Assembly: GCF_900155915.1 (NCBI RefSeq)
Contig: NZ_FTPO01000001.1
Coordinates: 186,001-250,000 of the forward strand
From: Microbacterium sp. RU33B
Lineage (GTDB): Bacteria > Actinomycetota > Actinomycetes > Actinomycetales > Microbacteriaceae
Length of the DNA: 64,000 nucleotides
Reading direction: 5' to 3'
Position numbers and translations under genes: made by a program. Shown in pieces: positions 1-64,000 of the stretch. The notes below the pieces were generated by a model. The model saw nothing but the letters and a program-made list of their open reading frames with translations. It was not told where the DNA came from and did no database searches. The first letter of the stretch is position 1. The number at the start of each line of letters is the position of its first letter.

Positions 1-561
1 GAGCGCGCGGAGCTCGTCGAGCGCGCCGGGGTCGGGGGTGAACGCCGCGGGCCAGGAGGGCGGGAATCCATAGACCTCGCCGGCCACCGGGAGTGCGCTC
101 GGATGTCCGAGGACCACGTCGGCGTAGGCGATGCCCGCGGTCTGCAGCGCCAGTCGGGCGCTGAACGCGAGGTGGTCGACGATGATCGCCGACGGGCGCA
201 CCTCCTCGACGGCCGCGAGCACGCGCCGGCCGATCGTGACCGGATCCCACATGAGGTCGGTGAGGCGCTCCGAGGCCTGGTAGCGCAGCGTCTCGGTCAT
301 GCCTTCGCGGGTGGCGTCGAAGAATCCGCGCAACGACGCCGATTCGTCTTCGGGCTGCTCGTCGGCCGAGATCACCCGCGCATTGCTCCCGCGGCCGAGG
401 GACAGGTCGAGTCGCTCCATGCCGAACTCGCGCACGATCGGATCGGTCGCAGGTCCCGTCGCCACCACGACGTGTTCGCCCGCGTCGCGCCACGCCGTGG
501 CGAGCGTGGCCAGCGGAAGCAGGTGAGAGGCGTAGTCGGGGCTGATGACGAGCAGCGTCAC
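1..561 (-). CDS. Glycosyltransferase, GT-B/UGT-like, 3' end cut by window
   Basis: The first 187 codons of a leftward gene are visible; it runs off the window edge with no stop. The start is a GTG at 559-561, whose GTGA overlaps the stop of the HEAT-glycosyltransferase gene (558-2711), so the two are translationally coupled. The N-terminus reads like the acceptor half of GT-B enzymes of the UGT/macrolide-transferase type: a hydrophobic beta strand, a His followed by a PLATLA-type helix, then AGEHVVVATGP. The nucleotide-sugar half lies outside the window, so neither donor nor acceptor can be named. The neighbourhood (second glycosyltransferase, pyruvyl transferase) suggests cell-surface glycan or glycolipid synthesis. 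It could also modify a small molecule. Confidence 0.7.
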   Translation of the reverse strand, partial: MTLLVISPDYASHLLPLATLATAWRDAGEHVVVATGPATDPIVREFGMERLDLSLGRGSNARVISADEQPEDESASLRGFFDATREGMTETLRYQASERLTDLMWDPVTIGRRVLAAVEEVRPSAIIVDHLAFSARLALQTAGIAYADVVLGHPSALPVAGEVYGFPPSWPAAFTPDPGALDELRAL

Positions 562-2711
562 GGGGCCACCCCCGCTGTGCGGATGAGCTCCGCCTCTTCG
601 GCCACGACGTCGCGGTACACCGGGCCGAGGGCGGCGGCCATCGCCTGGATCGTGAAGCTGCGGCGCACCATGTCATGGGCGATGTCGGCCCGATCGCCCT
701 CCGGCCGCGCGGCGGCGTCGAGCGCCGTTCCGGTGGCGACCTCGAGCTGGTCCGCGTCCCAGGTCTGGGTCAGCACCCCGGTCACGCCGTCCTCGACGTA
801 GGTGGCCGGACCCCCGCCGTCCGGCGCGACGACCATGAGGCCCGTCGCCATCGCCTCCAGCAGCGCGATGCCGAACTCCTCCTTCAGGCTCGCGCAGACG
901 TACACACCGCCGGGAGCGGTGAGACCGGGCATCCCGAACCGCACGGCGGCCAGCCAGGATGCGGCGATGTCATTGGGCTGGTGTCCGGCGAGGATCAGGC
1001 CGGCTTCCGCTCGCCGGGCCTCGGGCACCGCCGCATCGATGCGGTCGAGCTGCTCGCGCTCGTCGAGGGAGGGATGATCCAGGTCGCCGCCGATGACGAG
1101 CAGGTTCGCCCGATCCCGCAGCGGTCCGCGCGCCCACACCTCCACGAGCGTCGCCATGCCCTTCACGCGGTGCAGGCGCCCGACGGTGACCACGATCGGA
1201 AGCTCCCGGCGCTCGGGCGCCAGCGCCGCGACACGGGCGCGCAGGTCGGCGATGGCGCCGTCGGCCTCCGCGCCGTCGGCATGGGCCCGTGCGACGGCGA
1301 CCGAGCGGTCGACGACCTCGAGGTCGACGCCCTCCGCCACGATCGTGTGGCGCTCGGGCCGCGAGGTGATGTCGATGCCGACCAGCTGGTGCATGTCCTG
1401 CTGCAGACGGGGACGGGGGAACAGCACGGTGTGGGCGGCGTTCGCCGCCAGGTTCTGCACGAGCCGGGTGCGGAACCAGAAGTGCTCGCGCAGATCGACC
1501 TCGCCGAAGTGCTCGCGGGTCAGGGCGCCCGAGCGGTCCATCGACTGGATGACGCCGTGCGGGTCGGGGGCGACGGTGAACACGACCGGGATGCCCAGCT
1601 CGCGCGCGACGTCGGCGGCGGCCAGGCTCCCGACGTCCGCCATGCGCAGGTGGAGCAGATCGACGCGCCCGGCGGCACGGAGAAGACGACGGATGCCGCG
1701 CCGCGCCGTGACGCGCAGGGGCCAGGCGGCGGCCGACGGCACCGGCTGGGACTTCAGGGGCACGTGGCCGTAGACATGCCCGGACTGCACCGAGCCGATG
1801 TCGAGGAGATCCTCCGCGGCCTGGGCCACGGGCCCCCGCGACAGCGTGATCACGCGGCGCACGCCCGCCGCAGGGTCGGCCACGAGGGCGTCGCCGAGGC
1901 GCACCAGGAGCGTGGCGATGCCGCCGTTGTCGCCCGCGCCCGCTGCGGCGAGCGACGGATCGATGTCGGCGTGCAGGAAGAGCTGGGCGATCGTGAGTCC
2001 GTCGCCCGTCGCCTGGGGAGGCGGAGGCGTCTCCGCGAGATCGACGAGCGCGAGGCGCGCCACCTCGGCGAGGAGTCCTTCCCCGCCCACGAGCTGCTCC
2101 AGCGGCTCGATGAGACCGGGGGACCCGCGACGTTGGCCGAGCGCCGACACGGCCGCGATCCGCACCTCGTCGTGCTCGCCGGCATCCTGGGCGATCTTCA
2201 GGAGCGCGCGTGTGGCGAGGGCCGGTCGCACGAGGCCCAGCGTCTCGACCAGGCGCGCCCGGGCCTCGGGCGCCTGGATGCCGAGGAGTGCCCCCTCGAG
2301 GCCGACGGCGAGCGTCTCGGCCGACATCGTCGACCACTGCTCGAGCGTGCGCTGGGCGAGCATGCCCGTGAATCCGCCGGCGGCGACGAGTCCGATCAGT
2401 CGTCCCATCGCATCGGGGCGGGGGAGTCCCGACCCGAGCGCCCATGCCGCGTGTTCGCGGATGGTGGCTCGCGGATCCGACAGGAGACCGCTGAGCATGC
2501 GCGCGGCCTGCTCGTCGAAGATCTCGGCCAGGGCGTGCACGGCGGCGATCGCCGACACCTCGTCATCGCCGGAGAGGGCGCTGCCGAGCACCCGGAGCGT
2601 GCGCAGCCCGGGGTCGCGTCCGGCCTCGAACGCCAGGTCATCGGCCAGTCGCATCGCGTCGATGATCCCGGGCGCTTCGCGCACCGCATCGAGCGCCGTC
2701 TGAACGCCCAT
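558..2711 (-). CDS. HEAT-repeat / glycosyltransferase family 4 fusion protein
   Basis: 717 residues. About residues 1-230 are short paired helices rich in Ala, Leu, Arg and Asp (for example REHAAWALGSG) typical of HEAT/armadillo repeats. After a linker, residues ~290-700 form a GT-B glycosyltransferase of the GT4 type: a VVTVGRLHRVKGM donor-domain start, GLILAGHQ, and an E-x7-E motif at E611/E619 followed by GLMVVAPDGGGP. GT4 enzymes are retaining and transfer sugars from nucleotide donors. The HEAT part probably binds a partner protein or scaffold (inference). The start ATG at 2709-2711 follows a purine-rich GGAGGCGAGG. The downstream glycosyltransferase overlaps by 4 bp. The substrate is unknown; a cytoplasmic, membrane-associated glycan enzyme is most likely. 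Confidence 0.85.
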   Translation of the reverse strand: MGVQTALDAVREAPGIIDAMRLADDLAFEAGRDPGLRTLRVLGSALSGDDEVSAIAAVHALAEIFDEQAARMLSGLLSDPRATIREHAAWALGSGLPRPDAMGRLIGLVAAGGFTGMLAQRTLEQWSTMSAETLAVGLEGALLGIQAPEARARLVETLGLVRPALATRALLKIAQDAGEHDEVRIAAVSALGQRRGSPGLIEPLEQLVGGEGLLAEVARLALVDLAETPPPPQATGDGLTIAQLFLHADIDPSLAAAGAGDNGGIATLLVRLGDALVADPAAGVRRVITLSRGPVAQAAEDLLDIGSVQSGHVYGHVPLKSQPVPSAAAWPLRVTARRGIRRLLRAAGRVDLLHLRMADVGSLAAADVARELGIPVVFTVAPDPHGVIQSMDRSGALTREHFGEVDLREHFWFRTRLVQNLAANAAHTVLFPRPRLQQDMHQLVGIDITSRPERHTIVAEGVDLEVVDRSVAVARAHADGAEADGAIADLRARVAALAPERRELPIVVTVGRLHRVKGMATLVEVWARGPLRDRANLLVIGGDLDHPSLDEREQLDRIDAAVPEARRAEAGLILAGHQPNDIAASWLAAVRFGMPGLTAPGGVYVCASLKEEFGIALLEAMATGLMVVAPDGGGPATYVEDGVTGVLTQTWDADQLEVATGTALDAAARPEGDRADIAHDMVRRSFTIQAMAAALGPVYRDVVAEEAELIRTAGVAP

Positions 2712-2826
2712 CGCCTACCTCGCCTCCGCCGCCGTCACACAGCGGGCACTCGATCGTAAGCCGTCCGGAGGATGTCTCGGAGTGCTCTAGCTTGGTCGGA
2801 GCCGTCGGACTAATCTGAGGAGTTTC

Positions 2827-4008
2827 ATGCGACTGGTGATGATCGGCGACGTCGGCGTCGTGGATGACATGGTGCACATCGGCGACGAGGCCATGTTCGA
2901 GGCGGCGCACGGTGAGCTCACCGCCCGCGGTGCCGCGATCACGGCGATCTCGTCGGTGCCCGAGGAGACCTCCGAGCGGTATGGCGTCGACGCTGTCCCC
3001 CGCATCCGATTCGACGGTCTCGACCGCGACGCGGCCGAGGCGCGGCTGAAGGCCGTGCGCGAGGCGGCGGGGGGAGCGGCGACGCTCTCCGCGGACGATC
3101 CGGCCCGAGAGGTCATCGTGGCGGTCGCCGATGCGGACGGCGTCGTGATCGCCGGCGGCGGCAATCTGGCCTCGACGTGGCCGCTCCACGTCTACGAGCG
3201 CGCGGCGCTCGGCGCGATCGCCGCACGGACGGATACCCCGCTCGTCGTCTCCGGGCAGACGTTCGGACCGCGTCTGGAAGGGCGCGATCGCGGGCTCGTC
3301 GCCGGCCTCCTCGAGGGTGCCCGGTCGACGCGCGTGCGCGAGGCGGCGTCGCTCCAGCTGGCGGCCGATCTCGGCATCCGTGCACGCCTCGGCGTCGACG
3401 ACGCGTCGTTCCTCGGGATGGCGGACGACGGTGCGGGCTCGCCGGATCGTCACGGCGTGCTGGTGAGCCTGTCGCTGAGCCTCGGAGGCGCACCGCGGGA
3501 CGAGACCGTCGACAGGGTCGCGGCCCTGGTCGATGCGGCGGCCGACCTGGTCGGCGGCCCGGTGCGCTTCCACGCGCACTTCGGACCCCACTCCGGCCTC
3601 GAGGCGCGCGGGGACGCCGTGCTCCACGACGAGGTGCGCGCGCGGATGCGCACGCCGTCGAGCGTCGTGCCCTCCGGAGATGCCCGCGGGGCGGCATCCC
3701 TCGCGCGCTCGTCCGCGCTGCTCCTCACCGGTCGATACCACCCGGCGGTGTTCGCCGCGCCGGGGGGAGTGCCGGTGCTCGGGCTCGTGACCGACGAGTA
3801 CACGGCGGTCAAGCAGCGCGGCGCGCTCGCCCACTGGGGGCAGGATGCCGTGGTGCCGATCACCGCCGCCGACACCGACGGGATCTCCCGCCTCGGTGGG
3901 CTGTGGGCGGCGCGCGACGAGGTCGCGGACGAGGCCGCCCGGCGGCTCCCGGGGCATCGCGCGACCACGGCGGACTGGTGGGACGAGGTCGCGTCCGTCT
4001 TCGGCTGA
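2827..4008 (+). CDS. Polysaccharide pyruvyl transferase family protein
   Basis: 393 residues, divergent from the HEAT-glycosyltransferase operon. The N-terminus (GDVGVVDDMVHIGDEAMFEA) and the internal VIAGGGNLAS match the pyruvyl transferase fold, in which a phosphoenolpyruvate-derived ketal is added to a sugar of a surface polymer. The LLLTGRYHPAVFA segment (residues ~301-313) corresponds to the conserved (S/T)-x-R-x-H region that contacts phosphoenolpyruvate. The length is normal for the family. The ATG follows GAGGAG eight bases upstream. Together with the two divergent glycosyltransferase genes it suggests pyruvylation of an envelope glycan. The exact acceptor cannot be read from the sequence, and some family members act in other pathways. 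Confidence 0.8.
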   Translation: MRLVMIGDVGVVDDMVHIGDEAMFEAAHGELTARGAAITAISSVPEETSERYGVDAVPRIRFDGLDRDAAEARLKAVREAAGGAATLSADDPAREVIVAVADADGVVIAGGGNLASTWPLHVYERAALGAIAARTDTPLVVSGQTFGPRLEGRDRGLVAGLLEGARSTRVREAASLQLAADLGIRARLGVDDASFLGMADDGAGSPDRHGVLVSLSLSLGGAPRDETVDRVAALVDAAADLVGGPVRFHAHFGPHSGLEARGDAVLHDEVRARMRTPSSVVPSGDARGAASLARSSALLLTGRYHPAVFAAPGGVPVLGLVTDEYTAVKQRGALAHWGQDAVVPITAADTDGISRLGGLWAARDEVADEAARRLPGHRATTADWWDEVASVFG

Positions 4009-4094
4009 CCGGGCGGGCTCCGATGTGTCAGGTGTCGTCGCTTCCCGCGCCGCGAGGCGACGTCAGCTGGCACCCGAGCGGGCGCCCCCGCACG

Positions 4095-4955
4095 TCAGTC
4101 GCCGCGGATCGCGGAGGCCAGGACGGCGATGTCGGCGGGGGTCGTGCGGCAGCATCCGCCGACCAGGCGCGCCCCTGCCTCCACCCAGGACTGCGCCGCG
4201 TCGGTCGGGATGCCGGCGTCCCCCGCCCACGACCGGGTGACCGCATCCCATCGCTCGCCGCTGTTCGGATAGGCGATCCCGGCGACCCCGGAGGGGACGT
4301 GGGCGAGGGTTGACAGCACAGTCTCGGGCGCGCAGCAGTTGACACCCGTCGCGAAGACGCCCGGGGTCGCCGCCGCCAGCGCGAACGCCTCCGCGAGATC
4401 GTCGCCTCTCCACCCCGTGCTCGATGCGGACAGGCTGATCCATGCGGGCACTCCGAGATCGGCGAGCTCGGCGCACAGCGCTTCGACCTCGGCGAGGGCG
4501 GGGATCGTCTCGATCGCGAGGGCATCGGCTCCGGCATCCGCCAGCAGATGCAGGCGCCGCCGGTGCCACGCGCGCAGCTCGGCCACGCTCGTGCCGTAGT
4601 CGCCGGTGTACTCGCTCCCGTCGGCACGGACCGCGCCGTACGGGCCGACGGAGGCCGCGACGAACCGCCCGCCCGCGGCGCTCGCCACACGCACGCTCCG
4701 GCCGATCAGCTCCTCGACGTCGTCATCGGGCACGGCTGCGCCGAAGCCCAGCTGGTACGACGACGTGATGAGCACGTCCGCCCCGGCCGCCACGAACTCC
4801 GCGTGCGCCGCCGAGACCTCGTCCGGGTGGTCGCGGAGCAGCCGGGCCGACCACAGATCGCTCGTGAGATCGTTGCCCCGGGCTTCCAGGAGCGTGCCGA
4901 GTCCGCCGTCGAGGACGACAGGACGCTCGGCGAGAGCCGCACGCAGATCGGGCAT
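4095..4955 (-). CDS. mmuM: Homocysteine S-methyltransferase
   Basis: 286 residues. It transfers a methyl group from S-methylmethionine (or S-adenosylmethionine) to homocysteine, giving methionine, in the cytoplasm. The family signatures are clear: VLDGGLGTLLE near residue 15 opens the TIM barrel, GVNCCAP supplies the first zinc cysteine, and the C-terminal GGCC (C268, C269) followed by RTTP supplies the other two. The length agrees with MmuM/YagD-type enzymes. A hexamer TAGCGT lies 6 nt upstream of the ATG (plus-strand positions 4962-4967), so the transcript is probably leaderless. The terminator of the next operon sits just beyond. No methionine permease lies beside it. Confidence 0.93.
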   Translation of the reverse strand: MPDLRAALAERPVVLDGGLGTLLEARGNDLTSDLWSARLLRDHPDEVSAAHAEFVAAGADVLITSSYQLGFGAAVPDDDVEELIGRSVRVASAAGGRFVAASVGPYGAVRADGSEYTGDYGTSVAELRAWHRRRLHLLADAGADALAIETIPALAEVEALCAELADLGVPAWISLSASSTGWRGDDLAEAFALAAATPGVFATGVNCCAPETVLSTLAHVPSGVAGIAYPNSGERWDAVTRSWAGDAGIPTDAAQSWVEAGARLVGGCCRTTPADIAVLASAIRGD

Positions 4956-4980
4956 CCCCCCACGCTACTGCGCCAGAACA

Positions 4981-5013
4981 GGGCGCCGCGCACCCCCCCG
5001 ATGCGCGGCGCCC
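4981..5013 (-). terminator. GC-rich hairpin ending the alpha-glucosidase operon
   Basis: A perfect 12-bp stem (GGGCGCCGCGCA with its complement) closes a loop of about nine bases. It lies just past the alpha-glucosidase stop codon and before the promoter of the methyltransferase gene. There is no U-tract on either strand. Confidence 0.75.
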
Positions 5014-5030
5014 TTCGACCTGGGCCCCCG

Positions 5031-6728
5031 TCAGATCGTCCGCACCCACACGGTGGTCGCGGCGCCGACCGACCCGTCGTCCGTGGGTGAGCTCGACAGC
5101 ACGACGTCGCCCGCCGGCAGCGCGAACGGCTCGGTGCCGAAGTTCGTCACGACGCTCCAGCCGCCCTCCCGGCGGAAGTGCAGCACGTCGTCGCGCCCCG
5201 TCTCGACCCACTCCAGCGACTCGCTGGTCTGGAGCCGCTCGCGCAGGGCGAGAGCCGCGCGGTAGAGGCTCAGGGTCGACTGCGGGTCGCTCTCCTGCAC
5301 CTCCACGGCGGATGCCGCGAACCACGCCGGCTGCGGCAGGTGCGCGTGCGCCGAGCCGAAGCCGAGAGATTCGCCGTCGGTGGTCCAGGGCAGCGGCACG
5401 CGGCATCCGTCGCGTCCCATGTCGTCGCCGCCGGTGCGGAAGAACGAGGGATCCTGGCGCTCGACGGCGGGGATCTCGGCCACTTCGTGGAGACCGAGCT
5501 CCTCGCCCTGGTACAGGTACGCCGAACCGGGCAGGCCGAGGAGGAACATCGTCGCCGCCCGTGCGCGGCGGAGGCCTCCCTCGCGATCGAGCTCGGGATC
5601 GGTGCCGCCGGTGCGCAGCCACGCACTGCCCTGCTTGACGGCCCCGCGTCCGCGGCTGTCGCGGCCCAGCGGAGGCAGCCCGTAGCGGGTCGCGTGGCGA
5701 ACGACGTCGTGGTTCGACAGCACCCACGTGCTCGACGACCCCGATCGGCTCGCGAGCTCGAGGTTGTGCGTCACGACGTCGCGGAACTCGGCCGCGTCGA
5801 AGTCGGACTGCAGCAGATCGAAGTTGAACGCCTGCCCGAGGCTCGACGGGCTCGCGTACAGGGGCACGCGGTCGGACGCCACCCACGCCTCGGCCACGGC
5901 CGTGCGCGGCGGGTCGTACTCGTCGAAGATCGCACGCCACGCGGCGTAGACCTCGTGCACGTCGTCGCGGTCGACGAGCGGGTGCTTGCCGTCGAAGGGA
6001 AGGGCATCGATCTCGGCCTGCGACGGCAGCGGGTCGGGCAGGTCCTTCGTCAGCATGTGAGCGACGTCGATGCGGAAGCCGTCCACGCCGCGGTCCGACC
6101 AGAAGCGCAGCGTCTTCTCGAAGTCGGCGCGCACCTCGGGGTTGTCCCAGTTGAGGTCGGGCTGCTCCGGCGCGAACGTGTGCAGGTACCACTGTCCGGG
6201 CGTGCCATCCGCTTCTGTGACCTGCCTCCACCCCGGTCCGCCGAACAGCGACTCCCAGTCGGCGGGCGGCGTCGAGGCATCCGGACCTGTGCCGTCGCGG
6301 AAGATGTACCGCTCGCGCGCGGCGGAACCAGGACCGGCCGCCAGCGCCTCCTGGAACCAGGCGTGGTCGTCGGAGGTGTGGTTGGGCACGATGTCGACGA
6401 CGACGCGGATGCCCCGTGCGTGCAGCGCCGCGAGCATCTCGTCGAACTCGGCGAGCGTGCCCAGCCGCGGGTCGACGTTGCGGTAGTCCGCGACGTCGTA
6501 CCCGCCATCGGCGAGCGCCGACGGGTAGAAGGGGCTCAGCCAGACGGCATCCACCCCCAGCTCCGCGAGGTAGTCCGCGCGCGACGTGACGCCCGGGATG
6601 TCGCCCAGGCCGTCGCCGTCGGCGTCGGCGAAGCTCCGCGGATAGATCTGGTAGACGACGGCCTGACGCCACCAGGGCGCTGCGACGTCATCGGCGAGGA
6701 GGTCGACAAGAGGGGACGGCGAGGGCAC
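5031..6728 (-). CDS. Alpha-glucosidase, glycoside hydrolase family 13
   Basis: 565 residues from a GTG start at 6728, chosen because GAAAGGA lies seven bases upstream and the protein then opens just ahead of the conserved WWRQAVVYQIYPRSF. It is a (beta/alpha)8 enzyme that hydrolyses alpha-glucosidic bonds of maltose- or isomaltose-type oligosaccharides. Catalytic residues are visible: nucleophile D221 in DGFRID, acid/base E280 in TAVAEAW, and H340-D341 in LSNHD. VDIVPNHTSD and GVDAVWLSPFYPS are further family motifs. It has no signal peptide, so it acts in the cytoplasm on sugars imported by the transporter encoded immediately upstream. Whether it prefers alpha-1,4 or alpha-1,6 bonds cannot be settled by eye. 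Confidence 0.93.
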   Translation of the reverse strand: MPSPSPLVDLLADDVAAPWWRQAVVYQIYPRSFADADGDGLGDIPGVTSRADYLAELGVDAVWLSPFYPSALADGGYDVADYRNVDPRLGTLAEFDEMLAALHARGIRVVVDIVPNHTSDDHAWFQEALAAGPGSAARERYIFRDGTGPDASTPPADWESLFGGPGWRQVTEADGTPGQWYLHTFAPEQPDLNWDNPEVRADFEKTLRFWSDRGVDGFRIDVAHMLTKDLPDPLPSQAEIDALPFDGKHPLVDRDDVHEVYAAWRAIFDEYDPPRTAVAEAWVASDRVPLYASPSSLGQAFNFDLLQSDFDAAEFRDVVTHNLELASRSGSSSTWVLSNHDVVRHATRYGLPPLGRDSRGRGAVKQGSAWLRTGGTDPELDREGGLRRARAATMFLLGLPGSAYLYQGEELGLHEVAEIPAVERQDPSFFRTGGDDMGRDGCRVPLPWTTDGESLGFGSAHAHLPQPAWFAASAVEVQESDPQSTLSLYRAALALRERLQTSESLEWVETGRDDVLHFRREGGWSVVTNFGTEPFALPAGDVVLSSSPTDDGSVGAATTVWVRTI

Positions 6729-6787
6729 AGGAGTCCTTTCGAGGGTGCGGTGTTGCGGGGTGTGCGGGGCGGCGGATGCCGGGCGGT

Positions 6788-7705
6788 TCAGCCCTTGACC
6801 GCCCCCTGGGTGACGCCTTCCATCACCCATCGCTGGGTGAACAGGTAGACGATGATGGCGGGCGCCATGGCCATGAGGTACGACGCGAACGACACGTTGT
6901 AGTTGTTGCTGAACTGGGTCTGGAAGATGCTCTGCACGACCGGGAGGGTCTGCATCGACGGATCCGAGATGATCAGCGACGGCATCATGAAGTCGTTCCA
7001 CGATGCCAGGAAGGCGAAGATGCCGACCGTCGCGCTCATCGGTGCCAGCAGCGGGAAGATCAGCTGCCAGAACGCCTGCCACGTCGTGGCGCCGTCGATC
7101 CGGGCGCTCTCCTCGAGCTCGAGCGGGATCGAGCGGAGGAACGCCGTGAACAGCAGCACGCTGAAGCTCAGCTGGAACATGATGTGCAGGAACGTCACCC
7201 CCGCCGGGTTGTCGAGCCCGACGAGACCGGTCAGCTGGATCTGAGGCAGCGCGAGCACCGGGAACGGGATGAACATCGCCATCAGCAGGTAGTAGAACGA
7301 CCAGCGGAAGACCTTGCGTTCCCAGTTGCGGGCGATGGCGAACGACGCCACCGCGGCCAGGACGATCGTTCCGGCGACCGTCGCCGCCGTCACGAGGGTG
7401 GTGATCGTGAACGCGAGCGGGAAGTTCGTCAGCTCCCACGCCGCGACGAACCCGTCGACGCTGAAGGGAGCGGGCAGTGAGAACGCGTTGCCGTCGACGG
7501 CCTGGGACTGCGTCTTGAACGCCATCGAGATCGTCACGTAGAGCGGGACGAGCACCGTGATCGCGCAGAGCGCGATGATGATCGTGCCCGGCCAGTTGAC
7601 GCGCTCCATGGCGAAGCGACGGTGGGGGGTGGCCCGGGGAGGGGCGCCCTCGAGCACCTCGGTGGCGTGGACCTCCTCGAGCACGAGGGCTGGCTGAACC
7701 GACAT
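6788..7705 (-). CDS. Carbohydrate ABC transporter permease (MalG type)
   Basis: 305 residues. This is an inner-membrane permease subunit with about six transmembrane helices after a ~35-residue cytoplasmic tail. The EAA loop that docks the ATPase is clear: EESARIDGATTWQAFWQLIFPLLAP. The start ATG at 7705 shares one base with the TGA of the preceding permease (TGATG), so translation is coupled. It forms the channel with the 7705-8637 product and takes substrate from the lipoprotein encoded at 8672-9931. No ATPase gene is present in the operon. Confidence 0.92.
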   Translation of the reverse strand: MSVQPALVLEEVHATEVLEGAPPRATPHRRFAMERVNWPGTIIIALCAITVLVPLYVTISMAFKTQSQAVDGNAFSLPAPFSVDGFVAAWELTNFPLAFTITTLVTAATVAGTIVLAAVASFAIARNWERKVFRWSFYYLLMAMFIPFPVLALPQIQLTGLVGLDNPAGVTFLHIMFQLSFSVLLFTAFLRSIPLELEESARIDGATTWQAFWQLIFPLLAPMSATVGIFAFLASWNDFMMPSLIISDPSMQTLPVVQSIFQTQFSNNYNVSFASYLMAMAPAIIVYLFTQRWVMEGVTQGAVKG

Positions 7706-8637
7706 CAGAGCACGTTCCTTCCGCGGGTGAGGCTGAGCTGGAGCAGCGCGATGGCGACGGTGATGAGGAAGAAGATCGTCGCGTTGGCCATCTGGTACGC
7801 GTAGTCGCCGCTGGTGAACCCGGTGACGATCGTCATCGCGATGCTGCGCGTGGCCGTGCCGGGGCCGCCGTTGGTGAGGCCCACGATGATGTCGTAGGCG
7901 TTGAGGAATCCCTTGAATCCGAGGATCACGTTGATCACGACGTAGCCCGCGACGAGCGGCAGCGTGATGCGGGTCAGCTGCGCCACCTTGCCGGCGCCGT
8001 CGATGTCGGCCGCTTCGTGGACCTCGCCCGGGATCGAGAGGAGGCCGGCGATGTAGATGAGGAGCGTGCCCGGGATCGCCTGCCACGCCGTGACGATGAC
8101 GATCGCGACCCACGCCAGATCGGGATTGGCGAGGATGCTCTCGCTGAGCCAGGAGATGCCCAGGCCCTGACCGAGCGCCGGCACCGAATTGGAGAACAGG
8201 AAGTTGAAGACGAAGGCGATCACGATGCCCGAGATGACCATCGGGATCACGAAGATCGTGCGCAGCGCGGTCTTCATGCGGATGCGGGAGGTCAGCCCGA
8301 CCGCCAGCAGGAACGCGGCCACGTTGACCACCACGACGGTGACCGCCGCGAAGCCGAACGTGAAGAGATAGCTCTGCAGGATCGCGGGGTCGCTGAACGC
8401 GGCGATGTAGTTGATGAGTCCGACGAACTCCCAATCGCCGAAGCCGATCGAGTTCGTGAAGCTGAAGAAGATGCCGATGACCGCCGGGACCGTGATCGCG
8501 AGGGTGAACAGGATCAGGGTGGGCAGGAGGAAGAGGAAGTAGATCCCCTCGACCTTCGGCCTGCTGCGCGCGACGTCGCGCGCGGCGGCGCCCCTCCGGG
8601 CGGTCGGTGCGACCAGCGTCGCTGTCGTCGTTGCCAT
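7705..8637 (-). CDS. Carbohydrate ABC transporter permease (MalF type)
   Basis: 310 residues. The N-terminal tail is Arg/Ala-rich, followed by six predicted transmembrane segments beginning YFLFLLPTLILFTLAI. The EAA loop EVHEAADIDGAGKVAQLTRITLPL marks the ATPase contact. I place the start at the ATG at 8637: GAAAGGA lies 12 nt upstream and the longer reading frame would run into the binding-protein gene. It pairs with the MalG-type subunit that follows with a one-base overlap. The likely substrate, judged from the linked GH13 enzyme, is an alpha-glucoside. Confidence 0.92.
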   Translation of the reverse strand: MATTTATLVAPTARRGAAARDVARSRPKVEGIYFLFLLPTLILFTLAITVPAVIGIFFSFTNSIGFGDWEFVGLINYIAAFSDPAILQSYLFTFGFAAVTVVVVNVAAFLLAVGLTSRIRMKTALRTIFVIPMVISGIVIAFVFNFLFSNSVPALGQGLGISWLSESILANPDLAWVAIVIVTAWQAIPGTLLIYIAGLLSIPGEVHEAADIDGAGKVAQLTRITLPLVAGYVVINVILGFKGFLNAYDIIVGLTNGGPGTATRSIAMTIVTGFTSGDYAYQMANATIFFLITVAIALLQLSLTRGRNVL

Positions 8638-8671
8638 GTCGAGTCGCTGTCCTTTCGTGGGTGCGGTGCCG

Positions 8672-9931
8672 CTACTGGCGGAGTGCCAGACGGGCCCAGT
8701 CGGCATCGATCACCGCGAGCGTGCGCTCGGCGTCCGAGCCCCCCACGATGGCCTGGAAGTAGTTGTCGGAGGGGATGGTCTGCGGGATCGCCTTGGACGG
8801 TCCCTGGTAGAACCGCGCGTCGTCGAAGTACTCCTTCATCCCGACGATGCGCGGATCTGTGACGGGCGCGGCATCCGTCGTCGTCCCGTAGCCGAGCTGT
8901 GCCGCGTTGTACTCGTCCATCACCTCGGGCTGGAAGAGGTAGGAGAGGAACTCGCGCGCCGCCTCCTTGTGGCGGGATGCCTCGGGGATCCATGCGGCGA
9001 GGTCGAGGTTCACTCGCACCTTGTTGTCGGCGGGATCGTCGGTCATGGGCAGCGGGAACGTGCCGAGTTCGAGGTCGGGGGAGGTCTTGGCGATCTCGCC
9101 GAAGGCCCACGGGCCCTGCAGGTACATCGCGGCCTTGCCCTGCGCGAATGCGAGGTTGCCGTCGCCGTAGCCGCGGCTCTCGGCGTCGTCGTTCACGTAG
9201 TTGTCGGTCAGCTCGACCATCCGCTCGACGGGAGGGAGGATGTCGCGCTGGAACGACACGGAGGAGTCGGGCCCGACCGCCGTGCCCTCGGCGTTCAGCT
9301 CGTCGAAGAAGTCCGAGACGGGCACCGATCCGCCCACGGTGTAGTCGAACCATCCCTGGCCGATCGTCCACGGGTCTTTGAAGGTGGCGTAGAACGGCGT
9401 GATCCCGTTCGCCTCGAGCGTCTCGCACACCTCGATCAGCTCGTCCCAGGTCTCGGGGACCTCGAGGCCGTTGTCTTCGAAGATCTGCGTGTTGTAGATG
9501 ACGGATGCCGCCATCACCGAATACGGGAGCACGCTCGTGCGTCCGGGGTACGTCGCGTACTGGTCGACGAGCTCCTGCACGCCGGGGAGGATGCGATCGG
9601 CCTCGGGCATGTCGCTCAGGTCGCTGAGCGCCCCGCGCTCCATGAAGCGCGCCATCTCCATGTTGTAGTTCAGCATCCCGATGTCGGGCGGGTTGCCGCG
9701 GAGGAACCCGGCCTGCAGGTTGCTGGAGGTGTCGAGCACGACCTCGACGTCGTCCTGCGACGCGTTGTACTCGGCGATGAGCTCGCGGAAGTAGGGGATG
9801 GCCTCCGGCTTGGAGAGGTGGAAGCGCACGGTCTCGGGGCCTCCGGCCGAGCATCCGGCGATGGATGCCGTGGCGGCGACGACCGTCGTGATCGCGAGGA
9901 ACGCCTTCGTCCGGCGGGAGATCTGAGGCAC
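8672..9931 (-). CDS. Sugar ABC transporter substrate-binding lipoprotein
   Basis: 419 residues from a GTG at 9931, with GAAAGGA seven bases upstream. A charged N-terminus (RRTK), a hydrophobic stretch and the lipobox IAGC (C27) show a lipoprotein signal peptide, so the mature protein is anchored outside the membrane. The body has the family 1 solute-binding fold: ELIAEYNASQDDVEVVLD, then PDIGMLNYN, AMYLQGPWAFGEIA and a WIPEASRHKEAAREFLSYL hinge region. It is the first gene of the four-gene operon and delivers sugar to the two permeases. An AT-rich inverted repeat lies just upstream. Confidence 0.93.
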   Translation of the reverse strand: MPQISRRTKAFLAITTVVAATASIAGCSAGGPETVRFHLSKPEAIPYFRELIAEYNASQDDVEVVLDTSSNLQAGFLRGNPPDIGMLNYNMEMARFMERGALSDLSDMPEADRILPGVQELVDQYATYPGRTSVLPYSVMAASVIYNTQIFEDNGLEVPETWDELIEVCETLEANGITPFYATFKDPWTIGQGWFDYTVGGSVPVSDFFDELNAEGTAVGPDSSVSFQRDILPPVERMVELTDNYVNDDAESRGYGDGNLAFAQGKAAMYLQGPWAFGEIAKTSPDLELGTFPLPMTDDPADNKVRVNLDLAAWIPEASRHKEAAREFLSYLFQPEVMDEYNAAQLGYGTTTDAAPVTDPRIVGMKEYFDDARFYQGPSKAIPQTIPSDNYFQAIVGGSDAERTLAVIDADWARLALRQ

Positions 9932-9969
9932 GTCATCGTCCTTTCGTGGCCCTGAGGGGCGGGATCTTG

Positions 9970-10003
9970 TTGATCTCAGAATTAGATTTACTCTGCAAAT
10001 CAA
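9970..10003 (-). promoter_or_regulatory. AT-rich imperfect inverted repeat, likely operon promoter/operator
   Basis: The most AT-rich stretch I noticed in the window. Outer arms TTGAT/ATCAA enclose related CAGA-containing half-sites over 34 bp, with an inner repeat GATTT-N7-AAATC. On the minus strand a TAATTC hexamer can serve as -10. It lies 38-72 bp upstream of the binding-protein start and is the only plausible control region of the operon. The cognate regulator is not obvious. Confidence 0.5.
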
Positions 10004-10041
10004 CTCGACACGACAATGATGCAGCAGACCCCGGCACGAGG

Positions 10042-10614
10042 TCAAGAGGTTCGGCGAACTCCGTCCAGCTCGTCGACCATCGAGCGCAGCAGCGCCGTGG
10101 TCTCCGGATGCAGAGGCGCCTGCAGGATCTCGGACGCCGCCGCCACGACCATCCGCGAGAACTGCTCGACCGTCGTGGGCGGGGCCTGGGGATGGCGGAT
10201 CCCGACGGCTGTGGCGACGATGTCGACGCAGCGGACGCGGAGCGGGGCGAGCACCGCGTGAGCGCGAGCGAGCAGTTCGGGATGCGCCGCCGTGAGCTCC
10301 TGGCGCCGTCGACGCACCACCGGGGGAACGAGGGGGACGGCCACGAGACGGGCTGCTCCCACGAGGAGCGGAACGGACGTGTCGGTCAGCAGGCGATGAG
10401 CCCACTCCTCATCGACCGTCGGACGCGCATGACCGAGGAAGGCATCCTCCCTCGTCTCGAAGTGATTGAAGAAGACGCGTTCCGACACCCCCGCTCGCGT
10501 GCAGATCTCGCGCACCGTGACCTGGCCGAACGGCATCTCCTCCGCCGCTGCGAGCGCCGCCTCCTCGATCGCGGCGAGAGTGCGTCGTCCGCGGGCGTTG
10601 GGTCCGCGCTTCAT
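10042..10614 (-). CDS. TetR family transcriptional regulator
   Basis: 190 residues. The N-terminal DNA-binding domain is typical: RRTLAAIEEAALAAAEEMPFG, then VREICTRAGVSERVFFNHFETREDAFL (residues ~33-60) as helix-turn-helix plus the following tyrosine/phenylalanine helix. The C-terminal ligand and dimer domain is not recognisable beyond being helical. Its ATG overlaps the stop of the preceding glycosyltransferase gene (ATGA at 10611-10614), so the two form one transcription unit. It may control that glycosyltransferase, its own promoter near 11831, or a drug or secondary metabolite response; the ligand is unknown. Confidence 0.88.
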   Translation of the reverse strand: MKRGPNARGRRTLAAIEEAALAAAEEMPFGQVTVREICTRAGVSERVFFNHFETREDAFLGHARPTVDEEWAHRLLTDTSVPLLVGAARLVAVPLVPPVVRRRRQELTAAHPELLARAHAVLAPLRVRCVDIVATAVGIRHPQAPPTTVEQFSRMVVAAASEILQAPLHPETTALLRSMVDELDGVRRTS

Positions 10615-11822
10615 GCGCCTGCGACGATCTCGATGGCGTCCACGGCATCGCGCGCACCGTGCTCGCGGCGCAGCGTCTCGCCGAGATCCCGAGCGCGGTC
10701 GACCATCACCGGGTCGGTCAGCGCCGAGCGCAGCGCCTCGGTCAGTCCATCGACGGTGAGGCGTCGGAGGGGGAGGGGAGACGGCGCCACTCCGAGCTGC
10801 TGGGCGCGGCGGGCCCAGAACGGCTGGTCCGCTGTGAACGGCACGACCACCGTGGGGCGCCCGGCGGCGAGTGCGGCGCCGGTCGTTCCCGCGCCGCCGT
10901 GGTGGACGGTCGCCGACATGCGGGGGAACAGCAGCGCGTGGGCGGCGGAGTCCACCACCATGACATCGTCGTGACGTTCGGCATCCGGGGCCAGAGCGCC
11001 CCACCCCGACAACAGAACCGCGCGCACGCCCACGCGACGCACAGCACTGAGGACGAGCCGGCGGAGGGCATCGGCGTCCGCGGTCACCATGCTCCCGAAC
11101 CCGATGCTCACGACCGGATCCGGCTGCTCCACGAAAGCCACCAGCTCGGGGGACAGCGGAGCGGAAGCCGGGAGGGTCCAGTAGCCCGTCGCGATCCGGC
11201 GGGTCGTCGCGTCAGACGCCACCGGCACGACCGCGGGGCTGAATCCGTACAGGATGGTCGGGTCAGCCGCCGCTGAGCGCCCGGTGAGGCCGAGGGCTCT
11301 GCGCGCCGACTGCTCAGGGGCGCGGGTGATGAGCGACGTCGCGGCAGCCGTGACCGCGTGCGACGCGCGGTGGCCCAGCGGGCCGGCGAAGTCGAGCGGC
11401 GGTCCGAGCGGTCCGGGTGCAGCGCTGTTCGAGGCATCCAGTGGCTGCAGGTGCGCGCGCAGCAGCGTGGCACCCACCGCCTGCGCGACGGGGCGGGCGA
11501 GCGCCATGCCGCCGATCCCGGAGACGATCACGTCGGTGCCGGCGGCCAGGTCGCGTGCAGTGACGGCCCACTGCGCGGCGAGGGCGGCGACGCGACGACC
11601 CATCTCCCGCAGGCGCACACCGCCCCGCGCCGCCGCGCTCACGGACTCGCGGTCGACACCCTCCAGTCCGGCGAACAGCACTCCTGCGCCGGTGAAGAGC
11701 GGCGCATGCTCTGCCGGAGCCAGGGCGCGCACCCTGTGGCCTCGCGACACCGCCTCCCGTGCGAGTGCGAGGTAGGGCTCGACGCCGCCCCGGGTGTCGT
11801 TGGCGATGAAGGTCACGTCCAT
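10611..11822 (-). CDS. Macrolide-type glycosyltransferase (GT1/UGT-like)
   Basis: 403 residues. It has the GT-B fold with an N-terminal acceptor domain (GGVEPYLALAREAVSRGHRV) and a C-terminal donor domain carrying the signature HHGGAGTTGAALAAGRPTVV (H307-H308 onward) and FTADQPFWARR. Enzymes of this group transfer sugars from UDP or dTDP donors to small hydrophobic acceptors such as macrolides, polyketides or sterols; in soil actinobacteria many detoxify antibiotics. The gene is transcribed with a TetR regulator (4-bp overlap), which supports an inducible detoxification or tailoring role. GATAAT at 11831-11836 (minus strand) lies eight bases before the ATG, so the transcript is probably leaderless. 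Confidence 0.88.
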   Translation of the reverse strand: MDVTFIANDTRGGVEPYLALAREAVSRGHRVRALAPAEHAPLFTGAGVLFAGLEGVDRESVSAAARGGVRLREMGRRVAALAAQWAVTARDLAAGTDVIVSGIGGMALARPVAQAVGATLLRAHLQPLDASNSAAPGPLGPPLDFAGPLGHRASHAVTAAATSLITRAPEQSARRALGLTGRSAAADPTILYGFSPAVVPVASDATTRRIATGYWTLPASAPLSPELVAFVEQPDPVVSIGFGSMVTADADALRRLVLSAVRRVGVRAVLLSGWGALAPDAERHDDVMVVDSAAHALLFPRMSATVHHGGAGTTGAALAAGRPTVVVPFTADQPFWARRAQQLGVAPSPLPLRRLTVDGLTEALRSALTDPVMVDRARDLGETLRREHGARDAVDAIEIVAGA

Positions 11823-11830
11823 GCGCGGAG

Positions 11831-11836
11831 ATTATC
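11831..11836 (-). promoter_or_regulatory. -10 element of glycosyltransferase-TetR pair
   Basis: GATAAT on the minus strand, eight bases before the ATG at 11822, would place +1 at or just before the start codon. Directly upstream, CTGCAG and CGCAG half-sites (11845-11860) form a partial inverted repeat that could be the TetR operator. Confidence 0.55.
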
Positions 11837-11947
11837 ATCAGATACTGCAGATTCTCGCAGAGCGGGATGCGAGGCGGCGGCATGCTCGATGGAGTAGATT
11901 CAGTCGCCGAACCAAATAAGCGGCCTGCGTGGCGGGAGAGGAGCGGG

Positions 11948-13195
11948 ATGACGACGACGAACGACGCGCCCGCCCGACCGGCGTGGACGGGCCGGCAGGC
12001 GAGCCTCGAGGCCGTGCTCGCCTTCGCGTGGGACAACGACGCTTTCACGAGCAGCGACGTCATGCCGGCGGTGGGCCTCACCCGCTCGACCACGATCGAG
12101 GCGATCGACGATCTGATCGCGTGGGGACTGGTGCGCGAACTTCCCAACGCGCGCGCGGTGGACGATTACCGCAGAGGTCGTCCTGCGCGCAGGTTCGAGC
12201 TGCGGGAGGACGCCGGACTGATCGTGGGGGTGGATGCCGGGCGGCTCCACCTGTCTGCGACCGTCGCCGATCTGCGCGGGACGCCGCTGGCCAGTGTCGC
12301 GCACGAGACCGGCGCCCTCACGCCCTCCGACGTCGATGACCCCGCGGAGGCGGGCAGCAGGCGCGCGGCCGTGCAGGCGGTGATCGACGAGGCGCTGCAC
12401 CAGGCGGGAGGAGCGCGCAGCGACGTGTTCGCCGTGTGCGTCGGCGTGCCCGCCCCGGTCGATCGCGCCGGGCGGTCGCCGCTGCACCGCAATGCGTTCT
12501 GGCGGCGGATGAACCCCGAGCTGGCCGAGATGCTCTCGACGTGGGCGCCGGCGGTGCGCATCGAGAACGACGCGTCCCTCGCGGCCGTCGCGGAAGGAGC
12601 GGTCGGCGCGGCGAGAGGATGCGACGACTTCGTGGCGCTGCTCGCCGGAGAGCGGCTCGGTGCGGGAGTCGTCCTGGACGGTCGTCTCGTGCGCGGCGCG
12701 CACGGCGGTGCGGGAGAGGCGAAGGCCCTGGACCGCGTCGAGGGAGTCGGCCGCGCCGACGGCGTCGGGCATTGGATCGCCCGCTGGACGCGGGAGGCGA
12801 TCGAGACGGGAGAGATCCCGCCCGAGCATCCTCTCGCGCTCACGGCGCCCGATGAGCTCTCCGCCCGCGACGTGCTGTCCCTGGCGGGCACGGGGGATCC
12901 GTCCGTCGAGGCGATCGTGGAGCGCGCGGGCGCACTGCTCGCGCGCGTGGCCGGCGTGTTCGCGAGCTTCTTCGACCCACAGGTCATCGTGATCGCGGGA
13001 GCGGTCGCGGCAGGCATCCATCCGGTGATCGATGCCGCGCGCGTCCTGCTGCCCGCCGAAGTCGACCTGCCGGCGCCGCAGCTCCTGGCGTCCACGCTCG
13101 GCGCCGGAGTCGTCACGACCGGGGCGGTGGCCGCTGCCCTCGAAACCGCCCGCGCGACGGTCCTCCCGCTGGCTGCCGAGCGCGCAGGGGCCTGA
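11948..13195 (+). CDS. ROK family transcriptional regulator
   Basis: 415 residues; the ATG at 11948 was chosen for the GAGAGGAG ribosome site a few bases upstream. The N-terminal winged helix (FTSSDVMPAVGLTRSTTIEAIDDLIAWGLV in outline, residues ~30-60) is followed by a sugar-kinase-like ROK domain from ~residue 90. That domain keeps the ENDASLAAVAEGAVG strand, with the Asp that is catalytic in glucokinases, but the zinc-binding cysteine cluster after GGAGEA is missing. It is therefore probably a NagC/XylR-type sugar-responsive repressor and not a kinase. A TAGATT hexamer near 11897 may be its -10. It is divergent from the glycosyltransferase/TetR pair and not linked to a sugar operon, so its targets are unclear. 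Confidence 0.88.
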   Translation: MTTTNDAPARPAWTGRQASLEAVLAFAWDNDAFTSSDVMPAVGLTRSTTIEAIDDLIAWGLVRELPNARAVDDYRRGRPARRFELREDAGLIVGVDAGRLHLSATVADLRGTPLASVAHETGALTPSDVDDPAEAGSRRAAVQAVIDEALHQAGGARSDVFAVCVGVPAPVDRAGRSPLHRNAFWRRMNPELAEMLSTWAPAVRIENDASLAAVAEGAVGAARGCDDFVALLAGERLGAGVVLDGRLVRGAHGGAGEAKALDRVEGVGRADGVGHWIARWTREAIETGEIPPEHPLALTAPDELSARDVLSLAGTGDPSVEAIVERAGALLARVAGVFASFFDPQVIVIAGAVAAGIHPVIDAARVLLPAEVDLPAPQLLASTLGAGVVTTGAVAAALETARATVLPLAAERAGA

Positions 13196-13198
13196 AAC

Positions 13199-13238
13199 GC
13201 ACGAATCCCGCAGCGCGAGTGCGCTGCGGGATCCGTGC
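13199..13238. terminator. Bidirectional hairpin between ROK gene and GlsB-like gene
   Basis: Two 18-nt arms with a single A/C mismatch surround a four-base GAGT loop. It lies between convergent genes, four bases after the ROK stop. There is no U-tract. Confidence 0.85.
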
Positions 13239-13261
13239 GCGGCGTCGTTGCCGCGGCCGTG

Positions 13262-13537
13262 TCAGGACCGGACGGACTTGCCCTTGCGTCCCACGAGGAG
13301 GCCGTAGACCAGCAGCACGATGATCGAGCCGCCGATCGCGAGCAGCCACGTCTGGATCGAGAAGAACTCCTCGAGCGGGGCGTTGAAGAGCACGCTGCCG
13401 AGCCATCCGCCCAGGAGTGCGCCGACGACGCCGAGCAGCAGCGTGATGAACCAGCCGCCGCCCTGCTTGCCGGGGAGGATCAGCTTTGCGATGGCGCCGG
13501 CGATGAGGCCGAGCAGAAGAAATCCGAAGAAGCCCAT
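13262..13537 (-). CDS. GlsB/YeaQ/YmgE family stress-response membrane protein
   Basis: 91 residues with three hydrophobic helices: GFLLLGLIAGAIAKLILPG, FITLLLGVVGALLGGWLGSVL and WLLAIGGSIIVLLVYGLLVG. The glycine-zipper pattern GLIAGAIAKLILPGKQGGG is the hallmark of the transglycosylase-associated/GlsB family, small inner-membrane proteins induced by general stress; their molecular role is not established. AAAGGG lies about ten bases upstream of the ATG. It ends against the ROK gene terminator. The sequence gives no hint of a specific partner. Confidence 0.9.
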   Translation of the reverse strand: MGFFGFLLLGLIAGAIAKLILPGKQGGGWFITLLLGVVGALLGGWLGSVLFNAPLEEFFSIQTWLLAIGGSIIVLLVYGLLVGRKGKSVRS

Positions 13538-13677
13538 GGTGGTGTGTCCCTTTCGTTCACGGGTATGCAGCACCGGTTGTGCCGATGCCGACTCGCAATG
13601 CTCGTCCACATTGCTCCCGCCCCCTAATCCACACCGGGGGGTTGACACGGGTCGTTCGGTTGTGTGTGCGGCCGGAT

Positions 13678-14514
13678 TCAGTACCAGCCGGTCGCCTGCG
13701 AGTGCCCCCACGCGCCGCACGGCGAACCGTATCCGCGGGCGATGTAGTCCAGGCCCCAGATGATCTGCGTCGTGGCGTTGGTCTGCCAGTCCGCGCCGGC
13801 GCTCGCCATCTTGTCGCCCGGCAGCGACTGCGGGATGCCGGTCGCGCCGCTCAAGTCGTTGTAGGCCTGGTAGTCCCACCCCGACTCGCGGTTCCAGAGC
13901 GACACGAGGCACGAGAGCTCGCCGGATCCCCACCCGCGCTCGGCCGCCATGCGGGCCGCCGTGGCCTGGGCGCCCTCGACCGTGTTGGCGGCGGCGAGGG
14001 CCGCCGCGGCGGCCTCGGCTTCGAGGCGCGCCTGCTCGGCGGCTGCCGCGGCCTCCTCGGCCGCCTTCTTCTCGGCGACGGCGGTGTCCAGCGCGCCGCG
14101 GAGAGCCTGCGTCTCGGCCACCACCTCTGCCGTCTCATCGGCCGCGGTCTCGACGACGTCGGGGAGGAGGAACAGCGGCATGACCTCGATCGTCGCCAGA
14201 TCGTCGATGGCGGCGACGAGGTCGGCGGTGTCGATCGTCGTGTCGGCGGTGTCCAGCACGAGTCCGGACGCGGTCACGTCGTCGACAACGACGTCGGCGG
14301 CGGCCACGGCCACGCGCGCCTCCGAGAGAGTCGCCCGCGCCTGGTCGGTGATGGACGCGATGGGCACAGCCTGGGGCTGGATGCCGGATGCGGCGACCGC
14401 CGTGGCGGCGGTCGACAGGACGAGGCCCGCGACGATTCCGAGCGCCACGGACGGGCGGGCGAAGCGGCGTGCGGTGGAAGGGCGGGCGGTGCGAGGGGCG
14501 CGCGAGGAAGTCAT
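13678..14514 (-). CDS. Secreted transglycosylase-like wall protein (APF C-terminal type)
   Basis: 278 residues. A signal peptide (positively charged start, then VALGIVAGLVLSTAATAVAA) is followed by a long Ala/Glu-rich, probably coiled-coil region (residues ~120-195). The C-terminus, ~residues 196-278, is a lysozyme-like domain: SCLVSLWNRESGWDYQAYN with probable catalytic E210, then GATGIPQ and a terminal CGAWGHSQATGWY. Such domains cleave or bind peptidoglycan and occur in aggregation-promoting factors and resuscitation-promoting-factor relatives. The coiled coil plus lysozyme fold suggests a wall-remodelling enzyme acting outside the cell. Translation starts at the ATG at 14514; AAGGA lies 13 bases upstream, at the end of the folded leader described next. 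Confidence 0.85.
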   Translation of the reverse strand: MTSSRAPRTARPSTARRFARPSVALGIVAGLVLSTAATAVAASGIQPQAVPIASITDQARATLSEARVAVAAADVVVDDVTASGLVLDTADTTIDTADLVAAIDDLATIEVMPLFLLPDVVETAADETAEVVAETQALRGALDTAVAEKKAAEEAAAAAEQARLEAEAAAAALAAANTVEGAQATAARMAAERGWGSGELSCLVSLWNRESGWDYQAYNDLSGATGIPQSLPGDKMASAGADWQTNATTQIIWGLDYIARGYGSPCGAWGHSQATGWY

Positions 14515-14520
14515 CGGAGA

Positions 14521-14613
14521 GCGTGGATCCTTCGGGTGAGTCCGTGCCGCCGCCCGCGCGGCGGGCTTCCTCGTCGGGTACGAGGGGCGGCACAAGTCCC
14601 CGAGTCTGCGGGG
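14521..14613 (-). promoter_or_regulatory. Folded 5' leader, possible c-di-AMP-type riboswitch
   Basis: Read on the minus strand, three helices can form. A hairpin is at 14598-14602/14609-14613. Next comes an 8-bp stem (14586-14593 with 14544-14551) closing a compact three-way junction with two hairpins, 14569-14573/14581-14585 and 14552-14557/14561-14566. GGACTCACCCGAAGG then follows before the start codon. In actinobacteria the ydaO (c-di-AMP) riboswitch often precedes wall hydrolases and ends in a GACTC...CCGAA segment. The upstream GGTGAAT and the terminal CAGCTAACC motifs are not clearly present, so the class assignment is tentative; the structure itself is seen directly. Confidence 0.35.
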
Positions 14614-14745
14614 CTCGTCTGGACGAAACCCCGGGTTGTCCTGGCAGAAGCATGAGAGGCGGGTCGGCAGGGCTGGCGCCGTGAGTGCAGGGGAGCCGGG
14701 CGCGGTTGCGCTCCTCCCGGCCCTGTGACACACTCTCGGTGTCCG

Positions 14746-14762
14746 TATCTTAAGCGCATAAG
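14746..14762 (+). promoter_or_regulatory. Promoter -10 and LacI-like operator of the GH3 sugar operon
   Basis: TATCTT (14746-14751) is a good -10. CTTAAGCGCATAAG (14749-14762) is a 14-bp palindrome with one mismatched pair and a central CG, the usual geometry of LacI-family sites, overlapping the -10 and the predicted start of transcription. The operon's last gene encodes a LacI regulator, the natural candidate to bind here. Confidence 0.6.
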
Positions 14763-14804
14763 AAGCGCGGAACCCCTGCGATGGGGTCGTTCGAGGAGGA
14801 ACAC

Positions 14805-16073
14805 GTGAAGAAGACAACACAGCTCGGGGCCGTCGCGGGAGTCGTGGCTCTCGCCATCACCCTGACCGGCTGCGGACGAGCGGATGACGCCGAGACTCCG
14901 GATGCCGGAGCCGCGACGACGATCGGATCCGAACCCGCCACGGGCACGCTGACGATGTGGGCGATGGGCACGGAGGGCGAACTGCTCCCCGAGTTCGTGA
15001 AGGAGTTCGAAGAGGCGAACCCTGACGTCGAGATCGAGGTCACGGCGATCCCCTGGGACGCCGCCTACAACAAGTTCCAGACCGCCATCGCGGCCGGCAA
15101 CACCCCCGACCTCGCAATGGTCGGCTCGACGTGGATGGCCGACTTCACCGACGCGTTCACCAGCGTCCCCACCGACCTGTCGACCGAGGACTTCTTCGAC
15201 GGATCGATGACGACCAACGAGGTCGCCGATCGGACGGTCGGCGTGCCGTGGTACGTGGACACGCGCGTCCTCTACTACCGCACCGACCTGGCCGCCGAGG
15301 CCGGCTGGGATGCCGCTCCAGCGACGTGGGACGAACTGAAGCAGCTGGCGTCCGACTACAAGACCCAGGCGGGCGCCGAGTTCGGCATGCGCCTGCCGGC
15401 GGGCAACGACTCGTTCCAGGGGACCCTGTGGATGCCGTGGTCCAACGGCGGAGACGTCACCGACGGCGACGCCTGGACGCTGGACACACCCGAGATGGTC
15501 GAGGCCTACGAGTACTACCAGAGCTTCTACACCGAGGGACTCGCCGACGCGAACGCCGACATCTCGTCCGGTGCGCAGGAGGCGGCGTTCGTCGACGGCA
15601 GCACGCCGATGCTCATCGACGGACCGTTCATGCGCAGCCAGCTGGCGACGCTCGGCGGCGAGGGCTTCGAGGACAAGTACGCCACTGCGGTCGTCCCCGC
15701 GAAGGACTCGTCCGTCTCCTTCAGCGGCGGGGCCAACCTCGTCGTCTTCGAGAACGGCGACAACCAGCGCTCCGCATGGAAGCTGGCTCAGTGGCTGACG
15801 CAGCCCGAGACCCAGGTCTCGTGGTGGGAGACCTCCGGCGACCTGCCTTCGACCCAGTCTGCGTGGGACGACCCCGCCCTCACCGCTGACGAGGACCTCG
15901 CGACATTCGGCACGCAGCTCGAGACGGCCCGTCCGACGCCCGTGACCACGACGTGGGTGCAGGTCGCCGCGGCCGCCGACCAGGCTCTCGAACTGATCCG
16001 TCGCGGCCAGACCTCGGTCCAGGATGCTCTGACCGAGCTCCAGTCCAAGGCGGACGCCATCGGGATGGGATGA
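14805..16073 (+). CDS. Sugar ABC transporter substrate-binding lipoprotein
   Basis: 422 residues from GTG 14805; GAGGAGGA ends four bases before it, which decides this start over an in-frame ATG 24 bases upstream. Signal peptide KKTTQLGAVAGVVALAITL with lipobox TGC (C23). The mature part is a family 1 sugar-binding protein: GTLTMWAMGTEGELLPEFVKEFE, then DLAMVGSTWMADF, VPWYVDTRVLYYRTDL and AWKLAQWLTQPETQVSWWE. It is the first gene of a five-gene operon with two permeases, a GH3 enzyme and a LacI regulator. The linked beta-glycosidase suggests a beta-linked gluco-oligosaccharide as ligand (inference). Confidence 0.94.
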   Translation: MKKTTQLGAVAGVVALAITLTGCGRADDAETPDAGAATTIGSEPATGTLTMWAMGTEGELLPEFVKEFEEANPDVEIEVTAIPWDAAYNKFQTAIAAGNTPDLAMVGSTWMADFTDAFTSVPTDLSTEDFFDGSMTTNEVADRTVGVPWYVDTRVLYYRTDLAAEAGWDAAPATWDELKQLASDYKTQAGAEFGMRLPAGNDSFQGTLWMPWSNGGDVTDGDAWTLDTPEMVEAYEYYQSFYTEGLADANADISSGAQEAAFVDGSTPMLIDGPFMRSQLATLGGEGFEDKYATAVVPAKDSSVSFSGGANLVVFENGDNQRSAWKLAQWLTQPETQVSWWETSGDLPSTQSAWDDPALTADEDLATFGTQLETARPTPVTTTWVQVAAAADQALELIRRGQTSVQDALTELQSKADAIGMG

Positions 16074-17026
16074 CGGTGACCACCTCCGTTCTGGCGGGAA
16101 CCGGAACGCGCACGCGTTCCGGTTCCCCCGGCGGCGCCCCGCGCCGCTCGCGCCGCCGTCAGCGGCAGGGCGTCGTCGCCTGGCTGTTCTGCCTGCCGTT
16201 CGTCGCCGTGTTCGCGGTCTTCATGATCGTGCCCCTGGTCGGGTCGTTCGCGATGTCGTTCACCGACTTCACGGCGCGCGACATCCAGACCCCGTTCGCC
16301 GTGAACTTCGCCGGCCTCGATCAGTACGTCGCCCTCTTCGGCGATCAGCGCTTCCTCACATCGCTCGGCGTCACGGGACTGTTCGTGATCGTCGGCATCC
16401 CGGTGACGATGGCGGTCGCCCTCGCCCTGGCCCTCGCGCTGAACATGAGCAAGGGCAGGTTCGTCTCATTCCTCCGTGTCGGCTTCTACGCCCCGGTCGT
16501 CACGAGCATCGTCGCCGTAGCCGTCGTCTGGCGCTACATCCTGCAGCCCGACGGGCTGCTCAACGGCGCCCTCGCCCTCATCGGCATCCAGGGTCCGAAC
16601 TGGCTCAACGACACGCAGTGGGCCCTGCCCTCGCTCATCCTGATGGCGGTCTGGCGCAACGTCGGCACGCTGATGGTGATCTTCCTCGCCGGGCTTCAGG
16701 CGATCCCCGAAGAGGTCAAGGAAGCCGCGATCATGGACGGCGCCGGCGCGTTGCGCCGCATGCGCTCCGTGACCCTCCCGCTGCTGCGTCCCACGCTGCT
16801 GCTCGGCGCGATCCTCATCTCGGTGGGCTACCTGCAGTTCTTCGAGGAGGCGTTCGTCATGACCAAGGGCGGCCCGCTCGATTCCACCCTGTCGGTCGCG
16901 TACTACACGTACCAGCAGTTCGGCTTCGGCGAGTACGGACTCGCGTCGGCGGCCAGCTATGTGCTGTTCCTTGCGATCGCACTGATCAGCCTCGCGCAGT
17001 TCCGGCTGCTGCGTTCACAGGATTGA
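16070..17026 (+). CDS. Carbohydrate ABC transporter permease (MalF type)
   Basis: 318 residues. ATGA at 16070-16073 overlaps the stop of the binding-protein gene. After an Arg-rich cytoplasmic tail come six transmembrane helices beginning GVVAWLFCLPFVAVFAVFMI. The EAA loop is IPEEVKEAAIMDGAGALRRMRS. It forms the inner-membrane pore together with the next gene's product. The operon encodes no ATPase, so an external MsiK-like subunit must power it. Confidence 0.93.
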   Translation: MTVTTSVLAGTGTRTRSGSPGGAPRRSRRRQRQGVVAWLFCLPFVAVFAVFMIVPLVGSFAMSFTDFTARDIQTPFAVNFAGLDQYVALFGDQRFLTSLGVTGLFVIVGIPVTMAVALALALALNMSKGRFVSFLRVGFYAPVVTSIVAVAVVWRYILQPDGLLNGALALIGIQGPNWLNDTQWALPSLILMAVWRNVGTLMVIFLAGLQAIPEEVKEAAIMDGAGALRRMRSVTLPLLRPTLLLGAILISVGYLQFFEEAFVMTKGGPLDSTLSVAYYTYQQFGFGEYGLASAASYVLFLAIALISLAQFRLLRSQD

Positions 17027-17034
17027 GGGGCGCC

Positions 17035-17898
17035 ATGTCCACGACAACCGCACCTCCCGCACTCTGTCGCCCACCGCGTCGGCGCCTCTCGGGCCGCGCG
17101 ATCTCCTACATCGTGCTGACCGTCGGCCTGCTGGTCTGGCTGGTCCCCTTCGCCTGGATGGCGCTCGGATCGCTCAAGACGCAGGCCGAGATCCTCCAGC
17201 GTCCGCCCACTTGGCTGCCGGAGAACCCGACGCTCGACAACTTCGCGCAGTGGTTCGGCCCGCTCGACTTCGGCACGTTCTTCGCGAACAGCCTGATCGT
17301 CGCGGTCGTCACGGTGGTCGGAAACCTCGTGTTCTGCTCCATGGTCGGCTACGCCCTGGCGAAGATGGACTTCCCCGGGAAGAAGATCCTGTTCGCGGTC
17401 GTGATGATCACGCTCATGGTGCCGGGCGTCGTCACGTTCGTCCCCCTGTTCGTGATGGTCTCCCGGCTCGGCCTCGTGAACAGCTACGCGGCGCTCATCC
17501 TCCCCTTCATCACGGCGCCGCTGGGCGTGTTCCTGATGCGGCAGTTCATGAAGGGGATCCCGGATGCCCTCATCGAGGCCGCCCGCATCGACGGCGCAGG
17601 CGAGTTCCGCATCTTCTCGCGCATCGTCATGCCGCTGTGCGGTCCGCCCCTGGCGACCCTCGCGATCCTGACGTTCCTCACGTCGTGGAACAACTTCCTC
17701 TGGCCGCTCGTCGCCGCCCAGACGGAGTCGATGTACACGCTGCCCGTCGCGCTCTCGCTCTACTCGACGGGGCAGAACGCGACCAACTACGGTCTGCTGC
17801 TCGCCGGCTCGGTCCTGGTGATCGCGCCCATCCTGGCCCTGTTCGTGCTCCTGCAGCGCTACTTCATCCAGGGCATCGCCACAGCGGGCCTCAAGTGA
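17035..17898 (+). CDS. Carbohydrate ABC transporter permease (MalG type)
   Basis: 287 residues starting eight bases after the preceding permease; GAGGGGCGCC gives the ribosome site. There are six transmembrane helices, the first at ISYIVLTVGLLVWLVPFAWMA. The EAA loop reads IPDALIEAARIDGAGEFRIFSRIVMPL, and LTSWNNFLWPLV is a typical MalG segment. It is the second channel subunit of the sugar importer. Confidence 0.93.
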   Translation: MSTTTAPPALCRPPRRRLSGRAISYIVLTVGLLVWLVPFAWMALGSLKTQAEILQRPPTWLPENPTLDNFAQWFGPLDFGTFFANSLIVAVVTVVGNLVFCSMVGYALAKMDFPGKKILFAVVMITLMVPGVVTFVPLFVMVSRLGLVNSYAALILPFITAPLGVFLMRQFMKGIPDALIEAARIDGAGEFRIFSRIVMPLCGPPLATLAILTFLTSWNNFLWPLVAAQTESMYTLPVALSLYSTGQNATNYGLLLAGSVLVIAPILALFVLLQRYFIQGIATAGLK

Positions 17899-17917
17899 TT
17901 CCTCCGAAAGGACCCGA

Positions 17918-19771
17918 ATGACCTCGTCCTCCCGCACCGCGCCCGACGGCACGGCCTACCGCGATCTCAACGGCAACGGCGTCCTCGATCCGTTCGAAGA
18001 CCCGCGGCTGTCGCCGCAGGAGCGCACCGATGATCTGCTGCCGCGCCTCAGCCTCGCCGAGAAGGTCGGGCTCATGTTCCAGACCGTCATCGAGGTCGGC
18101 GACGACGGCGAGCTCCTCGAGGCACCCGGTCGCATCTCGAAGTCGCCGACCACCGACGTGGTCGTCGGCAAGAACATGAACCACTTCAACGTGCACCACA
18201 TCCGCACGGCGCGGCAGGCGGCACAGTGGAACAACGCGCTCCAGCGCCTCGCGGAGACCACTCCGCACGGCATCCCCGTCACCATCAGCACCGATCCCCG
18301 GCACGCGTTCGTCGAGAACTCCGGCGTCGCGTTCTCGGCCGGGCCGTTCTCGCAGTGGCCCGAGCCGATGGGTCTCGCCGCCCTCGACGACCTCGACGCG
18401 ATCCGCGAGTTCGCCGACATCGCGCGGCAGGAGTACCTGGCCGTCGGCATCCGGGCGGCGCTGCATCCGCAGATCGACCTCGCCACCGAACCGCGGTGGG
18501 GCCGCCAGGCGCAGTCCCTCGGCCACGACGCCGAGCGCGTCGCGGAGTACACGGCCGCCTACCTCGCGGGCTTCCAGGGCGACGAGCTCGGGTCGGCGAG
18601 CGTCGCCTGCACGACGAAGCACTTCCCCGGAGGCGGACCGCAGAAGGACGGCGAGGACGCGCACTTCCCGTACGGGCGCGAACAGGTCTACCCCGCGGGC
18701 ATGTTCGACTACCACCTCATCCCGTTCCGCGAGGCGATCCGCTGCGGCACCGCCGCGATCATGCCGTACTACGGCATGCCGGTGGGACTCGTGCGAGACG
18801 GCGAGCCGATCGAAGAGGTCGGCTTCGGCTACAACCGGGCCATCATCACGACCCTCCTCCGCGAAGAGCTCGGCTACGACGGCGTCGTCGTCACCGATTG
18901 GGAGCTGGTGAACGACAACCATGTCGGCGATCAGGTGCTGCCCGCGCGTGCGTGGGGCGTCGAGACTCTCTCGCCGAGCGAGCGCATCGAGAAGATCCTG
19001 GATGCCGGTGCCGACCAGTTCGGCGGCGAGGAGTGCGTCGACCTTCTCCTCGACCTCGTGGCCCAGGGGCGGGTGAGCGAAGAGCGGATCGATGTCTCCG
19101 TGCGACGTCTTCTGCTGGTGAAGTTCCGGCTGGGTCTCTTCGACGACCCGTTCGTCGACGAGGATGCGGCCGAGGAGATCGTCGGCCGTGCGGACTTCCG
19201 GGCAGCCGGACGGCGCGCGCAGGCGGCATCCGTCACCCTCCTGGAGAACGCGGTCGTCGACGGAGCGCCGATCCTCCCGCTCCTCGCCGCGGGGGAGGCC
19301 CCCGCGGTGTACACCGAGAATCTGAGTCTGGAGAGCCTCGGCGACCGCGCGCAAGCGGTGGAGTCGCCCGCGGACGCCGATGTGGCGATCGTCCGCCTCG
19401 GCGCGCCGTTCGAGCCCCGCGACGATCTGTTCCTCGAGGCGTGGTTCCACCAAGGCTCCCTCGAGTTCCGACCCGGTCTCGTGCACCGCCTGCGCCGCAT
19501 CGCCGAGCAGTGCCCGCTCATCGTGATCGTCACCCTCGACCGGCCGGCCATCCTCACCCCGCTCGTGCCGTTCGTCTCGGCGCTGGCGGTCGACTACGGC
19601 AGCTCGGACGCCGCCGTGCTCGACGCGCTCACGGGCGCCGTCCCCCCGCAGGGGGCGCTGCCCGTGGAGATCCCCCGGTCGATGGACGCCGTGCGGGCGT
19701 CGCGGGAGGACGAGCCCTCCGACACGGCGGATCCCGTGTATCCCCTCCATCACGGCATCCGACTCGGCTAG
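17918..19771 (+). CDS. Glycoside hydrolase family 3, beta-glucosidase type
   Basis: 617 residues; GAAAGGA lies five bases before the ATG. The N-terminal TIM barrel holds KHFPGGG (residues 234-240), a substrate-binding signature, and the nucleophile D327 in GVVVTDWEL; the alpha/beta sandwich domain follows from ~residue 400. There is no signal peptide, so the enzyme works on imported beta-glucosides in the cytoplasm, releasing glucose by a retaining mechanism. Residues 16-27 (DLNGNGVLDPFE) match a 12-residue EF-hand-type calcium loop with ligands at positions 1, 3, 5, 9 and 12. The C-terminal fibronectin-like domain of longer GH3 enzymes is absent. Beta-xylosidase activity is also possible. 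Confidence 0.93.
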   Translation: MTSSSRTAPDGTAYRDLNGNGVLDPFEDPRLSPQERTDDLLPRLSLAEKVGLMFQTVIEVGDDGELLEAPGRISKSPTTDVVVGKNMNHFNVHHIRTARQAAQWNNALQRLAETTPHGIPVTISTDPRHAFVENSGVAFSAGPFSQWPEPMGLAALDDLDAIREFADIARQEYLAVGIRAALHPQIDLATEPRWGRQAQSLGHDAERVAEYTAAYLAGFQGDELGSASVACTTKHFPGGGPQKDGEDAHFPYGREQVYPAGMFDYHLIPFREAIRCGTAAIMPYYGMPVGLVRDGEPIEEVGFGYNRAIITTLLREELGYDGVVVTDWELVNDNHVGDQVLPARAWGVETLSPSERIEKILDAGADQFGGEECVDLLLDLVAQGRVSEERIDVSVRRLLLVKFRLGLFDDPFVDEDAAEEIVGRADFRAAGRRAQAASVTLLENAVVDGAPILPLLAAGEAPAVYTENLSLESLGDRAQAVESPADADVAIVRLGAPFEPRDDLFLEAWFHQGSLEFRPGLVHRLRRIAEQCPLIVIVTLDRPAILTPLVPFVSALAVDYGSSDAAVLDALTGAVPPQGALPVEIPRSMDAVRASREDEPSDTADPVYPLHHGIRLG

Positions 19772-19827
19772 GCTCGCGAGGTCTGTTCGCCATGACGCGG
19801 AAGGCACGACAGGGGAGTTCCGAACCG

Positions 19828-20961
19828 ATGGATGCTCGACGGCCGACCGTCTACGACGTGGCGGCACGTGCGAACGTCTCGATCGCGACGGTGTCGTTCG
19901 CGTTCTCCCGGCCCGACCAGATCAGCGACAAGACCCGAGAGCGCGTCCTGGTCGCCGCCCGCGAGCTGGGCTACATGCCCAGTGCGGCTGCGCGCGGTCT
20001 GGCGCGCGGACGCACCGGTGCTCTGGGCCTGCACTCGTTCGACCTGCTCATCGACCGCCCGCAGGGGCGCGAGCCGGACGGGACGGTCACGGCGCCGCGG
20101 GGCGTGTCGCTGCCGCCGGGGGAGTCGTTCGTGCCGTGGGACGACGCCAGTGGCGACTACCTGGTGGATCCCCGCGCGTTCCCCCTCTACGTCGACGAAG
20201 TGCAGCGCGGCTTCGAGCTGGAGTGCCGCGCGGCCGGCCGACCCGTGATGATCAGCAGCGGCAGCGACACGACCACGGCGGTCGCGGAGTCGGCCGGCCG
20301 CGTGGACGGACTGGCGATCTTCCCCGGGCCGTCGGCGGCCGTGTCGCTCGCGCAGGTGACGCTCAAGATGCCGATCGTGCTCTTCAGCACGCCGCCCGCC
20401 GGCGACGGTCACCATCGCGTGCTCGCCGACAACGCCGGGGGCATGCGCGAGCTCGTCACACACCTCGTGCGCGATCACGGCGCGTCCGACTTCGCCTTCA
20501 TCGGCGCGGTGCGGGTGGCCGACTACCGTGAGCGGTTCGAGGCCTATCGCGAAACGCTCGCCGACTTCGGCATCCGCACGCCCGACACCCCGTTCGACGA
20601 CAGCCTGCTCGGGGAGGACCTGGGTTACACGCCGGTCCTGGCGGCGCTGCGCGACGGGACGCTGCCGCGGGTGCTGGTGTGCGCCAGCGACCAGCTCGCC
20701 CTGCCCCTGCTCGACCTCCTCGCGGTCCACGGGCTGCGCGTGCCGGACGATGTGATCGTGACGGGCTTCGACGGCATCCTGGCGGGTCGACTCTCGACGC
20801 CGACGCTGACGACCGTGCGCCAGCCATTGGAGGCCATGGGTCGAACGGCGGCCCGACTCCTCCTCGATTCGCGCGGACCGGGGTCGGATGCTCCGGTGGT
20901 GGCGCGGATCGGCACCAAGGTCGTGCTCCGCCGCAGCTGCGGCTGCTCCGACGCCGGGTAG
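19828..20961 (+). CDS. LacI family transcriptional regulator
   Basis: 377 residues. I prefer the ATG at 19828 (GGGGAG ten bases upstream, and the protein then begins RRPTVYDVAARANVS, the normal LacI start) over an in-frame ATG at 19792. The helix-turn-helix and hinge run to ~residue 60: IATVSFAFSRPDQISDKTRERVLVAA. A periplasmic-binding-protein-like sensor domain follows, ending CASDQLALPLL...VIVTGFDGILAG. As the last gene of the sugar operon it probably represses it through the palindrome at 14749-14762. Its C-terminus carries an unusual SCGCS cluster. A long insert (residues ~65-100, REPDGTVTAPRG) between hinge and sensor is atypical. Confidence 0.92.
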   Translation: MDARRPTVYDVAARANVSIATVSFAFSRPDQISDKTRERVLVAARELGYMPSAAARGLARGRTGALGLHSFDLLIDRPQGREPDGTVTAPRGVSLPPGESFVPWDDASGDYLVDPRAFPLYVDEVQRGFELECRAAGRPVMISSGSDTTTAVAESAGRVDGLAIFPGPSAAVSLAQVTLKMPIVLFSTPPAGDGHHRVLADNAGGMRELVTHLVRDHGASDFAFIGAVRVADYRERFEAYRETLADFGIRTPDTPFDDSLLGEDLGYTPVLAALRDGTLPRVLVCASDQLALPLLDLLAVHGLRVPDDVIVTGFDGILAGRLSTPTLTTVRQPLEAMGRTAARLLLDSRGPGSDAPVVARIGTKVVLRRSCGCSDAG

Positions 20962-20993
20962 CACCGAGGCCGGTTAGCACCGACGTCGCCCCG

Positions 20994-21605
20994 CTACGAG
21001 GCGGCGAGCAGGCCCTCGATCACGGTGTCGACCGTGCGCTCGGCGGCGATGCGTCGTTCGTCGTCGGAGACGAAGCGCAGGGGGCCGCGGAGGGCGAGGA
21101 GCGCGAAGCCGTGCACGGCCGACCAGCACGGCCACTCGGCGCCCGGCCGCGCGGACGCGGCGAGGTCGCCGTCGGCGACGAGCGCGTCGAGGGCTGCCAC
21201 GAGGGCCGTCAGCGGCGCGGGGAGGGCTCCCGAGTCGTCCGGCCGGGCGTGCGCGTCGCCGAAGGCGACATCGAACCATCCGGGCTCCGCCACGGCGAAC
21301 GAGATGTACCCCAGCCCGACGGCGCGCAGCAGGCCTCGACCGGTCGCGGCATCCGTCGTCAGGGCCCGCATGCGATCCGTCGCCCCCTCCTGCACTCGGG
21401 CGGCGACTGCAGCCCGGAGGGCCTCGAGATCACCGAAGTGCCGATAGGCCGCATTGGGGGAGACGCCCACGCGACGCGTGACATCGCGAAGGACGAGCGC
21501 GTCGCGCCCTCCGGTCCGGGTCAGCTCGAGGCCTGCGCCGATGAGGGCGTCGCGCAGATTGCCGTGGTGGTAAGTCGCGCGGTCCTCCCGCGGCGGCTGC
21601 GACAT
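20994..21605 (-). CDS. TetR family regulator, divergent from DUF899 gene
   Basis: 203 residues. The start at 21605 follows GGAGGA by eight bases. The DNA-binding domain is RATYHHGNLRDALIGAGLEL, then LRDVTRRVGVSPNAAYRHFGDLEALRAAV. The C-terminal half resembles the TetR_C_33/WHG type: FAVAEPGWFDVAFG, WSAVHGFALLALRGPLRF. It is encoded back-to-back with the DUF899 gene, and a 23-bp palindrome (21625-21647) covers the -10 of that gene, so it is probably a repressor of both. The inducer is unknown. Confidence 0.92.
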   Translation of the reverse strand: MSQPPREDRATYHHGNLRDALIGAGLELTRTGGRDALVLRDVTRRVGVSPNAAYRHFGDLEALRAAVAARVQEGATDRMRALTTDAATGRGLLRAVGLGYISFAVAEPGWFDVAFGDAHARPDDSGALPAPLTALVAALDALVADGDLAASARPGAEWPCWSAVHGFALLALRGPLRFVSDDERRIAAERTVDTVIEGLLAAS

Positions 21606-21608
21606 CCC

Positions 21609-21647
21609 TTGACTCCTCCGTGCCGATGTGTACAGTGTGAACATATC
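21609..21647 (+). promoter_or_regulatory. Promoter of DUF899 gene with TetR operator
   Basis: TTGACT (21609-21614), a 16-nt spacer and TACAGT (21631-21636) form a near-consensus sigma-70-type promoter. A 23-bp palindrome lies over the -10 and start point: GATGTGTACA and TGAACATATC flank a GTG centre and match at 8 of 10 positions as inverted repeats. This is the classical layout for TetR repression. Confidence 0.75.
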
Positions 21648-21677
21648 ACGCCGGAGCTGCCCATCTCAGGAGGCCTC

Positions 21678-22382
21678 ATGGACACGACCGAACGCCCGCT
21701 CCCGCCCGTCGCGGACGCCGAGACGTGGCGCCGCGAGCTCGCCGAGCTCCGGGTGCGCGAGAAGGCCGCCACCCGCGAGCTCGACGCCATCGCCGCACAG
21801 CGCCGTCGACTGCCGATGGTGGAGCTCCCCGACTACACGCTCGTCGGTGCCGACGGCCCGGTGCGGCTGGTCGACGTCTTCGAGGGCAGGACGCAGCTGA
21901 TCACCTACAGCCACATGTGGTTCGAGGGCAAGGACTGGCAGTGCGGAGGGTGCACGGGCTTCACGGCGCAGTTCACCCGCCTGGGATTCCTCGAGCCGTA
22001 CGACGCGCGGTTCGTGATCGTGACGCAGGGGCCCATCGACGAGGCTCTCGCGTACAAGGAGAAGGTCGGCAACCGCATGGACTGGTACTCCACCGCCGAC
22101 AGCCCGTTCGGCGCCGACATGGGCGCCCCTCCGGGAGCAGGCTTCGCCGTCAACGTCTTCCTGCGCGACGGCGACACCGTGTACCGCACCTGGCACACCG
22201 ACGGACGCGGCACCGAGCAGCTCTCCCACGAGTTCGCCCTGATCGATCTCCTTCCGTACGGACGCGAGGAGGCCTGGCAGGATTCGCCGGAGGGATGGCC
22301 CCAGGGCGACCCCGGCGAGAAGTGGTTCAGCTCGCAGAAGGTCGCCGAGCTCTACGGGGCGGGTGCGCACCACCGCGATTGA
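21678..22382 (+). CDS. DUF899 family thioredoxin-like protein
   Basis: 234 residues; CAGGAGG precedes the ATG. The family signature THMWFEGKDWQCGGC appears here as SHMWFEGKDWQCGGCTGF, with a CGGC pair placed as in thioredoxin-like folds; FVIVTQGPIDEALAYKEKVG and GAGFAVNVFLRDGD follow. DUF899 proteins are widespread but biochemically poorly defined; the fold suggests thiol or peroxide chemistry (inference). It is controlled by the divergent TetR gene through the shared palindrome. No neighbouring enzyme clarifies its substrate. Confidence 0.85.
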   Translation: MDTTERPLPPVADAETWRRELAELRVREKAATRELDAIAAQRRRLPMVELPDYTLVGADGPVRLVDVFEGRTQLITYSHMWFEGKDWQCGGCTGFTAQFTRLGFLEPYDARFVIVTQGPIDEALAYKEKVGNRMDWYSTADSPFGADMGAPPGAGFAVNVFLRDGDTVYRTWHTDGRGTEQLSHEFALIDLLPYGREEAWQDSPEGWPQGDPGEKWFSSQKVAELYGAGAHHRD

Positions 22383-22457
22383 GGATCATCCCTCCGGCGG
22401 ATGCCGATACCTCTCGCGGCCGACGACCCCGTCGCCGGCACGCACGAGGCTGGAAGC

Positions 22458-23198
22458 ATGAACTCCGCTCTTCCCGCTCCCGCCGCGCTCGCGGCATCCG
22501 GTCTCGTCAAACGCTACGGAGAGCTCGTCGCTCTCGCGGGCGTGGACGTCGCGATCAGGGCAGGGGAGTCGGTCGCCGTGATGGGCGCCTCGGGCTCGGG
22601 CAAGACGACGCTGCTGCACTGTCTCGCCGCCGTGCTCGCGCCGGATGCCGGATCGGTGCGCCTCTGGGTGCCTGGAGGCGCTCCCCTGGAGCTGGTGGGG
22701 ATGTCGGAGGATGAGCGGTCTGCGGTGCGTCGCACGCACCTGGGCTTCGTGTTCCAGGATCATCTCCTCCTCCCCGAGCTCACGGCGCTGGAGAACGCGG
22801 CGCTGCCGCTGCTGCTGCTCGGACACCCGCGCGGCTCGGCCGAAGCCCACGCGCAGGCCTGGCTCGCCGCCCTCGGACTGGCCGGAATGGAGGATCGGCG
22901 CATCGGCCAGCTCTCCGGCGGTCAGGCGCAGCGCGTCGCGATCGCGCGGGCACAGGTGACGGGCGCGCCGATCGTGTTCGCCGACGAGCCGACCGGATCG
23001 CTCGACTCCACGACGTCGTCCGAGGTGCTCGTCGCGCTCCTGCGCGCCACGACGGGCCAGGGCCGGTCGCTGGTCGTCGTGACGCACGATCCCGATGTCG
23101 CCGCCCGCTGCGATCGTGTGCTGCACATGCGCGACGGACGCATCGTGGGCGAGAGCCTGCGTGAAGCCGCGCCGCAGTTCGCGGAGGGCGCACGATGA
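22458..23198 (+). CDS. ABC transporter ATP-binding protein (LolD/MacB type)
   Basis: 246 residues. Walker A GASGSGKTT (residues 43-51), Q-loop FVFQDH, signature LSGGQAQR, Walker B IVFADEPTG and the switch VTHDPDV are all present. The protein belongs to the group that powers FtsX-like permeases, exporting peptides, lipids or drugs rather than importing sugars. Its stop overlaps the ATG of the permease gene. I chose the ATG at 22458 because the family begins just before ASGLVKRYGE and GGAAG lies close upstream. The substrate is unknown. Confidence 0.94.
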   Translation: MNSALPAPAALAASGLVKRYGELVALAGVDVAIRAGESVAVMGASGSGKTTLLHCLAAVLAPDAGSVRLWVPGGAPLELVGMSEDERSAVRRTHLGFVFQDHLLLPELTALENAALPLLLLGHPRGSAEAHAQAWLAALGLAGMEDRRIGQLSGGQAQRVAIARAQVTGAPIVFADEPTGSLDSTTSSEVLVALLRATTGQGRSLVVVTHDPDVAARCDRVLHMRDGRIVGESLREAAPQFAEGAR

Positions 23199-24574
23199 CC
23201 TCCCTGCTCGCGGCACCCGGCGCGGCGCCGACGGCGTCGCGTCTGCGGCGCGTCATCACCCTGACCGCACTCCTCAGCCGACCCGGTCGCCAGGGGCGTG
23301 CCGCCATCGCGCTGCCGCTCGTCGCCTTCGCGGTGACGACGGCGCTGCTGCTGACGGTCGTCGGCGGCACGCGGATGTTCCTCACGCAGGCGGCCGGCGA
23401 GTTCGAGTACCTGTATGCGATCCTCAGCGTCCTGGCGCTCCTCCTTCTCGCCGTCCCGGTGCTGACGCTCGGAGCGGCCGCCGCGCGGCTGTCGAGCCGT
23501 CGGCGCAACGACCGGCTCTCGACCCTTCGCCTCCTGGGCGCCACGAGCGGTGAGGTGGGGGCGCTCACCGTGCTCGAGGCATCCGTCATCGCGTTCGCCG
23601 GGGCGCTGGCGGGAGTCGCGCTCTACCTCACACTGCTGCCGCTCGTCGGCCTTCTGCCGTTCTTCGGAGGCCCGATCGGACCCGGTGCCGTCTGGACGGG
23701 ATGGGCGATCGCCGCGATCGTCGTCGGCGTCGTCACACTCCTCGCCACGGTCAGTGCGGTCGCCGGTCTGCGACGCGTCCAGCTCACGCCGCTCGGCGTG
23801 CGGCGGCGCACCGATGCCCCGCCCCGCCGCATCGCCGCGCTCGTCGTCGGCCTGGCGGCCTTCGTCGTCATCGGTCTCGTCGTCGCCAACATCGGGGCGA
23901 TCGGGGAGCTCCTCGGGCCCGCCCTCGCCGTCGGCGTGCTGCTCGGATTCTTCGCCGGAGCCCTGGCGCTCGTCAACCTCGTCGGCACGCCGATCGTCGC
24001 CGTGCGGGGGCGCTCGATCGCGCGGAGGGCGAAGAGCGCCTCGGGCCTGATCGCCGGCCGGGAGCTCGCCGCCCACGCGGGCCCCGCCTGGCGACGGGTG
24101 TCGGGCATCGCGATGATCGCGTTCATCGCCGTCGTCGGCGGCGTGGGGATGGCGATCGCCGACATGGCCGGTGCCGGTGCGGATGCCGTGATCTTCGCCG
24201 ACATCCGCACCGGCGTGCTCGTGACGCTCGGCGCCGGGTTCCTCCTCCTGGCATCCTCGATCGGGGTCACGCAGGCCGCGGCCGTCCTCGAGGACCGCGA
24301 CCTCATCGTGGGCCTGGACCGACTCGGCATCCCGCCGGAGGAGCTGCGGCGCGCCCGTCGGATGACGGTCATGGTGCCCCTGCGCTGGGCGGCCATCGGC
24401 GGCGCGGCGCTCGGCGCGACGCTCAGTCTCCCGATCGTCGGAGTCACCCTGCTGGTCTCGCCGATGTCGCTCGTCGTGATCGCCGCGACCTTCGCGGTCG
24501 GCTTCGGACTCGTCCTCCTGGCCCTCGCCGCGACCACGCCGCTCGTCACCGCGATCCGCCGCGCGGCCGCCTGA
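23195..24574 (+). CDS. FtsX-like ABC transporter permease
   Basis: 459 residues, start overlapping the ATPase stop (ATGA). There are about ten hydrophobic helices arranged in two halves; the segment AAARLSSRRRNDRLSTLRLLGAT after the first helices is typical of FtsX/MacB permeases, where it contacts the ATPase. It lacks the large extracellular MacB domain. With the 22458-23198 ATPase it forms a two-component exporter or mechanotransducer. The TetR gene 195 bp downstream may regulate it, but a strong terminator stands between them. Confidence 0.9.
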   Translation: MTSLLAAPGAAPTASRLRRVITLTALLSRPGRQGRAAIALPLVAFAVTTALLLTVVGGTRMFLTQAAGEFEYLYAILSVLALLLLAVPVLTLGAAAARLSSRRRNDRLSTLRLLGATSGEVGALTVLEASVIAFAGALAGVALYLTLLPLVGLLPFFGGPIGPGAVWTGWAIAAIVVGVVTLLATVSAVAGLRRVQLTPLGVRRRTDAPPRRIAALVVGLAAFVVIGLVVANIGAIGELLGPALAVGVLLGFFAGALALVNLVGTPIVAVRGRSIARRAKSASGLIAGRELAAHAGPAWRRVSGIAMIAFIAVVGGVGMAIADMAGAGADAVIFADIRTGVLVTLGAGFLLLASSIGVTQAAAVLEDRDLIVGLDRLGIPPEELRRARRMTVMVPLRWAAIGGAALGATLSLPIVGVTLLVSPMSLVVIAATFAVGFGLVLLALAATTPLVTAIRRAAA

Positions 24575-24578
24575 GTCG

Positions 24579-24612
24579 CCGCGGTGCGCTCATCCCCATG
24601 AGCGCACCGCGG
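24579..24612 (+). terminator. Perfect hairpin after the ABC exporter genes
   Basis: A flawless 15-bp stem (CCGCGGTGCGCTCAT and complement) with a CCCC loop starts five bases after the permease stop. No U-tract follows. Confidence 0.88.
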
Positions 24613-24693
24613 CCGTGACAAGAACTCGACGACGTGTGATCGACGCCCCCCGAGTGGATCACCCCCGAGTGCCGTCGAGGACAGCCTGCCCCG

Positions 24694-24763
24694 GCGAATA
24701 TTCGCTGTACTCACATGGTATCGAATCTCGGTCGGCCCGAGACCACGCCGACATCGGTAGCAT
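24694..24763 (+). promoter_or_regulatory. Palindrome and -10 upstream of a TetR gene
   Basis: GCGAATATTCGC (24694-24705) is a perfect 12-bp palindrome in the 157-bp gap between the terminator and the TetR start. TAGCAT (24758-24763) lies six bases before the GTG start, giving a leaderless transcript. The palindrome is a candidate autoregulatory site, centred about 70 bp before +1. I see nothing else in the gap. Confidence 0.45.
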
Positions 24764-24769
24764 CCCTGC

Positions 24770-25405
24770 GTGGACGCACACGAGAGAGCACGGCCGTACG
24801 ACGCCTCCGGGCGACGCGAATCCGCGCGGCTCCGACGCGATCACGTGTTCGACACGGCCGCGGCGCTGTTCGGCGAACACGGCTTCGAAGCGACGACTCT
24901 GGCGCAGATCGCCGCGGCGGCGGGGGTCTCGGTCGCCTACCTCCAGGGTCTGGGCTCGAAGGCCGAGCTCTTCCAGGCCGCCCTGGGCTCGCGCGCCACG
25001 GGTGGGGCGGGCTCGCTCGACGGCGCCGCGGACGACCTGATCGCGGTGGCCCCGACGCTGCCGCCGCGGGAGGCGCTGGAGCTGCTGGTGGCCACGACGG
25101 CCGCCTGGAACGCCGGGTCGCACAGGCTCTGGCGAGCCTGGTCGCGCACGTCCGACGAAGAGCTCCGCACGGCGTGGGACAGCGCGATGGCCCGGGCGCG
25201 CCGCGAGTACCGGGCCTGGATCGAAGGGCTCGACCGCGCCGGCGTGCGCCGCGGTGACGTCTCGATCGACGAGCAGGTGGCCGGCGTGTGGCTGCTCACG
25301 ATGGCGGAGACCTACGACCAGCTCGTGAGCGTCGCAGGTCTCACCCACGATCAGTACGTGTCGTGGCTGCGACGCTCCCTCGCCGAGCTCGTGCTCGCGC
25401 ACTGA
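24770..25405 (+). CDS. TetR family transcriptional regulator
   Basis: 211 residues from a GTG at 24770 with no ribosome site; TAGCAT six bases upstream indicates leaderless translation. The DNA-binding domain is RRDHVFDTAAALFGEHGFEATTLAQIAAAAGVS, with VAYLQGLGSKAELFQAAL where most relatives have a Tyr-x-x-F helix. The C-terminal domain contains many Trp residues (WNAGSHRLWRAW). Its target is not evident: the ABC exporter upstream is separated by a terminator and pgi is convergent. Autoregulation through the upstream palindrome is possible. Confidence 0.87.
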   Translation: MDAHERARPYDASGRRESARLRRDHVFDTAAALFGEHGFEATTLAQIAAAAGVSVAYLQGLGSKAELFQAALGSRATGGAGSLDGAADDLIAVAPTLPPREALELLVATTAAWNAGSHRLWRAWSRTSDEELRTAWDSAMARARREYRAWIEGLDRAGVRRGDVSIDEQVAGVWLLTMAETYDQLVSVAGLTHDQYVSWLRRSLAELVLAH

Positions 25406-25418
25406 CCGTTCGGCGGGC

Positions 25419-27110
25419 TCACGAGCCGGCTACGGTGCGGTGCGCCCGGTAGTAGTCGAGCAGCGCGCGGGTCGAGGCATCCTGGGTCTCGAGCGCCGCG
25501 GTGTCACCCTCGATCGCGGGAGCGATCTGGAGGGCGAGCTGCTTGCCGAGCTCGACGCCCCACTGATCGAACGAGTTGATGCCCCAGATCGCGCCCTGCA
25601 CGAACGTGATGTGCTCGTACAGCGCCACGAGCTCGCCCAGCACGCGCGGAGTCAGCGACGACGCGAAGATCGACGTCGTCGGACGGTTGCCGGCGAACGT
25701 CCGTGCCGCCACGAGGGGTCCGGTCGTGCCCTCGGCCTCGACCTCCTCCGCCGTCTTGCCGAACGCGAGCGCCTTCGTCTGCGCGAGGAAGTTGGCCAGG
25801 AACAGGCCGTGCACGTCGCGTCCGTCGTCCTGGAGCGGGTAGGCGGGATTCACGAACCCGATGAAGTCTGCCGGGATGAGCCGGGTGCCCTGGTGGATGA
25901 GCTGGTAGAACGCGTGCTGCCCGTTGGTGCCCGGTTCGCCCCAGAAGACCTCGCCCGTGCCGGTCGTGACGGGGGTGCCGTCCCAGCGCACGGACTTCCC
26001 GTTGGACTCCATCGTCAGCTGCTGCAGGTAGGCCGCGAACCGGTGGAGCTGCTGCGCGTACGGCAGGACGGCGTGCGACTGCGCACCGAGGAAGTTCGTG
26101 TACCAGATGTTCAGGACGCCCATCAGGACGGGCACGTTCCGCTCGAACGGGGTCGTGCGGAAGTGCTCGTCGACGGCGTGGAACCCGGCGAGCAGCTCGC
26201 GGAACGTCTCCGGGCCGAGGGCGATCTTCAGCGACAGCCCGATCGCCGAATCGACCGAATAGCGGCCGCCCACCCAGTCCCAGAAGCCGAAGGCGTTCGC
26301 CGGGTCGATGCCGAACGCGGCGACCCGGTCGAGCGCCGTCGAGACCGCGACGAAGTGGTGGGCGACGGCATCCGTCTTCGACGCCTCCGAGCCGTCGATG
26401 GCGCCGGATGCCTCGAGCCCCGCCCAGAGCCAGTCGCGGGCCAGGCGCGCGTTGGTCAGGGTCTCGAGCGTCGTGAACGTCTTGGACGCCACGATGAACA
26501 GCGTCGTCTCGGGGTCGAGCCCGGCGGTCTTCTGCGCGATGTCGGTGGGGTCGATGTTCGACACGAATCGGGCCGTGATGCCCGCGTCGGCGTACGGCAG
26601 CAGCGCTTCGTAGATCATGACGGGGCCCAGGTCCGAGCCGCCGATCCCGATGTTGACGACGGTCTCGACCCTCTTGCCCGTGACGCCCTTCCACTCGCCG
26701 GAGCGGACGCGCTCGGCGAAGGCCGTCATGGCCTCGAGCACGGACTGCACGTCGGCATCCACGTCCTGACCGTCGACGATGAGCGACGGCGACGCGCCCG
26801 CCGGGCGACGCAGTGCGGTGTGCAGCACGGCGCGGTCTTCCGTGGTGTTGATGTGCTCGCCGGCGAACATGGCGTCGCGGCGCTCGGCGACCCCCGACTG
26901 CTCGGCCAGCGCCACCAGAGCGGCCAGCACGTCGTCGGTGACGAGGTTCTTCGACAGATCGACGTGCAGATCGGCGAGGGGGAGGCTGAGGCGCTCCGCG
27001 CGGTCGGGATCGGAGGCGAACCAGCCGCGCAGATCGGGGGAGAAGGAGTCGCGGAGAGCGGAGAGCTCCGCCCAGGCGGCCGTCGTCGTGGGATCCACTG
27101 GTGCACTCAT
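25419..27110 (-). CDS. pgi: Glucose-6-phosphate isomerase
   Basis: 563 residues. It interconverts glucose 6-phosphate and fructose 6-phosphate in glycolysis and gluconeogenesis. Diagnostic segments are visible: [70 protein letters not shown] and [12 protein letters not shown] near the C-terminus, the PGI signature with its catalytic Lys. The length matches long-type bacterial PGI. TACCGT lies seven bases before the ATG (27118-27123), so the gene is probably leaderless; the palindrome 27134-27144 sits at its -35. Imported hexose phosphate from the divergent PTS would enter here. Confidence 0.97.
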
Positions 27111-27133
27111 GAGGATCACGGTAGCGTGCTTTG

Positions 27134-27144
27134 TGGTCAGACCA
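27134..27144. promoter_or_regulatory. TGGTCAGACCA palindrome between pgi and PTS gene
   Basis: An 11-bp perfect palindrome around a central A resembles operators of GntR-family regulators (TNGT-N-ACNA type). It falls where the -35 of pgi is expected and about 50 bp upstream of a TAGCAT -10 (27191-27196) facing the PTS gene. It could tie both genes to one regulator, which is not encoded in this window. Confidence 0.45.
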
Positions 27145-27238
27145 TACGAACTCCGCGGGGGAGGGCTTACCCCGGCGCGGGGTTGCCGGGTAGCATCCGG
27201 ACAGGAGCCCCAGCCCGCACACGGAATGAGGAACAGCG

Positions 27239-29347
27239 ATGTCATCGAGTCCAGCGGAGAAGATCCTCGAGAGCGTGGGAGGCGGCGGCAACGTCGAGAG
27301 CCTCACCCACTGCGCGACGCGCCTGAGATTCCAGCTGCGCGACGCGTCCGGTGTCGACCAGAAGGTCGTCGAAGCCATCCCCGGCGTCATGGGCGCCGTG
27401 CCGCAGGCCGGTGACCGGTTCCAGGTCGTCATCGGCGGCGGCGTGCAGAACGTCTACAACGACATCATGGCGCTGCCGGCGATGAAGGCGGGCCCGAAGT
27501 CGGTGTCGGATGCCGATCTGAAGGCCGCCGAGCGCAACAAGGGCGTGCGCGGCAAGGTCGCGTGGCTCGATTCGCTCTTCGAGTTCCTGTCGGACTCGTT
27601 CCGGCCCATCCTCGGTGCGCTCCTGGGCGCGTCGTTCTTCATCACGTTCATGGCGCTGGCCTCGTCGCTCGGGTGGATCGGCAACTGGGCCGACCCGCGC
27701 ACCGACCTCCCGGTCTCGTGGCAGTTCGTCAACCTGATGTGGCAGTGCGTGTTCGTGTTCCTGCCGCTCATGGTGGCGTACAACGCGACGAAGAAGCTCG
27801 GCGCCGACCCCTGGGTCGGGTTCGCGATCATGGCCGTCGTCATGCTGCCCGGATTCACCGGGCTCGCGGAGGGCGTGCAGCCGCAGGACGTGTTCGGCTC
27901 GCAGGTGGCGGTCGTGCCGATCTTCGGCATCCCGCTCACGGTCTTCAACTACAGCTCGCAGGTGTTCCCGCCCCTGCTCATGGCGGCCCTGCTCGGCCCG
28001 CTCTACAAGCTGCTGCGCAAGATCATCCCCGACAACGTGCAGCTGATCTTCGTGCCGTTCCTCGCGATGCTCATCATGATCCCGCTGACGGCCTTCCTCA
28101 TCGGCCCCATCGGCGTCTACGCGGGCGCCGCGCTCGCCCAGCTCCTGAGCTCGATCAACAGCTTCTCGCCGTTCATCTTCGCGATCATCATCCCGCTGGC
28201 CTACCCGTTCATGGTGCCGCTGGGGCTGCACTGGCCGATCAACGCAATCATGCTGCTGAACATCCAGAACCTCGGCTACGACTTCATCCAGGGCCCCATG
28301 GGCGCCTGGAACTTCGCGTGCTTCGGCGCCACGGCCGCCGTGCTCATCATCGCGTGGCGCCAGCGCGACGCCGCGATGAAGCAGACGGCGACGGGTGCCC
28401 TCGCCGCGGGACTCCTCGGCGGGATCTCCGAGCCGTCGCTGTACGGCATCCATCTGAGGTACAAGCGGATCTACCCCCGGATGCTGGTCGGATGCCTCGT
28501 CGGCGGTCTGATCATCGGATTCGGCTCGCTCTTCATGGGCCTCGAGAACGGCGTCACGACGCAGGCCTTCGTGTTCACGTCGCTCCTGACGATCCCTGCG
28601 TTCAACCCGATCGGCCTCTACGCGATCGCGGTGCTCGCGGCGTTCTTCACCTCGATGCTGCTGATCCTCTTCACCGGATACCAGACGGAGGAGCAGAAGG
28701 CGGAGGTGCTCGCGCTGGTGGCCGAGGCCGATCGCGAGAAGCTCGCCGTCGGTGCCGTCGAAGGCGGCACGATCGACACGGTCGACGACGCGTCGAGCCG
28801 CTCGGCCGCCGTGGGAGCCGCTTCGGCGGGTGCTGCGACCGGCGTGGCCGCGGCGGCCACGGCCGTCGCGACGGGCGTCGTCGAACGCGTCCTGCAGGTC
28901 GTCTCGCCCCTCGACGGCGTCGTCAAGCCGCTGTCGGAGGTGCCCGACCCCGTCTTCGCGGGCGGGGTCATGGGGCCGGGAGTCGCGATCGAGCCGTCGG
29001 GCGACACCGTGTACGCGCCGGGCGCCGGCACGATCGCTGCGGCGCAGCCCACGGGGCACGCGTTCGGCATCGTGCTCGACGGCGGCGTCGAAGTGCTCAT
29101 CCACGTGGGCATCGACACGGTCAACCTCAAGGGCGAAGGCTTCGACGTCAAGGTGAAGGCCGGGGACCGGGTCGAGATCGGCACGCCGCTCGTGACCTTC
29201 AACCGCGACATCATCACCAAGGCGGGGTATCCCCTCATCACGCCGGTCATCGTGCTGAACGCCGAGCAGTTCTCGGTGGTCGATCCGATCGCGCTCGGCG
29301 AGGTCACGGCGGGGACGCCGATCATCTCCGTCGAACAGGAGGCGTGA
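27239..29347 (+). CDS. PTS beta-glucoside-type permease, EIIBCA
   Basis: 702 residues; GAGGAA lies six bases before the ATG. It combines three domains. EIIB (1-~85) has phosphorylation cysteine C25 in [14 protein letters not shown] (~105-480) has about ten membrane helices, the [12 protein letters not shown] motif and a substrate-binding region. EIIA (~555-702) has active H622 in LIHVGIDTV. The order B-C-A is that of BglF-type permeases. It imports and phosphorylates a glucoside or sugar at the membrane using phosphoenolpyruvate via HPr. No BglG-type antiterminator, regulator or phospho-beta-glucosidase lies beside it, so the sugar could equally be glucose, trehalose or sucrose. An Ala-rich linker joins EIIC and EIIA. 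Confidence 0.95.
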
Positions 29348-29351
29348 GCCG

Positions 29352-30014
29352 CTACCCCTCCTCTTCGTCGAAGTCCTCGCGGTCGGGCCACGCCGCGACG
29401 TCGACCCCGTGGTTGTCGGGGGAGGCCAGCATCCACCACGACGGTGCGTTCGAGTCGTCGGCGATGCGGCCTCCCGCTGCCACGGCGGCACGGATGCGCT
29501 CCTCGATCACATCGGCGGGCACGGAGACGTCGATGTGGGTGCGGCCGCGGCCGGGCCGGGGCGGATCGAGCTCGTGGAACCAGAGGTGGGGTCCTCGACG
29601 GAGCGGGTCGATCGCGTCGACGTCTTCGAGGTCCTCGTAGCCGGTCACGGCCGTCCAGAACGGACGGGTGTCGACCCCGTCGCCCTGCGCCACGGCGATG
29701 CCGATCTGCTGGACGCGTGACGGATCCGCGACGAGCCCGCGCTCGCGGGCGATCTCGGAGATGCGCCGGGCGAGCACGGCATCGCCCTCGGCGAGGGATC
29801 CGTCGGCCCGCGTGAACGTGCGGATCGTGACCCCCTCGGGGCGCAGGTCGACGTCGGGAGGATGATCTCCTGCGGCCTCGGCGACCTCGCGGACGAACTC
29901 GGCGGCGGCGAGGAAGGACGGCGCGGTGTAGAACGCGTAGGCGCCCCAGAAGAGCACGCGCCAGTCTTCGACGCCGGGTCGGTCGTGGAACTGCTTCGCG
30001 GACATGCGGCTCAT
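29352..30014 (-). CDS. PCD-like / glyoxalase (VOC) fusion protein
   Basis: 220 residues, ending five bases from the PTS stop. Residues ~1-100 look like pterin-4a-carbinolamine dehydratase: FLAAAEFVREVAEAAGDHPPDVDLRPEGVTIRTFT in outline, where GDHPPDV stands for the usual NHHPDW active-site motif with one of two His kept. Residues ~105-210 form a VOC fold (IGIAVAQGDGVD, HLWFHELDPP, RTHIDVSV, DNHGVDV). The combination suggests a small-molecule-binding or resistance protein rather than a true pterin enzyme (inference). TACGGT seven bases before the ATG at 30014 points to a leaderless start; upstream in-frame codons have no better signal. Confidence 0.75.
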   Translation of the reverse strand: MSRMSAKQFHDRPGVEDWRVLFWGAYAFYTAPSFLAAAEFVREVAEAAGDHPPDVDLRPEGVTIRTFTRADGSLAEGDAVLARRISEIARERGLVADPSRVQQIGIAVAQGDGVDTRPFWTAVTGYEDLEDVDAIDPLRRGPHLWFHELDPPRPGRGRTHIDVSVPADVIEERIRAAVAAGGRIADDSNAPSWWMLASPDNHGVDVAAWPDREDFDEEEG

Positions 30015-30083
30015 GGGCGACACCGTACTGGCTGGGACGGACACGCGACATCCCTAGGCTGGAAGGAGCCCAGGGGAGGTGCC

Positions 30084-30884
30084 ATGACCGACATCCGGCT
30101 CATCGCCGTCGACATGGACGGCACGCTGCTCGACGGCGAGGGGCGGATCCCCGACGAGCTGTGGGGTCTCCTGGACGAACTGCATGAGCGCGGCATCCTG
30201 TTCGCGCCGTCGAGCGGTCGCCAGCTCGCGACGCTGCAGGCCGCGTTCGCCGATGCCCCGGCCGACGAGATGATCTACATCGCCGAGAACGGCGCCTACG
30301 TCGTGCACGGCGACGCCGAGGTCAGCTCCGACGCGCTCGACCCCGAGTTCGTGGCGCGGCTCGTGGGCCACCTCCGCGGACTCGTGTCGCGCGGATGCGA
30401 TCTCGGCGTCGTCGTGTGCGGCAAGAGGTCCGCCTACATCGAGCGGGCGGATGCCGCCTTCCGCGCCGAATCGGAGAAGTACTACGAGAAGCTCCGGATC
30501 GTCGACGACCTTCTCGCGCACGACGATCAGGTGCTGAAGGTGGCGGTCTACGACTTCGGTGCGGCCGAGCAGACGGCGCCCGAGCTCGCGGAGTTCCGTG
30601 ACGGGCACCAGGTGGTGGTGTCGGGCGAGCACTGGATCGACGTCATGAACCTCGGCGTCAACAAGGGCGTCGCCCTCGAGCGCCTCCAGCGGGCGCTCGG
30701 GATCGACAGGTCGCAGACCGCCGCGTTCGGCGACTACCTCAACGACCTCGAGCTGCTCGATGCCGCCGGGCACTCGTACGCGATGGCCAACGCGCATCCC
30801 GAGGTGCTCGCCCGGGCGCGCTTCCAGGCCCCCTCGAACCGCGAGCACGGCGTGCTCACGACGATCCGCTCATTCCTCGACTGA
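30084..30884 (+). CDS. HAD-superfamily phosphatase, Cof type
   Basis: 266 residues with GGGGAGGT upstream of the ATG. Motif I is DMDGTLLD with catalytic D10 and D12; motif IV is FGDYLNDLELL near residue 217; a Cof-type (IIB) cap lies between them. Such enzymes dephosphorylate sugar phosphates, FMN or PLP in the cytoplasm. The position next to the sugar PTS hints at a sugar phosphate, but substrate choice in this family cannot be read from sequence. A terminator follows two bases after the stop. Confidence 0.92.
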   Translation: MTDIRLIAVDMDGTLLDGEGRIPDELWGLLDELHERGILFAPSSGRQLATLQAAFADAPADEMIYIAENGAYVVHGDAEVSSDALDPEFVARLVGHLRGLVSRGCDLGVVVCGKRSAYIERADAAFRAESEKYYEKLRIVDDLLAHDDQVLKVAVYDFGAAEQTAPELAEFRDGHQVVVSGEHWIDVMNLGVNKGVALERLQRALGIDRSQTAAFGDYLNDLELLDAAGHSYAMANAHPEVLARARFQAPSNREHGVLTTIRSFLD

Positions 30885-30885
30885 C

Positions 30886-30908
30886 CCGGCGCCGGCTCCC
30901 GGCGCCGG
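30886..30908 (+). terminator. Hairpin after the HAD phosphatase gene
   Basis: CCGGCGCCGG repeated around a three-base CTC loop forms a perfect 10-bp stem immediately after the stop. There is no U-tract. Confidence 0.75.
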
Positions 30909-31032
30909 ACGTCGAGAACCGTAGGAGTTTCCGGCCGATCCCGGCGTCGTGGGGCCAGCCGTGGCGTGTCCTCCTCCATCCTCGACGCGAAGGCAGGACC
31001 CGCGACGACGGATGTCGGGCCAGGATGGACGC

Positions 31033-31878
31033 ATGGTCAGCATCCCCGACGTCGTGCTCAACGACGGAACGTCCTTTCCCGAACTCGGTCTCGGCACCTA
31101 CAACCTCCGCGGCGAGGAGGGCACGGAGGCGATCGTCTCCGCGATCGCAGCGGGCTATCGGCTCCTCGACTCCGCGGTGAACTATGAGAACGAGACGGAG
31201 GTCGGCGACGCGGTGCGCCGCGCCGGGGAGCGACTCGGCATCGCCCGCGATGACCTCCTCGTCACGACCAAGATCCCCGGCCGCGATCACGGCTACGACG
31301 AGACGCTCGCGAGCTCTGCGGCATCCCTCGATCGCCTCGGCCTCGACCGGATCGACCTGTACCTCATCCACTGGCCCAACCCGAGCGTCGGGAAGTACGT
31401 CGACACGTGGCGCGCGATGGTCGAGCTCCAGAAGCGCGGCACGGTCCGCTCGATCGGCGTCTCCAACTTCACCGAGGCCATGCTCGTCCGCCTGGTCGAC
31501 GAGACCGGTGTGTTCCCGGCCGTCAATCAGGTCGAGCTGCACCCGTACTTCACGCAGGCAGCGCTGCGGGCGTTCCATGCCGAGCACGGCATCCGCACCG
31601 AGAGCTGGAGCCCGCTCGCGCGGCGCACCGAGCTGCTCAACGAGGGGGTCATCGCCGACCTGGCGGAGGCGAACGACGTCACCCCCACGCAGGTCGTGCT
31701 GCGCTGGCACACGCAGCTGCACTCGACGCCGATCCCCAAGTCCGCGTCGGCCGAGCGTCAGATCGAGAACGCCGATGTGTTCGGCTTCGCGCTCACCGAA
31801 GACGAGCTCGACGCGATCTCGGCGCTCGAACGCGGCCGGCTGTGGGACGGCGATCCCGACACGCACGAAGAGATGTGA
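31033..31878 (+). CDS. Aldo/keto reductase
   Basis: 281 residues, a TIM-barrel NADPH-dependent reductase. The catalytic tetrad is in place: D46 (LLDSAVN), Y51 (NYENE), K80 (VTTKIPG) and H113 (YLIHWPN). The NADPH-binding IPKSASAERQIENA lies near the C-terminus. The length and sequence resemble the 2,5-diketo-gluconate reductase / AKR5 group, which reduces small aldehydes and ketones. CAGGAT six bases before the ATG suggests a leaderless transcript. It is transcribed in the same direction as the peptidase gene that follows after 37 bp. Confidence 0.94.
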   Translation: MVSIPDVVLNDGTSFPELGLGTYNLRGEEGTEAIVSAIAAGYRLLDSAVNYENETEVGDAVRRAGERLGIARDDLLVTTKIPGRDHGYDETLASSAASLDRLGLDRIDLYLIHWPNPSVGKYVDTWRAMVELQKRGTVRSIGVSNFTEAMLVRLVDETGVFPAVNQVELHPYFTQAALRAFHAEHGIRTESWSPLARRTELLNEGVIADLAEANDVTPTQVVLRWHTQLHSTPIPKSASAERQIENADVFGFALTEDELDAISALERGRLWDGDPDTHEEM

Positions 31879-31915
31879 TCGCCCGCGCGTCGGACCCGGG
31901 GGTTAGCGTGGAGGG

Positions 31916-34006
31916 ATGCCGACTCCCTTCGACTCCCTCGACACGTTCCTCGCGATCCCCCGGATCGAAGGGCTCGCGCTCTCGCCCGACGGGACCCGCG
32001 CGGTCCTGACGATCGCCGCCCTCAAGAAGGACGGGACCGGCTTCGACCGGTCGCTCTGGGAGATCCCGGCCGACGGGTCGGAGGGTGCCCGGCGGCTGAC
32101 GCGCTCGGCGAAGGGCGAGTCCGCGCCGCGGTACACGTCATCCGGCGATGTGCTGTTCGTCTCGGGCCGGCCCGACTCCGACGCCGACGAAGATTCCGAG
32201 ACCGGCCAGCTGTGGGTGCTTCCGGCCGGCGGAGGAGAGGCGCGGGCCGTCACGCGTCTGGCCGGCGGGGTGTCGGATGTCTCGGCCGTCGCGGAAGCGT
32301 CTGCTCGGGTCATCCTGGCCGCCGACCTGCTGCCGAGTGCGACGTCGATCGAGGACGACGCCAGGCTCCGCGCCGCGCGCAAGAAGAAGAACATCTCCGC
32401 GATCCTGCACGAGGGCTACCCGGTGCGCTACTGGGACCACGACCTCGGTCCGGCCGATCCGCACCTGCTCTCTCTCGATCTCGGCGATCTTCGCGACACC
32501 GTCGGCGCCGTCCGCGACGAAGCCCCGGATGCCGAGAAGGCCGACTCCGACGCTCCTGCCCCCTACCCCGCCTCGCTTCCGCGGCCCCAGGATCTGACTC
32601 CGCGGCCGGGCCGAAGCGCGGACGCCTCGGGGGTGGCGGTGACTCCCGACGGCACGACGGTGATCGCGGCGCTGCGGGTCTCGGAGGGGTACGGCTTCCG
32701 CACGCGACTGGTGTCGATCGACGTCGCGTCGGGTGAGCACACGATCGTTCGCGACGAGCCGCGGGTCGATTTCGAGCTCCCGGTCATCAGCCACGACGGC
32801 ACGCTCCTGGCGTACGAGCGCACCGAGAAGAGCACGCCCGACGGCCCCACGCAGATCGAGGTGTGGGTGAGCGCGCTCGACGGCTCGCACGCCCGCAGAA
32901 TCGTCGCCGACTGGGACCGCTGGCCGTCGAGCCTGGCCTTCGACCACGACGACGCCGCGCTCATCGCGACCGCCGACCAGAACGGCCGGGGGCCGATCTT
33001 CCGCCTCCCGCTGGGCGAAGGCGCGGCCGTCGAGCAGCTCACCGATGACGACTTCACGTACACGCACGTCGCGGTCGATCGCGCGACGGGAGATCTCGTC
33101 GCCCTCCGCTCGAACTGGATGGCCCCCTCCCACGCCGTGCGCGTGACGCGCGACGGGTCCGTCATCCCGCTCGCGGCGCCCGTCGCCCTGCCCGAGGTCC
33201 CCGCCACGATGACCGAGGTCGAGACCACCGCCGACGACGGCGCGCGCGTGCGCGGCTGGCTGCTGCTCCCCGAAGGCGCGACGGCGGATGCTCCAGCCCC
33301 CCTGCTGCTGTGGATCCACGGCGGTCCGCTGAACAGCTGGAACGCGTGGAGCTGGCGTTGGACCCCGCAGCTCGCCGTCGCCCGCGGCTACGCGGTGCTG
33401 CTGCCCGACCCCGCGCTCTCCACGGGATACGGACTCGACTTCATCGCCCGCGGCTGGAACGCGTGGGGGGCCGCTCCCTACACCGACCTGCTCGCCATCA
33501 CGGATGCGGTGGAGGCGCGCGCCGACATCGACGAGACGCGCACGGCGGCGATGGGAGGCTCGTTCGGCGGGTACATGGCCAACTGGATCGCCGGTCACAC
33601 CGATCGCTTCCGCGCGATCGTCACGCACGCGAGTCTGTGGGCGCTCGACCAGTTCAACCCCACCACCGATCTGTCGTCGTACTGGCAGTCGATCTTCACG
33701 CCCGAGGCGATGATCGAGAACTCCCCGCACCGGTTCGTGCGCGACATCCGCTCGCCCCTTCTGGTGATCCACGGCGACCGCGACTACCGCGTGCCGATCG
33801 GCGAGGGCCTGCGGCTGTGGTCGGAGCTCAACGACCACTTCGCCGCCGACGACGGCACGATCGTGCACCGGTTCCTGTACTTCCCCGACGAGAACCACTG
33901 GATCCTGAAGCCTCAGCACGCCGTCGTCTGGTACGAGACGGTGTTCGCGTTCCTCGGCCAGCACGTGCTCGGCGAGGAGTGGAAGAAGCCCGACGACCTC
34001 GGCTGA
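31916..34006 (+). CDS. S9 family serine peptidase (acylaminoacyl/dipeptidyl type)
   Basis: 696 residues without signal peptide. An N-terminal beta-propeller (~1-430, repeated WEIPADG- and VSIDVASGEH-like blades) precedes an alpha/beta hydrolase domain with S549 in GGSFGGYMANW, D623 in HGDRDYRVP and H661 in DENHWIL. It cleaves short peptides or acylated N-termini in the cytoplasm. TAGCGT six bases before the ATG indicates a leaderless start. The oxyanion segment LLLWIHGGPLNSWNAWSW is normal. It is convergent with the SDR gene. Confidence 0.94.
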   Translation: MPTPFDSLDTFLAIPRIEGLALSPDGTRAVLTIAALKKDGTGFDRSLWEIPADGSEGARRLTRSAKGESAPRYTSSGDVLFVSGRPDSDADEDSETGQLWVLPAGGGEARAVTRLAGGVSDVSAVAEASARVILAADLLPSATSIEDDARLRAARKKKNISAILHEGYPVRYWDHDLGPADPHLLSLDLGDLRDTVGAVRDEAPDAEKADSDAPAPYPASLPRPQDLTPRPGRSADASGVAVTPDGTTVIAALRVSEGYGFRTRLVSIDVASGEHTIVRDEPRVDFELPVISHDGTLLAYERTEKSTPDGPTQIEVWVSALDGSHARRIVADWDRWPSSLAFDHDDAALIATADQNGRGPIFRLPLGEGAAVEQLTDDDFTYTHVAVDRATGDLVALRSNWMAPSHAVRVTRDGSVIPLAAPVALPEVPATMTEVETTADDGARVRGWLLLPEGATADAPAPLLLWIHGGPLNSWNAWSWRWTPQLAVARGYAVLLPDPALSTGYGLDFIARGWNAWGAAPYTDLLAITDAVEARADIDETRTAAMGGSFGGYMANWIAGHTDRFRAIVTHASLWALDQFNPTTDLSSYWQSIFTPEAMIENSPHRFVRDIRSPLLVIHGDRDYRVPIGEGLRLWSELNDHFAADDGTIVHRFLYFPDENHWILKPQHAVVWYETVFAFLGQHVLGEEWKKPDDLG

Positions 34007-34015
34007 CGGCGGAGG

Positions 34016-34741
34016 TCAGCCGAGAGCGGCGATCCACTGCGCGAAGGTCTGGCGACCGAGGACCGCGTCCGGCGAAGGCAGGAGCCCGCCTCCGCGCGCC
34101 GCGCGGCCGAACGCGCCGGGAAGCGCGAGCGGCACGACGACGCCGCGGCGTCGCGAGGCCGCCGCGTACGCCCTCATCATGTCGGGGAGCCACTCCTCCC
34201 GGGGGCCGGCGAGGTCGGCCGCCCGCCCCGCGGGCTCCGACTCGGCGAGGTCGACGAGACGCTCGCCGACCTCTCGCGCCGCGACGGGCTGAGTGCGCAT
34301 CTTGGGCGCGATGTGCACCGGGCCGACGCCCGCGAATTCCCAGACCTGCGGTGCGAATTCGTGGAACTGCGTTGCGCGCGCGATCGTGAACGGGATGCCG
34401 CTCGACGCGGCAGCCTGCTCCTGGGCGGCCTTCGCGCGGTAGAGCGGATAGTCGATGCGGTCGCAGTTGACGATCGAGAGCACGACGATGTGCGGCGGGC
34501 GAGAGGCGACGAGCGCCTGCAGGACGGCCGTGTGGAACGCGGCCGGGTCGCCTTTCCCCCGGACCCCGGATGCGTCGATGACGACATCCGCGCCGTCGAG
34601 CGCAGCCGCTGCGCCGTCTCCCGTGGTCAGATCGATCCCCGCGGACCGGGACAGCACGACGACGTCGTGACCCCGCTCGCGCGCGACCGACACCGCCTGC
34701 GCTCCCGCCCGCCCCGTTCCGCCTGCGACCGCGATCCTCAT
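34016..34741 (-). CDS. Atypical SDR / NmrA-like NAD(P)-binding protein
   Basis: 241 residues. It opens with the nucleotide-binding VAGGTGRAGAQAV (G-x-x-G-x-x-G), then VVIDASGVRGKGDP, HIVVLSIVNCDRIDYPLYRAKAAQE with a Tyr-x-x-x-Lys-like YPLYRAK, and FTIARATQFHEF. Such atypical short-chain proteins act as sugar/quinone reductases or redox sensors. It diverges from a MerR regulator gene with only 73 bp between, and a palindrome over the shared promoter region suggests it is the regulator's target. The substrate is unknown. Confidence 0.88.
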   Translation of the reverse strand: MRIAVAGGTGRAGAQAVSVARERGHDVVVLSRSAGIDLTTGDGAAAALDGADVVIDASGVRGKGDPAAFHTAVLQALVASRPPHIVVLSIVNCDRIDYPLYRAKAAQEQAAASSGIPFTIARATQFHEFAPQVWEFAGVGPVHIAPKMRTQPVAAREVGERLVDLAESEPAGRAADLAGPREEWLPDMMRAYAAASRRRGVVVPLALPGAFGRAARGGGLLPSPDAVLGRQTFAQWIAALG

Positions 34742-34773
34742 GCCGTTCCTTCATCGCCGATTCGACATTCCGC

Positions 34774-34798
34774 TTGACCCTCTCACTGTGTCAGGGTC
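34774..34798. promoter_or_regulatory. MerR-type operator in SDR/MerR divergent region
   Basis: GACCCT (34776-34781) and AGGGTC (34793-34798) form a 23-bp inverted repeat starting inside a -35-like TTGACC (34774-34779). A long spacer containing the palindrome is characteristic of MerR-controlled promoters. The -10 facing the MerR gene is weak (GAGTGT near 34799), as expected for promoters that need activation. Confidence 0.6.
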
Positions 34799-34814
34799 GA
34801 GTGTGGTCTCCAAC

Positions 34815-35624
34815 ATGTACACCATCGGAGAGTTCGCGGCTCACGGGCGCGTGAGCGTGCGGATGCTGCGCCACTACGACGCGATCGGGCTGCTCGTTCC
34901 CGCGCAGGTCGATCCCCAGTCGGGATACCGCCGCTACGAACCGACGCAGCTCGGTTCGCTGCTGCGGATCGTCGAACTGCGCGACCTCGGCTGTTCGCTC
35001 GAGGACGCCGCCGCCGTGCTGGGTGCGGGGGACGAGAAGGCCGCGCTGCGCGCCGTGCTCGAGCATCGGCGTGCCGAGCTCGAGGCATCCCTCGCCGCAG
35101 ACGAAGCGCGCCTCGCCCGCCTGACCGCGCGGCTCTCCACCATCGAAGGAGCACACCCCATGTCCGAACTCGTCTTCCGCAGCCTGGAGCCCGTCACCGT
35201 GTACGCCGCTCGCGGCACCGCCCCGGGAATGGGACCCGAGAACGTATCGCCGGTGATCGACCGCATCCTGCCTCCGCTGGAGGCCGCGCTCGCGGCATCC
35301 GGAGTCGACTATCGCGAGCCCGGCATCTTCTGGTACGAGCCCCTCGCCGGCACCGACGACCTCGGCGTCAACGTCTCCTGGGTGGCCGGAGGCGAACCCC
35401 GGGCAGGAGAGGGCTGGGAGGTCGTGGAGCTGCCCGGCGCCGATCGGGTCGCCGTCTGGACGTACGAGGGCGACATGCCGGGCATCGGCCGCGCGTGGCA
35501 CGAGTTCATGGTGGCGATGGATGCCGCCGGCTGCGAACCCGTCGGACCCTCACGTGAGGTCTACCTCAAGGCCGATGGCCCGCAGACGGAGTGGGTGACC
35601 GAGCTGCAGCAGCCCGTCAGGTGA
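34815..35624 (+). CDS. MerR family regulator with effector-binding domain
   Basis: 269 residues. The start at 34815 gives the standard MerR opening MYTIGEFAAHGRVSVRMLRHYDAIGLL; an upstream in-frame ATG would lie inside the SDR coding start. Winged helix 1-75, a long dimer helix to ~115, then a GyrI/BmrR-type effector domain (SLEPVTVYAARGTAPGMG ... GREVYLKADG-like strands) for hydrophobic or cationic drugs. It likely senses a small toxic molecule and activates the divergent SDR gene. The last eight bases overlap the 3' end of the convergent EamA gene. Confidence 0.92.
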   Translation: MYTIGEFAAHGRVSVRMLRHYDAIGLLVPAQVDPQSGYRRYEPTQLGSLLRIVELRDLGCSLEDAAAVLGAGDEKAALRAVLEHRRAELEASLAADEARLARLTARLSTIEGAHPMSELVFRSLEPVTVYAARGTAPGMGPENVSPVIDRILPPLEAALAASGVDYREPGIFWYEPLAGTDDLGVNVSWVAGGEPRAGEGWEVVELPGADRVAVWTYEGDMPGIGRAWHEFMVAMDAAGCEPVGPSREVYLKADGPQTEWVTELQQPVR

Positions 35625-36558
35625 CGTCGACCGGTCCGGTGGCGAGGTCGGCCGGCTCCGGCAGAGCGGAGCCGGGAGGGCTGGGTTCGACATCCGGCTG
35701 GGCGAGCGTCGCGATCACGACGCCGCCGAGGGCGATCGCGCCGCCGACCGCCTTCACCGGATCGATCGTCTCGCCGAGCAGCAGGGCGAAGCCGTAGCCG
35801 AGTGCGGGAATCCCGGCCGTGGCGACCCCCGAGACCGCGGCAGGGACGCGCTCGGCGCCGTAGTTGAACAGCACGAGCGTGGGCGCGGTGATCACGATGC
35901 CCAGCGCCACGATCGCCAGGAGGCCGCGCAGGTCGGTGGGAGCGGCGGCCGCACCGGTGGCGACCTCCCAGCCCAGCCACGGCAGCATGATGACGGTGCC
36001 CCAGACGCCCGTCGCGGTGGCGAGCACGATCGCGTCGGGCGCGTCGTCGCGGCCCGCGTCGCGGCGCAGCAGCACGGTGTAGATCGCGTAGGAGGCGAGC
36101 GCGACGATGTTGAGCACGACGCCGAGGTCGAGGCGGAAGCCGGATGCCGCGACCAGTCCGACGCCGATCGTGGCGAGCGCGAGGCCGACGACCGTGCGGC
36201 GGGCGAGCCGCTCGCGGATCATGATGACGGCCGCGATCGCGGTGAGCACGGGCAGGAGCGAGACGACGAGCGCGGCGGTGCCGGGCGTCGTGAACAGCAG
36301 CCCGATGTTCGCGAACGAGTAGTACAGCGTGACGCCGGTCAGGCCGAGCAGGATCGTGCGCGGCCGGCGCAGCGTGCGGAGGAAGTGCGGGCGGCGCGCG
36401 GCCAGCGGCACGAGCACGATGAGCGCGATCGCGAAGCGCGCGACCGAGAGCACCGCCGGAGAGCCGGTCTCGAGCGCCCAGCCCGAGAACACGTACGCGA
36501 TCGACCACAGCACGACCGACAGCCCGATCGCGGCGAGGGGCAGCCAGCGAGTCGACAC
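35617..36558 (-). CDS. EamA/DMT family transporter
   Basis: 313 residues with ten hydrophobic helices in two EamA repeats (LSVVLWSIAYVFSGWAL and LNIVALASYAIYTVLLRR begin the halves). PLLAARRP-type loops and ALGGVVIATLAQP at the end fit the drug/metabolite exporter superfamily. It exports amino acids or other metabolites across the inner membrane; the substrate is not predictable. The start is GTG 36558, with TACACT six bases upstream (36565-36570), a leaderless arrangement. Its stop overlaps the MerR gene by eight bases. Confidence 0.9.
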   Translation of the reverse strand: MSTRWLPLAAIGLSVVLWSIAYVFSGWALETGSPAVLSVARFAIALIVLVPLAARRPHFLRTLRRPRTILLGLTGVTLYYSFANIGLLFTTPGTAALVVSLLPVLTAIAAVIMIRERLARRTVVGLALATIGVGLVAASGFRLDLGVVLNIVALASYAIYTVLLRRDAGRDDAPDAIVLATATGVWGTVIMLPWLGWEVATGAAAAPTDLRGLLAIVALGIVITAPTLVLFNYGAERVPAAVSGVATAGIPALGYGFALLLGETIDPVKAVGGAIALGGVVIATLAQPDVEPSPPGSALPEPADLATGPVDVT

Positions 36559-36588
36559 CGGCTCAGTGTAGTGACGTGACGGCTGCGG

Positions 36589-36813
36589 TCAGAGCTGTGC
36601 GCCGTTGTCGTACGGGTCGTCGAGGCCCGGCGTGCGGCCGCGCCACGACTCGTACGCGATGACCCAGCCGATCGAGACGATGGCGGCGATCGTGAGGCCC
36701 AGCCACACGTTCTGCAGGATCAGGCCGACGAGCACGCCGAGGCCGAGCAGCACGACCGTGCCCGCGATCCATCCGATGCGTCCCTTGGGCCAGCCGGTGC
36801 GTGACGTCGTCAT
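36589..36813 (-). CDS. Small two-helix membrane protein
   Basis: 74 residues: a basic N-terminus (GWPKGRIGW), two hydrophobic helices (IAGTVVLLGLGVLVGLIL and LGLTIAAIVSIGWVIAYE) and a polar tail ending LDDPYDNGAQL. No family is recognised. TAGGCT lies six bases before the ATG (36820-36825), so the transcript starts at or beside the start codon, which supports the gene being real. It may be co-transcribed with the EamA gene 30 bp downstream, though that gene has its own -10. Confidence 0.75.
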   Translation of the reverse strand: MTTSRTGWPKGRIGWIAGTVVLLGLGVLVGLILQNVWLGLTIAAIVSIGWVIAYESWRGRTPGLDDPYDNGAQL

Positions 36814-37001
36814 GCCGTCAGCCTAGAGGACCCGGGCGACGGGCCTGCGGAGTGCACGGCAGTGGAGGTGCCCACCGACACGCGGGCTTCGGTCGCCCGG
36901 ATGCCGCGTGTCGGCCGTCGCCTGCGCGTCCGTGCACGTCGGATGTGCAGGCGCGCCTCGGGCGAAGGGAATGCGCGGAGGCATCCGTCGTTCCACCTCG
37001 T

Positions 37002-37637
37002 ATGACAACAGTGGGAATCATCGGAGCAGGACACATCGGCAGCACCCTCGCGAAGGGGCTCGTCGACCGCGGCTACGACGTCGTGATCTCCAACTCGCGA
37101 GGACCGGAGACGCTGGCGGATCTCGTCGCGGAGCTCGGCCCGCGCGCGCGGGCGGCGACGGCCGACGAGGCCGCTGCGGCGGGCGACTGGGCGATCGTGA
37201 CGGTGCCGCTGAAGGCCCTGGATGCCGTGCCCGTCGCACCGCTCGCGGGCAAGATCGTGGTCGACACGAACAACTACTACTGGGAGCGCGACGGCCGGAT
37301 CGCCGAGCTCGAGGCCGGACAGGTGACGACGTCACGGATGCTGCAGCGCCACCTCCCCGAGTCGCGCGTCGTGAAGGGGTTCAATCACATCATGTCGGGC
37401 GACATCCTGACCGACGGAACCCCCGCGGGCACGGTGGACCGCCGCGCGCTCGCGACCTCGAGCGACGATGCCGAAGCAGTCGAGTTCATCACAGCGCTGT
37501 ACAACCAGTTCGGATTCGACACGGTCAACGCGGGCCCGCTCGATGAGAGCTGGCGCGTCGAGCGAGACCGCCCGGCCTACGTCGTCCGCCAGAACGCCGA
37601 CGAGCTCGAGGCGAACCTGGCCCGCGCCGAGCGCTAG
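37002..37637 (+). CDS. F420/NADP oxidoreductase-like protein (NADPH-binding)
   Basis: 211 residues. The Rossmann start TTVGIIGAGHIGSTLAKGLVDRGYDVVISNSRGPETL, DWAIVTVPLKALDAV, and KIVVDTNNYYWERDG are typical of the Fno-like family that reduces F420 or other substrates with NADPH, and of related dinucleotide-binding proteins. ESRVVKGFNHIMSGDI matches the conserved KAFN/KGFN substrate site. The ~190 bp upstream holds GC-rich partial repeats but no gene I can support. A terminator hairpin follows 20 bases after the stop. Confidence 0.87.
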   Translation: MTTVGIIGAGHIGSTLAKGLVDRGYDVVISNSRGPETLADLVAELGPRARAATADEAAAAGDWAIVTVPLKALDAVPVAPLAGKIVVDTNNYYWERDGRIAELEAGQVTTSRMLQRHLPESRVVKGFNHIMSGDILTDGTPAGTVDRRALATSSDDAEAVEFITALYNQFGFDTVNAGPLDESWRVERDRPAYVVRQNADELEANLARAER

Positions 37638-37656
37638 GAGCCGGCTTGAGGAGCCG

Positions 37657-37689
37657 CGCGAGCGCTGATCGTCGCGATCAGCGCTCGCG
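37657..37689. terminator. Bidirectional hairpin between reductase and DNA glycosylase genes
   Basis: A perfect 15-bp stem (CGCGAGCGCTGATCG and complement) with a TCG loop overlaps the last codons of the convergent glycosylase gene. It would serve both strands; no U-tract. Confidence 0.85.
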
Positions 37690-38637
37690 GTGGTCTTCGG
37701 GGTGCAGGCGGGCGCCGCGCCGGGGCTCCTGGATGCCGCTCGCGTAGATCAGACGGATGATGCGCTGGCGGTGCCCGGCCCAGGGGGCCAGGAGTTCGAG
37801 CATCCCTGCGTCGTCGGTGCGGGTGCCCGTGAGGGCATAGCCGACCTGATGGGCGAGGTGGTAGTCGCCGACGCTCACGGCGTCGGGGTCGCCGAACGCG
37901 CGGATGCGCGTCTCCGCGCTCGTCCACGCGCCGACGCCGCGCAGGCTCGTGAAGACGCGCTCGCGCTCGTCGCCCGTCGCCGCGGCCTCGGCCGCCCGCA
38001 CGATCGCATCGCCGCGGCGGGCGGCGTCGACGATCGTGCGCGACTGCGGCGGCTCGAGCCCCGCGCGATGCCACGACCACGACGGGATGCTGCGCCATCC
38101 CTCGATCGACGGCGGAGCGAACATCGCGATCGGCGTCGGGCCGGGTGCGCGTTCGCCGTGCCGCGTGACGATGCGTCGCCACGCGCCGAATGCCTGCAGG
38201 CCCGTCACCTTCTGCTCGAAGATCGCACTCGCGAGGGCGTCGAAGACGAGGTCGGTGCGGCTCAGCCGGAGGCCCTGGTTGCGGCGATGGAGCTCGGCGA
38301 AGCGCTCGCCCGGCTCGAACGATTCGAGATCGTCGTCGGCGCCGCACAGCGCGGGAAGCTGCGTGAGCGCCCAGGCGGCGCCCGGACCCCAGGCCGCCCC
38401 CTTGATGACGCCGCCGCCCGTCTCGCGGATCGCGAGCGTCGCGACCCCCTCGGGCGTGCGCGACGCGCGCCAGATGACGGCGCCGTGCGTCGTCATGGTG
38501 GGGTCGTGCGCCCCGCATCGCTGCGCGAGCACCGTCCGGTGCAGGGCGACCGGATGCTTCGGCCGGTACTCGGTCTCGAGCGGACGCGCGTGGACGGCCG
38601 TGCCCTGCCGCGACTGCGATGCGGGGGAGGCCGTCAT
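37678..38637 (-). CDS. DNA-3-methyladenine glycosylase, AlkA-like HhH-GPD protein
   Basis: 319 residues. The helix-hairpin-helix LRGVGAWTSAETRI is followed by the catalytic Asp D258 in SVGDYHLA; IFEQKVTGLQAFGAWRRI is the substrate-pocket helix region. It excises alkylated bases in base-excision repair. The N-terminal ~90 residues correspond to the AlkA N-domain but are divergent. TAGGGT six bases before the ATG (38644-38649) indicates a leaderless start. It overlaps the terminator hairpin at its 3' end. There is no Ada-type regulator beside it. Confidence 0.92.
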   Translation of the reverse strand: MTASPASQSRQGTAVHARPLETEYRPKHPVALHRTVLAQRCGAHDPTMTTHGAVIWRASRTPEGVATLAIRETGGGVIKGAAWGPGAAWALTQLPALCGADDDLESFEPGERFAELHRRNQGLRLSRTDLVFDALASAIFEQKVTGLQAFGAWRRIVTRHGERAPGPTPIAMFAPPSIEGWRSIPSWSWHRAGLEPPQSRTIVDAARRGDAIVRAAEAAATGDERERVFTSLRGVGAWTSAETRIRAFGDPDAVSVGDYHLAHQVGYALTGTRTDDAGMLELLAPWAGHRQRIIRLIYASGIQEPRRGARLHPEDHRER

Positions 38638-38731
38638 GCGCCCACCCTACGTCGCGGTCGCGACATCCGACTCCCCGCCGACGGAGCCGGCCCGTCGCAC
38701 TCTGCAGGCGCGGACACCCCGCAGGGGACGG

Positions 38732-39466
38732 TCAGAAGCGGTCGGGCGAGGGAGTGCCGTGGCCGTAGCGGATGACCACGTCGGCGTGACGGTCGAAGCG
38801 GTAGCCGACGCCGCGCACGGTGCGCACGATGTCCTCGTAGCGGCCGAGCTTGGCGCGCAGGCGCCGCACGTGCACGTCGATCGTGCGCTCGCCCGGGGCA
38901 TCCGCGTCGCCCTGGCTCCACAGCGAGCCGACGAGCTCGGTGCGCTCGATCGTGCGGCCCTCGCGGAGCACGAGGTACTGCAGGAGCTCGAACTCCTTGA
39001 ACGTGAACGCGGCGGACTCGCCGTCGATGAGCACGCGCTTGCGCGAGATGTCGACGACCACGCCCCCGGCGGCGCTGTCCTCCTCGGCGACCTCGTCCTG
39101 CTTCGTGCGGGCGACGGCCGACGGCTCGTGGAGCGCGAGGCGCACGACGTCGACGTCGCGTCCGCCCGAGCCGACGGGGGCGAGCGCGACGGTCGCGTAC
39201 GTCTCGGCGTTCGGGGCGAGGTCGGCGATCGTGCGGCGGAGGGCCTCGACGAGAACGCCGAGGCTGACGCCGGATGCCGCAGCCTTCGCCTCGTCGAGAC
39301 CGACGTACAGCGCGAAGCCGCGCGGAGACGTGCCGGCGGGGAGGTGGCGGACGGGCTCTTCGGCCCGCGGTGCGGGGGGCGCCTCGTCGACCGTCGGAAC
39401 GGGGGAGGTCACGGCGCGGAGGTGGCGGACGGGGGCGGAGCGCTCGAGGAGTGCGGAGTTCGACAT
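38732..39466 (-). CDS. Winged-helix (OmpR-type) regulator lacking a receiver domain
   Basis: 244 residues. The C-terminus (~140-235) is an OmpR/PhoB DNA-binding domain: FTFKEFELLQYLVLREGRTIERTELVGSLW, RTIDVHVRRLRAKLGRYEDIVRTVRGVGYRFD. Instead of a receiver domain with a phosphorylatable Asp, residues ~48-125 form an unfamiliar domain (GFALYVGLDEAKAAASGVSLGVLVEALRRTI), preceded by a Pro/Ala-rich tail. It is therefore not controlled by a histidine kinase in the usual way. AAGGA lies nine bases upstream of the ATG. The nearest convincing promoter is at 39794-39823, giving a leader of about 320 nt. Confidence 0.88.
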   Translation of the reverse strand: MSNSALLERSAPVRHLRAVTSPVPTVDEAPPAPRAEEPVRHLPAGTSPRGFALYVGLDEAKAAASGVSLGVLVEALRRTIADLAPNAETYATVALAPVGSGGRDVDVVRLALHEPSAVARTKQDEVAEEDSAAGGVVVDISRKRVLIDGESAAFTFKEFELLQYLVLREGRTIERTELVGSLWSQGDADAPGERTIDVHVRRLRAKLGRYEDIVRTVRGVGYRFDRHADVVIRYGHGTPSPDRF

Positions 39467-39961
39467 GGGAGTGGGAGTCCTTGCGGGAGTCGGCCGGGGC
39501 CGGGAGGGTGTGCTGCGAATCGGCTCCGAGCTGCGGACGAGAGGTCCGAGCGGGCCGGGTGCGAGGCATCCGGATGCGCGTGATGGTGGCGCGCTGCTCC
39601 GGTGCTCGGGGGGACTCGGAGTGCGGAGGTCGGCTCGATGGAGATCAAGAGCCGATGCTGCGCACGAGTCCGGCGGAGGTCACCGTGCTAGTGGCACATT
39701 CGACAACACATGACAACGCGGCCGGCCATGAGGCCGGCAGTCCTGTTCGCCTCCCGGGCGGACAGAGCGTGCGTGTTGTCAGTCATGAGGCCGATTATGA
39801 CCGAATGCGTCGTCATGCGTCAAATCGCACGGATGCAAGGGGTCGTGCATGACGAAATGTGACAGATTGCTCAGTCCGGGCAGACTGGTGCTTCGCGGCG
39901 GGTTCGAGACGAAGGAGCGGGGCGTGAGGTTGACCGACGGGTGCTCGCAGGAGCGGCTCGG
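39467..39961. other. 495-bp intergenic region with promoter and GACAAC repeats
   Basis: No convincing gene. It holds GACAAC at 39702-39707 and 39712-39717 and its complement GTTGTC at 39775-39780, a hairpin GCCGGCC-ATGA-GGCCGGC near 39722-39739, and a minus-strand promoter at 39794-39823. Base composition is less GC-rich than the flanks between about 39690 and 39890. The right end carries the ribosome site (CAGGAG) of the next gene. Confidence 0.6.
39794..39823 (-). promoter_or_regulatory. Promoter for the winged-helix regulator
   Basis: On the minus strand TTGACG (39818-39823), an 18-nt spacer and CATAAT (39794-39799) make the closest match to a sigma-70 consensus I found in the window. Transcription would begin near 39787, more than 300 nt before the coding start. 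Confidence 0.65.
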
Positions 39962-40507
39962 ATGAGGATCCGTGTGGTCGGGGTGTCGGGATCGGGCAAG
40001 TCGCATCTGGCGGCGCAGATCGCGCGCCGCTGCGGGATCGCCCGCCTCGAGCTCGACGCGGTGTTCTGGGATGCCGAGTGGACCCACCGCGACCCGGAGG
40101 AGGCCCGTGCGATGGTGCGGGAGTTCGTCGCCGGACACCCCGACGGCTGGGTCGTGGACGGCAACTGGACGTCGAAGCTCGACGGACTACTCGACCCCGG
40201 CACTTCCGGTGGCGCCGACGTCGTCGTGTGGCTCGACCATCCGCGTCCGGTCGTGATGCGCCGGGTGATCCGTCGCACCCTGCGCCGCGGCATCCGGCGC
40301 GAGGTGCTGTGGCACGGCAACCGGGAGCGCGCTTCGTCGTGGCTGCGACGCGATCCGGAGGAGAACATCATGCGCTGGGCGTGGGTGCAGCATCCCGTCG
40401 TGCGCGAGCGGATGCTGCGGAGGATCGACGAGGGCTGGCCCGTCGTCCGCCTGCGCGATCAGGGTGAGGTCGACGCGTGGCTCGCGTCGGTCGCCGACGG
40501 GTCGTGA
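39962..40507 (+). CDS. P-loop adenylate-kinase-like protein (FlaR/topology modulation type)
   Basis: 181 residues. P-loop GVSGSGKSHLA near residue 7; LELDAVFWDAEWTHRDPEEARAMV and WVVDGNWTSK are the hallmark segments of the adenylate kinase-like DNA topology modulation (FlaR) group; DVVVWLDHPRPVVMRRVIRRTLRR is the lid. The reaction and substrate are not established for this family; a small-molecule or nucleotide kinase is likely. The start at 39962 follows CAGGAG by ten bases; an in-frame ATG at 39941 lies before this site. Confidence 0.85.
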   Translation: MRIRVVGVSGSGKSHLAAQIARRCGIARLELDAVFWDAEWTHRDPEEARAMVREFVAGHPDGWVVDGNWTSKLDGLLDPGTSGGADVVVWLDHPRPVVMRRVIRRTLRRGIRREVLWHGNRERASSWLRRDPEENIMRWAWVQHPVVRERMLRRIDEGWPVVRLRDQGEVDAWLASVADGS

Positions 40508-40549
40508 CCGAGCGACCCGATCGTCGGCGCACCGGCGTAGCCTCGAAGG

Positions 40550-40849
40550 GTGACTTCGCTCGTCTTCACACATGAACCGGATGCCTCCCGCTACACGCTG
40601 CGACGCGGCACCGACCTCTTGAGCGTCCTGGACTACCGCGACGACGGCACGACGGTCGCGATGACCCGGGCCTACACGGTGCCCACCTTCCGCGGCCACG
40701 GCTACGCCGGCGAGGTCGTCGACAGGGCCGTCGCGTCGCTCGAGGCCGCCGGCGACCGCTCCGTCATCCCGGTGTGCTGGTACGTCGCCGACTGGTTCGC
40801 GGCCCACCCCGAGCGCGCGGCGATCCTGCACGAGCGGCGCTCGGCCTGA
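40550..40849 (+). CDS. Small GNAT acetyltransferase (YjdJ type)
   Basis: 99 residues from a GTG with TAGCCT six bases upstream (40538-40543), so leaderless. It is a minimal GNAT fold: SVLDYRDDGTTVAMTRAYTVPTFRGHGYAGEVVDRAV carries the acetyl-CoA loop (RGHGYA), and VIPVCWYVADWFAAHPE is the catalytic-end signature of the N-acetyltransferase group related to yeast Gtt/YjdJ. It acetylates an unknown small molecule or protein. Confidence 0.9.
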   Translation: MTSLVFTHEPDASRYTLRRGTDLLSVLDYRDDGTTVAMTRAYTVPTFRGHGYAGEVVDRAVASLEAAGDRSVIPVCWYVADWFAAHPERAAILHERRSA

Positions 40850-40925
40850 CCGCGCGGAGCACGCACGTCGTCCCGCGCGTGTCAACCCCGCGCTCGCGCA
40901 TCGCAACAGCCACGAGGGTGGGGGC

Positions 40926-41144
40926 ATGGACAACGAACGCGAACTTCCCGAGGGCGTCATCGACGCGAACCCGGCCGGCGGCTGGGACGGCGTGGACGAC
41001 GCCGAGACGCAGGAGCAGAGCGACGCCGTCGCGGCATCCGCTCCCGAGGGGCCGGTGGAGAGCACCGTGCCCACCCAGGGGATCGATCCCGATCTCGCGA
41101 CCGACGACAGCACCGACGAGCACACCGAGGAGCAGGCACGATGA
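40926..41144 (+). CDS. Small acidic protein of unknown function
   Basis: 72 residues, very rich in Asp, Glu, Ala, Gln and Thr, with no hydrophobic segment and few positive charges (ENERELPEGVIDANPAGGWD near the start). It is probably disordered. GAGGGTGGGGGC precedes the ATG. Its stop overlaps the ATG of the next small gene (ATGA), arguing that both are translated and work together. No family recognised. Confidence 0.7.
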   Translation: MDNERELPEGVIDANPAGGWDGVDDAETQEQSDAVAASAPEGPVESTVPTQGIDPDLATDDSTDEHTEEQAR

Positions 41145-41380
41145 GCGCTGAGCAGCCGAACGAGCAGAACGAGCCGATCATGGATCAGCACCAGGCTCCC
41201 GACACCGACAAGATCGCCGGCATCGTGGTGCAGACGAGGTCGGATGTCGGCACCGAGACGCCGGAGCGCATCATCGAGGTGCTCCGTCAGCGGTTCGCGG
41301 ATGCCGGTCTCGACGTCTCCGACGAGGAGACGGCCGACCTCGCCCAGCAGATCGCGACGGGCGACGCGAAAGCGGAGTAG
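41141..41380 (+). CDS. Small acidic protein with helical C-terminal domain
   Basis: 79 residues. The N-terminal third is polar and disordered-looking (EQPNEQNEPIMDQHQAP); residues ~28-75 look folded and amphipathic: KIAGIVVQTRSDVGTETPERIIEVLRQRFADAGLDVSDEE in outline, two or three helices. No family recognised. It is coupled by a 4-bp overlap to the acidic protein gene before it. Confidence 0.72.
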   Translation: MSAEQPNEQNEPIMDQHQAPDTDKIAGIVVQTRSDVGTETPERIIEVLRQRFADAGLDVSDEETADLAQQIATGDAKAE

Positions 41381-41416
41381 CCCGCGCGGCAGGACCCGCG
41401 CGCTACGCTGACGCCT

Positions 41417-41845
41417 GTGGATCTGGAGTCGGTGTTCACGGACGTCGCCGTGGTGTTCGAGGCGATCGGTGCGACCACGATGGTGGTGGGCTTCGTCATC
41501 GCGCTCGTGCTCGGCATCCGCTCCCTGCAGCGCCGTGAAGGCGGGCAGACGGCGTTCTCGGTGCTGCGCAACACGCTCGGCGCCGCCATCCTGCTCGGAC
41601 TCGAAGTGCTCGTCGCCGCCGATCTGATCCGCACGATCACATCGAAGCCGTCGATCGAAGACGCTCTGATCCTCGGCATCATCGTCCTCATCCGGACGGT
41701 GCTGTCGATGTCGATCCAGATCGAGATCGAGGGCGTCGTGCCGTGGCGACGCGCACTGCTGCGCAGCGGAGGCCAGCTCCTCGGAGACGCCGTCGCCCGG
41801 GATGCCGCAGCCACCGCCGCGACGAAGGCCGCCGCCCGCGACTGA
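41417..41845 (+). CDS. DUF1622 family membrane protein
   Basis: 142 residues from GTG 41417, with TACGCT seven bases upstream (leaderless). Three hydrophobic helices: AIGATTMVVGFVIALVLGI, LGAAILLGLEVLVAADLI and ALILGIIVLIRTVLSMSIQIEIEG. The last motif, RTxLSxSLxxEIxG, is the DUF1622 signature. Function is unknown; it is an inner-membrane protein. The C-terminal ~25 residues are an Ala-rich cytoplasmic tail. Confidence 0.88.
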   Translation: MDLESVFTDVAVVFEAIGATTMVVGFVIALVLGIRSLQRREGGQTAFSVLRNTLGAAILLGLEVLVAADLIRTITSKPSIEDALILGIIVLIRTVLSMSIQIEIEGVVPWRRALLRSGGQLLGDAVARDAAATAATKAAARD

Positions 41846-41856
41846 CGGCGTCGGGG

Positions 41857-42648
41857 TCAGCCGTCGGCGACCCGGGTCTCCTCGACGAATGCCACGATCG
41901 CCGCCGCGGCGGGTCGGGCATCCCGGATCATGGTCTCGTGACCGTGGCCCTCGATCTCCGTGAAGCGGCCCTCGGGCAGGAGATCCGCGACCGTCCGCGC
42001 CCAGCGCCGCGGTGAGACGGTGTCCTGCGAGCCCCGGAGCACCAGCGCCGGCACGGCCACGCGCGGATACGTCTGCTCGGGACGGTGCGAGAGCATCGCG
42101 CGCATCTTGAGCCGCAGGTTCGGACCGGCCCGGAGGTATTCACGGCCTCCCCGGACGATCACGGTGGGGCTCTCGATCGCGAGGTCGTGCGCGAGGCGGA
42201 GCAGCTGCCGTGATGCCGTGCGCGCCTCCGCATCGACGGTGGGTCCCACCAGCACGACGCGGTCCACGAGTCGGGGATGGCGTGCGGCGAGCTCGACGGC
42301 GACCTGCGTGCCCATCGAATGCCCGACGACCGTGACGTCCGACCGCGGCCGATCCCGCAGCGCCGCCCCGACGATGTCGGCGAGGCGCTCGATCGTCGGC
42401 GTGCGCGGCGGCTCGGCCGCCTCGCCGTACCCCGGCAGGTCGATCGCGATCGTGTGCGCGTCGTCGCCGAGCTCATGGATGAGGTCGGCGAACACGCTGC
42501 GACCCATGCCGATGCCGTGCAGCAGCACGATGATGCGCGATCCGACGCCGTGCTCCTCGACCACGATCTGCGCGCCGTCGTGCGCGAACGTGGAGACCCG
42601 GCCGCGGGGGCGGTCACGAGGCGCGCGCGATCGTCGGCTGTCGGTCAC
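41857..42648 (-). CDS. Alpha/beta hydrolase
   Basis: 263 residues. Oxyanion region LLHGIGMGRSVF, nucleophile Ser in VVGHSMGTQVAVELA, Asp in LRGSQDTVSP and His in IEGHGHETM complete the catalytic triad. The length suits small esterases, lipases or C-C hydrolases; the substrate is unknown. The start is GTG 42648, with TACTGT six bases upstream (42655-42660), a leaderless arrangement. It diverges from sbcD. Confidence 0.92.
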   Translation of the reverse strand: MTDSRRSRAPRDRPRGRVSTFAHDGAQIVVEEHGVGSRIIVLLHGIGMGRSVFADLIHELGDDAHTIAIDLPGYGEAAEPPRTPTIERLADIVGAALRDRPRSDVTVVGHSMGTQVAVELAARHPRLVDRVVLVGPTVDAEARTASRQLLRLAHDLAIESPTVIVRGGREYLRAGPNLRLKMRAMLSHRPEQTYPRVAVPALVLRGSQDTVSPRRWARTVADLLPEGRFTEIEGHGHETMIRDARPAAAAIVAFVEETRVADG

Positions 42649-42729
42649 TCCTCGACAGTAGCGGCCGGTGTGGGCGCCGGCCCGCGGGCCTCTCGGGCGA
42701 TGTCCGCGGCCTCGCCTACCGTGAAGGAC

Positions 42730-43911
42730 ATGCGCATCCTGCACACGTCCGACTGGCACATCGGCCGGTCGTTCCACGGGCACTCGACCCTCGAGGCGCT
42801 GCGCGGCGTCCTCGAGGCGATGACGGCTCAGGTGCGCGAGCACGAGGTCGACGTGGTGATCGTCGCGGGCGACGTCTTCGACTCCGCCGTGCCGGCCGCG
42901 GCCAGCTACACGCTCCTCTCCGACGCGCTGCGCGGTCTGTCCGACGCGGGTTCCCGCGTCATCGTCACGAGCGGCAACCACGACTCCGCGGCCCGGCTCG
43001 GCTTCCAGTCCGCGCTGCTGCGCGACGGCATCCACGTCGTGACCGATCCGCTGTCAGTGGGCGAGCCCATCTCGGTCGACGACGTGCACGGCCCCGTGCA
43101 CTTCTACGGCATCCCGTACCTCGAACCGGCCCTCGTGCGTCACCTGTGGGACGGCGTCGAGGTTCGCACGCAGGCGCAGGCGATCGCGCAGGCCATGCGG
43201 CTCATCCGCGCCGATCAGGCGCAGCGACCGGGCCGCTCGGTGGCGATCTCGCACTGCTTCGCCGCCGGTGTCGCGGCGACGCCGGGTGTCGAGCGCGACA
43301 TCCAGCAGGGGGGATTGGACGTCGTGCCCCTCTCCACGTTCGACGGCCCGGACTACGTCGCACTCGGGCACATCCACGGGCGCGCCGAGCTCTCCGCTCG
43401 TGTGCGCTACGCCGGTGCCCCGCTGCACTACAGCTTCGGCGAGGCAGACAAGCCGCGGGGATCGTGGCTCGTCGACCTCGACGCCGACGGTCTCGCCCGC
43501 GTGGAGTGGCTGGCGCTTCCCGTTCCACGGGTGCTCGTGCGCCTCGAAGGGCCGCTCGACGAGCTGCTCGCCGATCCGCGCTTCACGCACGCCGAAGACG
43601 CGTGGGTGAGCGCACGCTACACCGATGCCGCTCCGCAGCGCGATCCGATGCGGCGCCTCCAGCAGCGGTTCCCGTTCTGCGCCGCGGTCGCCCACGCTCC
43701 GGCGATCGTCCGCGAAGACGACGGGCTCACGTACGCCAACCGAGTCCGTGCGTCCCGCGACGATCACGAGCTGATCGACGCGTTCCTGACCCATGTCCGC
43801 AACGGCGTGGGGGCCTCCGAGCGGGAGAGCGAGATCATCCGTGAGGTCATCTCGGCCCGCGGCTCGGAGGACGCTCCCGCGAAGAAGGCCGTCGCCGAGG
43901 CTCCGGCGTGA
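42730..43911 (+). CDS. sbcD: Exonuclease SbcCD subunit D
   Basis: 393 residues. Phosphodiesterase motifs are all present: HTSDWHIGR (I), GDVFD (II), SGNHDS (III), and ALGHIHG (V). With SbcC it forms the ATP-dependent nuclease that opens hairpins and processes DNA double-strand ends. TACCGT seven bases before the ATG suggests a leaderless start. The stop overlaps the GTG of sbcC, the usual coupling. Confidence 0.96.
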   Translation: MRILHTSDWHIGRSFHGHSTLEALRGVLEAMTAQVREHEVDVVIVAGDVFDSAVPAAASYTLLSDALRGLSDAGSRVIVTSGNHDSAARLGFQSALLRDGIHVVTDPLSVGEPISVDDVHGPVHFYGIPYLEPALVRHLWDGVEVRTQAQAIAQAMRLIRADQAQRPGRSVAISHCFAAGVAATPGVERDIQQGGLDVVPLSTFDGPDYVALGHIHGRAELSARVRYAGAPLHYSFGEADKPRGSWLVDLDADGLARVEWLALPVPRVLVRLEGPLDELLADPRFTHAEDAWVSARYTDAAPQRDPMRRLQQRFPFCAAVAHAPAIVREDDGLTYANRVRASRDDHELIDAFLTHVRNGVGASERESEIIREVISARGSEDAPAKKAVAEAPA

Positions 43912-46900
43912 AGCTGCATCGCCTCGAACTCGAGGGGTTCGGGCCGTTCCGCACCCGGCAGACCGTCGACTTCGACGCTTTCGAAGCCGACGGCCTCTTC
44001 CTGATCTCGGGACGCACGGGTGCCGGCAAATCGAGCATCCTCGACGGTGTCTGCTACAGCCTGTACGGCACCGCCCCCCGCTACGACGGCGGCGACCGCG
44101 GACTCCGCAGCGATCACGTCGACCCCGATGAGCCGACGGAGGCGCGGCTCGAGTTCACGGCTCAGGGGCGTCGGTGGCGCATCGCCCGCTCACCCGAGTA
44201 TCAGCGACCCAAGGCGCGCGGTGCCGGGATGACCACCCAGAAGTCGACCGTGCTGCTCGAAGAGCAGATCGACGGCGGGTGGATCGGCCGCGCGACGAAG
44301 TACCGGGAGGCGGCTGAGCTTCTCGACGAGATCCTCGGGCTCAACCGCGACCAGTTCCAGCAGGTCATCCTCCTCGCACAGAACCGGTTCGCCGAGTTCC
44401 TCCTGGCCGGCAACGACGATCGTCAGGCGCTGCTGCGCACGCTGTTCGGCACCCGACGCTACGAGGAGTACGAGGCGGCATTCGAACAGCGCCGCCGCGA
44501 CGCGCAGCAGGGCGTCGAGGCCGAGGCTGCAACGCTTCAGGCCCAGCTCCTCCATGCGGAGTCGCTCGTCGATGACAACCAGCTGCGCGGCGCCGCGGGG
44601 GCGGATGCCGGAGAGTCGACCGCACCTCCGACGACGGTCGAGCGACTCGCCGAGATCGAGCGGGCTGTCCCGCGGGCGAAGTACCGTGCCGACGAGTCCG
44701 TCCGTCGCCGCACCGAGGCGCAGTCCGCGCACGACGACGCCCTCGCCGCGTTCGGTGCCCGCAGCGCTCTGCGCAAGACGCAGGAGGCGCGGATCGTCTC
44801 CCGCACGGCGTTCGCGGCGCTCGAGGAGCAGTCGGCGCAGATCGCCGACCACCGCTCTCGGCTGAACAGGGCCCGCGCCGCGGAGAGCCTGCGTGCGCCG
44901 ATCGAGACGGCCGCACGAGCCCGGGCCGCCGTTCTGCGTGGGGTCCAGGGGGAGGAGTCTGCGCGCAGCCTCTGGCTCGTCGAAGGTGAGCCCGACGCCG
45001 ACCCCGCTGCATTGCGCGCGCTCATCGACGATCTCGGCGGGGATCTCGCCGTCTGGTCGCAGGCGCTCGAGGCGGAGCGCGCCCTCACCGATCTCGAGTC
45101 CGTGCGCCGTCGTGCGGAGGAGATGGTCGCGACGCTCGCGGCGGAACGCGATCGGCTCGACGTCGCACGCGCGGTGCGCGCCGACCGGCTCGGCGTGCTC
45201 GATGGCGAGATCGCCGCCGCAGAGGTCGATGCTCCTCCCGTCGAGCCCGCCCGTGCGGCGCTCGGGACGGCGGCGGCGCGGCTCGACGCGGGCCGCGAGG
45301 CCGAACGGCTCGCACCCCTCGCGCAAGAGGCCGACGCCGCGCATCTCGACGCGGTGACCGCGCGCGATCGCGCCGCCGCCGAGGTCCAGGCGCTTCTCCG
45401 GCGCCGGCTCGCCGGGTACGCGGGTGAGCTCGCGGCAGCCTTGACCGACGGAGAGCCGTGCGCGGTCTGCGGCTCGACGGAGCACCCGCATCCGTCCGCC
45501 GCGTCCGCCGAGCCCGTCAGCGACGAGGACCTCGCTGCGGCGGAGGCCGCTGTCGACGCGGCGAACGCCGTCGTCGCACGGGCGTCGGAGCAGTCCCGCG
45601 CCGCCCGCAGCCTCCACCACGACGCCGCGGCCCGCGCGGGCGGGGTCGCCCTCGCCACGCTCGAGGCCGAGCACGCCGACGCCGCACGGCTCGTCGAGGC
45701 AGCGGTCCAGGCATCCGCTCGCCTCCACGCGCTGAAGGACGAGCTCGCCGCGCTCCGGGCCGATGAGACCCGTGCCGCCGACCAGCGCGATGCGCTCGCG
45801 GCACGCCTCGCCGAGATCGCGACGGCGGCCGCGACGGCCGCTCAGGAGGAGGCGGCCGCGCGAGCCACCGTCGTCGCGGCGCGCGGAGACCACGCCACGG
45901 TCGCCGACCGCATCAGGGTGGCGACCCGCCGGCGCGAGCGGGCCCGTGCGCTCGCCGACGCCGCCGAAGAGCTCACCCGCCTCGTATCCGCTGCACGCGC
46001 GGCCGACGCCGACCGCGACGAGCGCCTGGTCGCGTCGGTCTTCGCCGACGCCGCGGAGGCGACCGCGGCACTGCTCGACAGCGACGCGCAGGCCGCGCTG
46101 GCCGAGGAGGTCCGCCGACACGAGATCGCCCTCGCCACCGAGCGCGAGCGTCTCCTCGCCCTCGAGACCCAGCTCGCGGGGGCGCCCGAAGAGCTCGTCG
46201 ACCTCTCCGAGGCATCCGCCGCGGCGTCCTCGGCCCGCGACGCCTGGAACTCCGCCGTGGCCACCGCCGCTCGCGACGCCGAGATCGCGACGCAGCTCGC
46301 GGATGCCGCGGCACGGGCGACGGCCGCGCACGCGTCGGCGGGCATCCGGGCCGCGGAGTACGACGTGATCGCCGGACTCGCCGGTGCCGTCGCCGGCCGC
46401 ACCGACAGTCGCATGGACCTCGAGACCTTCGTGCTCGCCGCCGAGCTCGAAGAGATCGTCGCCGCTGCCAACCTGCGCCTCGACGCGATGTCACTGGGCC
46501 GGTACCGGCTGCAGCACACCGACGCGGTCGGGGCGCGCCGTGTCGCGTCGGGCCTCGGGCTCACCGTGCTCGACGCGTACACCGGCCAAGCCCGCCCGCC
46601 GCAGTCGCTGTCCGGCGGCGAGACGTTCCTGGCCTCGCTCGCCCTCGCTCTGGGCCTCGCCCAGGTGGTCACCGCCCGCAGCGGCGGCGTCCGGCTCGAC
46701 ACCCTGTTCATCGACGAGGGCTTCGGCTCGCTCGACTCCGAGACCCTCGAGCTCGCGATGCGCACACTCGACGAGCTCCGCCACGGCGGCCGCACCGTCG
46801 GCCTCATCAGCCACGTCGAGGCAATGAAGGAGCAGCTCCCGGCACGACTCGTCGTCGAGGCGACCCCGCAGGGCCCGAGCATCATCCGCCAGGACGTCGC

Positions 46901-46913
46901 GATCCCGGTCTAG
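43908..46913 (+). CDS. sbcC: Exonuclease SbcCD subunit C (SMC-like ATPase)
   Basis: 1001 residues from a GTG that overlaps the sbcD stop. Walker A is GRTGAGKSS (residues 35-43); the Q-loop is LLAQNRFAEFLLA; long Ala/Glu/Arg coiled coils fill ~190-500 and ~540-870; the zinc hook CAVC (C518, C521) sits at their tip; the signature LSGGETFLASLALALGLAQV and Walker B LFIDEGFGSLD (D936-E937) lie near the C-terminus. It holds and scans DNA ends for the SbcD nuclease. The length is normal for actinobacterial SbcC. Confidence 0.97.
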   Translation: MKLHRLELEGFGPFRTRQTVDFDAFEADGLFLISGRTGAGKSSILDGVCYSLYGTAPRYDGGDRGLRSDHVDPDEPTEARLEFTAQGRRWRIARSPEYQRPKARGAGMTTQKSTVLLEEQIDGGWIGRATKYREAAELLDEILGLNRDQFQQVILLAQNRFAEFLLAGNDDRQALLRTLFGTRRYEEYEAAFEQRRRDAQQGVEAEAATLQAQLLHAESLVDDNQLRGAAGADAGESTAPPTTVERLAEIERAVPRAKYRADESVRRRTEAQSAHDDALAAFGARSALRKTQEARIVSRTAFAALEEQSAQIADHRSRLNRARAAESLRAPIETAARARAAVLRGVQGEESARSLWLVEGEPDADPAALRALIDDLGGDLAVWSQALEAERALTDLESVRRRAEEMVATLAAERDRLDVARAVRADRLGVLDGEIAAAEVDAPPVEPARAALGTAAARLDAGREAERLAPLAQEADAAHLDAVTARDRAAAEVQALLRRRLAGYAGELAAALTDGEPCAVCGSTEHPHPSAASAEPVSDEDLAAAEAAVDAANAVVARASEQSRAARSLHHDAAARAGGVALATLEAEHADAARLVEAAVQASARLHALKDELAALRADETRAADQRDALAARLAEIATAAATAAQEEAAARATVVAARGDHATVADRIRVATRRRERARALADAAEELTRLVSAARAADADRDERLVASVFADAAEATAALLDSDAQAALAEEVRRHEIALATERERLLALETQLAGAPEELVDLSEASAAASSARDAWNSAVATAARDAEIATQLADAAARATAAHASAGIRAAEYDVIAGLAGAVAGRTDSRMDLETFVLAAELEEIVAAANLRLDAMSLGRYRLQHTDAVGARRVASGLGLTVLDAYTGQARPPQSLSGGETFLASLALALGLAQVVTARSGGVRLDTLFIDEGFGSLDSETLELAMRTLDELRHGGRTVGLISHVEAMKEQLPARLVVEATPQGPSIIRQDVAIPV

Positions 46914-47158
46914 CCCGGCGATCAGGGCGTCCGGTCGGGCTGTTGTGCACCGCGCCGCACGGGTATACCCTTTCGCCGTGATCGGGCCTCATCGGCAGAT
47001 CACGGGTCGGCCGAACGGCCTCCCACCCCGCCCGAACCGCCGGATCGATCGCACCTGGCACGCGCGATCGCGCCCGCCACGGCCTCTGCCGCGCCCCCGT
47101 CGCTCCGCTGAGAAGCAGCGTTCCACTCCTCCCACACCGTCGTGAACCGGAGTCCTCG

Positions 47159-47986
47159 ATGTCTTGGTCCACTCGTGCACGCCGCATCCTCGCCTCGATC
47201 GTCGCCGCGGCGGTCCTCACCTCCGGAGCGGTGTTCGGCGCGGGGGCGGCATCCGCTGCTCCCCCGCCGCCGACACTGGTCGCCGCCCTCGGCGACTCGA
47301 TCACCCAGGCGTCGATGAGCTGCAGCTCACTGCTGCTCTGTCCGTCCAACAGCTGGTCGACCGGAACCGCCGTCAACTCCCACGCGCAGCGCCTGAAAGT
47401 GCTGAACCCCGCTCTGACGACGGCGAACCTCGCGGTGCCGTCGGTGACATCCGCGGCCCTCCCCGCCCAGGCTCACGCCGCGATCGTGCGCGGTGCGCAG
47501 TACGTGACCATCGAGATCGGAGCCAACGACGCCTGCACGAAGACCGTCGGCGCGATGACCCCCACGGCGGTCTACAGCGCCAACGTCTCGGCGGCCATCA
47601 CCGCGCTCGGGGCGCAGGGGACGCAGATCTTCGTGGCCAGCATCCCGAATCTGCAGCGGATGTACGACATCAACAAGTCGAGTCTGAGCGCCCGACTGAC
47701 CTGGAGCGTGCTGGGACTGTGCCAGTCCATGCTCGCCAACCCGTCGAGTACGAAGGCCGTGGACGTACAGCGGCGTGCTGCGGTGCAGGCGAGGGTCAAC
47801 GAGTACAACGTCGCTCTGCAGCAGGCGTGCGCAGCTGTCGCGACGTGCCGCTTCGACGGCTTCGCTGTCGCGAACTACGCCTTCACGAAGGCGCACATCT
47901 CGACCCGGGACTACTTCCACCCGTCCACCACCGGTCAGTCGGTGCTCGCGGAGATCACGTGGAACGCATCGCAGTGGGCGCAGTGA
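47159..47986 (+). CDS. Secreted SGNH/GDSL hydrolase
   Basis: 275 residues. Signal peptide with Arg-rich start, hydrophobic core LASIVAAAVLTSGAVFGAGA and cleavage near ASA-A (residue ~33). Block I GDSITQ holds nucleophile S47; block III is IGANDAC; the Asp-His pair is D251/H254 in DYFHPS. Six Cys suggest disulphides in the extracellular enzyme. Such proteins are lipases or carbohydrate esterases. The 245 bp upstream contains a TATACC -10-like element (46964-46969) and a leader with small inverted repeats, for example GTGATC/GATCAC at 46978-47003. Confidence 0.93.
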   Translation: MSWSTRARRILASIVAAAVLTSGAVFGAGAASAAPPPPTLVAALGDSITQASMSCSSLLLCPSNSWSTGTAVNSHAQRLKVLNPALTTANLAVPSVTSAALPAQAHAAIVRGAQYVTIEIGANDACTKTVGAMTPTAVYSANVSAAITALGAQGTQIFVASIPNLQRMYDINKSSLSARLTWSVLGLCQSMLANPSSTKAVDVQRRAAVQARVNEYNVALQQACAAVATCRFDGFAVANYAFTKAHISTRDYFHPSTTGQSVLAEITWNASQWAQ

Positions 47987-48006
47987 CGCCGCCATGAGCT
48001 GGGGAT

Positions 48007-48045
48007 GAAACGGGGCGGCACCCCGAAGGAGTGCCGCCCCGTTTC
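48007..48045. terminator. Hairpin after the SGNH hydrolase gene
   Basis: A perfect 15-bp stem (GAAACGGGGCGGCAC and complement) with a nine-base loop lies between convergent genes. The few T residues on each strand are inside the stem, with no U-tract after it. Confidence 0.88.
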
Positions 48046-48055
48046 GTGCGGTCGA

Positions 48056-48889
48056 TCAGCCGCCGAGGTGCTCCTCGGCGGCGGCGACGATGATGTCGAC
48101 GAAGCGGGTGGCCTGCTCCTCGGTCATCGCGTCACCCGATCCGGCCGCGGCCTGCACGAAGGCCTGACGTGCCGCGTCGCCGCCCATCAGGAATCCCTGG
48201 CCGGTCGCGACGAGGATCTCGTCGGAGTAGACGCTCTCGAGCAGCTCCTCGGTCATTCCGGGCTGGATCTCCTGGAACAGCGCCGTGAGCTGCGGTCGCA
48301 CGGCGGCCACGAAGGCGGCCTCGTCGGCGGTCGCGGTGCCCTCTTCCGCGGCGCCGTCGTCGGTCGTGCCGTCTTCGCCCTCGACGGAGACCTGCGGCGA
48401 CGGCACCTCGATGGGCTCGGAGCCGTTGGAGCTCCCGGCGGCGGACAGGCCGATCAGGACGAGCGAGAACGCGAGCGCTCCCACCCAGACGGCGCCTCCG
48501 ACGACCGAGACGACGACCGCGCCGATGCCGAGGCCCTTGCCCCCCTGCGTGCGCTTGACGAGGGTCATGATGCCCAGGACGAGACCGACCAGCAGCACCA
48601 GTCCGCCGAGGATCGCGAACACGAGGCCCACCCACAGGACCGGAAGGAAGCCGACGAGCACGAGGACGAGACCGGCGATCGACGTGACGAGCGCGATCAG
48701 ACCGAGCTTCTTGGGTCGCGTGTCGGGGCCCGCGGGCTGCGGCGGAGCGTCGTACGCCGGCTGCTGCGGCGCGCCGTACGCGGGCGGGTAGGCGGCGGTC
48801 GGCTGGTCGGCGCCGGGCGTGAACGACACGGTCGACTGGTCGGCGCCGGGCTGCGGCTCGGGCTGGCGCCCGGGGTCGTTCGTGGTCAT
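48056..48889 (-). CDS. DUF4190-like membrane protein with extracellular C-terminal domain
   Basis: 277 residues. A Pro/Gln/Tyr-rich cytoplasmic tail (1-~58) leads into three hydrophobic helices (~62-150), arranged as in DUF4190 proteins. An acidic linker (EGEDGTTDDGAAEEG) and a helical domain (~185-275) with paired acidic residues follow: PQLTALFQEIQPGMTEELLESVYSDEI. A role in envelope homeostasis is a guess. The C-terminal part recalls small helical DUF732-like domains but I cannot place it firmly. Confidence 0.8.
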   Translation of the reverse strand: MTTNDPGRQPEPQPGADQSTVSFTPGADQPTAAYPPAYGAPQQPAYDAPPQPAGPDTRPKKLGLIALVTSIAGLVLVLVGFLPVLWVGLVFAILGGLVLLVGLVLGIMTLVKRTQGGKGLGIGAVVVSVVGGAVWVGALAFSLVLIGLSAAGSSNGSEPIEVPSPQVSVEGEDGTTDDGAAEEGTATADEAAFVAAVRPQLTALFQEIQPGMTEELLESVYSDEILVATGQGFLMGGDAARQAFVQAAAGSGDAMTEEQATRFVDIIVAAAEEHLGG

Positions 48890-49006
48890 GCGTCCCCCCA
48901 GGGATCGATGGCGGTGGATGCCGCGAGTGCGCGGGACGAGGCATCCCGAGGCGGCCCTTCACCCTACCCGCCGCGGGAGAACGCCACCGGCGCTTAGGCT
49001 GGACGG

Positions 49007-49195
49007 GTGAGCAAGAGCACCCTGTGGACCGTCGTCGGAGTCGTCGTGGCGGTCCTGATCGCCTGGTTCCTCGTCGACCTGCTCTTCAGCGTGGTCTGGC
49101 TCATCGTGCGGATCGGCTTCGTCGCGGTCGTCGCGGTGATCGTGTTCTTCGTGCTGCGGATGCTGTTCGCCCGCGGCAGCTCTCACTCCGACTGA
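49007..49195 (+). CDS. Small hydrophobic membrane protein
   Basis: 62 residues from GTG 49007, with TAGGCT six bases upstream (48995-49000), so leaderless. Two closely packed hydrophobic segments (LWTVVGVVVAVLIAWFLVDLLF and WLIVRIGFVAVVAVIVFFVL) and a short polar tail. No family recognised. It is convergent with the nucleosidase gene, whose stop codon abuts its own. Confidence 0.72.
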   Translation: MSKSTLWTVVGVVVAVLIAWFLVDLLFSVVWLIVRIGFVAVVAVIVFFVLRMLFARGSSHSD

Positions 49196-49765
49196 TCAGA
49201 GGTCGTACTCGACCCGCACGACGTCCCACAGCTGTGCGCTGCAGATCGCCACGGTCTCGCGCCAGTCGGTGATCGCGTCGTCCTGCGCGCGATCCGACAC
49301 GGCCTTGAGCACCCGGATCGGCACGCCGAACTGCGCGGCGACCCACGCGTACGCGTACGTCTCCATGTCGACGAGGCTCCCTCCGAGCGCGCGGATCGCC
49401 AGCGCCGCATCCGGGTCGTCGACGAAGTGGTCGCCGGTGGCGATCGTGACGCCGTCCCGTCCGAGCGGCACGACCGTGGGAAGCGAGACGTGCTGGCCGA
49501 CGATGCCGTCGATGTCGGTGACGTCGTGCTGGATCGCCGCGCCCACCTCGTAGACGCTCGCCTCGAGGGCGGGGTCGATGCCGCCCGCCGTTCCGACCAC
49601 GAGGATCTCGTCGTACGTCCGCGCCTCGAGCGCCCGAGTGAGCGCGACGGCACCCTGGAGCTTGCCCGGCCCGGTGACGAGGCGATCGAACCCAGGGAGA
49701 TCTGCGGGGAAGGCGACGAGTTCGGCTTCGAGGGCGGCGACGAGGAGCTTCACGTCATCCATCAT
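49196..49765 (-). CDS. Purine-nucleoside phosphorylase/MTA-SAH nucleosidase-like protein
   Basis: 189 residues, about 40 shorter than usual MTA/SAH nucleosidases. VVGTAGGIDPALEASVYEVG and VDMETYAYAWVAAQFGVPIRVLKAVSDRAQDDA match the phosphorylase fold, with the substrate Met-Glu pair and the catalytic-type Asp in SDRA. It cleaves the N-glycosidic bond of a nucleoside in purine or methionine salvage. Two ATG codons are adjacent at 49765 and 49762. The short length suggests a specialised substrate or a reduced family branch. Confidence 0.85.
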   Translation of the reverse strand: MMDDVKLLVAALEAELVAFPADLPGFDRLVTGPGKLQGAVALTRALEARTYDEILVVGTAGGIDPALEASVYEVGAAIQHDVTDIDGIVGQHVSLPTVVPLGRDGVTIATGDHFVDDPDAALAIRALGGSLVDMETYAYAWVAAQFGVPIRVLKAVSDRAQDDAITDWRETVAICSAQLWDVVRVEYDL

Positions 49766-49821
49766 CCCGCCTCGAGGCCCGTTCCGGCCTCGATGCGACG
49801 CGCTGTCGGTAGCCTGAACTG

Positions 49822-51288
49822 ATGAGTGCTCCTCCCGCCACCGCCGCGATTCCTCTGACAGCGGCGAAGCGGTGGCGGGCCTTCTGGGTGTGCGTCGCCG
49901 TGGCGGCGATCACGATCCTCGATCTGACGAAGGTCAACGTCGCCCTGCCTTCGATCGGCACGGTTCTCGACGCAGGCTCGACCGAGCTCCAGCTCATCGT
50001 CTCGGGCTTCGTGCTCACCTTCGGGCTCGCCCTCGTGCCGTTCGGACGCTTGGGCGATCAGCGGTCCCGGCGCATGCTGTTCGTCATCGGCCTGTCGCTG
50101 TACACGGCGACCAGCATCCTGTGCGCGCTCGCCCCCACCGCGGAGGTGCTGCTCGTCGCCCGGCTCCTGCAGGGAGTCGCGGCCGGCATCCAGATGCCGC
50201 AGGTGCTGGGCATGGCCCAGGAGCTCTTCCAGGGCAAGGAGCGCGGGCGGGCGTTCGGTCTCTTCGGAGCCACGATCGGCATCGCCACCGCCTTCGGGCC
50301 GACCCTCGGCGGCCTGCTCATCGCACTCGGCGGACCCACCGACGGCTGGCGCCTCATCTTCTGGATCAACGTGCCGCTGTGCCTCATCGCGATCGCGCTC
50401 GTGCTGTGGATGCTCCCGGCCACCCGCACTCGCTCGTCGCGCGCGGTCGAGCTCGACCCCATCGGACTCCTCCTGTTCGGAGCATCCGTGGTCGCGCTCA
50501 TGTGGCCGTTCCTGTTCACGACCGGCGCCCCGACCGACAATCCCGCCCGCTGGTGGCTGCTGGTGGCGTTCGTGCTCTTCGTCTCCGCATTCCTGGCCTG
50601 GGAGCGCCGCTACGCCGCGCGGGGAAAGAGCCCGCTCATCCCGCTGCCGCTGTTCGCGATCGCGTCGTATCGCAACGGGACGCTCCTCCAGACGGCGTAC
50701 TTCACGGCGGCGCCGGCCATGTTCCTGCTCACGACGCTGTTCCTGCAGATCGGCCTCGGGCTCGAGCCGGTCTTCGCGGGCATGGTCTCGATCGGCTTCG
50801 CCCTCGCCAGCGCCGTCTCCTCGTGGATCGGCGGCAACCTGGTGGGGCGCTTCGGGCGCCCGGTCGTCGTGTGGGGTCTGGTCGGGATGCTCGCCTCGAT
50901 CGGCGGCCTCGTGCTGGCCGCACTGTTCACCGCCCCCGAGTGGACGCCGTACGTGATGGCCGGAGTGATGATCGTCGGCGGCTTCGGCGGCGGTCTCGTG
51001 ATCGCGCCGAACCAGACGCTGACGCTCGCCGACATCCCCGTGAAGCAGGGCGGCGTCGCGGGCTCCGTCGGACAGCTCGGCCAGCGGATCGGCACGGCCA
51101 TCGGCACCGCTGTCGGTCTCTCGCTGTTCTACGCCACGATCTACCGGGAGGACGACGCGACCGCCGACATGCTCGTCGTCTACCACGACGCCTACGCGAT
51201 CGGCATGATCTCGGTCGCGCTGTTCCTGGCGCTGGCGTTCATCGTGTCGGTGCTCGACCTCAAGGAGCGGCGCCGCAACGGCTCGTGA
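49822..51288 (+). CDS. MFS transporter, DHA2-like drug exporter
   Basis: 488 residues with about 14 hydrophobic helices. Motif A is GRLGDQRSRR between helices 2 and 3; DLTKVNVALPSIG in helix 1 and LLQGVAAGIQMPQVLGMAQELF in helix 4 are classical for the EmrB/QacA group. It exports toxic compounds using the proton gradient. TAGCCT six bases before the ATG (49810-49815) indicates a leaderless start. No dedicated regulator is adjacent. Confidence 0.93.
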   Translation: MSAPPATAAIPLTAAKRWRAFWVCVAVAAITILDLTKVNVALPSIGTVLDAGSTELQLIVSGFVLTFGLALVPFGRLGDQRSRRMLFVIGLSLYTATSILCALAPTAEVLLVARLLQGVAAGIQMPQVLGMAQELFQGKERGRAFGLFGATIGIATAFGPTLGGLLIALGGPTDGWRLIFWINVPLCLIAIALVLWMLPATRTRSSRAVELDPIGLLLFGASVVALMWPFLFTTGAPTDNPARWWLLVAFVLFVSAFLAWERRYAARGKSPLIPLPLFAIASYRNGTLLQTAYFTAAPAMFLLTTLFLQIGLGLEPVFAGMVSIGFALASAVSSWIGGNLVGRFGRPVVVWGLVGMLASIGGLVLAALFTAPEWTPYVMAGVMIVGGFGGGLVIAPNQTLTLADIPVKQGGVAGSVGQLGQRIGTAIGTAVGLSLFYATIYREDDATADMLVVYHDAYAIGMISVALFLALAFIVSVLDLKERRRNGS

Positions 51289-51297
51289 CGGGCCGGG

Positions 51298-52752
51298 TCA
51301 CCCGAAGAGGTCGTCGAGCTCGATGGGGATGCCGGTGTGGTCGAGCAGCGCCTGGCGCGCCGCGAACCAGCCGGGCATCCCGGTGACGCCCGGACCCGGG
51401 GGAGTGGACGCCGAGGCGAGGTACACGCCGCGCACCGGCGTGCGCCAGGGCGCACGCGACACGACCGGTCGACGCACCGTCTGGGCGAGGGTGAAGGCTC
51501 CTCCCAGGATGTCTCCGCCGACGTCGGCCGGATTGAAGGCCGGGCGTTGGGCGGCCGTCATCGCCCGCGACGCGAGGATGCGGTCGCGGAAGCCCGGGGC
51601 GAATCTCTCGACCTGGCGTGTCACGGTCTCGGTCGGGTCGAACGTCGACCCGGCGGGCACGTGGATGTACGCCCACAGCACCGCTCCGCCCGCCGGCGCG
51701 CGGGAGTCGTCGAGCACCGACGGCTGCACCGCCAGCACGTAGGGCCGGTCACTGACGCGTCCGGCGGCGACGGCGTTCTCGCTCGCCTCGACCTCGGCAC
51801 GCGCGCCGCCGATGTGCACGGTCGGCGTGCGTGCGACATCCGGATTCGTCCAGGGGACCGGTCCGTCGAGCGCGAAGTCCACCTTCGCGGCCGCCGCCCC
51901 GTAGCGGTAGCGGCCGATCGCGCGGGCGTACCGGGCGGGCAGATCGGGGTGGGTGAGCAGGAGCCGGGGCGACGCGTCGAGCAGCAGGAGGTCGCCGCCC
52001 TCCGGATCGCCCCAGTCGAGCGCCCTGAGCGAGTCGACCCGGACGCCCGTCTCGATCTCGCCGCCGTGCGCGCGCAGATCGTCCGCCAGGACGTCGGCGA
52101 TGGCCTGCGCTCCACCGCGCGGATACGCCCAGCCGTCGCCGACGTGGGCGTGCGCGGCCAGGAACAGGCCCGAACCCGCCGCGGGAATCGACGGCAGCGC
52201 CGTGTTCGCGTGGGCGTAGACGCCGGCGAGCAGGGCCTGGGCCTCCTCGGTCGCCAGCGTCGGCAGGCCGAGCCCCGTCTGGAGCACGCGGGCGACGAAT
52301 CGTGCGGCGGTGAGCGGATGCCGCGGCATCCGCAGCAGCTGGTTGCCGGTCAGGTCGAGGACGCCGTCGAGGTGACGGGCCAGCGGACGGATCAGGGCGC
52401 GCCAGGCGCGGGCATCCCTTCCGAGCTCCTCCGCTGTCCGATCGAGATCGCGCCAGGCGATGGCGGCGCGCCCTCCGTCGAGAGGATGCGCGTAGGCGGC
52501 ATCCGGAACGTTCCAGGCGATACGCTCGCGCAGCCCGAAGGAGCGGAAGAAGGCCGAGGTCAGCGCGGCGGGATGCGCCGCCGAGCCCACGTCGTGGTGG
52601 AAGCCCGGCAGGGTGAGCTCCGCGGTGCGGATGCCGCCGCCGACGGTCTCCGACGCCTCGAGCACCCGCACGTGGAGTCCGGCGCGTGCGAGCGCGACGG
52701 CGGCGGCGAGCCCGTTGGGTCCGCTGCCCACGATCGTGGCGCGTCTGGCCAT
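51298..52752 (-). CDS. FAD-dependent oxidoreductase, phytoene-desaturase type
   Basis: 484 residues. The dinucleotide-binding [38 protein letters not shown] is followed by [34 protein letters not shown] (substrate-domain transition) and a C-terminal FAD region [21 protein letters not shown]. This branch (crtI-like, resembling human PYROXD2) is not next to carotenoid genes, so its substrate is unknown. CAGACT six bases before the ATG suggests a leaderless transcript. Confidence 0.9.
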
Positions 52753-52788
52753 GCCCTCAGTCTGTCACCGCCGACCGGCATCTCGGGG

Positions 52789-53445
52789 TCAGAGCAGTCG
52801 ATACCCCGCGCCGCGCACCGTCTCGATCCGATCGGCGCCGAGCTTGTGCCGGAGGTATCCGATGTAGACGTCGGCGACGTTGGAGCCGGGGTCGAAGTCG
52901 TACCCCCAGACGCGGCTCAGCAGCTGCTCCCTGCTGAGCACCTGTCCGGCGTGACGCACGAGCTCCTCCGCGAGGGCGAACTCCCTCGCGGACAGCTCCA
53001 CGGTGTGGCCGCCGACGGTGGCGCGACGGGTGCGGATGTCGAGCGAGACGTCGCGGTGGGTCAGGGTGGTCTGCGAGCCGGCGTCGTCCTTGCGCATCCG
53101 CAGGCGGATGCGGGCGAGCAGCTCGTCGAAGCGGAAGGGCTTTCCGAGGTAGTCGTCGGCGCCGCCCTCGAGGCCGGCGACGGTGTCGTGCAGCTCGATG
53201 CGCGCCGTGAGCATGATCACGGGCAGCCGCGACCCCGATCCCCGCAGCTGCTCGAGGACGTCGAACCCGTCGAGGCCGGGCATGTTGACATCGAGCACCA
53301 TGAGGTCGAACTCGTCGCTCAGGGCGAGGTCGAGCGCCTCGGTGCCCGTCCGCGCGACGCGGGTCGCATAGCCCGCGGAGCGCAGGCCCTTGTCGATGAA
53401 GCCCGAGATGCGGGCCTCGTCGTCGGCGATCAGGATGGATGCCAC
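52789..53445 (-). CDS. Response regulator, OmpR family
   Basis: 218 residues from GTG 53445, three bases after the histidine kinase stop. Receiver domain with the acidic pair in IADDEARI, phospho-acceptor Asp in [10 protein letters not shown] (about residue 52), the switch Thr in MLTAR and Lys in GKPF; the DNA-binding winged helix has [14 protein letters not shown] and [10 protein letters not shown]. It is phosphorylated by the adjacent kinase and regulates transcription. Its targets may include the divergent genes at 55107-56791. Confidence 0.96.
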
Positions 53446-53448
53446 GCG

Positions 53449-55014
53449 TCAGCTCCTTGCGACGGTCGAATCTGCCAGGTCGTCCGCCGGCGGTGCGGGC
53501 GGAAGCGGAGGCGGGGGGCCCGGAGGCGCGACCTGCCGTGAGCCCGCCGAGCCCGGTCGGGCGGTCGCCACGAGCGGCACGGTGATCACGAAGACCGCTC
53601 CGCCGCCCTCGGCGTCCACGACGCGGATCGCACCCCCGTGGGCGCGGGCGATGACGTCGACGATGTGGAGGCCGAGACCGCTGCCGGCGGCCTCGGGCTC
53701 GCGGTCGTCGGTGCCGCGGCGGAACCGGTCGAACACGTGCGACTTCGCCTCGTCGGGGACACCGGGTCCGTGGTCGCGCACCCAGATCTCGAGCCCATCG
53801 CCTGCCACGCGGCTGCCGATCGTCATGCGTCCTCCGCCGTGCGTCACGGCGTTCTGCGCCAGCTGCAGCAGGGCCTGCGTGATCCGCGCGGGATCGACGA
53901 GGGCGACGACATCCGCGACACGGCCCGACGTCACCTCCGCCCCGTCGATGCCCTCGGCCTTGCGCACGATCTGCCGCACGAGGTCGGCGGCATCGGTGGG
54001 GTGCGGGGTGATCGGAGTGGGCCCGAGCAGCATCGCGGCCTGAGCGAGATCCTGCACGAGCACCCCCATGCGCTCGAGTTCGTCCACCGCGAGGACGGCG
54101 GTCTCGCGCACGTCGGCGGGGTCGTCGGGATCCATGACCTCGAGGTAGCCGCGCACGATCGTGATCGGGGTCTTCAGCTCGTGTCCGACGTCGCTCACGA
54201 GGCTCCGCTGCGACTCCAGGGCGTCGTCGAGCCGGTCGAGCATGTCGTTCATCGTGCGGGCGAGGTCCGACACGTCATCGCGGCCGTGCACCGGGATGCG
54301 CTCCGACAGCGAGCGGGCGGAGACGTGCTCGGCCGTACGGCGCATGTCGCGCAGCGGTCGCAGCAGGCGACCGGCGGCGAACCAGGCCACCGCGGCGACG
54401 ATCAGCACGGCGATGACCGTGGAGACGAGGTAGACCTGCCCGGCGACGCCGATCTCGGCCAGTTCGCCCTCGAGGTCGTAGACCATCACGAAGACGCCAG
54501 CCGAGCTTCCCGCCGGCCCCGCGGCCACGGGCGTGGCCAGATAGCGCCAGGCGACGCCGTCGTCGGTGAACGTGCCGACGACCGGATCGCCGTCGCTGGT
54601 CTCCGCCACGACGCGCGTGACGAGTCCGGTCGCTCCGGCGAGGTCGACGTCGAGCGCGACGCCGGGCACGAGCGCGATCGCGCCGTCGACGATGCCCATC
54701 GCGCCCGTGTTGTCGTCGGGGCTCATGCGCTGCACGACGTCGTGCAGCGCATCGGCCGACGATGCCCAGTCGGCGTCGCCGCCCGGCCCCTGCGCGACGA
54801 GGAACCGCGCCGACTCGAGGTGCGCCGCGAGCCTCTCATCGACCTGCGCGAGGATGCGCTGCCGCTCGACCGAGTAGACCGCGACGCCGACGACGGCGAG
54901 TCCCACGGCCGCGACCAGGGTGATGACGGCGATGAGCCGCATGCGCACGGAGATCGCCGGCATCCTGCGCCGCCGCATCGCAGGCCGACCCGCGCGTGAT
55001 CCGGCATCCCCCAT
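53449..55014 (-). CDS. Two-component sensor histidine kinase
   Basis: 521 residues. I start at the ATG 55014 because CATACT (55022-55026) sits seven bases upstream (leaderless). Two membrane helices (MRLIAVITLVAAVGLAVVGVAVY; VYLVSTVIAVLIVAAVAWFAAG) flank an extracellular sensor (~55-190). HAMP follows, then the phospho-acceptor His in SDVGHELKTPI, the N box LLQLAQNAVTHGGG, DHGPGV and GSGLGLHIV. A Pro-rich cytoplasmic tail ends the protein. The signal is unknown. Confidence 0.95.
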   Translation of the reverse strand: MGDAGSRAGRPAMRRRRMPAISVRMRLIAVITLVAAVGLAVVGVAVYSVERQRILAQVDERLAAHLESARFLVAQGPGGDADWASSADALHDVVQRMSPDDNTGAMGIVDGAIALVPGVALDVDLAGATGLVTRVVAETSDGDPVVGTFTDDGVAWRYLATPVAAGPAGSSAGVFVMVYDLEGELAEIGVAGQVYLVSTVIAVLIVAAVAWFAAGRLLRPLRDMRRTAEHVSARSLSERIPVHGRDDVSDLARTMNDMLDRLDDALESQRSLVSDVGHELKTPITIVRGYLEVMDPDDPADVRETAVLAVDELERMGVLVQDLAQAAMLLGPTPITPHPTDAADLVRQIVRKAEGIDGAEVTSGRVADVVALVDPARITQALLQLAQNAVTHGGGRMTIGSRVAGDGLEIWVRDHGPGVPDEAKSHVFDRFRRGTDDREPEAAGSGLGLHIVDVIARAHGGAIRVVDAEGGGAVFVITVPLVATARPGSAGSRQVAPPGPPPPLPPAPPADDLADSTVARS

Positions 55015-55106
55015 GCTCACCAGTATGACCAGCGGTGAGCACCGCGATCCGAACCCTAAGAGATGTCTCACACCCCGAGCGGTGCGCACGTGCTGGAATC
55101 GGAAGG

Positions 55107-56297
55107 ATGCTCGAGACGACTTCCCGCTCCGCCGACGAAGCGCTCCTCCGGGAGGCGCTCGGCGGCACGATCGCGCCGACCGCCCGGATCGAGCGGATCT
55201 CCCGGGAGCCCCTCGGGGGAGGGTCGGTGACAGGGTTCACGGTCGCCGACGGCGACGCGGAGCCCGTGACGGTCTTCGTCGACACGTCCGGGCAGTCGGT
55301 GCGCGCGGAGACGGGCGCCGTCCTTCCCGATGACGCGGGGGGAGTCGCGGCGCGGATCTGGCTGCATCCCGCCGACCCGCACCTCCCGGCTCTCGCCCCC
55401 GCCGCATTCGGACACGCGGCGACGGGGCTGCTCGCACGCGCGGGCGTGGAGGCCGCGGGGGCTCCGCGGATCGTCGGGTACCGGCCGGGCCGACGGGCGG
55501 TGCTCCGCGCTCCGACGACCGCGGGCGCCTCCTGGATCAAGGTGGTGCGCCCCCGACGTGCGGCGCAGATCGTCGAGCGGCACGCCCTCCTGCGCAGGGC
55601 GGGGCTGCCCGTTCCGCTCGTGCGTGCCTGGTCACCCGAGGGTCTCCTCATCCTGGACGATGCCGGCGGGACGCCGGCGATCGAGACCGAGGCACCCGCA
55701 GACGTGGTGCTCGACGCCGTCGACCTCCTGCGGGCGCGTCTGGCCGCCGTGCCGTTCGACGACGATGCCCGCACCGGCATCGTCGGTCGCATCGACTGGT
55801 ACTCCGCGCGGCTCGACTCGCCGATCGCGACGGACATCGCGGCGGTGCTGCACGACGCGGTCCGCGCCGAGGCACCCCGGCCGCGCGTCGGCATCCACGG
55901 CGATCTGCACCTCGGACAGCTGTTCGTACCGGATGCCTCCTCCGCCGAGATCGTCGGCCTCATCGACGTCGACACGGCGGGGCTCGGCGATCCCGCCGAA
56001 GACCCGGCAGCCTTCCTGTCCCACGTCCTCGCGTCGGCGCTGCTGTCGTCGGGCATGTCGGGCGGCGCTCGCCTGCGGAGGATCGCGGAGCGGGCGACAG
56101 CGCGCTGGGCGGGAGACGTGCATGTGCGCACCCGCACGGCGATCCAGCTCCTCGGCCACGCCGTCGCAGCCGACGACCGGGTCGATCCGGCGCGTCGTGA
56201 GGGCCTGCTGGCGCTCGCCGCCTGGTTCGCGGCGCCGGTCGGCCACCCCCGTTCGCTGCCTAAGACCCTTCTCACGCCCGACTTCGGATCGCCTTAG
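55107..56297 (+). CDS. Aminoglycoside-phosphotransferase-like kinase
   Basis: 396 residues. The Brenner-type motif GIHGDLHLGQLF supplies the catalytic Asp, and LIDVDTAGLGDPAEDPAAFLSH supplies the Mg-binding Asp; the invariant Lys of the N-lobe is less obvious (ASWIKVVRP). The fold is that of the APH/choline-kinase family, and length ~400 is typical of actinobacterial uncharacterised members. It phosphorylates an unknown small molecule. It is divergent from the histidine kinase gene by 92 bp and followed by the Pro/Ala-rich protein gene. Confidence 0.87.
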   Translation: MLETTSRSADEALLREALGGTIAPTARIERISREPLGGGSVTGFTVADGDAEPVTVFVDTSGQSVRAETGAVLPDDAGGVAARIWLHPADPHLPALAPAAFGHAATGLLARAGVEAAGAPRIVGYRPGRRAVLRAPTTAGASWIKVVRPRRAAQIVERHALLRRAGLPVPLVRAWSPEGLLILDDAGGTPAIETEAPADVVLDAVDLLRARLAAVPFDDDARTGIVGRIDWYSARLDSPIATDIAAVLHDAVRAEAPRPRVGIHGDLHLGQLFVPDASSAEIVGLIDVDTAGLGDPAEDPAAFLSHVLASALLSSGMSGGARLRRIAERATARWAGDVHVRTRTAIQLLGHAVAADDRVDPARREGLLALAAWFAAPVGHPRSLPKTLLTPDFGSP

Positions 56298-56362
56298 CGC
56301 GGCTCGCCAGCATGGTGGGTGTCCCCAGGGACGACCGGACGAAACCAAGAGGAGAACACATC

Positions 56363-56791
56363 ATGGTCAGCAAGAAGTGGATGACGTACGGAACCATCGG
56401 CGCCGTCGGGCTCGTCGTGCTGGGTGGCGGCGCCGCCGCCGTCGCGAGCACGATGGACCTCCGTTCGGCGGACGGCACGGTGCTCCCGGGCGGCTCGATC
56501 GACGATCGAGGCGGCGTGCTCGATCGCAGCGGCCTGCAGCTGCGCGTCACCGACACCTCGGTGTCGGTCGTGACGAGCCCGAGCACCTCGGCCGTGGCGA
56601 GCGTCGCGTCCGCCCCGGATCCCGTGTCGGCCGCATCGGCCGTCTCGGCCCCGAGCGTCGTGGCTCCGCCCGCCCCCGCGGCCCCGGCTCCTGCGCCGCC
56701 CGCGCCCGCCCCGGCACCCGTCTACGACAGCCCGGCGTCGCCGGCGTCGCCGGCCTCCCCGGTGAGCGCGGTCTCCGCCGGCTCGAACTGA
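56363..56791 (+). CDS. Membrane-anchored Pro/Ala/Ser-rich protein
   Basis: 142 residues; AAGAGGAG lies about eight bases before the ATG. A short basic start, one hydrophobic helix (YGTIGAVGLVVLGGGAAAVAS) and a low-complexity tail rich in Ala, Pro, Ser and Val, ending in repeated SPAS units. The tail probably crosses the cell wall. It has no cysteine lipobox. Placed directly behind the kinase-like gene and divergent from the two-component system, it may be an output of that system (inference). Confidence 0.75.
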   Translation: MVSKKWMTYGTIGAVGLVVLGGGAAAVASTMDLRSADGTVLPGGSIDDRGGVLDRSGLQLRVTDTSVSVVTSPSTSAVASVASAPDPVSAASAVSAPSVVAPPAPAAPAPAPPAPAPAPVYDSPASPASPASPVSAVSAGSN

Positions 56792-56817
56792 TCCGCACGT
56801 ACGACCGACACAGCACG

Positions 56818-56849
56818 CGATGCCCCGAGGATGCGTCCTCGGGGCATCG
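56818..56849 (+). terminator. Hairpin after the Pro/Ala-rich protein gene
   Basis: A perfect 14-bp stem (CGATGCCCCGAGGA and complement) with a TGCG loop, extendable past a two-base bulge. There is no U-tract. Confidence 0.85.
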
Positions 56850-56916
56850 TGCTGCGTCGGCATTGATACGGCGTCGGACCGTTCCTCCGGCCGCTCCGAT
56901 CCGTCATGATGAAGGC

Positions 56917-57492
56917 ATGGAGTCCGTTCTGCTCGACACCCCCCAAGGAATCGGCGCCCGCCTCGGCTGGGATCCCAAGATGAGCGAGCACGATCGCAAG
57001 CGAGTCCTCGCCAAGCAGCTCATCTCGAGCCAGCTGGGGGTCGAGGAGAAGTCGATCGTCATCGAGCGGGAGGCGCCGGCGCAGTTCGGCTTCCACACCC
57101 AGCTGTTCGCCCGCATCGGCGAGGATCCGGTGCCTCTCCTCATCCGCACCGCCAGCTTCCGCGCGGCCACCGTCTGCGCCGTCGCGACTCCGGGCACGCA
57201 GTTCGGTCTCGACCTGCGCGACATGCACCCCGACGACGTCACGCTCGGCGACATGAAGCGCGGCTCGCACCTGTTCGAAGAGGACAACCTCTTGACGCTC
57301 ACTTCGCACTGGACCCGCGTGCAGGCGGTGCGGGAGGCCGACGGGCGCGGTCAGCGGGTCAAGCCCGACTACGTCCGGCTCGACACGAACCTCGCCAAGG
57401 GGTGGATCCCCGACCGGCCGGTCTTCTACAAGATCCTCGACCTCTCGCGCGACGGCTGGGTCGTCACGATGGCGTACCACCTGCCCGAGTAG
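56917..57492 (+). CDS. Protein resembling 4'-phosphopantetheinyl transferases
   Basis: 191 residues. QFGLDLRDMHPDD recalls the Mg-binding (V/I)G(V/I)D motif, and SHWTRVQAVREADGRGQRVKPDYVRLD recalls the W-(T/S)-x-KEAxxKxxGxG region of phosphopantetheinyl transferases, but the usual Lys-Glu-Ala core is VQAVREA. A degenerate PPTase that binds CoA or a carrier protein fits (inference); no carrier protein gene lies nearby. CATGAT lies six bases before the ATG, so the gene is probably leaderless. Confidence 0.6.
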   Translation: MESVLLDTPQGIGARLGWDPKMSEHDRKRVLAKQLISSQLGVEEKSIVIEREAPAQFGFHTQLFARIGEDPVPLLIRTASFRAATVCAVATPGTQFGLDLRDMHPDDVTLGDMKRGSHLFEEDNLLTLTSHWTRVQAVREADGRGQRVKPDYVRLDTNLAKGWIPDRPVFYKILDLSRDGWVVTMAYHLPE

Positions 57493-57507
57493 TCGGCGCG
57501 TGCGGCG

Positions 57508-59583
57508 TCAGTCCGCGCGGGCGCCGTCGGGCAGGGCCGCGTCGAGCTCGGCCAGCCACGCCCGCGCATTGCCGTCGGACGGGGCGCGCCAGTCACCGCG
57601 CGGGGAGAGCGAGCCCGCCGCCGACACCTTCGGACCGTTCGGGATGGCCGAGCGCTTGAACTGAGCGAAGGCGAAGTAGCGCTGCAGGAACACCCGCAGC
57701 CACTTCGCGATCGTCGGAAGGTCGTACGCGTAGCGGTCACCCTCCGGGAACCCGGGCGGCCAGGTCCCGGCATCCGCGTCCCGCCAGGCGCGCTCCGCGA
57801 GGAAAGCGATCTTCGACGGGCGGAGGCCGAAGCGGAGGATGTGGGCGAGCGTGAAGTCGTGCAGCGCGTACGGGCCGATGCGGTCCTCCGTCGACTGCAT
57901 CCTCCCGTCCTGCCCCGCCGGGACGAGTTCGGGGCTGATCTCGGTGTCGAGCACCGACTGCAGCACGGTCTTGGCGGCCTCCGACAGGTCGGTCGACACC
58001 GCCGAGTCATCGGCGATCACCCACCGGATCACGTGCTGGATGAGGGTCTTGGGCACGCCGGTGTTGACGGCGTAGTGGCTCATCTGGTCGCCCACGCCGT
58101 AGGTCGCCCAGCCCAGGGCGAGTTCCGACAGATCGGACGTGCCGACGACGAAGCCGTTGTTCTGGTTGGCCAGGCGGAACAGGTAGTCGGTGCGCAGTCC
58201 CGCCTGAACGTTCTCGAACGTCACGTCGTGCACGGGCTCGCCGTCGGCGAAGGGATGCCCGATCCGCTCGAGCATCTCGCTCGCCGCCGGGCGGATGTCG
58301 ATGGTCTCGATGCTCGCGCCGATGGCCTCCGCCAGGGCGATCGCGTTCGACTTCGTGTGCTCGCTCGTCGCGAAGCCCGGCATCGTGTACGCCAGGATGT
58401 CGCGGCGCGGCATCCTGAGCCTGTCCATGGCCCGGGCGACCACGAGGAGCGCGTGCGTCGAGTCGAGTCCGCCGCTGAGCCCGATGACGGGCTTCGGACG
58501 CCCGATGGCCGCCATGCGCTGCGCGAGACCGGACACCTGGATGTTGAAGGCCTCGTAGCAGTCCTGCGCGAGACGCGCGGGATCGTCGGGCACGAAGGGG
58601 AAGCGGTCGAGGGCGCGTCGCAGCCCGATGTCGCCCGAGGGCGGGGCGAGCTGGAAGTGCACGGTGCGGAACCAGTCGTTGTGCGTGCGGCGGTTGTCGT
58701 CGAAGGTGCCCTGGCGCAGGCGGTCCTGGCGCAGGCGATCGAGGTCGACGTCGGCGACGCTGCGACGAGGGCCGTCGGGGAACCGCTCGGTCTCGGCGAG
58801 GAGGGTCCCTCCTTCGTAGATCATCGTCTGACCGTCCCACGACACGTCGTTCGTCGACTCGCCCATTCCGGCGGCGGCATATGCGTACGCCGCGAGGCAG
58901 CGCAGCGACTGCGACTGGCAGAGGATCTTCCGGTCCTCGGCGCGGGCGATCGTGATCGGGCTGCCACTGAGGTTCACGAGCACCGACGCGCCGGCGAGGG
59001 CGGCCGTCGACGACGGGGGGATCGGCACCCACACGTCTTCGCAGACCTCGGCGTGGATCACGAGGCCGGGGACGTCGAGGGCCTCGAACAGCAGATCGGG
59101 ACCGAACGGGGCCTCGAGGTGCGCGACGCGGATGTCCTGTCCCGCCTGGTCGTCGCCCGGCGCGTACCAGCGTCGCTCGTAGAACTCGCGGTACGTCGGC
59201 AGGTACGACTTCGGAGCGACGCCGAGCAGTTCGCCCCGGTGGATCACGACGGCGCAGTTGTACAGGCGATTGCGATGGCGCAGCGGCGCGCCCACCACGA
59301 GCACGGGGAGGAGGTCCTCGGATGCCTCGACCAGCCGGAGGACCGCCTGCTCCACGGCGTCGAGCACGGCATCCTGGAGCACGAGGTCGTCGATGGCGTA
59401 TCCGGTCAGGCACAGCTCGGGGAAGACCGCGACGGCCACGCCGTCGTCGTGGCACTCGCGGGCCGCGGCCAGGACGGCGTCGGCATTGGAGGCGGGATCG
59501 GCGATCGCGACGGGGATCGTGCAGGCGGCGACCCGCGCGAATCCGTGGCGGTACGCGCTCTCGAAGTCCAGGCTCGTCGTCAT
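57508..59583 (-). CDS. nadE: Glutamine-dependent NAD+ synthetase
   Basis: 691 residues. The N-terminal nitrilase-type glutaminase has triad E56, K125 and C181 (FPELCLTGYA, VAPKSYLPTY, VIHAEVCEDVWVP). The C-terminal synthetase has the pyrophosphatase loop SGGLDS at 370-375 and YTMPGFATSEHTKSNA. It amidates deamido-NAD+ to NAD+ using glutamine and ATP in the cytoplasm. Length and order match the actinobacterial NadE. CAGACT six bases before the ATG indicates a leaderless start. Confidence 0.97.
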   Translation of the reverse strand: MTTSLDFESAYRHGFARVAACTIPVAIADPASNADAVLAAARECHDDGVAVAVFPELCLTGYAIDDLVLQDAVLDAVEQAVLRLVEASEDLLPVLVVGAPLRHRNRLYNCAVVIHRGELLGVAPKSYLPTYREFYERRWYAPGDDQAGQDIRVAHLEAPFGPDLLFEALDVPGLVIHAEVCEDVWVPIPPSSTAALAGASVLVNLSGSPITIARAEDRKILCQSQSLRCLAAYAYAAAGMGESTNDVSWDGQTMIYEGGTLLAETERFPDGPRRSVADVDLDRLRQDRLRQGTFDDNRRTHNDWFRTVHFQLAPPSGDIGLRRALDRFPFVPDDPARLAQDCYEAFNIQVSGLAQRMAAIGRPKPVIGLSGGLDSTHALLVVARAMDRLRMPRRDILAYTMPGFATSEHTKSNAIALAEAIGASIETIDIRPAASEMLERIGHPFADGEPVHDVTFENVQAGLRTDYLFRLANQNNGFVVGTSDLSELALGWATYGVGDQMSHYAVNTGVPKTLIQHVIRWVIADDSAVSTDLSEAAKTVLQSVLDTEISPELVPAGQDGRMQSTEDRIGPYALHDFTLAHILRFGLRPSKIAFLAERAWRDADAGTWPPGFPEGDRYAYDLPTIAKWLRVFLQRYFAFAQFKRSAIPNGPKVSAAGSLSPRGDWRAPSDGNARAWLAELDAALPDGARAD

Positions 59584-59667
59584 GCCCCCAGTCTGGCACC
59601 GACCCTCCCCGAACGCGCGGCGCGGTGTCGGGAGCGGCGGGTAACGTCGGGAGCGGAAAAGGGGAGC

Positions 59668-62600
59668 ATGCGTTACATCGAGGGCGAAGGCCGGGTCGTC
59701 TGGAGTGCGAGCGATCTCAAGGCGGCGGCCGAATGCGAGTTCGCGTGGCTGCGCCGCATCGACGCCCGGCTCGGGCGGGTGCCCGCCGTGGTCGAACCCG
59801 TCGACGAGACCAAGGCCCGCGCCGGCACGCTCGGCTTCGTGCACGAGGGCCGCGTGCTGGCGGAGTACCGTGCGCAGTATCCGGGCCGGGTCGTCGAGCT
59901 CCCCGAGACGTCGTCGACGGATGCCGCGGCCCTCGCCGCCGCCGTCGAGGCCACGAATGCGGCCCTGGCGTCCGACGCGGCCGTCGTGTACCAGGCGACG
60001 TTCGCGACCGAAGAGTTCGTCGGCTTCGCCGACTTCCTCGTGCGGGATCCGTCCGCCGCCGACGGCGAGCTCGGCGCGTGGGTCGTGCAAGACACGAAGC
60101 TGGCCCGCCACGCACGCGTCACCGCCCTCATGCAGCTCGCGGCATACGCCGATCAGCTCGACCGGCTCGGGGTGCCCCGCTCCGATCGGGTGGAGCTCCT
60201 CCTCGGCGACGGCTCGGTCAGCGTGCACCAGGTCGACGACCTCCTGCCGGTCTTCCGCCTCCGGCGTTCCCGCCTGCGCGCGCTCGTGGCGGATCGACGC
60301 CTCGATCTCGGCGCCGAGGGCCCGGCGATCCCGTGGGGCGACGCGCGGGGCGACCTGTCGGTCCTGGCGTGCGGGCGCTGCGCGACCTGCGACGCCGAGG
60401 TCGTGGCCTCCCGCGATCTCCTCCTCGTGGCCGGCATCCGGCCCGTGCAGCGCGATCGGCTGCGGGCGGCGGGCATCGCGTCGATCGACGCTCTGGCCGC
60501 GGCGGATTCGCCCCCTGCGGCGATGAACCCCGATGTCTTCGCGAACCTCCGCACGCAGGCGCGGCTGCAGCTCGAGAGCCCCGCGGGGCTGGGCGCGCCG
60601 ACGGCGAGCGGCCCGGCCGTCCCGACCTTCGAGGTCGTGGCGCCGACCGCCATCGGAGCGCTCCCTCGCCCGGATCGCGGCGACATCTTCTTCGACTTCG
60701 AAGGAGATCCGCTCTACACCGAGCCCGGAGCGCCGGGTGGTCGCATCGACTGGGGCATCGACTACCTGTTCGGGTGGGTCGATGACGAAGAGCGCTACAC
60801 CGCGCTGTGGGCCCACGACTTCGAGAACGAGAAGCGCGCGCTCGAGGCGTTCATCGACATCGTGAACCTGCGGCGGCTGCAGCATCCGGGCCTCCACATC
60901 TACCACTATGCGCCGTACGAGACGTCGCATCTGCTCGCGATGGCGGCCCGGCACGGCACGCGCGAAGGCGATGTCGACCGGCTGCTCCGCGACGGCGTCT
61001 TCGTCGACCTGTATCCGATCGTGCGCCGGGCGCTCCGGGTGGGCTCGAGGTCGTACTCGATCAAGAAGCTCGAACCGCTCTACATGGGCGCCGACGTGCG
61101 CACGAGCGACGTGCAGAAGGGCGACGACTCGATCGTGCAGTACGTGCAGGCGCGCGCGCTTCACGACGACGGCGACGTCGAGGCGGCCCAGCGCATCCTC
61201 GACGACCTCGCCGACTACAACCGCTACGACTGCGTGTCGACGCGGCGCCTGCGGGACTGGCTCGTCGACCGCGCCCGCGAGGCGGGGCTGCGGCCCTCAC
61301 CCGAGCCCGAACCCGACGAGCGCGGCTATGAGCCGTCCCCCCGGGCGCTCACGCTCTCCGCGCTCGCCGCCGAGCTGCCCGAGGAGTCCGCCGAGGCCGT
61401 CGCTCTGCGTCTCGGGTCGGCGGCGATCGACTACTACCCTCGAGAGGCCAAGACGTTCTGGGCTTCGCACTTCCTGCGCGTTCGCGAGCCGCTGTCGGTG
61501 TGGGACGAGGTGCGCGACGTCATCGTGATCGACCCCGCGCGCAGCCGCGTCATCGAGGACTGGCACTTCCTCGAGTCCGGTCGCGGCGGCGAGCGTCGGC
61601 GCATCGAGCTGCGGGGTGAGGTCGCGCCCGGCACGCGGCTGCGCGTGGGGTCGAACCCCTTCACGCTCTACGAGCTCCCGGCGCCGTATCCGTTCGAGGC
61701 GATGCCGCGCTGGATCCACGCGTACCGCTCGGTCACCGTCGTGGAGGAGCTCGACGACGGGGTGATCGTCGAAGAGACCTCGGTCGACGGCGTCACGTGG
61801 TCCGCGCTTCCCCTCGCCCTCACCCCGGCGGCCCCGCCGAGCGCGGGCCGCCAGCAGGCCGCGATCGACGAGTGGGCGGATGCCGTGATCGCGGCGTCCC
61901 CCGAGATCCCGGCCGGTCCGGCCTCCGACATCCTGCTGCGGCGGCCTCCGCGCACCCTGAGCGGCGCCGATGGAGCTCCGGGGCGGCTCGCGGCGTCGAA
62001 CGGCGACGACGTCGAGGCCATCACCCGGTCGCTGCTCGACCTCGACCGCAGCTACCTCGCCGTGCAGGGGCCTCCCGGCACGGGCAAGACGTACGTCGGC
62101 TCGCATGTCGTCGCCCGGCTCGTGAGAGATCACGGGTACCGCGTCGGCGTCGTCGCGCAGTCGCACGCCGTCGTGGAGCACATGATCGAGCGCATCGTCG
62201 CCGCCGGCGTGCCCGCCGTCCAGGTCGCGAAAGCCGTGTCCGATCCCGACGACCGCACGTTCACGGTCATTCCCAAGAACGGCATGGCGGCTTTCACCGC
62301 CGAGCACCCCGAGGGCTACGTCGTCGGCGGCACCGCGTGGGACTTCGCGCACGAGAGCCGTGTGCCGCGCGACAGCCTCGACCTGCTCGTGATCGACGAG
62401 GCGGGGCAGTTCTCCCTCGCCTCGACGATCGCCGTGTCGCTGGCGGCACCACGACTGCTGCTGCTCGGCGACCCGCAGCAGCTTCCGCAGGTGAGTCAGG
62501 GCACGCACCCCGAACCCGTCGACACCTCGGCTCTGGGCTGGGTCATGGACGGGGCCGACGTCATCCCGCCCGACCGGGGCTACTTCCTCGCGCGCACGTG

Positions 62601-63210
62601 GCGGATGCACCCCGAGGTCGCGCGTCCCGTGTCCACGCTCTCGTACGGCGGCGAGCTCGCGTCGCACCCCTCGACGGCCCTCCGCCGCGTTGCCGGTGCG
62701 GAGCCGGGTCTCCTCCCGGTGCCCACACGACACCGCGGGAATGCGACGCAGTCCCCCGAGGAGGCCGACGTCGTCGTCGGTCTCGTCCGCGATTTCGTGG
62801 GGCGGCCGTGGACCGACACCTCCGTCGACGAGGGGCTCGTCACGCTGCGCCCCGAGCGGCCCCTCGACCAGAGCGACATCATCGTCGTGACGCCGTACAA
62901 CGCGCAGCAGGTCACCGTGGAGGAGGCCCTCGCGCGCGCCGGCTTCGGCGACGTCCGGGTGGGTACGGTCGACAAGTTCCAGGGGCAGGAGGCGGCGGTC
63001 GCGATCGTGTCGCTCGCGGCGTCGAGCGGGCGAGACGCTCCGCGCGGGCTCGAATTCCTGCTGCTGCGAAACCGGCTGAACGTCGCGATATCGCGGGCGA
63101 AGCACACGGCGTGCATCGTCTACTCGCCAGGGCTCCTCGACGACCTCCCCTACACCCCCGAAGGCGTTGCGCGTCTGAGCGGATTCGCCCGACTCGTCGG
63201 AGCGTCCTAG
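59668..63210 (+). CDS. TM0106-type RecB-like nuclease / RNase-H-like / helicase fusion
   Basis: 1180 residues; AAAAGGGGAGC precedes the ATG. Three catalytic parts are visible. The RecB-like PD-(D/E)xK nuclease (~100-180) has VGFADFLV, VVQDTKLA and QLAAYADQL, with the CGRCATCD cysteines near 245. A DEDD-type RNase-H fold (~339-530) has D339, D343 and E345 in DIFFDFEGD, plus HIYHYAPYE and YNRYDC. The SF1 helicase (~790-1175) has Walker A GPPGTGKT at 801-808, LLVIDEAGQF, LLGDPQQLPQ, VDKFQGQE and RNRLNVAISRAKH. Such proteins are widespread in actinobacteria; a role in DNA/RNA processing, repair or R-loop resolution is inferred, not shown. Confidence 0.92.
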   Translation: MRYIEGEGRVVWSASDLKAAAECEFAWLRRIDARLGRVPAVVEPVDETKARAGTLGFVHEGRVLAEYRAQYPGRVVELPETSSTDAAALAAAVEATNAALASDAAVVYQATFATEEFVGFADFLVRDPSAADGELGAWVVQDTKLARHARVTALMQLAAYADQLDRLGVPRSDRVELLLGDGSVSVHQVDDLLPVFRLRRSRLRALVADRRLDLGAEGPAIPWGDARGDLSVLACGRCATCDAEVVASRDLLLVAGIRPVQRDRLRAAGIASIDALAAADSPPAAMNPDVFANLRTQARLQLESPAGLGAPTASGPAVPTFEVVAPTAIGALPRPDRGDIFFDFEGDPLYTEPGAPGGRIDWGIDYLFGWVDDEERYTALWAHDFENEKRALEAFIDIVNLRRLQHPGLHIYHYAPYETSHLLAMAARHGTREGDVDRLLRDGVFVDLYPIVRRALRVGSRSYSIKKLEPLYMGADVRTSDVQKGDDSIVQYVQARALHDDGDVEAAQRILDDLADYNRYDCVSTRRLRDWLVDRAREAGLRPSPEPEPDERGYEPSPRALTLSALAAELPEESAEAVALRLGSAAIDYYPREAKTFWASHFLRVREPLSVWDEVRDVIVIDPARSRVIEDWHFLESGRGGERRRIELRGEVAPGTRLRVGSNPFTLYELPAPYPFEAMPRWIHAYRSVTVVEELDDGVIVEETSVDGVTWSALPLALTPAAPPSAGRQQAAIDEWADAVIAASPEIPAGPASDILLRRPPRTLSGADGAPGRLAASNGDDVEAITRSLLDLDRSYLAVQGPPGTGKTYVGSHVVARLVRDHGYRVGVVAQSHAVVEHMIERIVAAGVPAVQVAKAVSDPDDRTFTVIPKNGMAAFTAEHPEGYVVGGTAWDFAHESRVPRDSLDLLVIDEAGQFSLASTIAVSLAAPRLLLLGDPQQLPQVSQGTHPEPVDTSALGWVMDGADVIPPDRGYFLARTWRMHPEVARPVSTLSYGGELASHPSTALRRVAGAEPGLLPVPTRHRGNATQSPEEADVVVGLVRDFVGRPWTDTSVDEGLVTLRPERPLDQSDIIVVTPYNAQQVTVEEALARAGFGDVRVGTVDKFQGQEAAVAIVSLAASSGRDAPRGLEFLLLRNRLNVAISRAKHTACIVYSPGLLDDLPYTPEGVARLSGFARLVGAS

Positions 63211-63278
63211 CTCGTCCGCATCCGTCGCGCGTATCAGCGGCCGTCCCCCGGGCTCTTCGGTGGGGAAGGAGGCGCGTC

Positions 63279-63767
63279 ATGAGCACCGTCGAACAGATCG
63301 ACACCGTCGGAGCCGGCCCTCACGTGACCGGTCGCCCGGGGGCCGCGTTCTGGGTGTGCCGCTACCTCCCGGCCGAGGTCGCAGGGACGGCGGCACTGAT
63401 CCTCGCCGGCGTCGCCGTCACCTACTGGACGAGCATCCCGGCCATCATCGCCCTCGCCGCGCTGATCGGCGAATGCGTCGGCTTCTACGGCGTGCTCGCC
63501 GTCACGCTCCGCCTCGATGCGGAGACCGCGCCCGCGGATCGCCCGCCCACCACGGCACGGCTGCTCGCGGCCGAGTTCGGCACCGCGGAAGCCATCGACA
63601 CGTTCTTCGTGCGTCCTGCCGCCCTGGTGATCGGCATCGCCCTGGTCGGCGATCCCGTCGTCGGCCTGATCGCCGGCAAGATCGTCGCCGACATCGTCTT
63701 CTATACGGCGGTGTCGCGCAGCACCGCGCGTTCCGGCGGTGCGCGCGTCGAGGAGCGTGCCTCGTGA
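63279..63767 (+). CDS. Four-helix membrane protein linked to a PLP decarboxylase gene
   Basis: 162 residues with GGAAGGAGG before the ATG. Two pairs of hydrophobic helices (AGTAALILAGVAVTYWTSIPAIIALAALIG; FVRPAALVIGIALVGDPVVGLIAG). No family recognised with confidence. The stop GTGA overlaps the start of the PLP enzyme gene, so the two are translated together; it may transport the substrate or product of that decarboxylase. Confidence 0.75.
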   Translation: MSTVEQIDTVGAGPHVTGRPGAAFWVCRYLPAEVAGTAALILAGVAVTYWTSIPAIIALAALIGECVGFYGVLAVTLRLDAETAPADRPPTTARLLAAEFGTAEAIDTFFVRPAALVIGIALVGDPVVGLIAGKIVADIVFYTAVSRSTARSGGARVEERAS

Positions 63768-64000
63768 TCTCGGCGACCCGGCGGGGCCTCCGAGCGATCC
63801 GGTCGCTGCGCGAGCGCCGTCGTGCCGAGACCGATCTCCTGCTGCGCTCCGACGTCGCGCGCGCCGCCCTCGCGGTGCACGGCACGCCTCTCCTCCTGCT
63901 CGATCCCGAGCGCGTCCGCGAGCAGTACCGACGGCTGCGCACGGCGCTGCCCTTCGTCCGCTTCCACTACGCCGTCAAGGCGCTCTCGCACGACGCGGTC
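63764..64000 (+). CDS. PLP-dependent ornithine/DAP decarboxylase-like enzyme, 5' part only
   Basis: 79 codons before the window ends. GTG 63764 overlaps the preceding stop. An Arg-rich N-terminal extension (~30 residues) precedes TPLLLLDPERVREQYRRLRTALPFVRFHYAVKALSHDAV, the start of the alanine racemase-like TIM barrel of type III PLP decarboxylases; K72 in YAVKA is the expected PLP lysine. Ornithine, lysine or another basic amino acid is the likely substrate. Completion lies outside the window. Confidence 0.82.
   Translation, partial: MISATRRGLRAIRSLRERRRAETDLLLRSDVARAALAVHGTPLLLLDPERVREQYRRLRTALPFVRFHYAVKALSHDAV

Follow-up and report, generated by a model that had tools for sequence, protein, structure and literature searches.

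Leaders targeted by CsrA/RsmA carry several copies of the motif GGA in their loops, and one of these copies often lies at the ribosome-binding site (RBS). In ompA-type 5' stabilisers, a stem lies within a few nucleotides of the 5' end. The 6C RNA (RF01066) of actinobacteria, a free small RNA, has hairpins with C-rich loops. The ydaO riboswitches for c-di-AMP (RF00379) lie mostly upstream of cell-wall genes in actinobacteria, according to PMC9960051, and the nlpC riboswitch of C. glutamicum likely acts on translation. Here, we describe a structured leader in Microbacterium sp. RU33B, within a 64,000-nt stretch of contig NZ_FTPO01000001.1 (hereafter, the window). This leader belongs to a structured-RNA family that is absent from Rfam 15. 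Its features are collected in Table 1.

Table 1. Features of the leader, its promoter region and the downstream gene (positions in the window)
Feature	Position	Strand	Basis
First CAG of the 22-bp direct repeat (approximate consensus TCGTCCAGG/A), belonging to the promoter DNA and not to the RNA	14641..14643	-	CAG-N19-CAG conservation
Second CAG of the 22-bp direct repeat	14619..14621	-	CAG-N19-CAG conservation
-10-like hexamer CAGACT (putative promoter element)	14603..14608	-	CA(G/C)A(C/A)T recurs across the leader alignment
Predicted transcription start (A of ACUUGUG)	14597	-	-10 spacing and recurring CTTG(T/C)G
Closing stem P0, 5' strand GTGCCGCC (GUGCCGCC)	14586..14593	-	pairing and folding
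Hairpin A, CCUCGU-ACCCG-ACGAGG; CCCGA motif in loop	14569..14585	-	fold; counterparts in L002 and L204
Linker AA between hairpins A and B	14568-14567	-	sequence
Hairpin B, GCCCGC-CGC-GCGGGC	14552..14566	-	fold; L002 and L204 pair through different arms here
Closing stem P0, 3' strand GGCGGCAC	14544..14551	-	pairs with 14593-14586
Terminal segment GGACUCACCCGAAGGAUCC; last CCCGA copy adjoins Shine-Dalgarno-like GAAGGA	14525..14543	-	sequence
Gene for a 278-aa protein; C-terminal AggPromo_Cterm, signal-like N terminus (by eye)	13678..14514	-	NF052397

The leader in the window and its downstream gene

The first-pass annotation proposed that a secreted gene may be preceded by an RNA element, either divergent or new. 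This proposal is supported by the present analysis, and the gene encodes an AggPromo_Cterm protein. Residues 201-278 match NF052397 with E 1.2e-33 and 115.4 bits, above the curated cut-off of 40. No Pfam family matches the protein up to E 0.001, with one weak match at E 0.47 among up to 10, and no convincing relative was found in the PDB, where the best match (E 0.0094) is a stretch of ribosomal protein L9. The protein is probably secreted and wall-acting. It has one match in its own genome and is matched in all 58 other same-genus genomes, some of these matches covering the C-terminal domain only. Matches were also found in 91 of the 98 relatives searched and in 96/100 Microbacteriaceae genomes, both counts including its own genome. 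The ATG at 14514 was chosen as the start by comparison with relatives. Since the reading frame continues upstream without a stop as far as a GTG at 14820, a longer protein is also compatible with the frame. The divergent neighbour is a gene for a solute-binding protein (PF13416 and PF01547), read from 14799 on the plus strand.

An 8-bp closing stem around two hairpins, with two unpaired bases between them, had been claimed for this leader and was borne out at 14593-14544 on the minus strand. The three-way junction upstream of the ATG is real. The 55-nt core has a minimum free energy (MFE) of -36.6 kcal/mol compared with -22.5 for shuffled sequences (z -4.68; 0/200 shuffles as good), and the segment 14521-14613 reaches -47.9, where its shuffles average -37.4 (z -3.10; 1/200 as good). 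The whole 281-nt intergenic stretch is ordinary (z -0.45; 65/200 as good), and thus the folding signal is local. The loop of hairpin B in the window lacks CCCGA. On the same strand, GGACTCACCCGAAGG begins at 14543; the sequence 3' of hairpin B reads GGACTCACCCGAAGGATCC and is followed by the start codon.

The same junction is the MFE structure of the 54-56-nt cores, each folded separately, of M. ulmi (L002), M. fluvii (L204) and genome G030 (L045). These separate folds are the support for the junction outside the window, with z values of -3.34 for L002, -1.17 for L204 and -1.47 for L045, the last two not significant alone. In a context of 85-90 nt, L001, L002 and L204 keep the junction, and L045 folds otherwise. 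The arms of hairpin B are GCCCGC/GCGGGC in the window, CGAC/GUCG in L002 and GCGGCCG/CGGUCGC in L204; in L002, a competing GCGAC/GUCGC pairing places CCCGA in the loop. RNAalifold did not recover hairpin B from a three-sequence alignment, in which the hairpin B arms are misaligned.

The upstream regions of the orthologues share a common order of CAG-N19-CAG, CA(G/C)A(C/A)T and CTTG(T/C)G, followed by one of several architectures. Its first CAG precedes the -10-like hexamer by 35 or 36 nt in 72 of the 74 Microbacterium anchors. In the window, the 22-bp-period direct repeat (about TCGTCCAG) spans 14619-14643 on the minus strand, at this near-fixed distance from the hexamer. A LytTR regulator was considered for the repeat on the basis of the LytTR consensus. 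The LytTR domain was not found in G000 and in 8/14 other same-genus genomes searched. Because the domain is absent from many genomes although the repeat is general, this reading was dropped. Separately, GTAACGAAgagATAACGCT-like repeats occur in type C and some other leaders (types are described below), and the window is without them. MtrA-like GTAACG direct repeats with an 11-bp period are seen in the promoters of types C and D (L022-L026, L028-L030, L067 and L088), and not in the window. The MtrA consensus of C. glutamicum, (A/G)TAACAATttn(A/G)TAACAAT, has repeats of 8 bp separated by a 3-bp linker (PMC3353115), and its layout as given there fits the GTAACGAAgagATAACGCT-like repeats.

Interchangeable architectures and a repeated loop motif

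Tandem hairpins, a nested hairpin and the junction interchange within the genus, and the linkers vary. Type A has, for example, GCGTCC-GACCCGA-GGACGC and a second hairpin. Type B is a long stem around CTC-CCGAT-GAG, followed by CGAC-GACCCGAAA-GTCG. Type C consists of two tandem hairpins, for example, GTGTCG-ACCCGA-CGACAC and then CGCGCTCG-ATCCCGA-CGAGCGCG. Type D, found in paralogues, has, for example, GTCCG-CCCGAA-CGGAC and a second hairpin, and in the window type, a long stem encloses two hairpins. The leaders hold 1 to 5 copies of CCCGA, often as ACCCGA, and these loop letters persist while the architecture varies. An extra tandem CCCGA hairpin in M. ureisolvens (L174) and a doubled 3' hairpin in L149 suggest module duplication.

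A sequence-only anchor yielded 77 distinct leaders, 72 of which have the CAG repeat. The five anchors without it are three chance matches outside Microbacterium and two in Microbacterium (L048 and L158). Clustering at 85% ungapped identity reduced the 72 leaders to 51 non-redundant ones, which contain 104 CCCGA and 0 TCGGG in 90 nt. Since many loci were fetched by a pattern containing CCCGA, the fair count of the motif is that of a protein-chosen set of 50 upstream regions, each comprising the 330 nt ahead of the match, of which 43 have CAG-N19-CAG and 29 have the strict anchor. In the 90 nt after the anchor, these 29 leaders have 62 copies of CCCGA and none of its reverse complement TCGGG, compared with 129 and 34 in the entire protein-chosen upstream regions. 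The 62 to 0 count shows that the motif is strand-specific, as expected of RNA.

The placement of the motif is also constrained. The first CCCGA lies in a hairpin of at least 5 bp in 44/51 leaders, compared with a mean of 25.2 and a maximum of 32 when the 3' flanks are swapped. Its mean stem is 6.59 bp versus 4.61 bp with swapped flanks, a value reached by 0/1000 swaps. The pairing probability of the first CCCGA core is 0.11, as opposed to 0.44 for CCCGA in shuffled sequences. Later copies are in hairpins in 14/53 cases against 5.2 with swapped flanks. Many leaders also have a copy close to the start codon: CCCGA is directly followed by AAG/AGG in 24/51 leaders and a CGAAAG-type end is found in 9/51, so that a copy adjoins a Shine-Dalgarno-like GAAAG/GAAGG in 33/51; the other 18 have neither and are without an RBS-adjoining copy.

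Stems covary in the homologous leaders. The leader types were analysed apart because the covariance model R1, trained on 11 leaders of type C, gives no more than a weak match to the leader of the window (E 0.0022 when 213 kb were searched; E 0.034 in its own genome, where it outranks a second match). The shuffles used here leave relatedness in place. For the 26 first hairpins with short stems, the score is 0.365 versus 0.249 (sd 0.025) and 89.0% of cells are paired versus 81.5, neither value being reached by any of 500 shuffles; two of the five measures are similar to shuffles (both-side changes, 177/500; further pair types, 360/500). With the partners slid by +2, these hairpins have 3 versus 2 pairs changed on both sides, yet a lower score. 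On score, every structure exceeds all of its own slid versions. The innermost pair changes between C-G and G-C (10 and 8 sequences), a change that separates types and may represent few events. Among the 10 type-B (nested) sequences, 98.8% of cells are paired and 3 pairs are changed on both sides, with 0/500 shuffles as good on score and cells and 54/500 on pair types. The signal is weak in the 13 long-stem first hairpins (score 0.139 versus 0.114, 29/500; cells paired, 150/500) and in the 11 type-C sequences, which hardly vary (score, 32/500).

These results bear on whether the element could be a DNA operator, or chance pairing of GC-rich sequence, rather than an RNA structure. The GC content is high, the 281-nt stretch behaves like its shuffles, the DNA direct repeat sits just upstream, and over the 51 leaders the mean fold-energy z is only -1.19, with values below -2 in 11/51. 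We nevertheless regard this explanation as very improbable: the arms change with the pairing kept, and the motif is specific to one strand. According to the first-pass annotation, a lack of covariance-model matches together with a lack of covariation would have meant simple GC-rich pairing. Rfam models indeed give no match, but covariation is present in the homologous leaders, and hence only one of the two holds.

Pairing is concentrated near the predicted 5' end. In the 51 leaders, nucleotides 5-9 have a mean pairing probability of 0.94 compared with 0.54 in shuffles, and they are paired with a probability of at least 0.9 in 39/51 leaders versus 18/204 shuffles. The first paired nucleotide is at position 3-5 in 44/51 folds versus 66/204. 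Such figures, and the interchangeability of the architectures, are what a plain 5'-end stabiliser would give, in which the stem does no more than shield the mRNA and nothing binds the loop letters. That explanation appears somewhat unlikely to us, as it leaves unexplained the retention of CCCGA in loops, its repetition, its frequent adjacency to the RBS and the zero count of reverse complements.

Distribution and the c-di-AMP question

The pattern of promoter plus CCCGA occurs in 39/99 same-genus genomes, and the backward control in 0. Across a collection of 84,980 species, CAGACTCGNNNACTTGYGN{0,14}CCCGA was found at 47 loci. Of these, 44 are named Microbacterium, and the three others (Piscinibacter, Melainabacteria and Paraburkholderia) are without the gene. 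By tblastn, the gene family lies within 1.6 kb downstream in 37 of the 44 Microbacterium loci, one of which (L169) has a match of 16 residues only, at a locus that ends early; the remaining 7 loci stop within 727 nt. In 39 same-genus genomes, R1 gave 15 matches up to E 0.04 (14 genomes), all upstream of listed protein matches; weaker matches were mixed, and 14 genomes had none up to E 1. Only 1/29 loci of other genera of the family was matched by R1 (L125, E 0.039). Because the pattern loci are nearly all in Microbacterium and R1 matches so few loci of other genera, the leader is essentially restricted to this genus, where many species carry it; we do not claim that it is universal there.

The strict anchor misses 21 of the 50 protein-chosen regions. 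By eye, leader variants are present in L009, L018, L025, L026, L042, L043 and L045 without the strict anchor, a variant lies farther upstream than 330 nt in L056, and the upstream regions of L051 and L052 look different. In other genera of the family, CATTGGA recurs near the start codon (L113, L117, L119, L120, L131 and L136; by eye), possibly as a different leader or an RBS motif. A search for a regulon or partner with a triple-ACCCGA pattern matched 43/59 genomes, more than the backward-pattern control. Among the matches listed, most look by eye like short-period repeats, and one is the leader of G028, so that the pattern gave no lead to a regulon or partner.

The first-pass annotation also linked the leader to c-di-AMP riboswitches. 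None of the 4227 models of Rfam 15 matches in the window at the gathering cut-off, and no match is found up to E 10 in 14400-15000, RF00379 included. In 14 orthologue loci, Rfam gave two below-cut-off matches to microRNA families (L013 and L028), neither in the leader. With strict filters, RF00379 was found in 0/35 same-genus genomes versus 16/23 other genomes of the order, and in 0/100 genomes of the family it exceeded the cut-off, the one weak match being of 25.4 bits in G218; the search controls, B. subtilis and C. glutamicum, were positive. The DAC domain (PF02457) is likewise found in 0/35 same-genus genomes versus 18/23 other genomes of the order, and in 0/100 family genomes (85 genera), with 11/14 controls positive. 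It appears from these searches that c-di-AMP signalling has been lost throughout the Microbacteriaceae. Since the searches found no c-di-AMP-synthesising enzyme in these bacteria, a c-di-AMP switch is very unlikely, and the identification of the leader as one was rejected. A divergent ydaO riboswitch would accord with the tendency of the class to precede cell-wall genes in actinobacteria (PMC9960051), and with its place before this gene in G081 described below. With neither an RF00379 match nor a DAC domain, we give this explanation practically no weight; it is refuted unless these bacteria import c-di-AMP or have a synthase in which no DAC domain can be recognised.

In G081, which belongs to another family of the order, an RF00379 match at C6:6432-6585 (minus strand) ends just before an in-frame ATG at 6426. 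This ATG belongs to a copy of the AggPromo_Cterm gene, the only such pairing among the matches listed. A canonical c-di-AMP riboswitch thus heads the same gene in G081, and the Microbacterium leader is structured, precedes a probable wall gene and folds into a junction in the window type, all of which would suit a new class of metabolite riboswitch. This possibility is nonetheless improbable. The architectures swap within one genus, the linkers vary, the conserved letters are those of short loops, and neither a terminator nor an expression platform was identified; with no constant core, a small-molecule aptamer becomes less likely.

A putative trans-acting factor and comparison with known systems

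The existence and the fold of the leader are well supported, and its mechanism is what we infer from them. Our preferred reading, tentative and held at a little under an even chance, is that the structured 5' leader of the AggPromo_Cterm gene presents CCCGA loops to a putative trans-acting factor, with its 5' stem perhaps acting against decay. The mRNA would start at about 14597, and the 5'-proximal stem would slow decay that depends on the 5' end. The repeated CCCGA would be bound by the putative factor, either a protein or an RNA carrying UCGGG, which may also use the RBS-adjoining copy where one is present. Binding would then set translation or stability. In a broader form, a lineage that has lost c-di-AMP synthesis would have placed a wall-associated family under a Csr-like post-transcriptional code of modular, duplicable CCCGA loops read by its own putative factor. 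We regard this broader form as speculative and rather unlikely.

The literature consulted, mostly without subscription papers, gave no description of the element among the matches listed for Microbacterium leaders, structured RNAs or ACCCGA hairpins. No paper on an aggregation-promoting factor in Microbacterium and nothing relevant on c-di-AMP in Microbacteriaceae were found there. Because this leader family, new to Rfam 15, covaries, heads a single clear family of target genes and repeats a motif in its loops, its partner can be sought directly. The lack of a recognisable DAC domain in the 100 sampled genomes of the family, when most sampled genomes of related families have it, raises a testable question, namely, what replaced c-di-AMP in the control of wall-associated proteins.

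The leader can be placed among the described systems as follows. Like the c-di-AMP riboswitch, which stands before this gene in G081, it is a leader RNA before a probably wall-related actinobacterial gene; it differs in size and motifs and is without a match to the model. It shares hairpins with C-rich loops with the 6C RNA, but it is a leader and has no Rfam match. As in the ompA-type stabiliser, a stem lies close to the 5' end, but in Microbacterium the loop sequence is conserved too. The arrangement may also resemble that of CsrA/RsmA targets, in that a short motif is repeated in loops (first copy, 44/51 leaders) and in many leaders adjoins the RBS as well (33/51). The letters, however, are CCCGA and not GGA, and the partner is presumably different.
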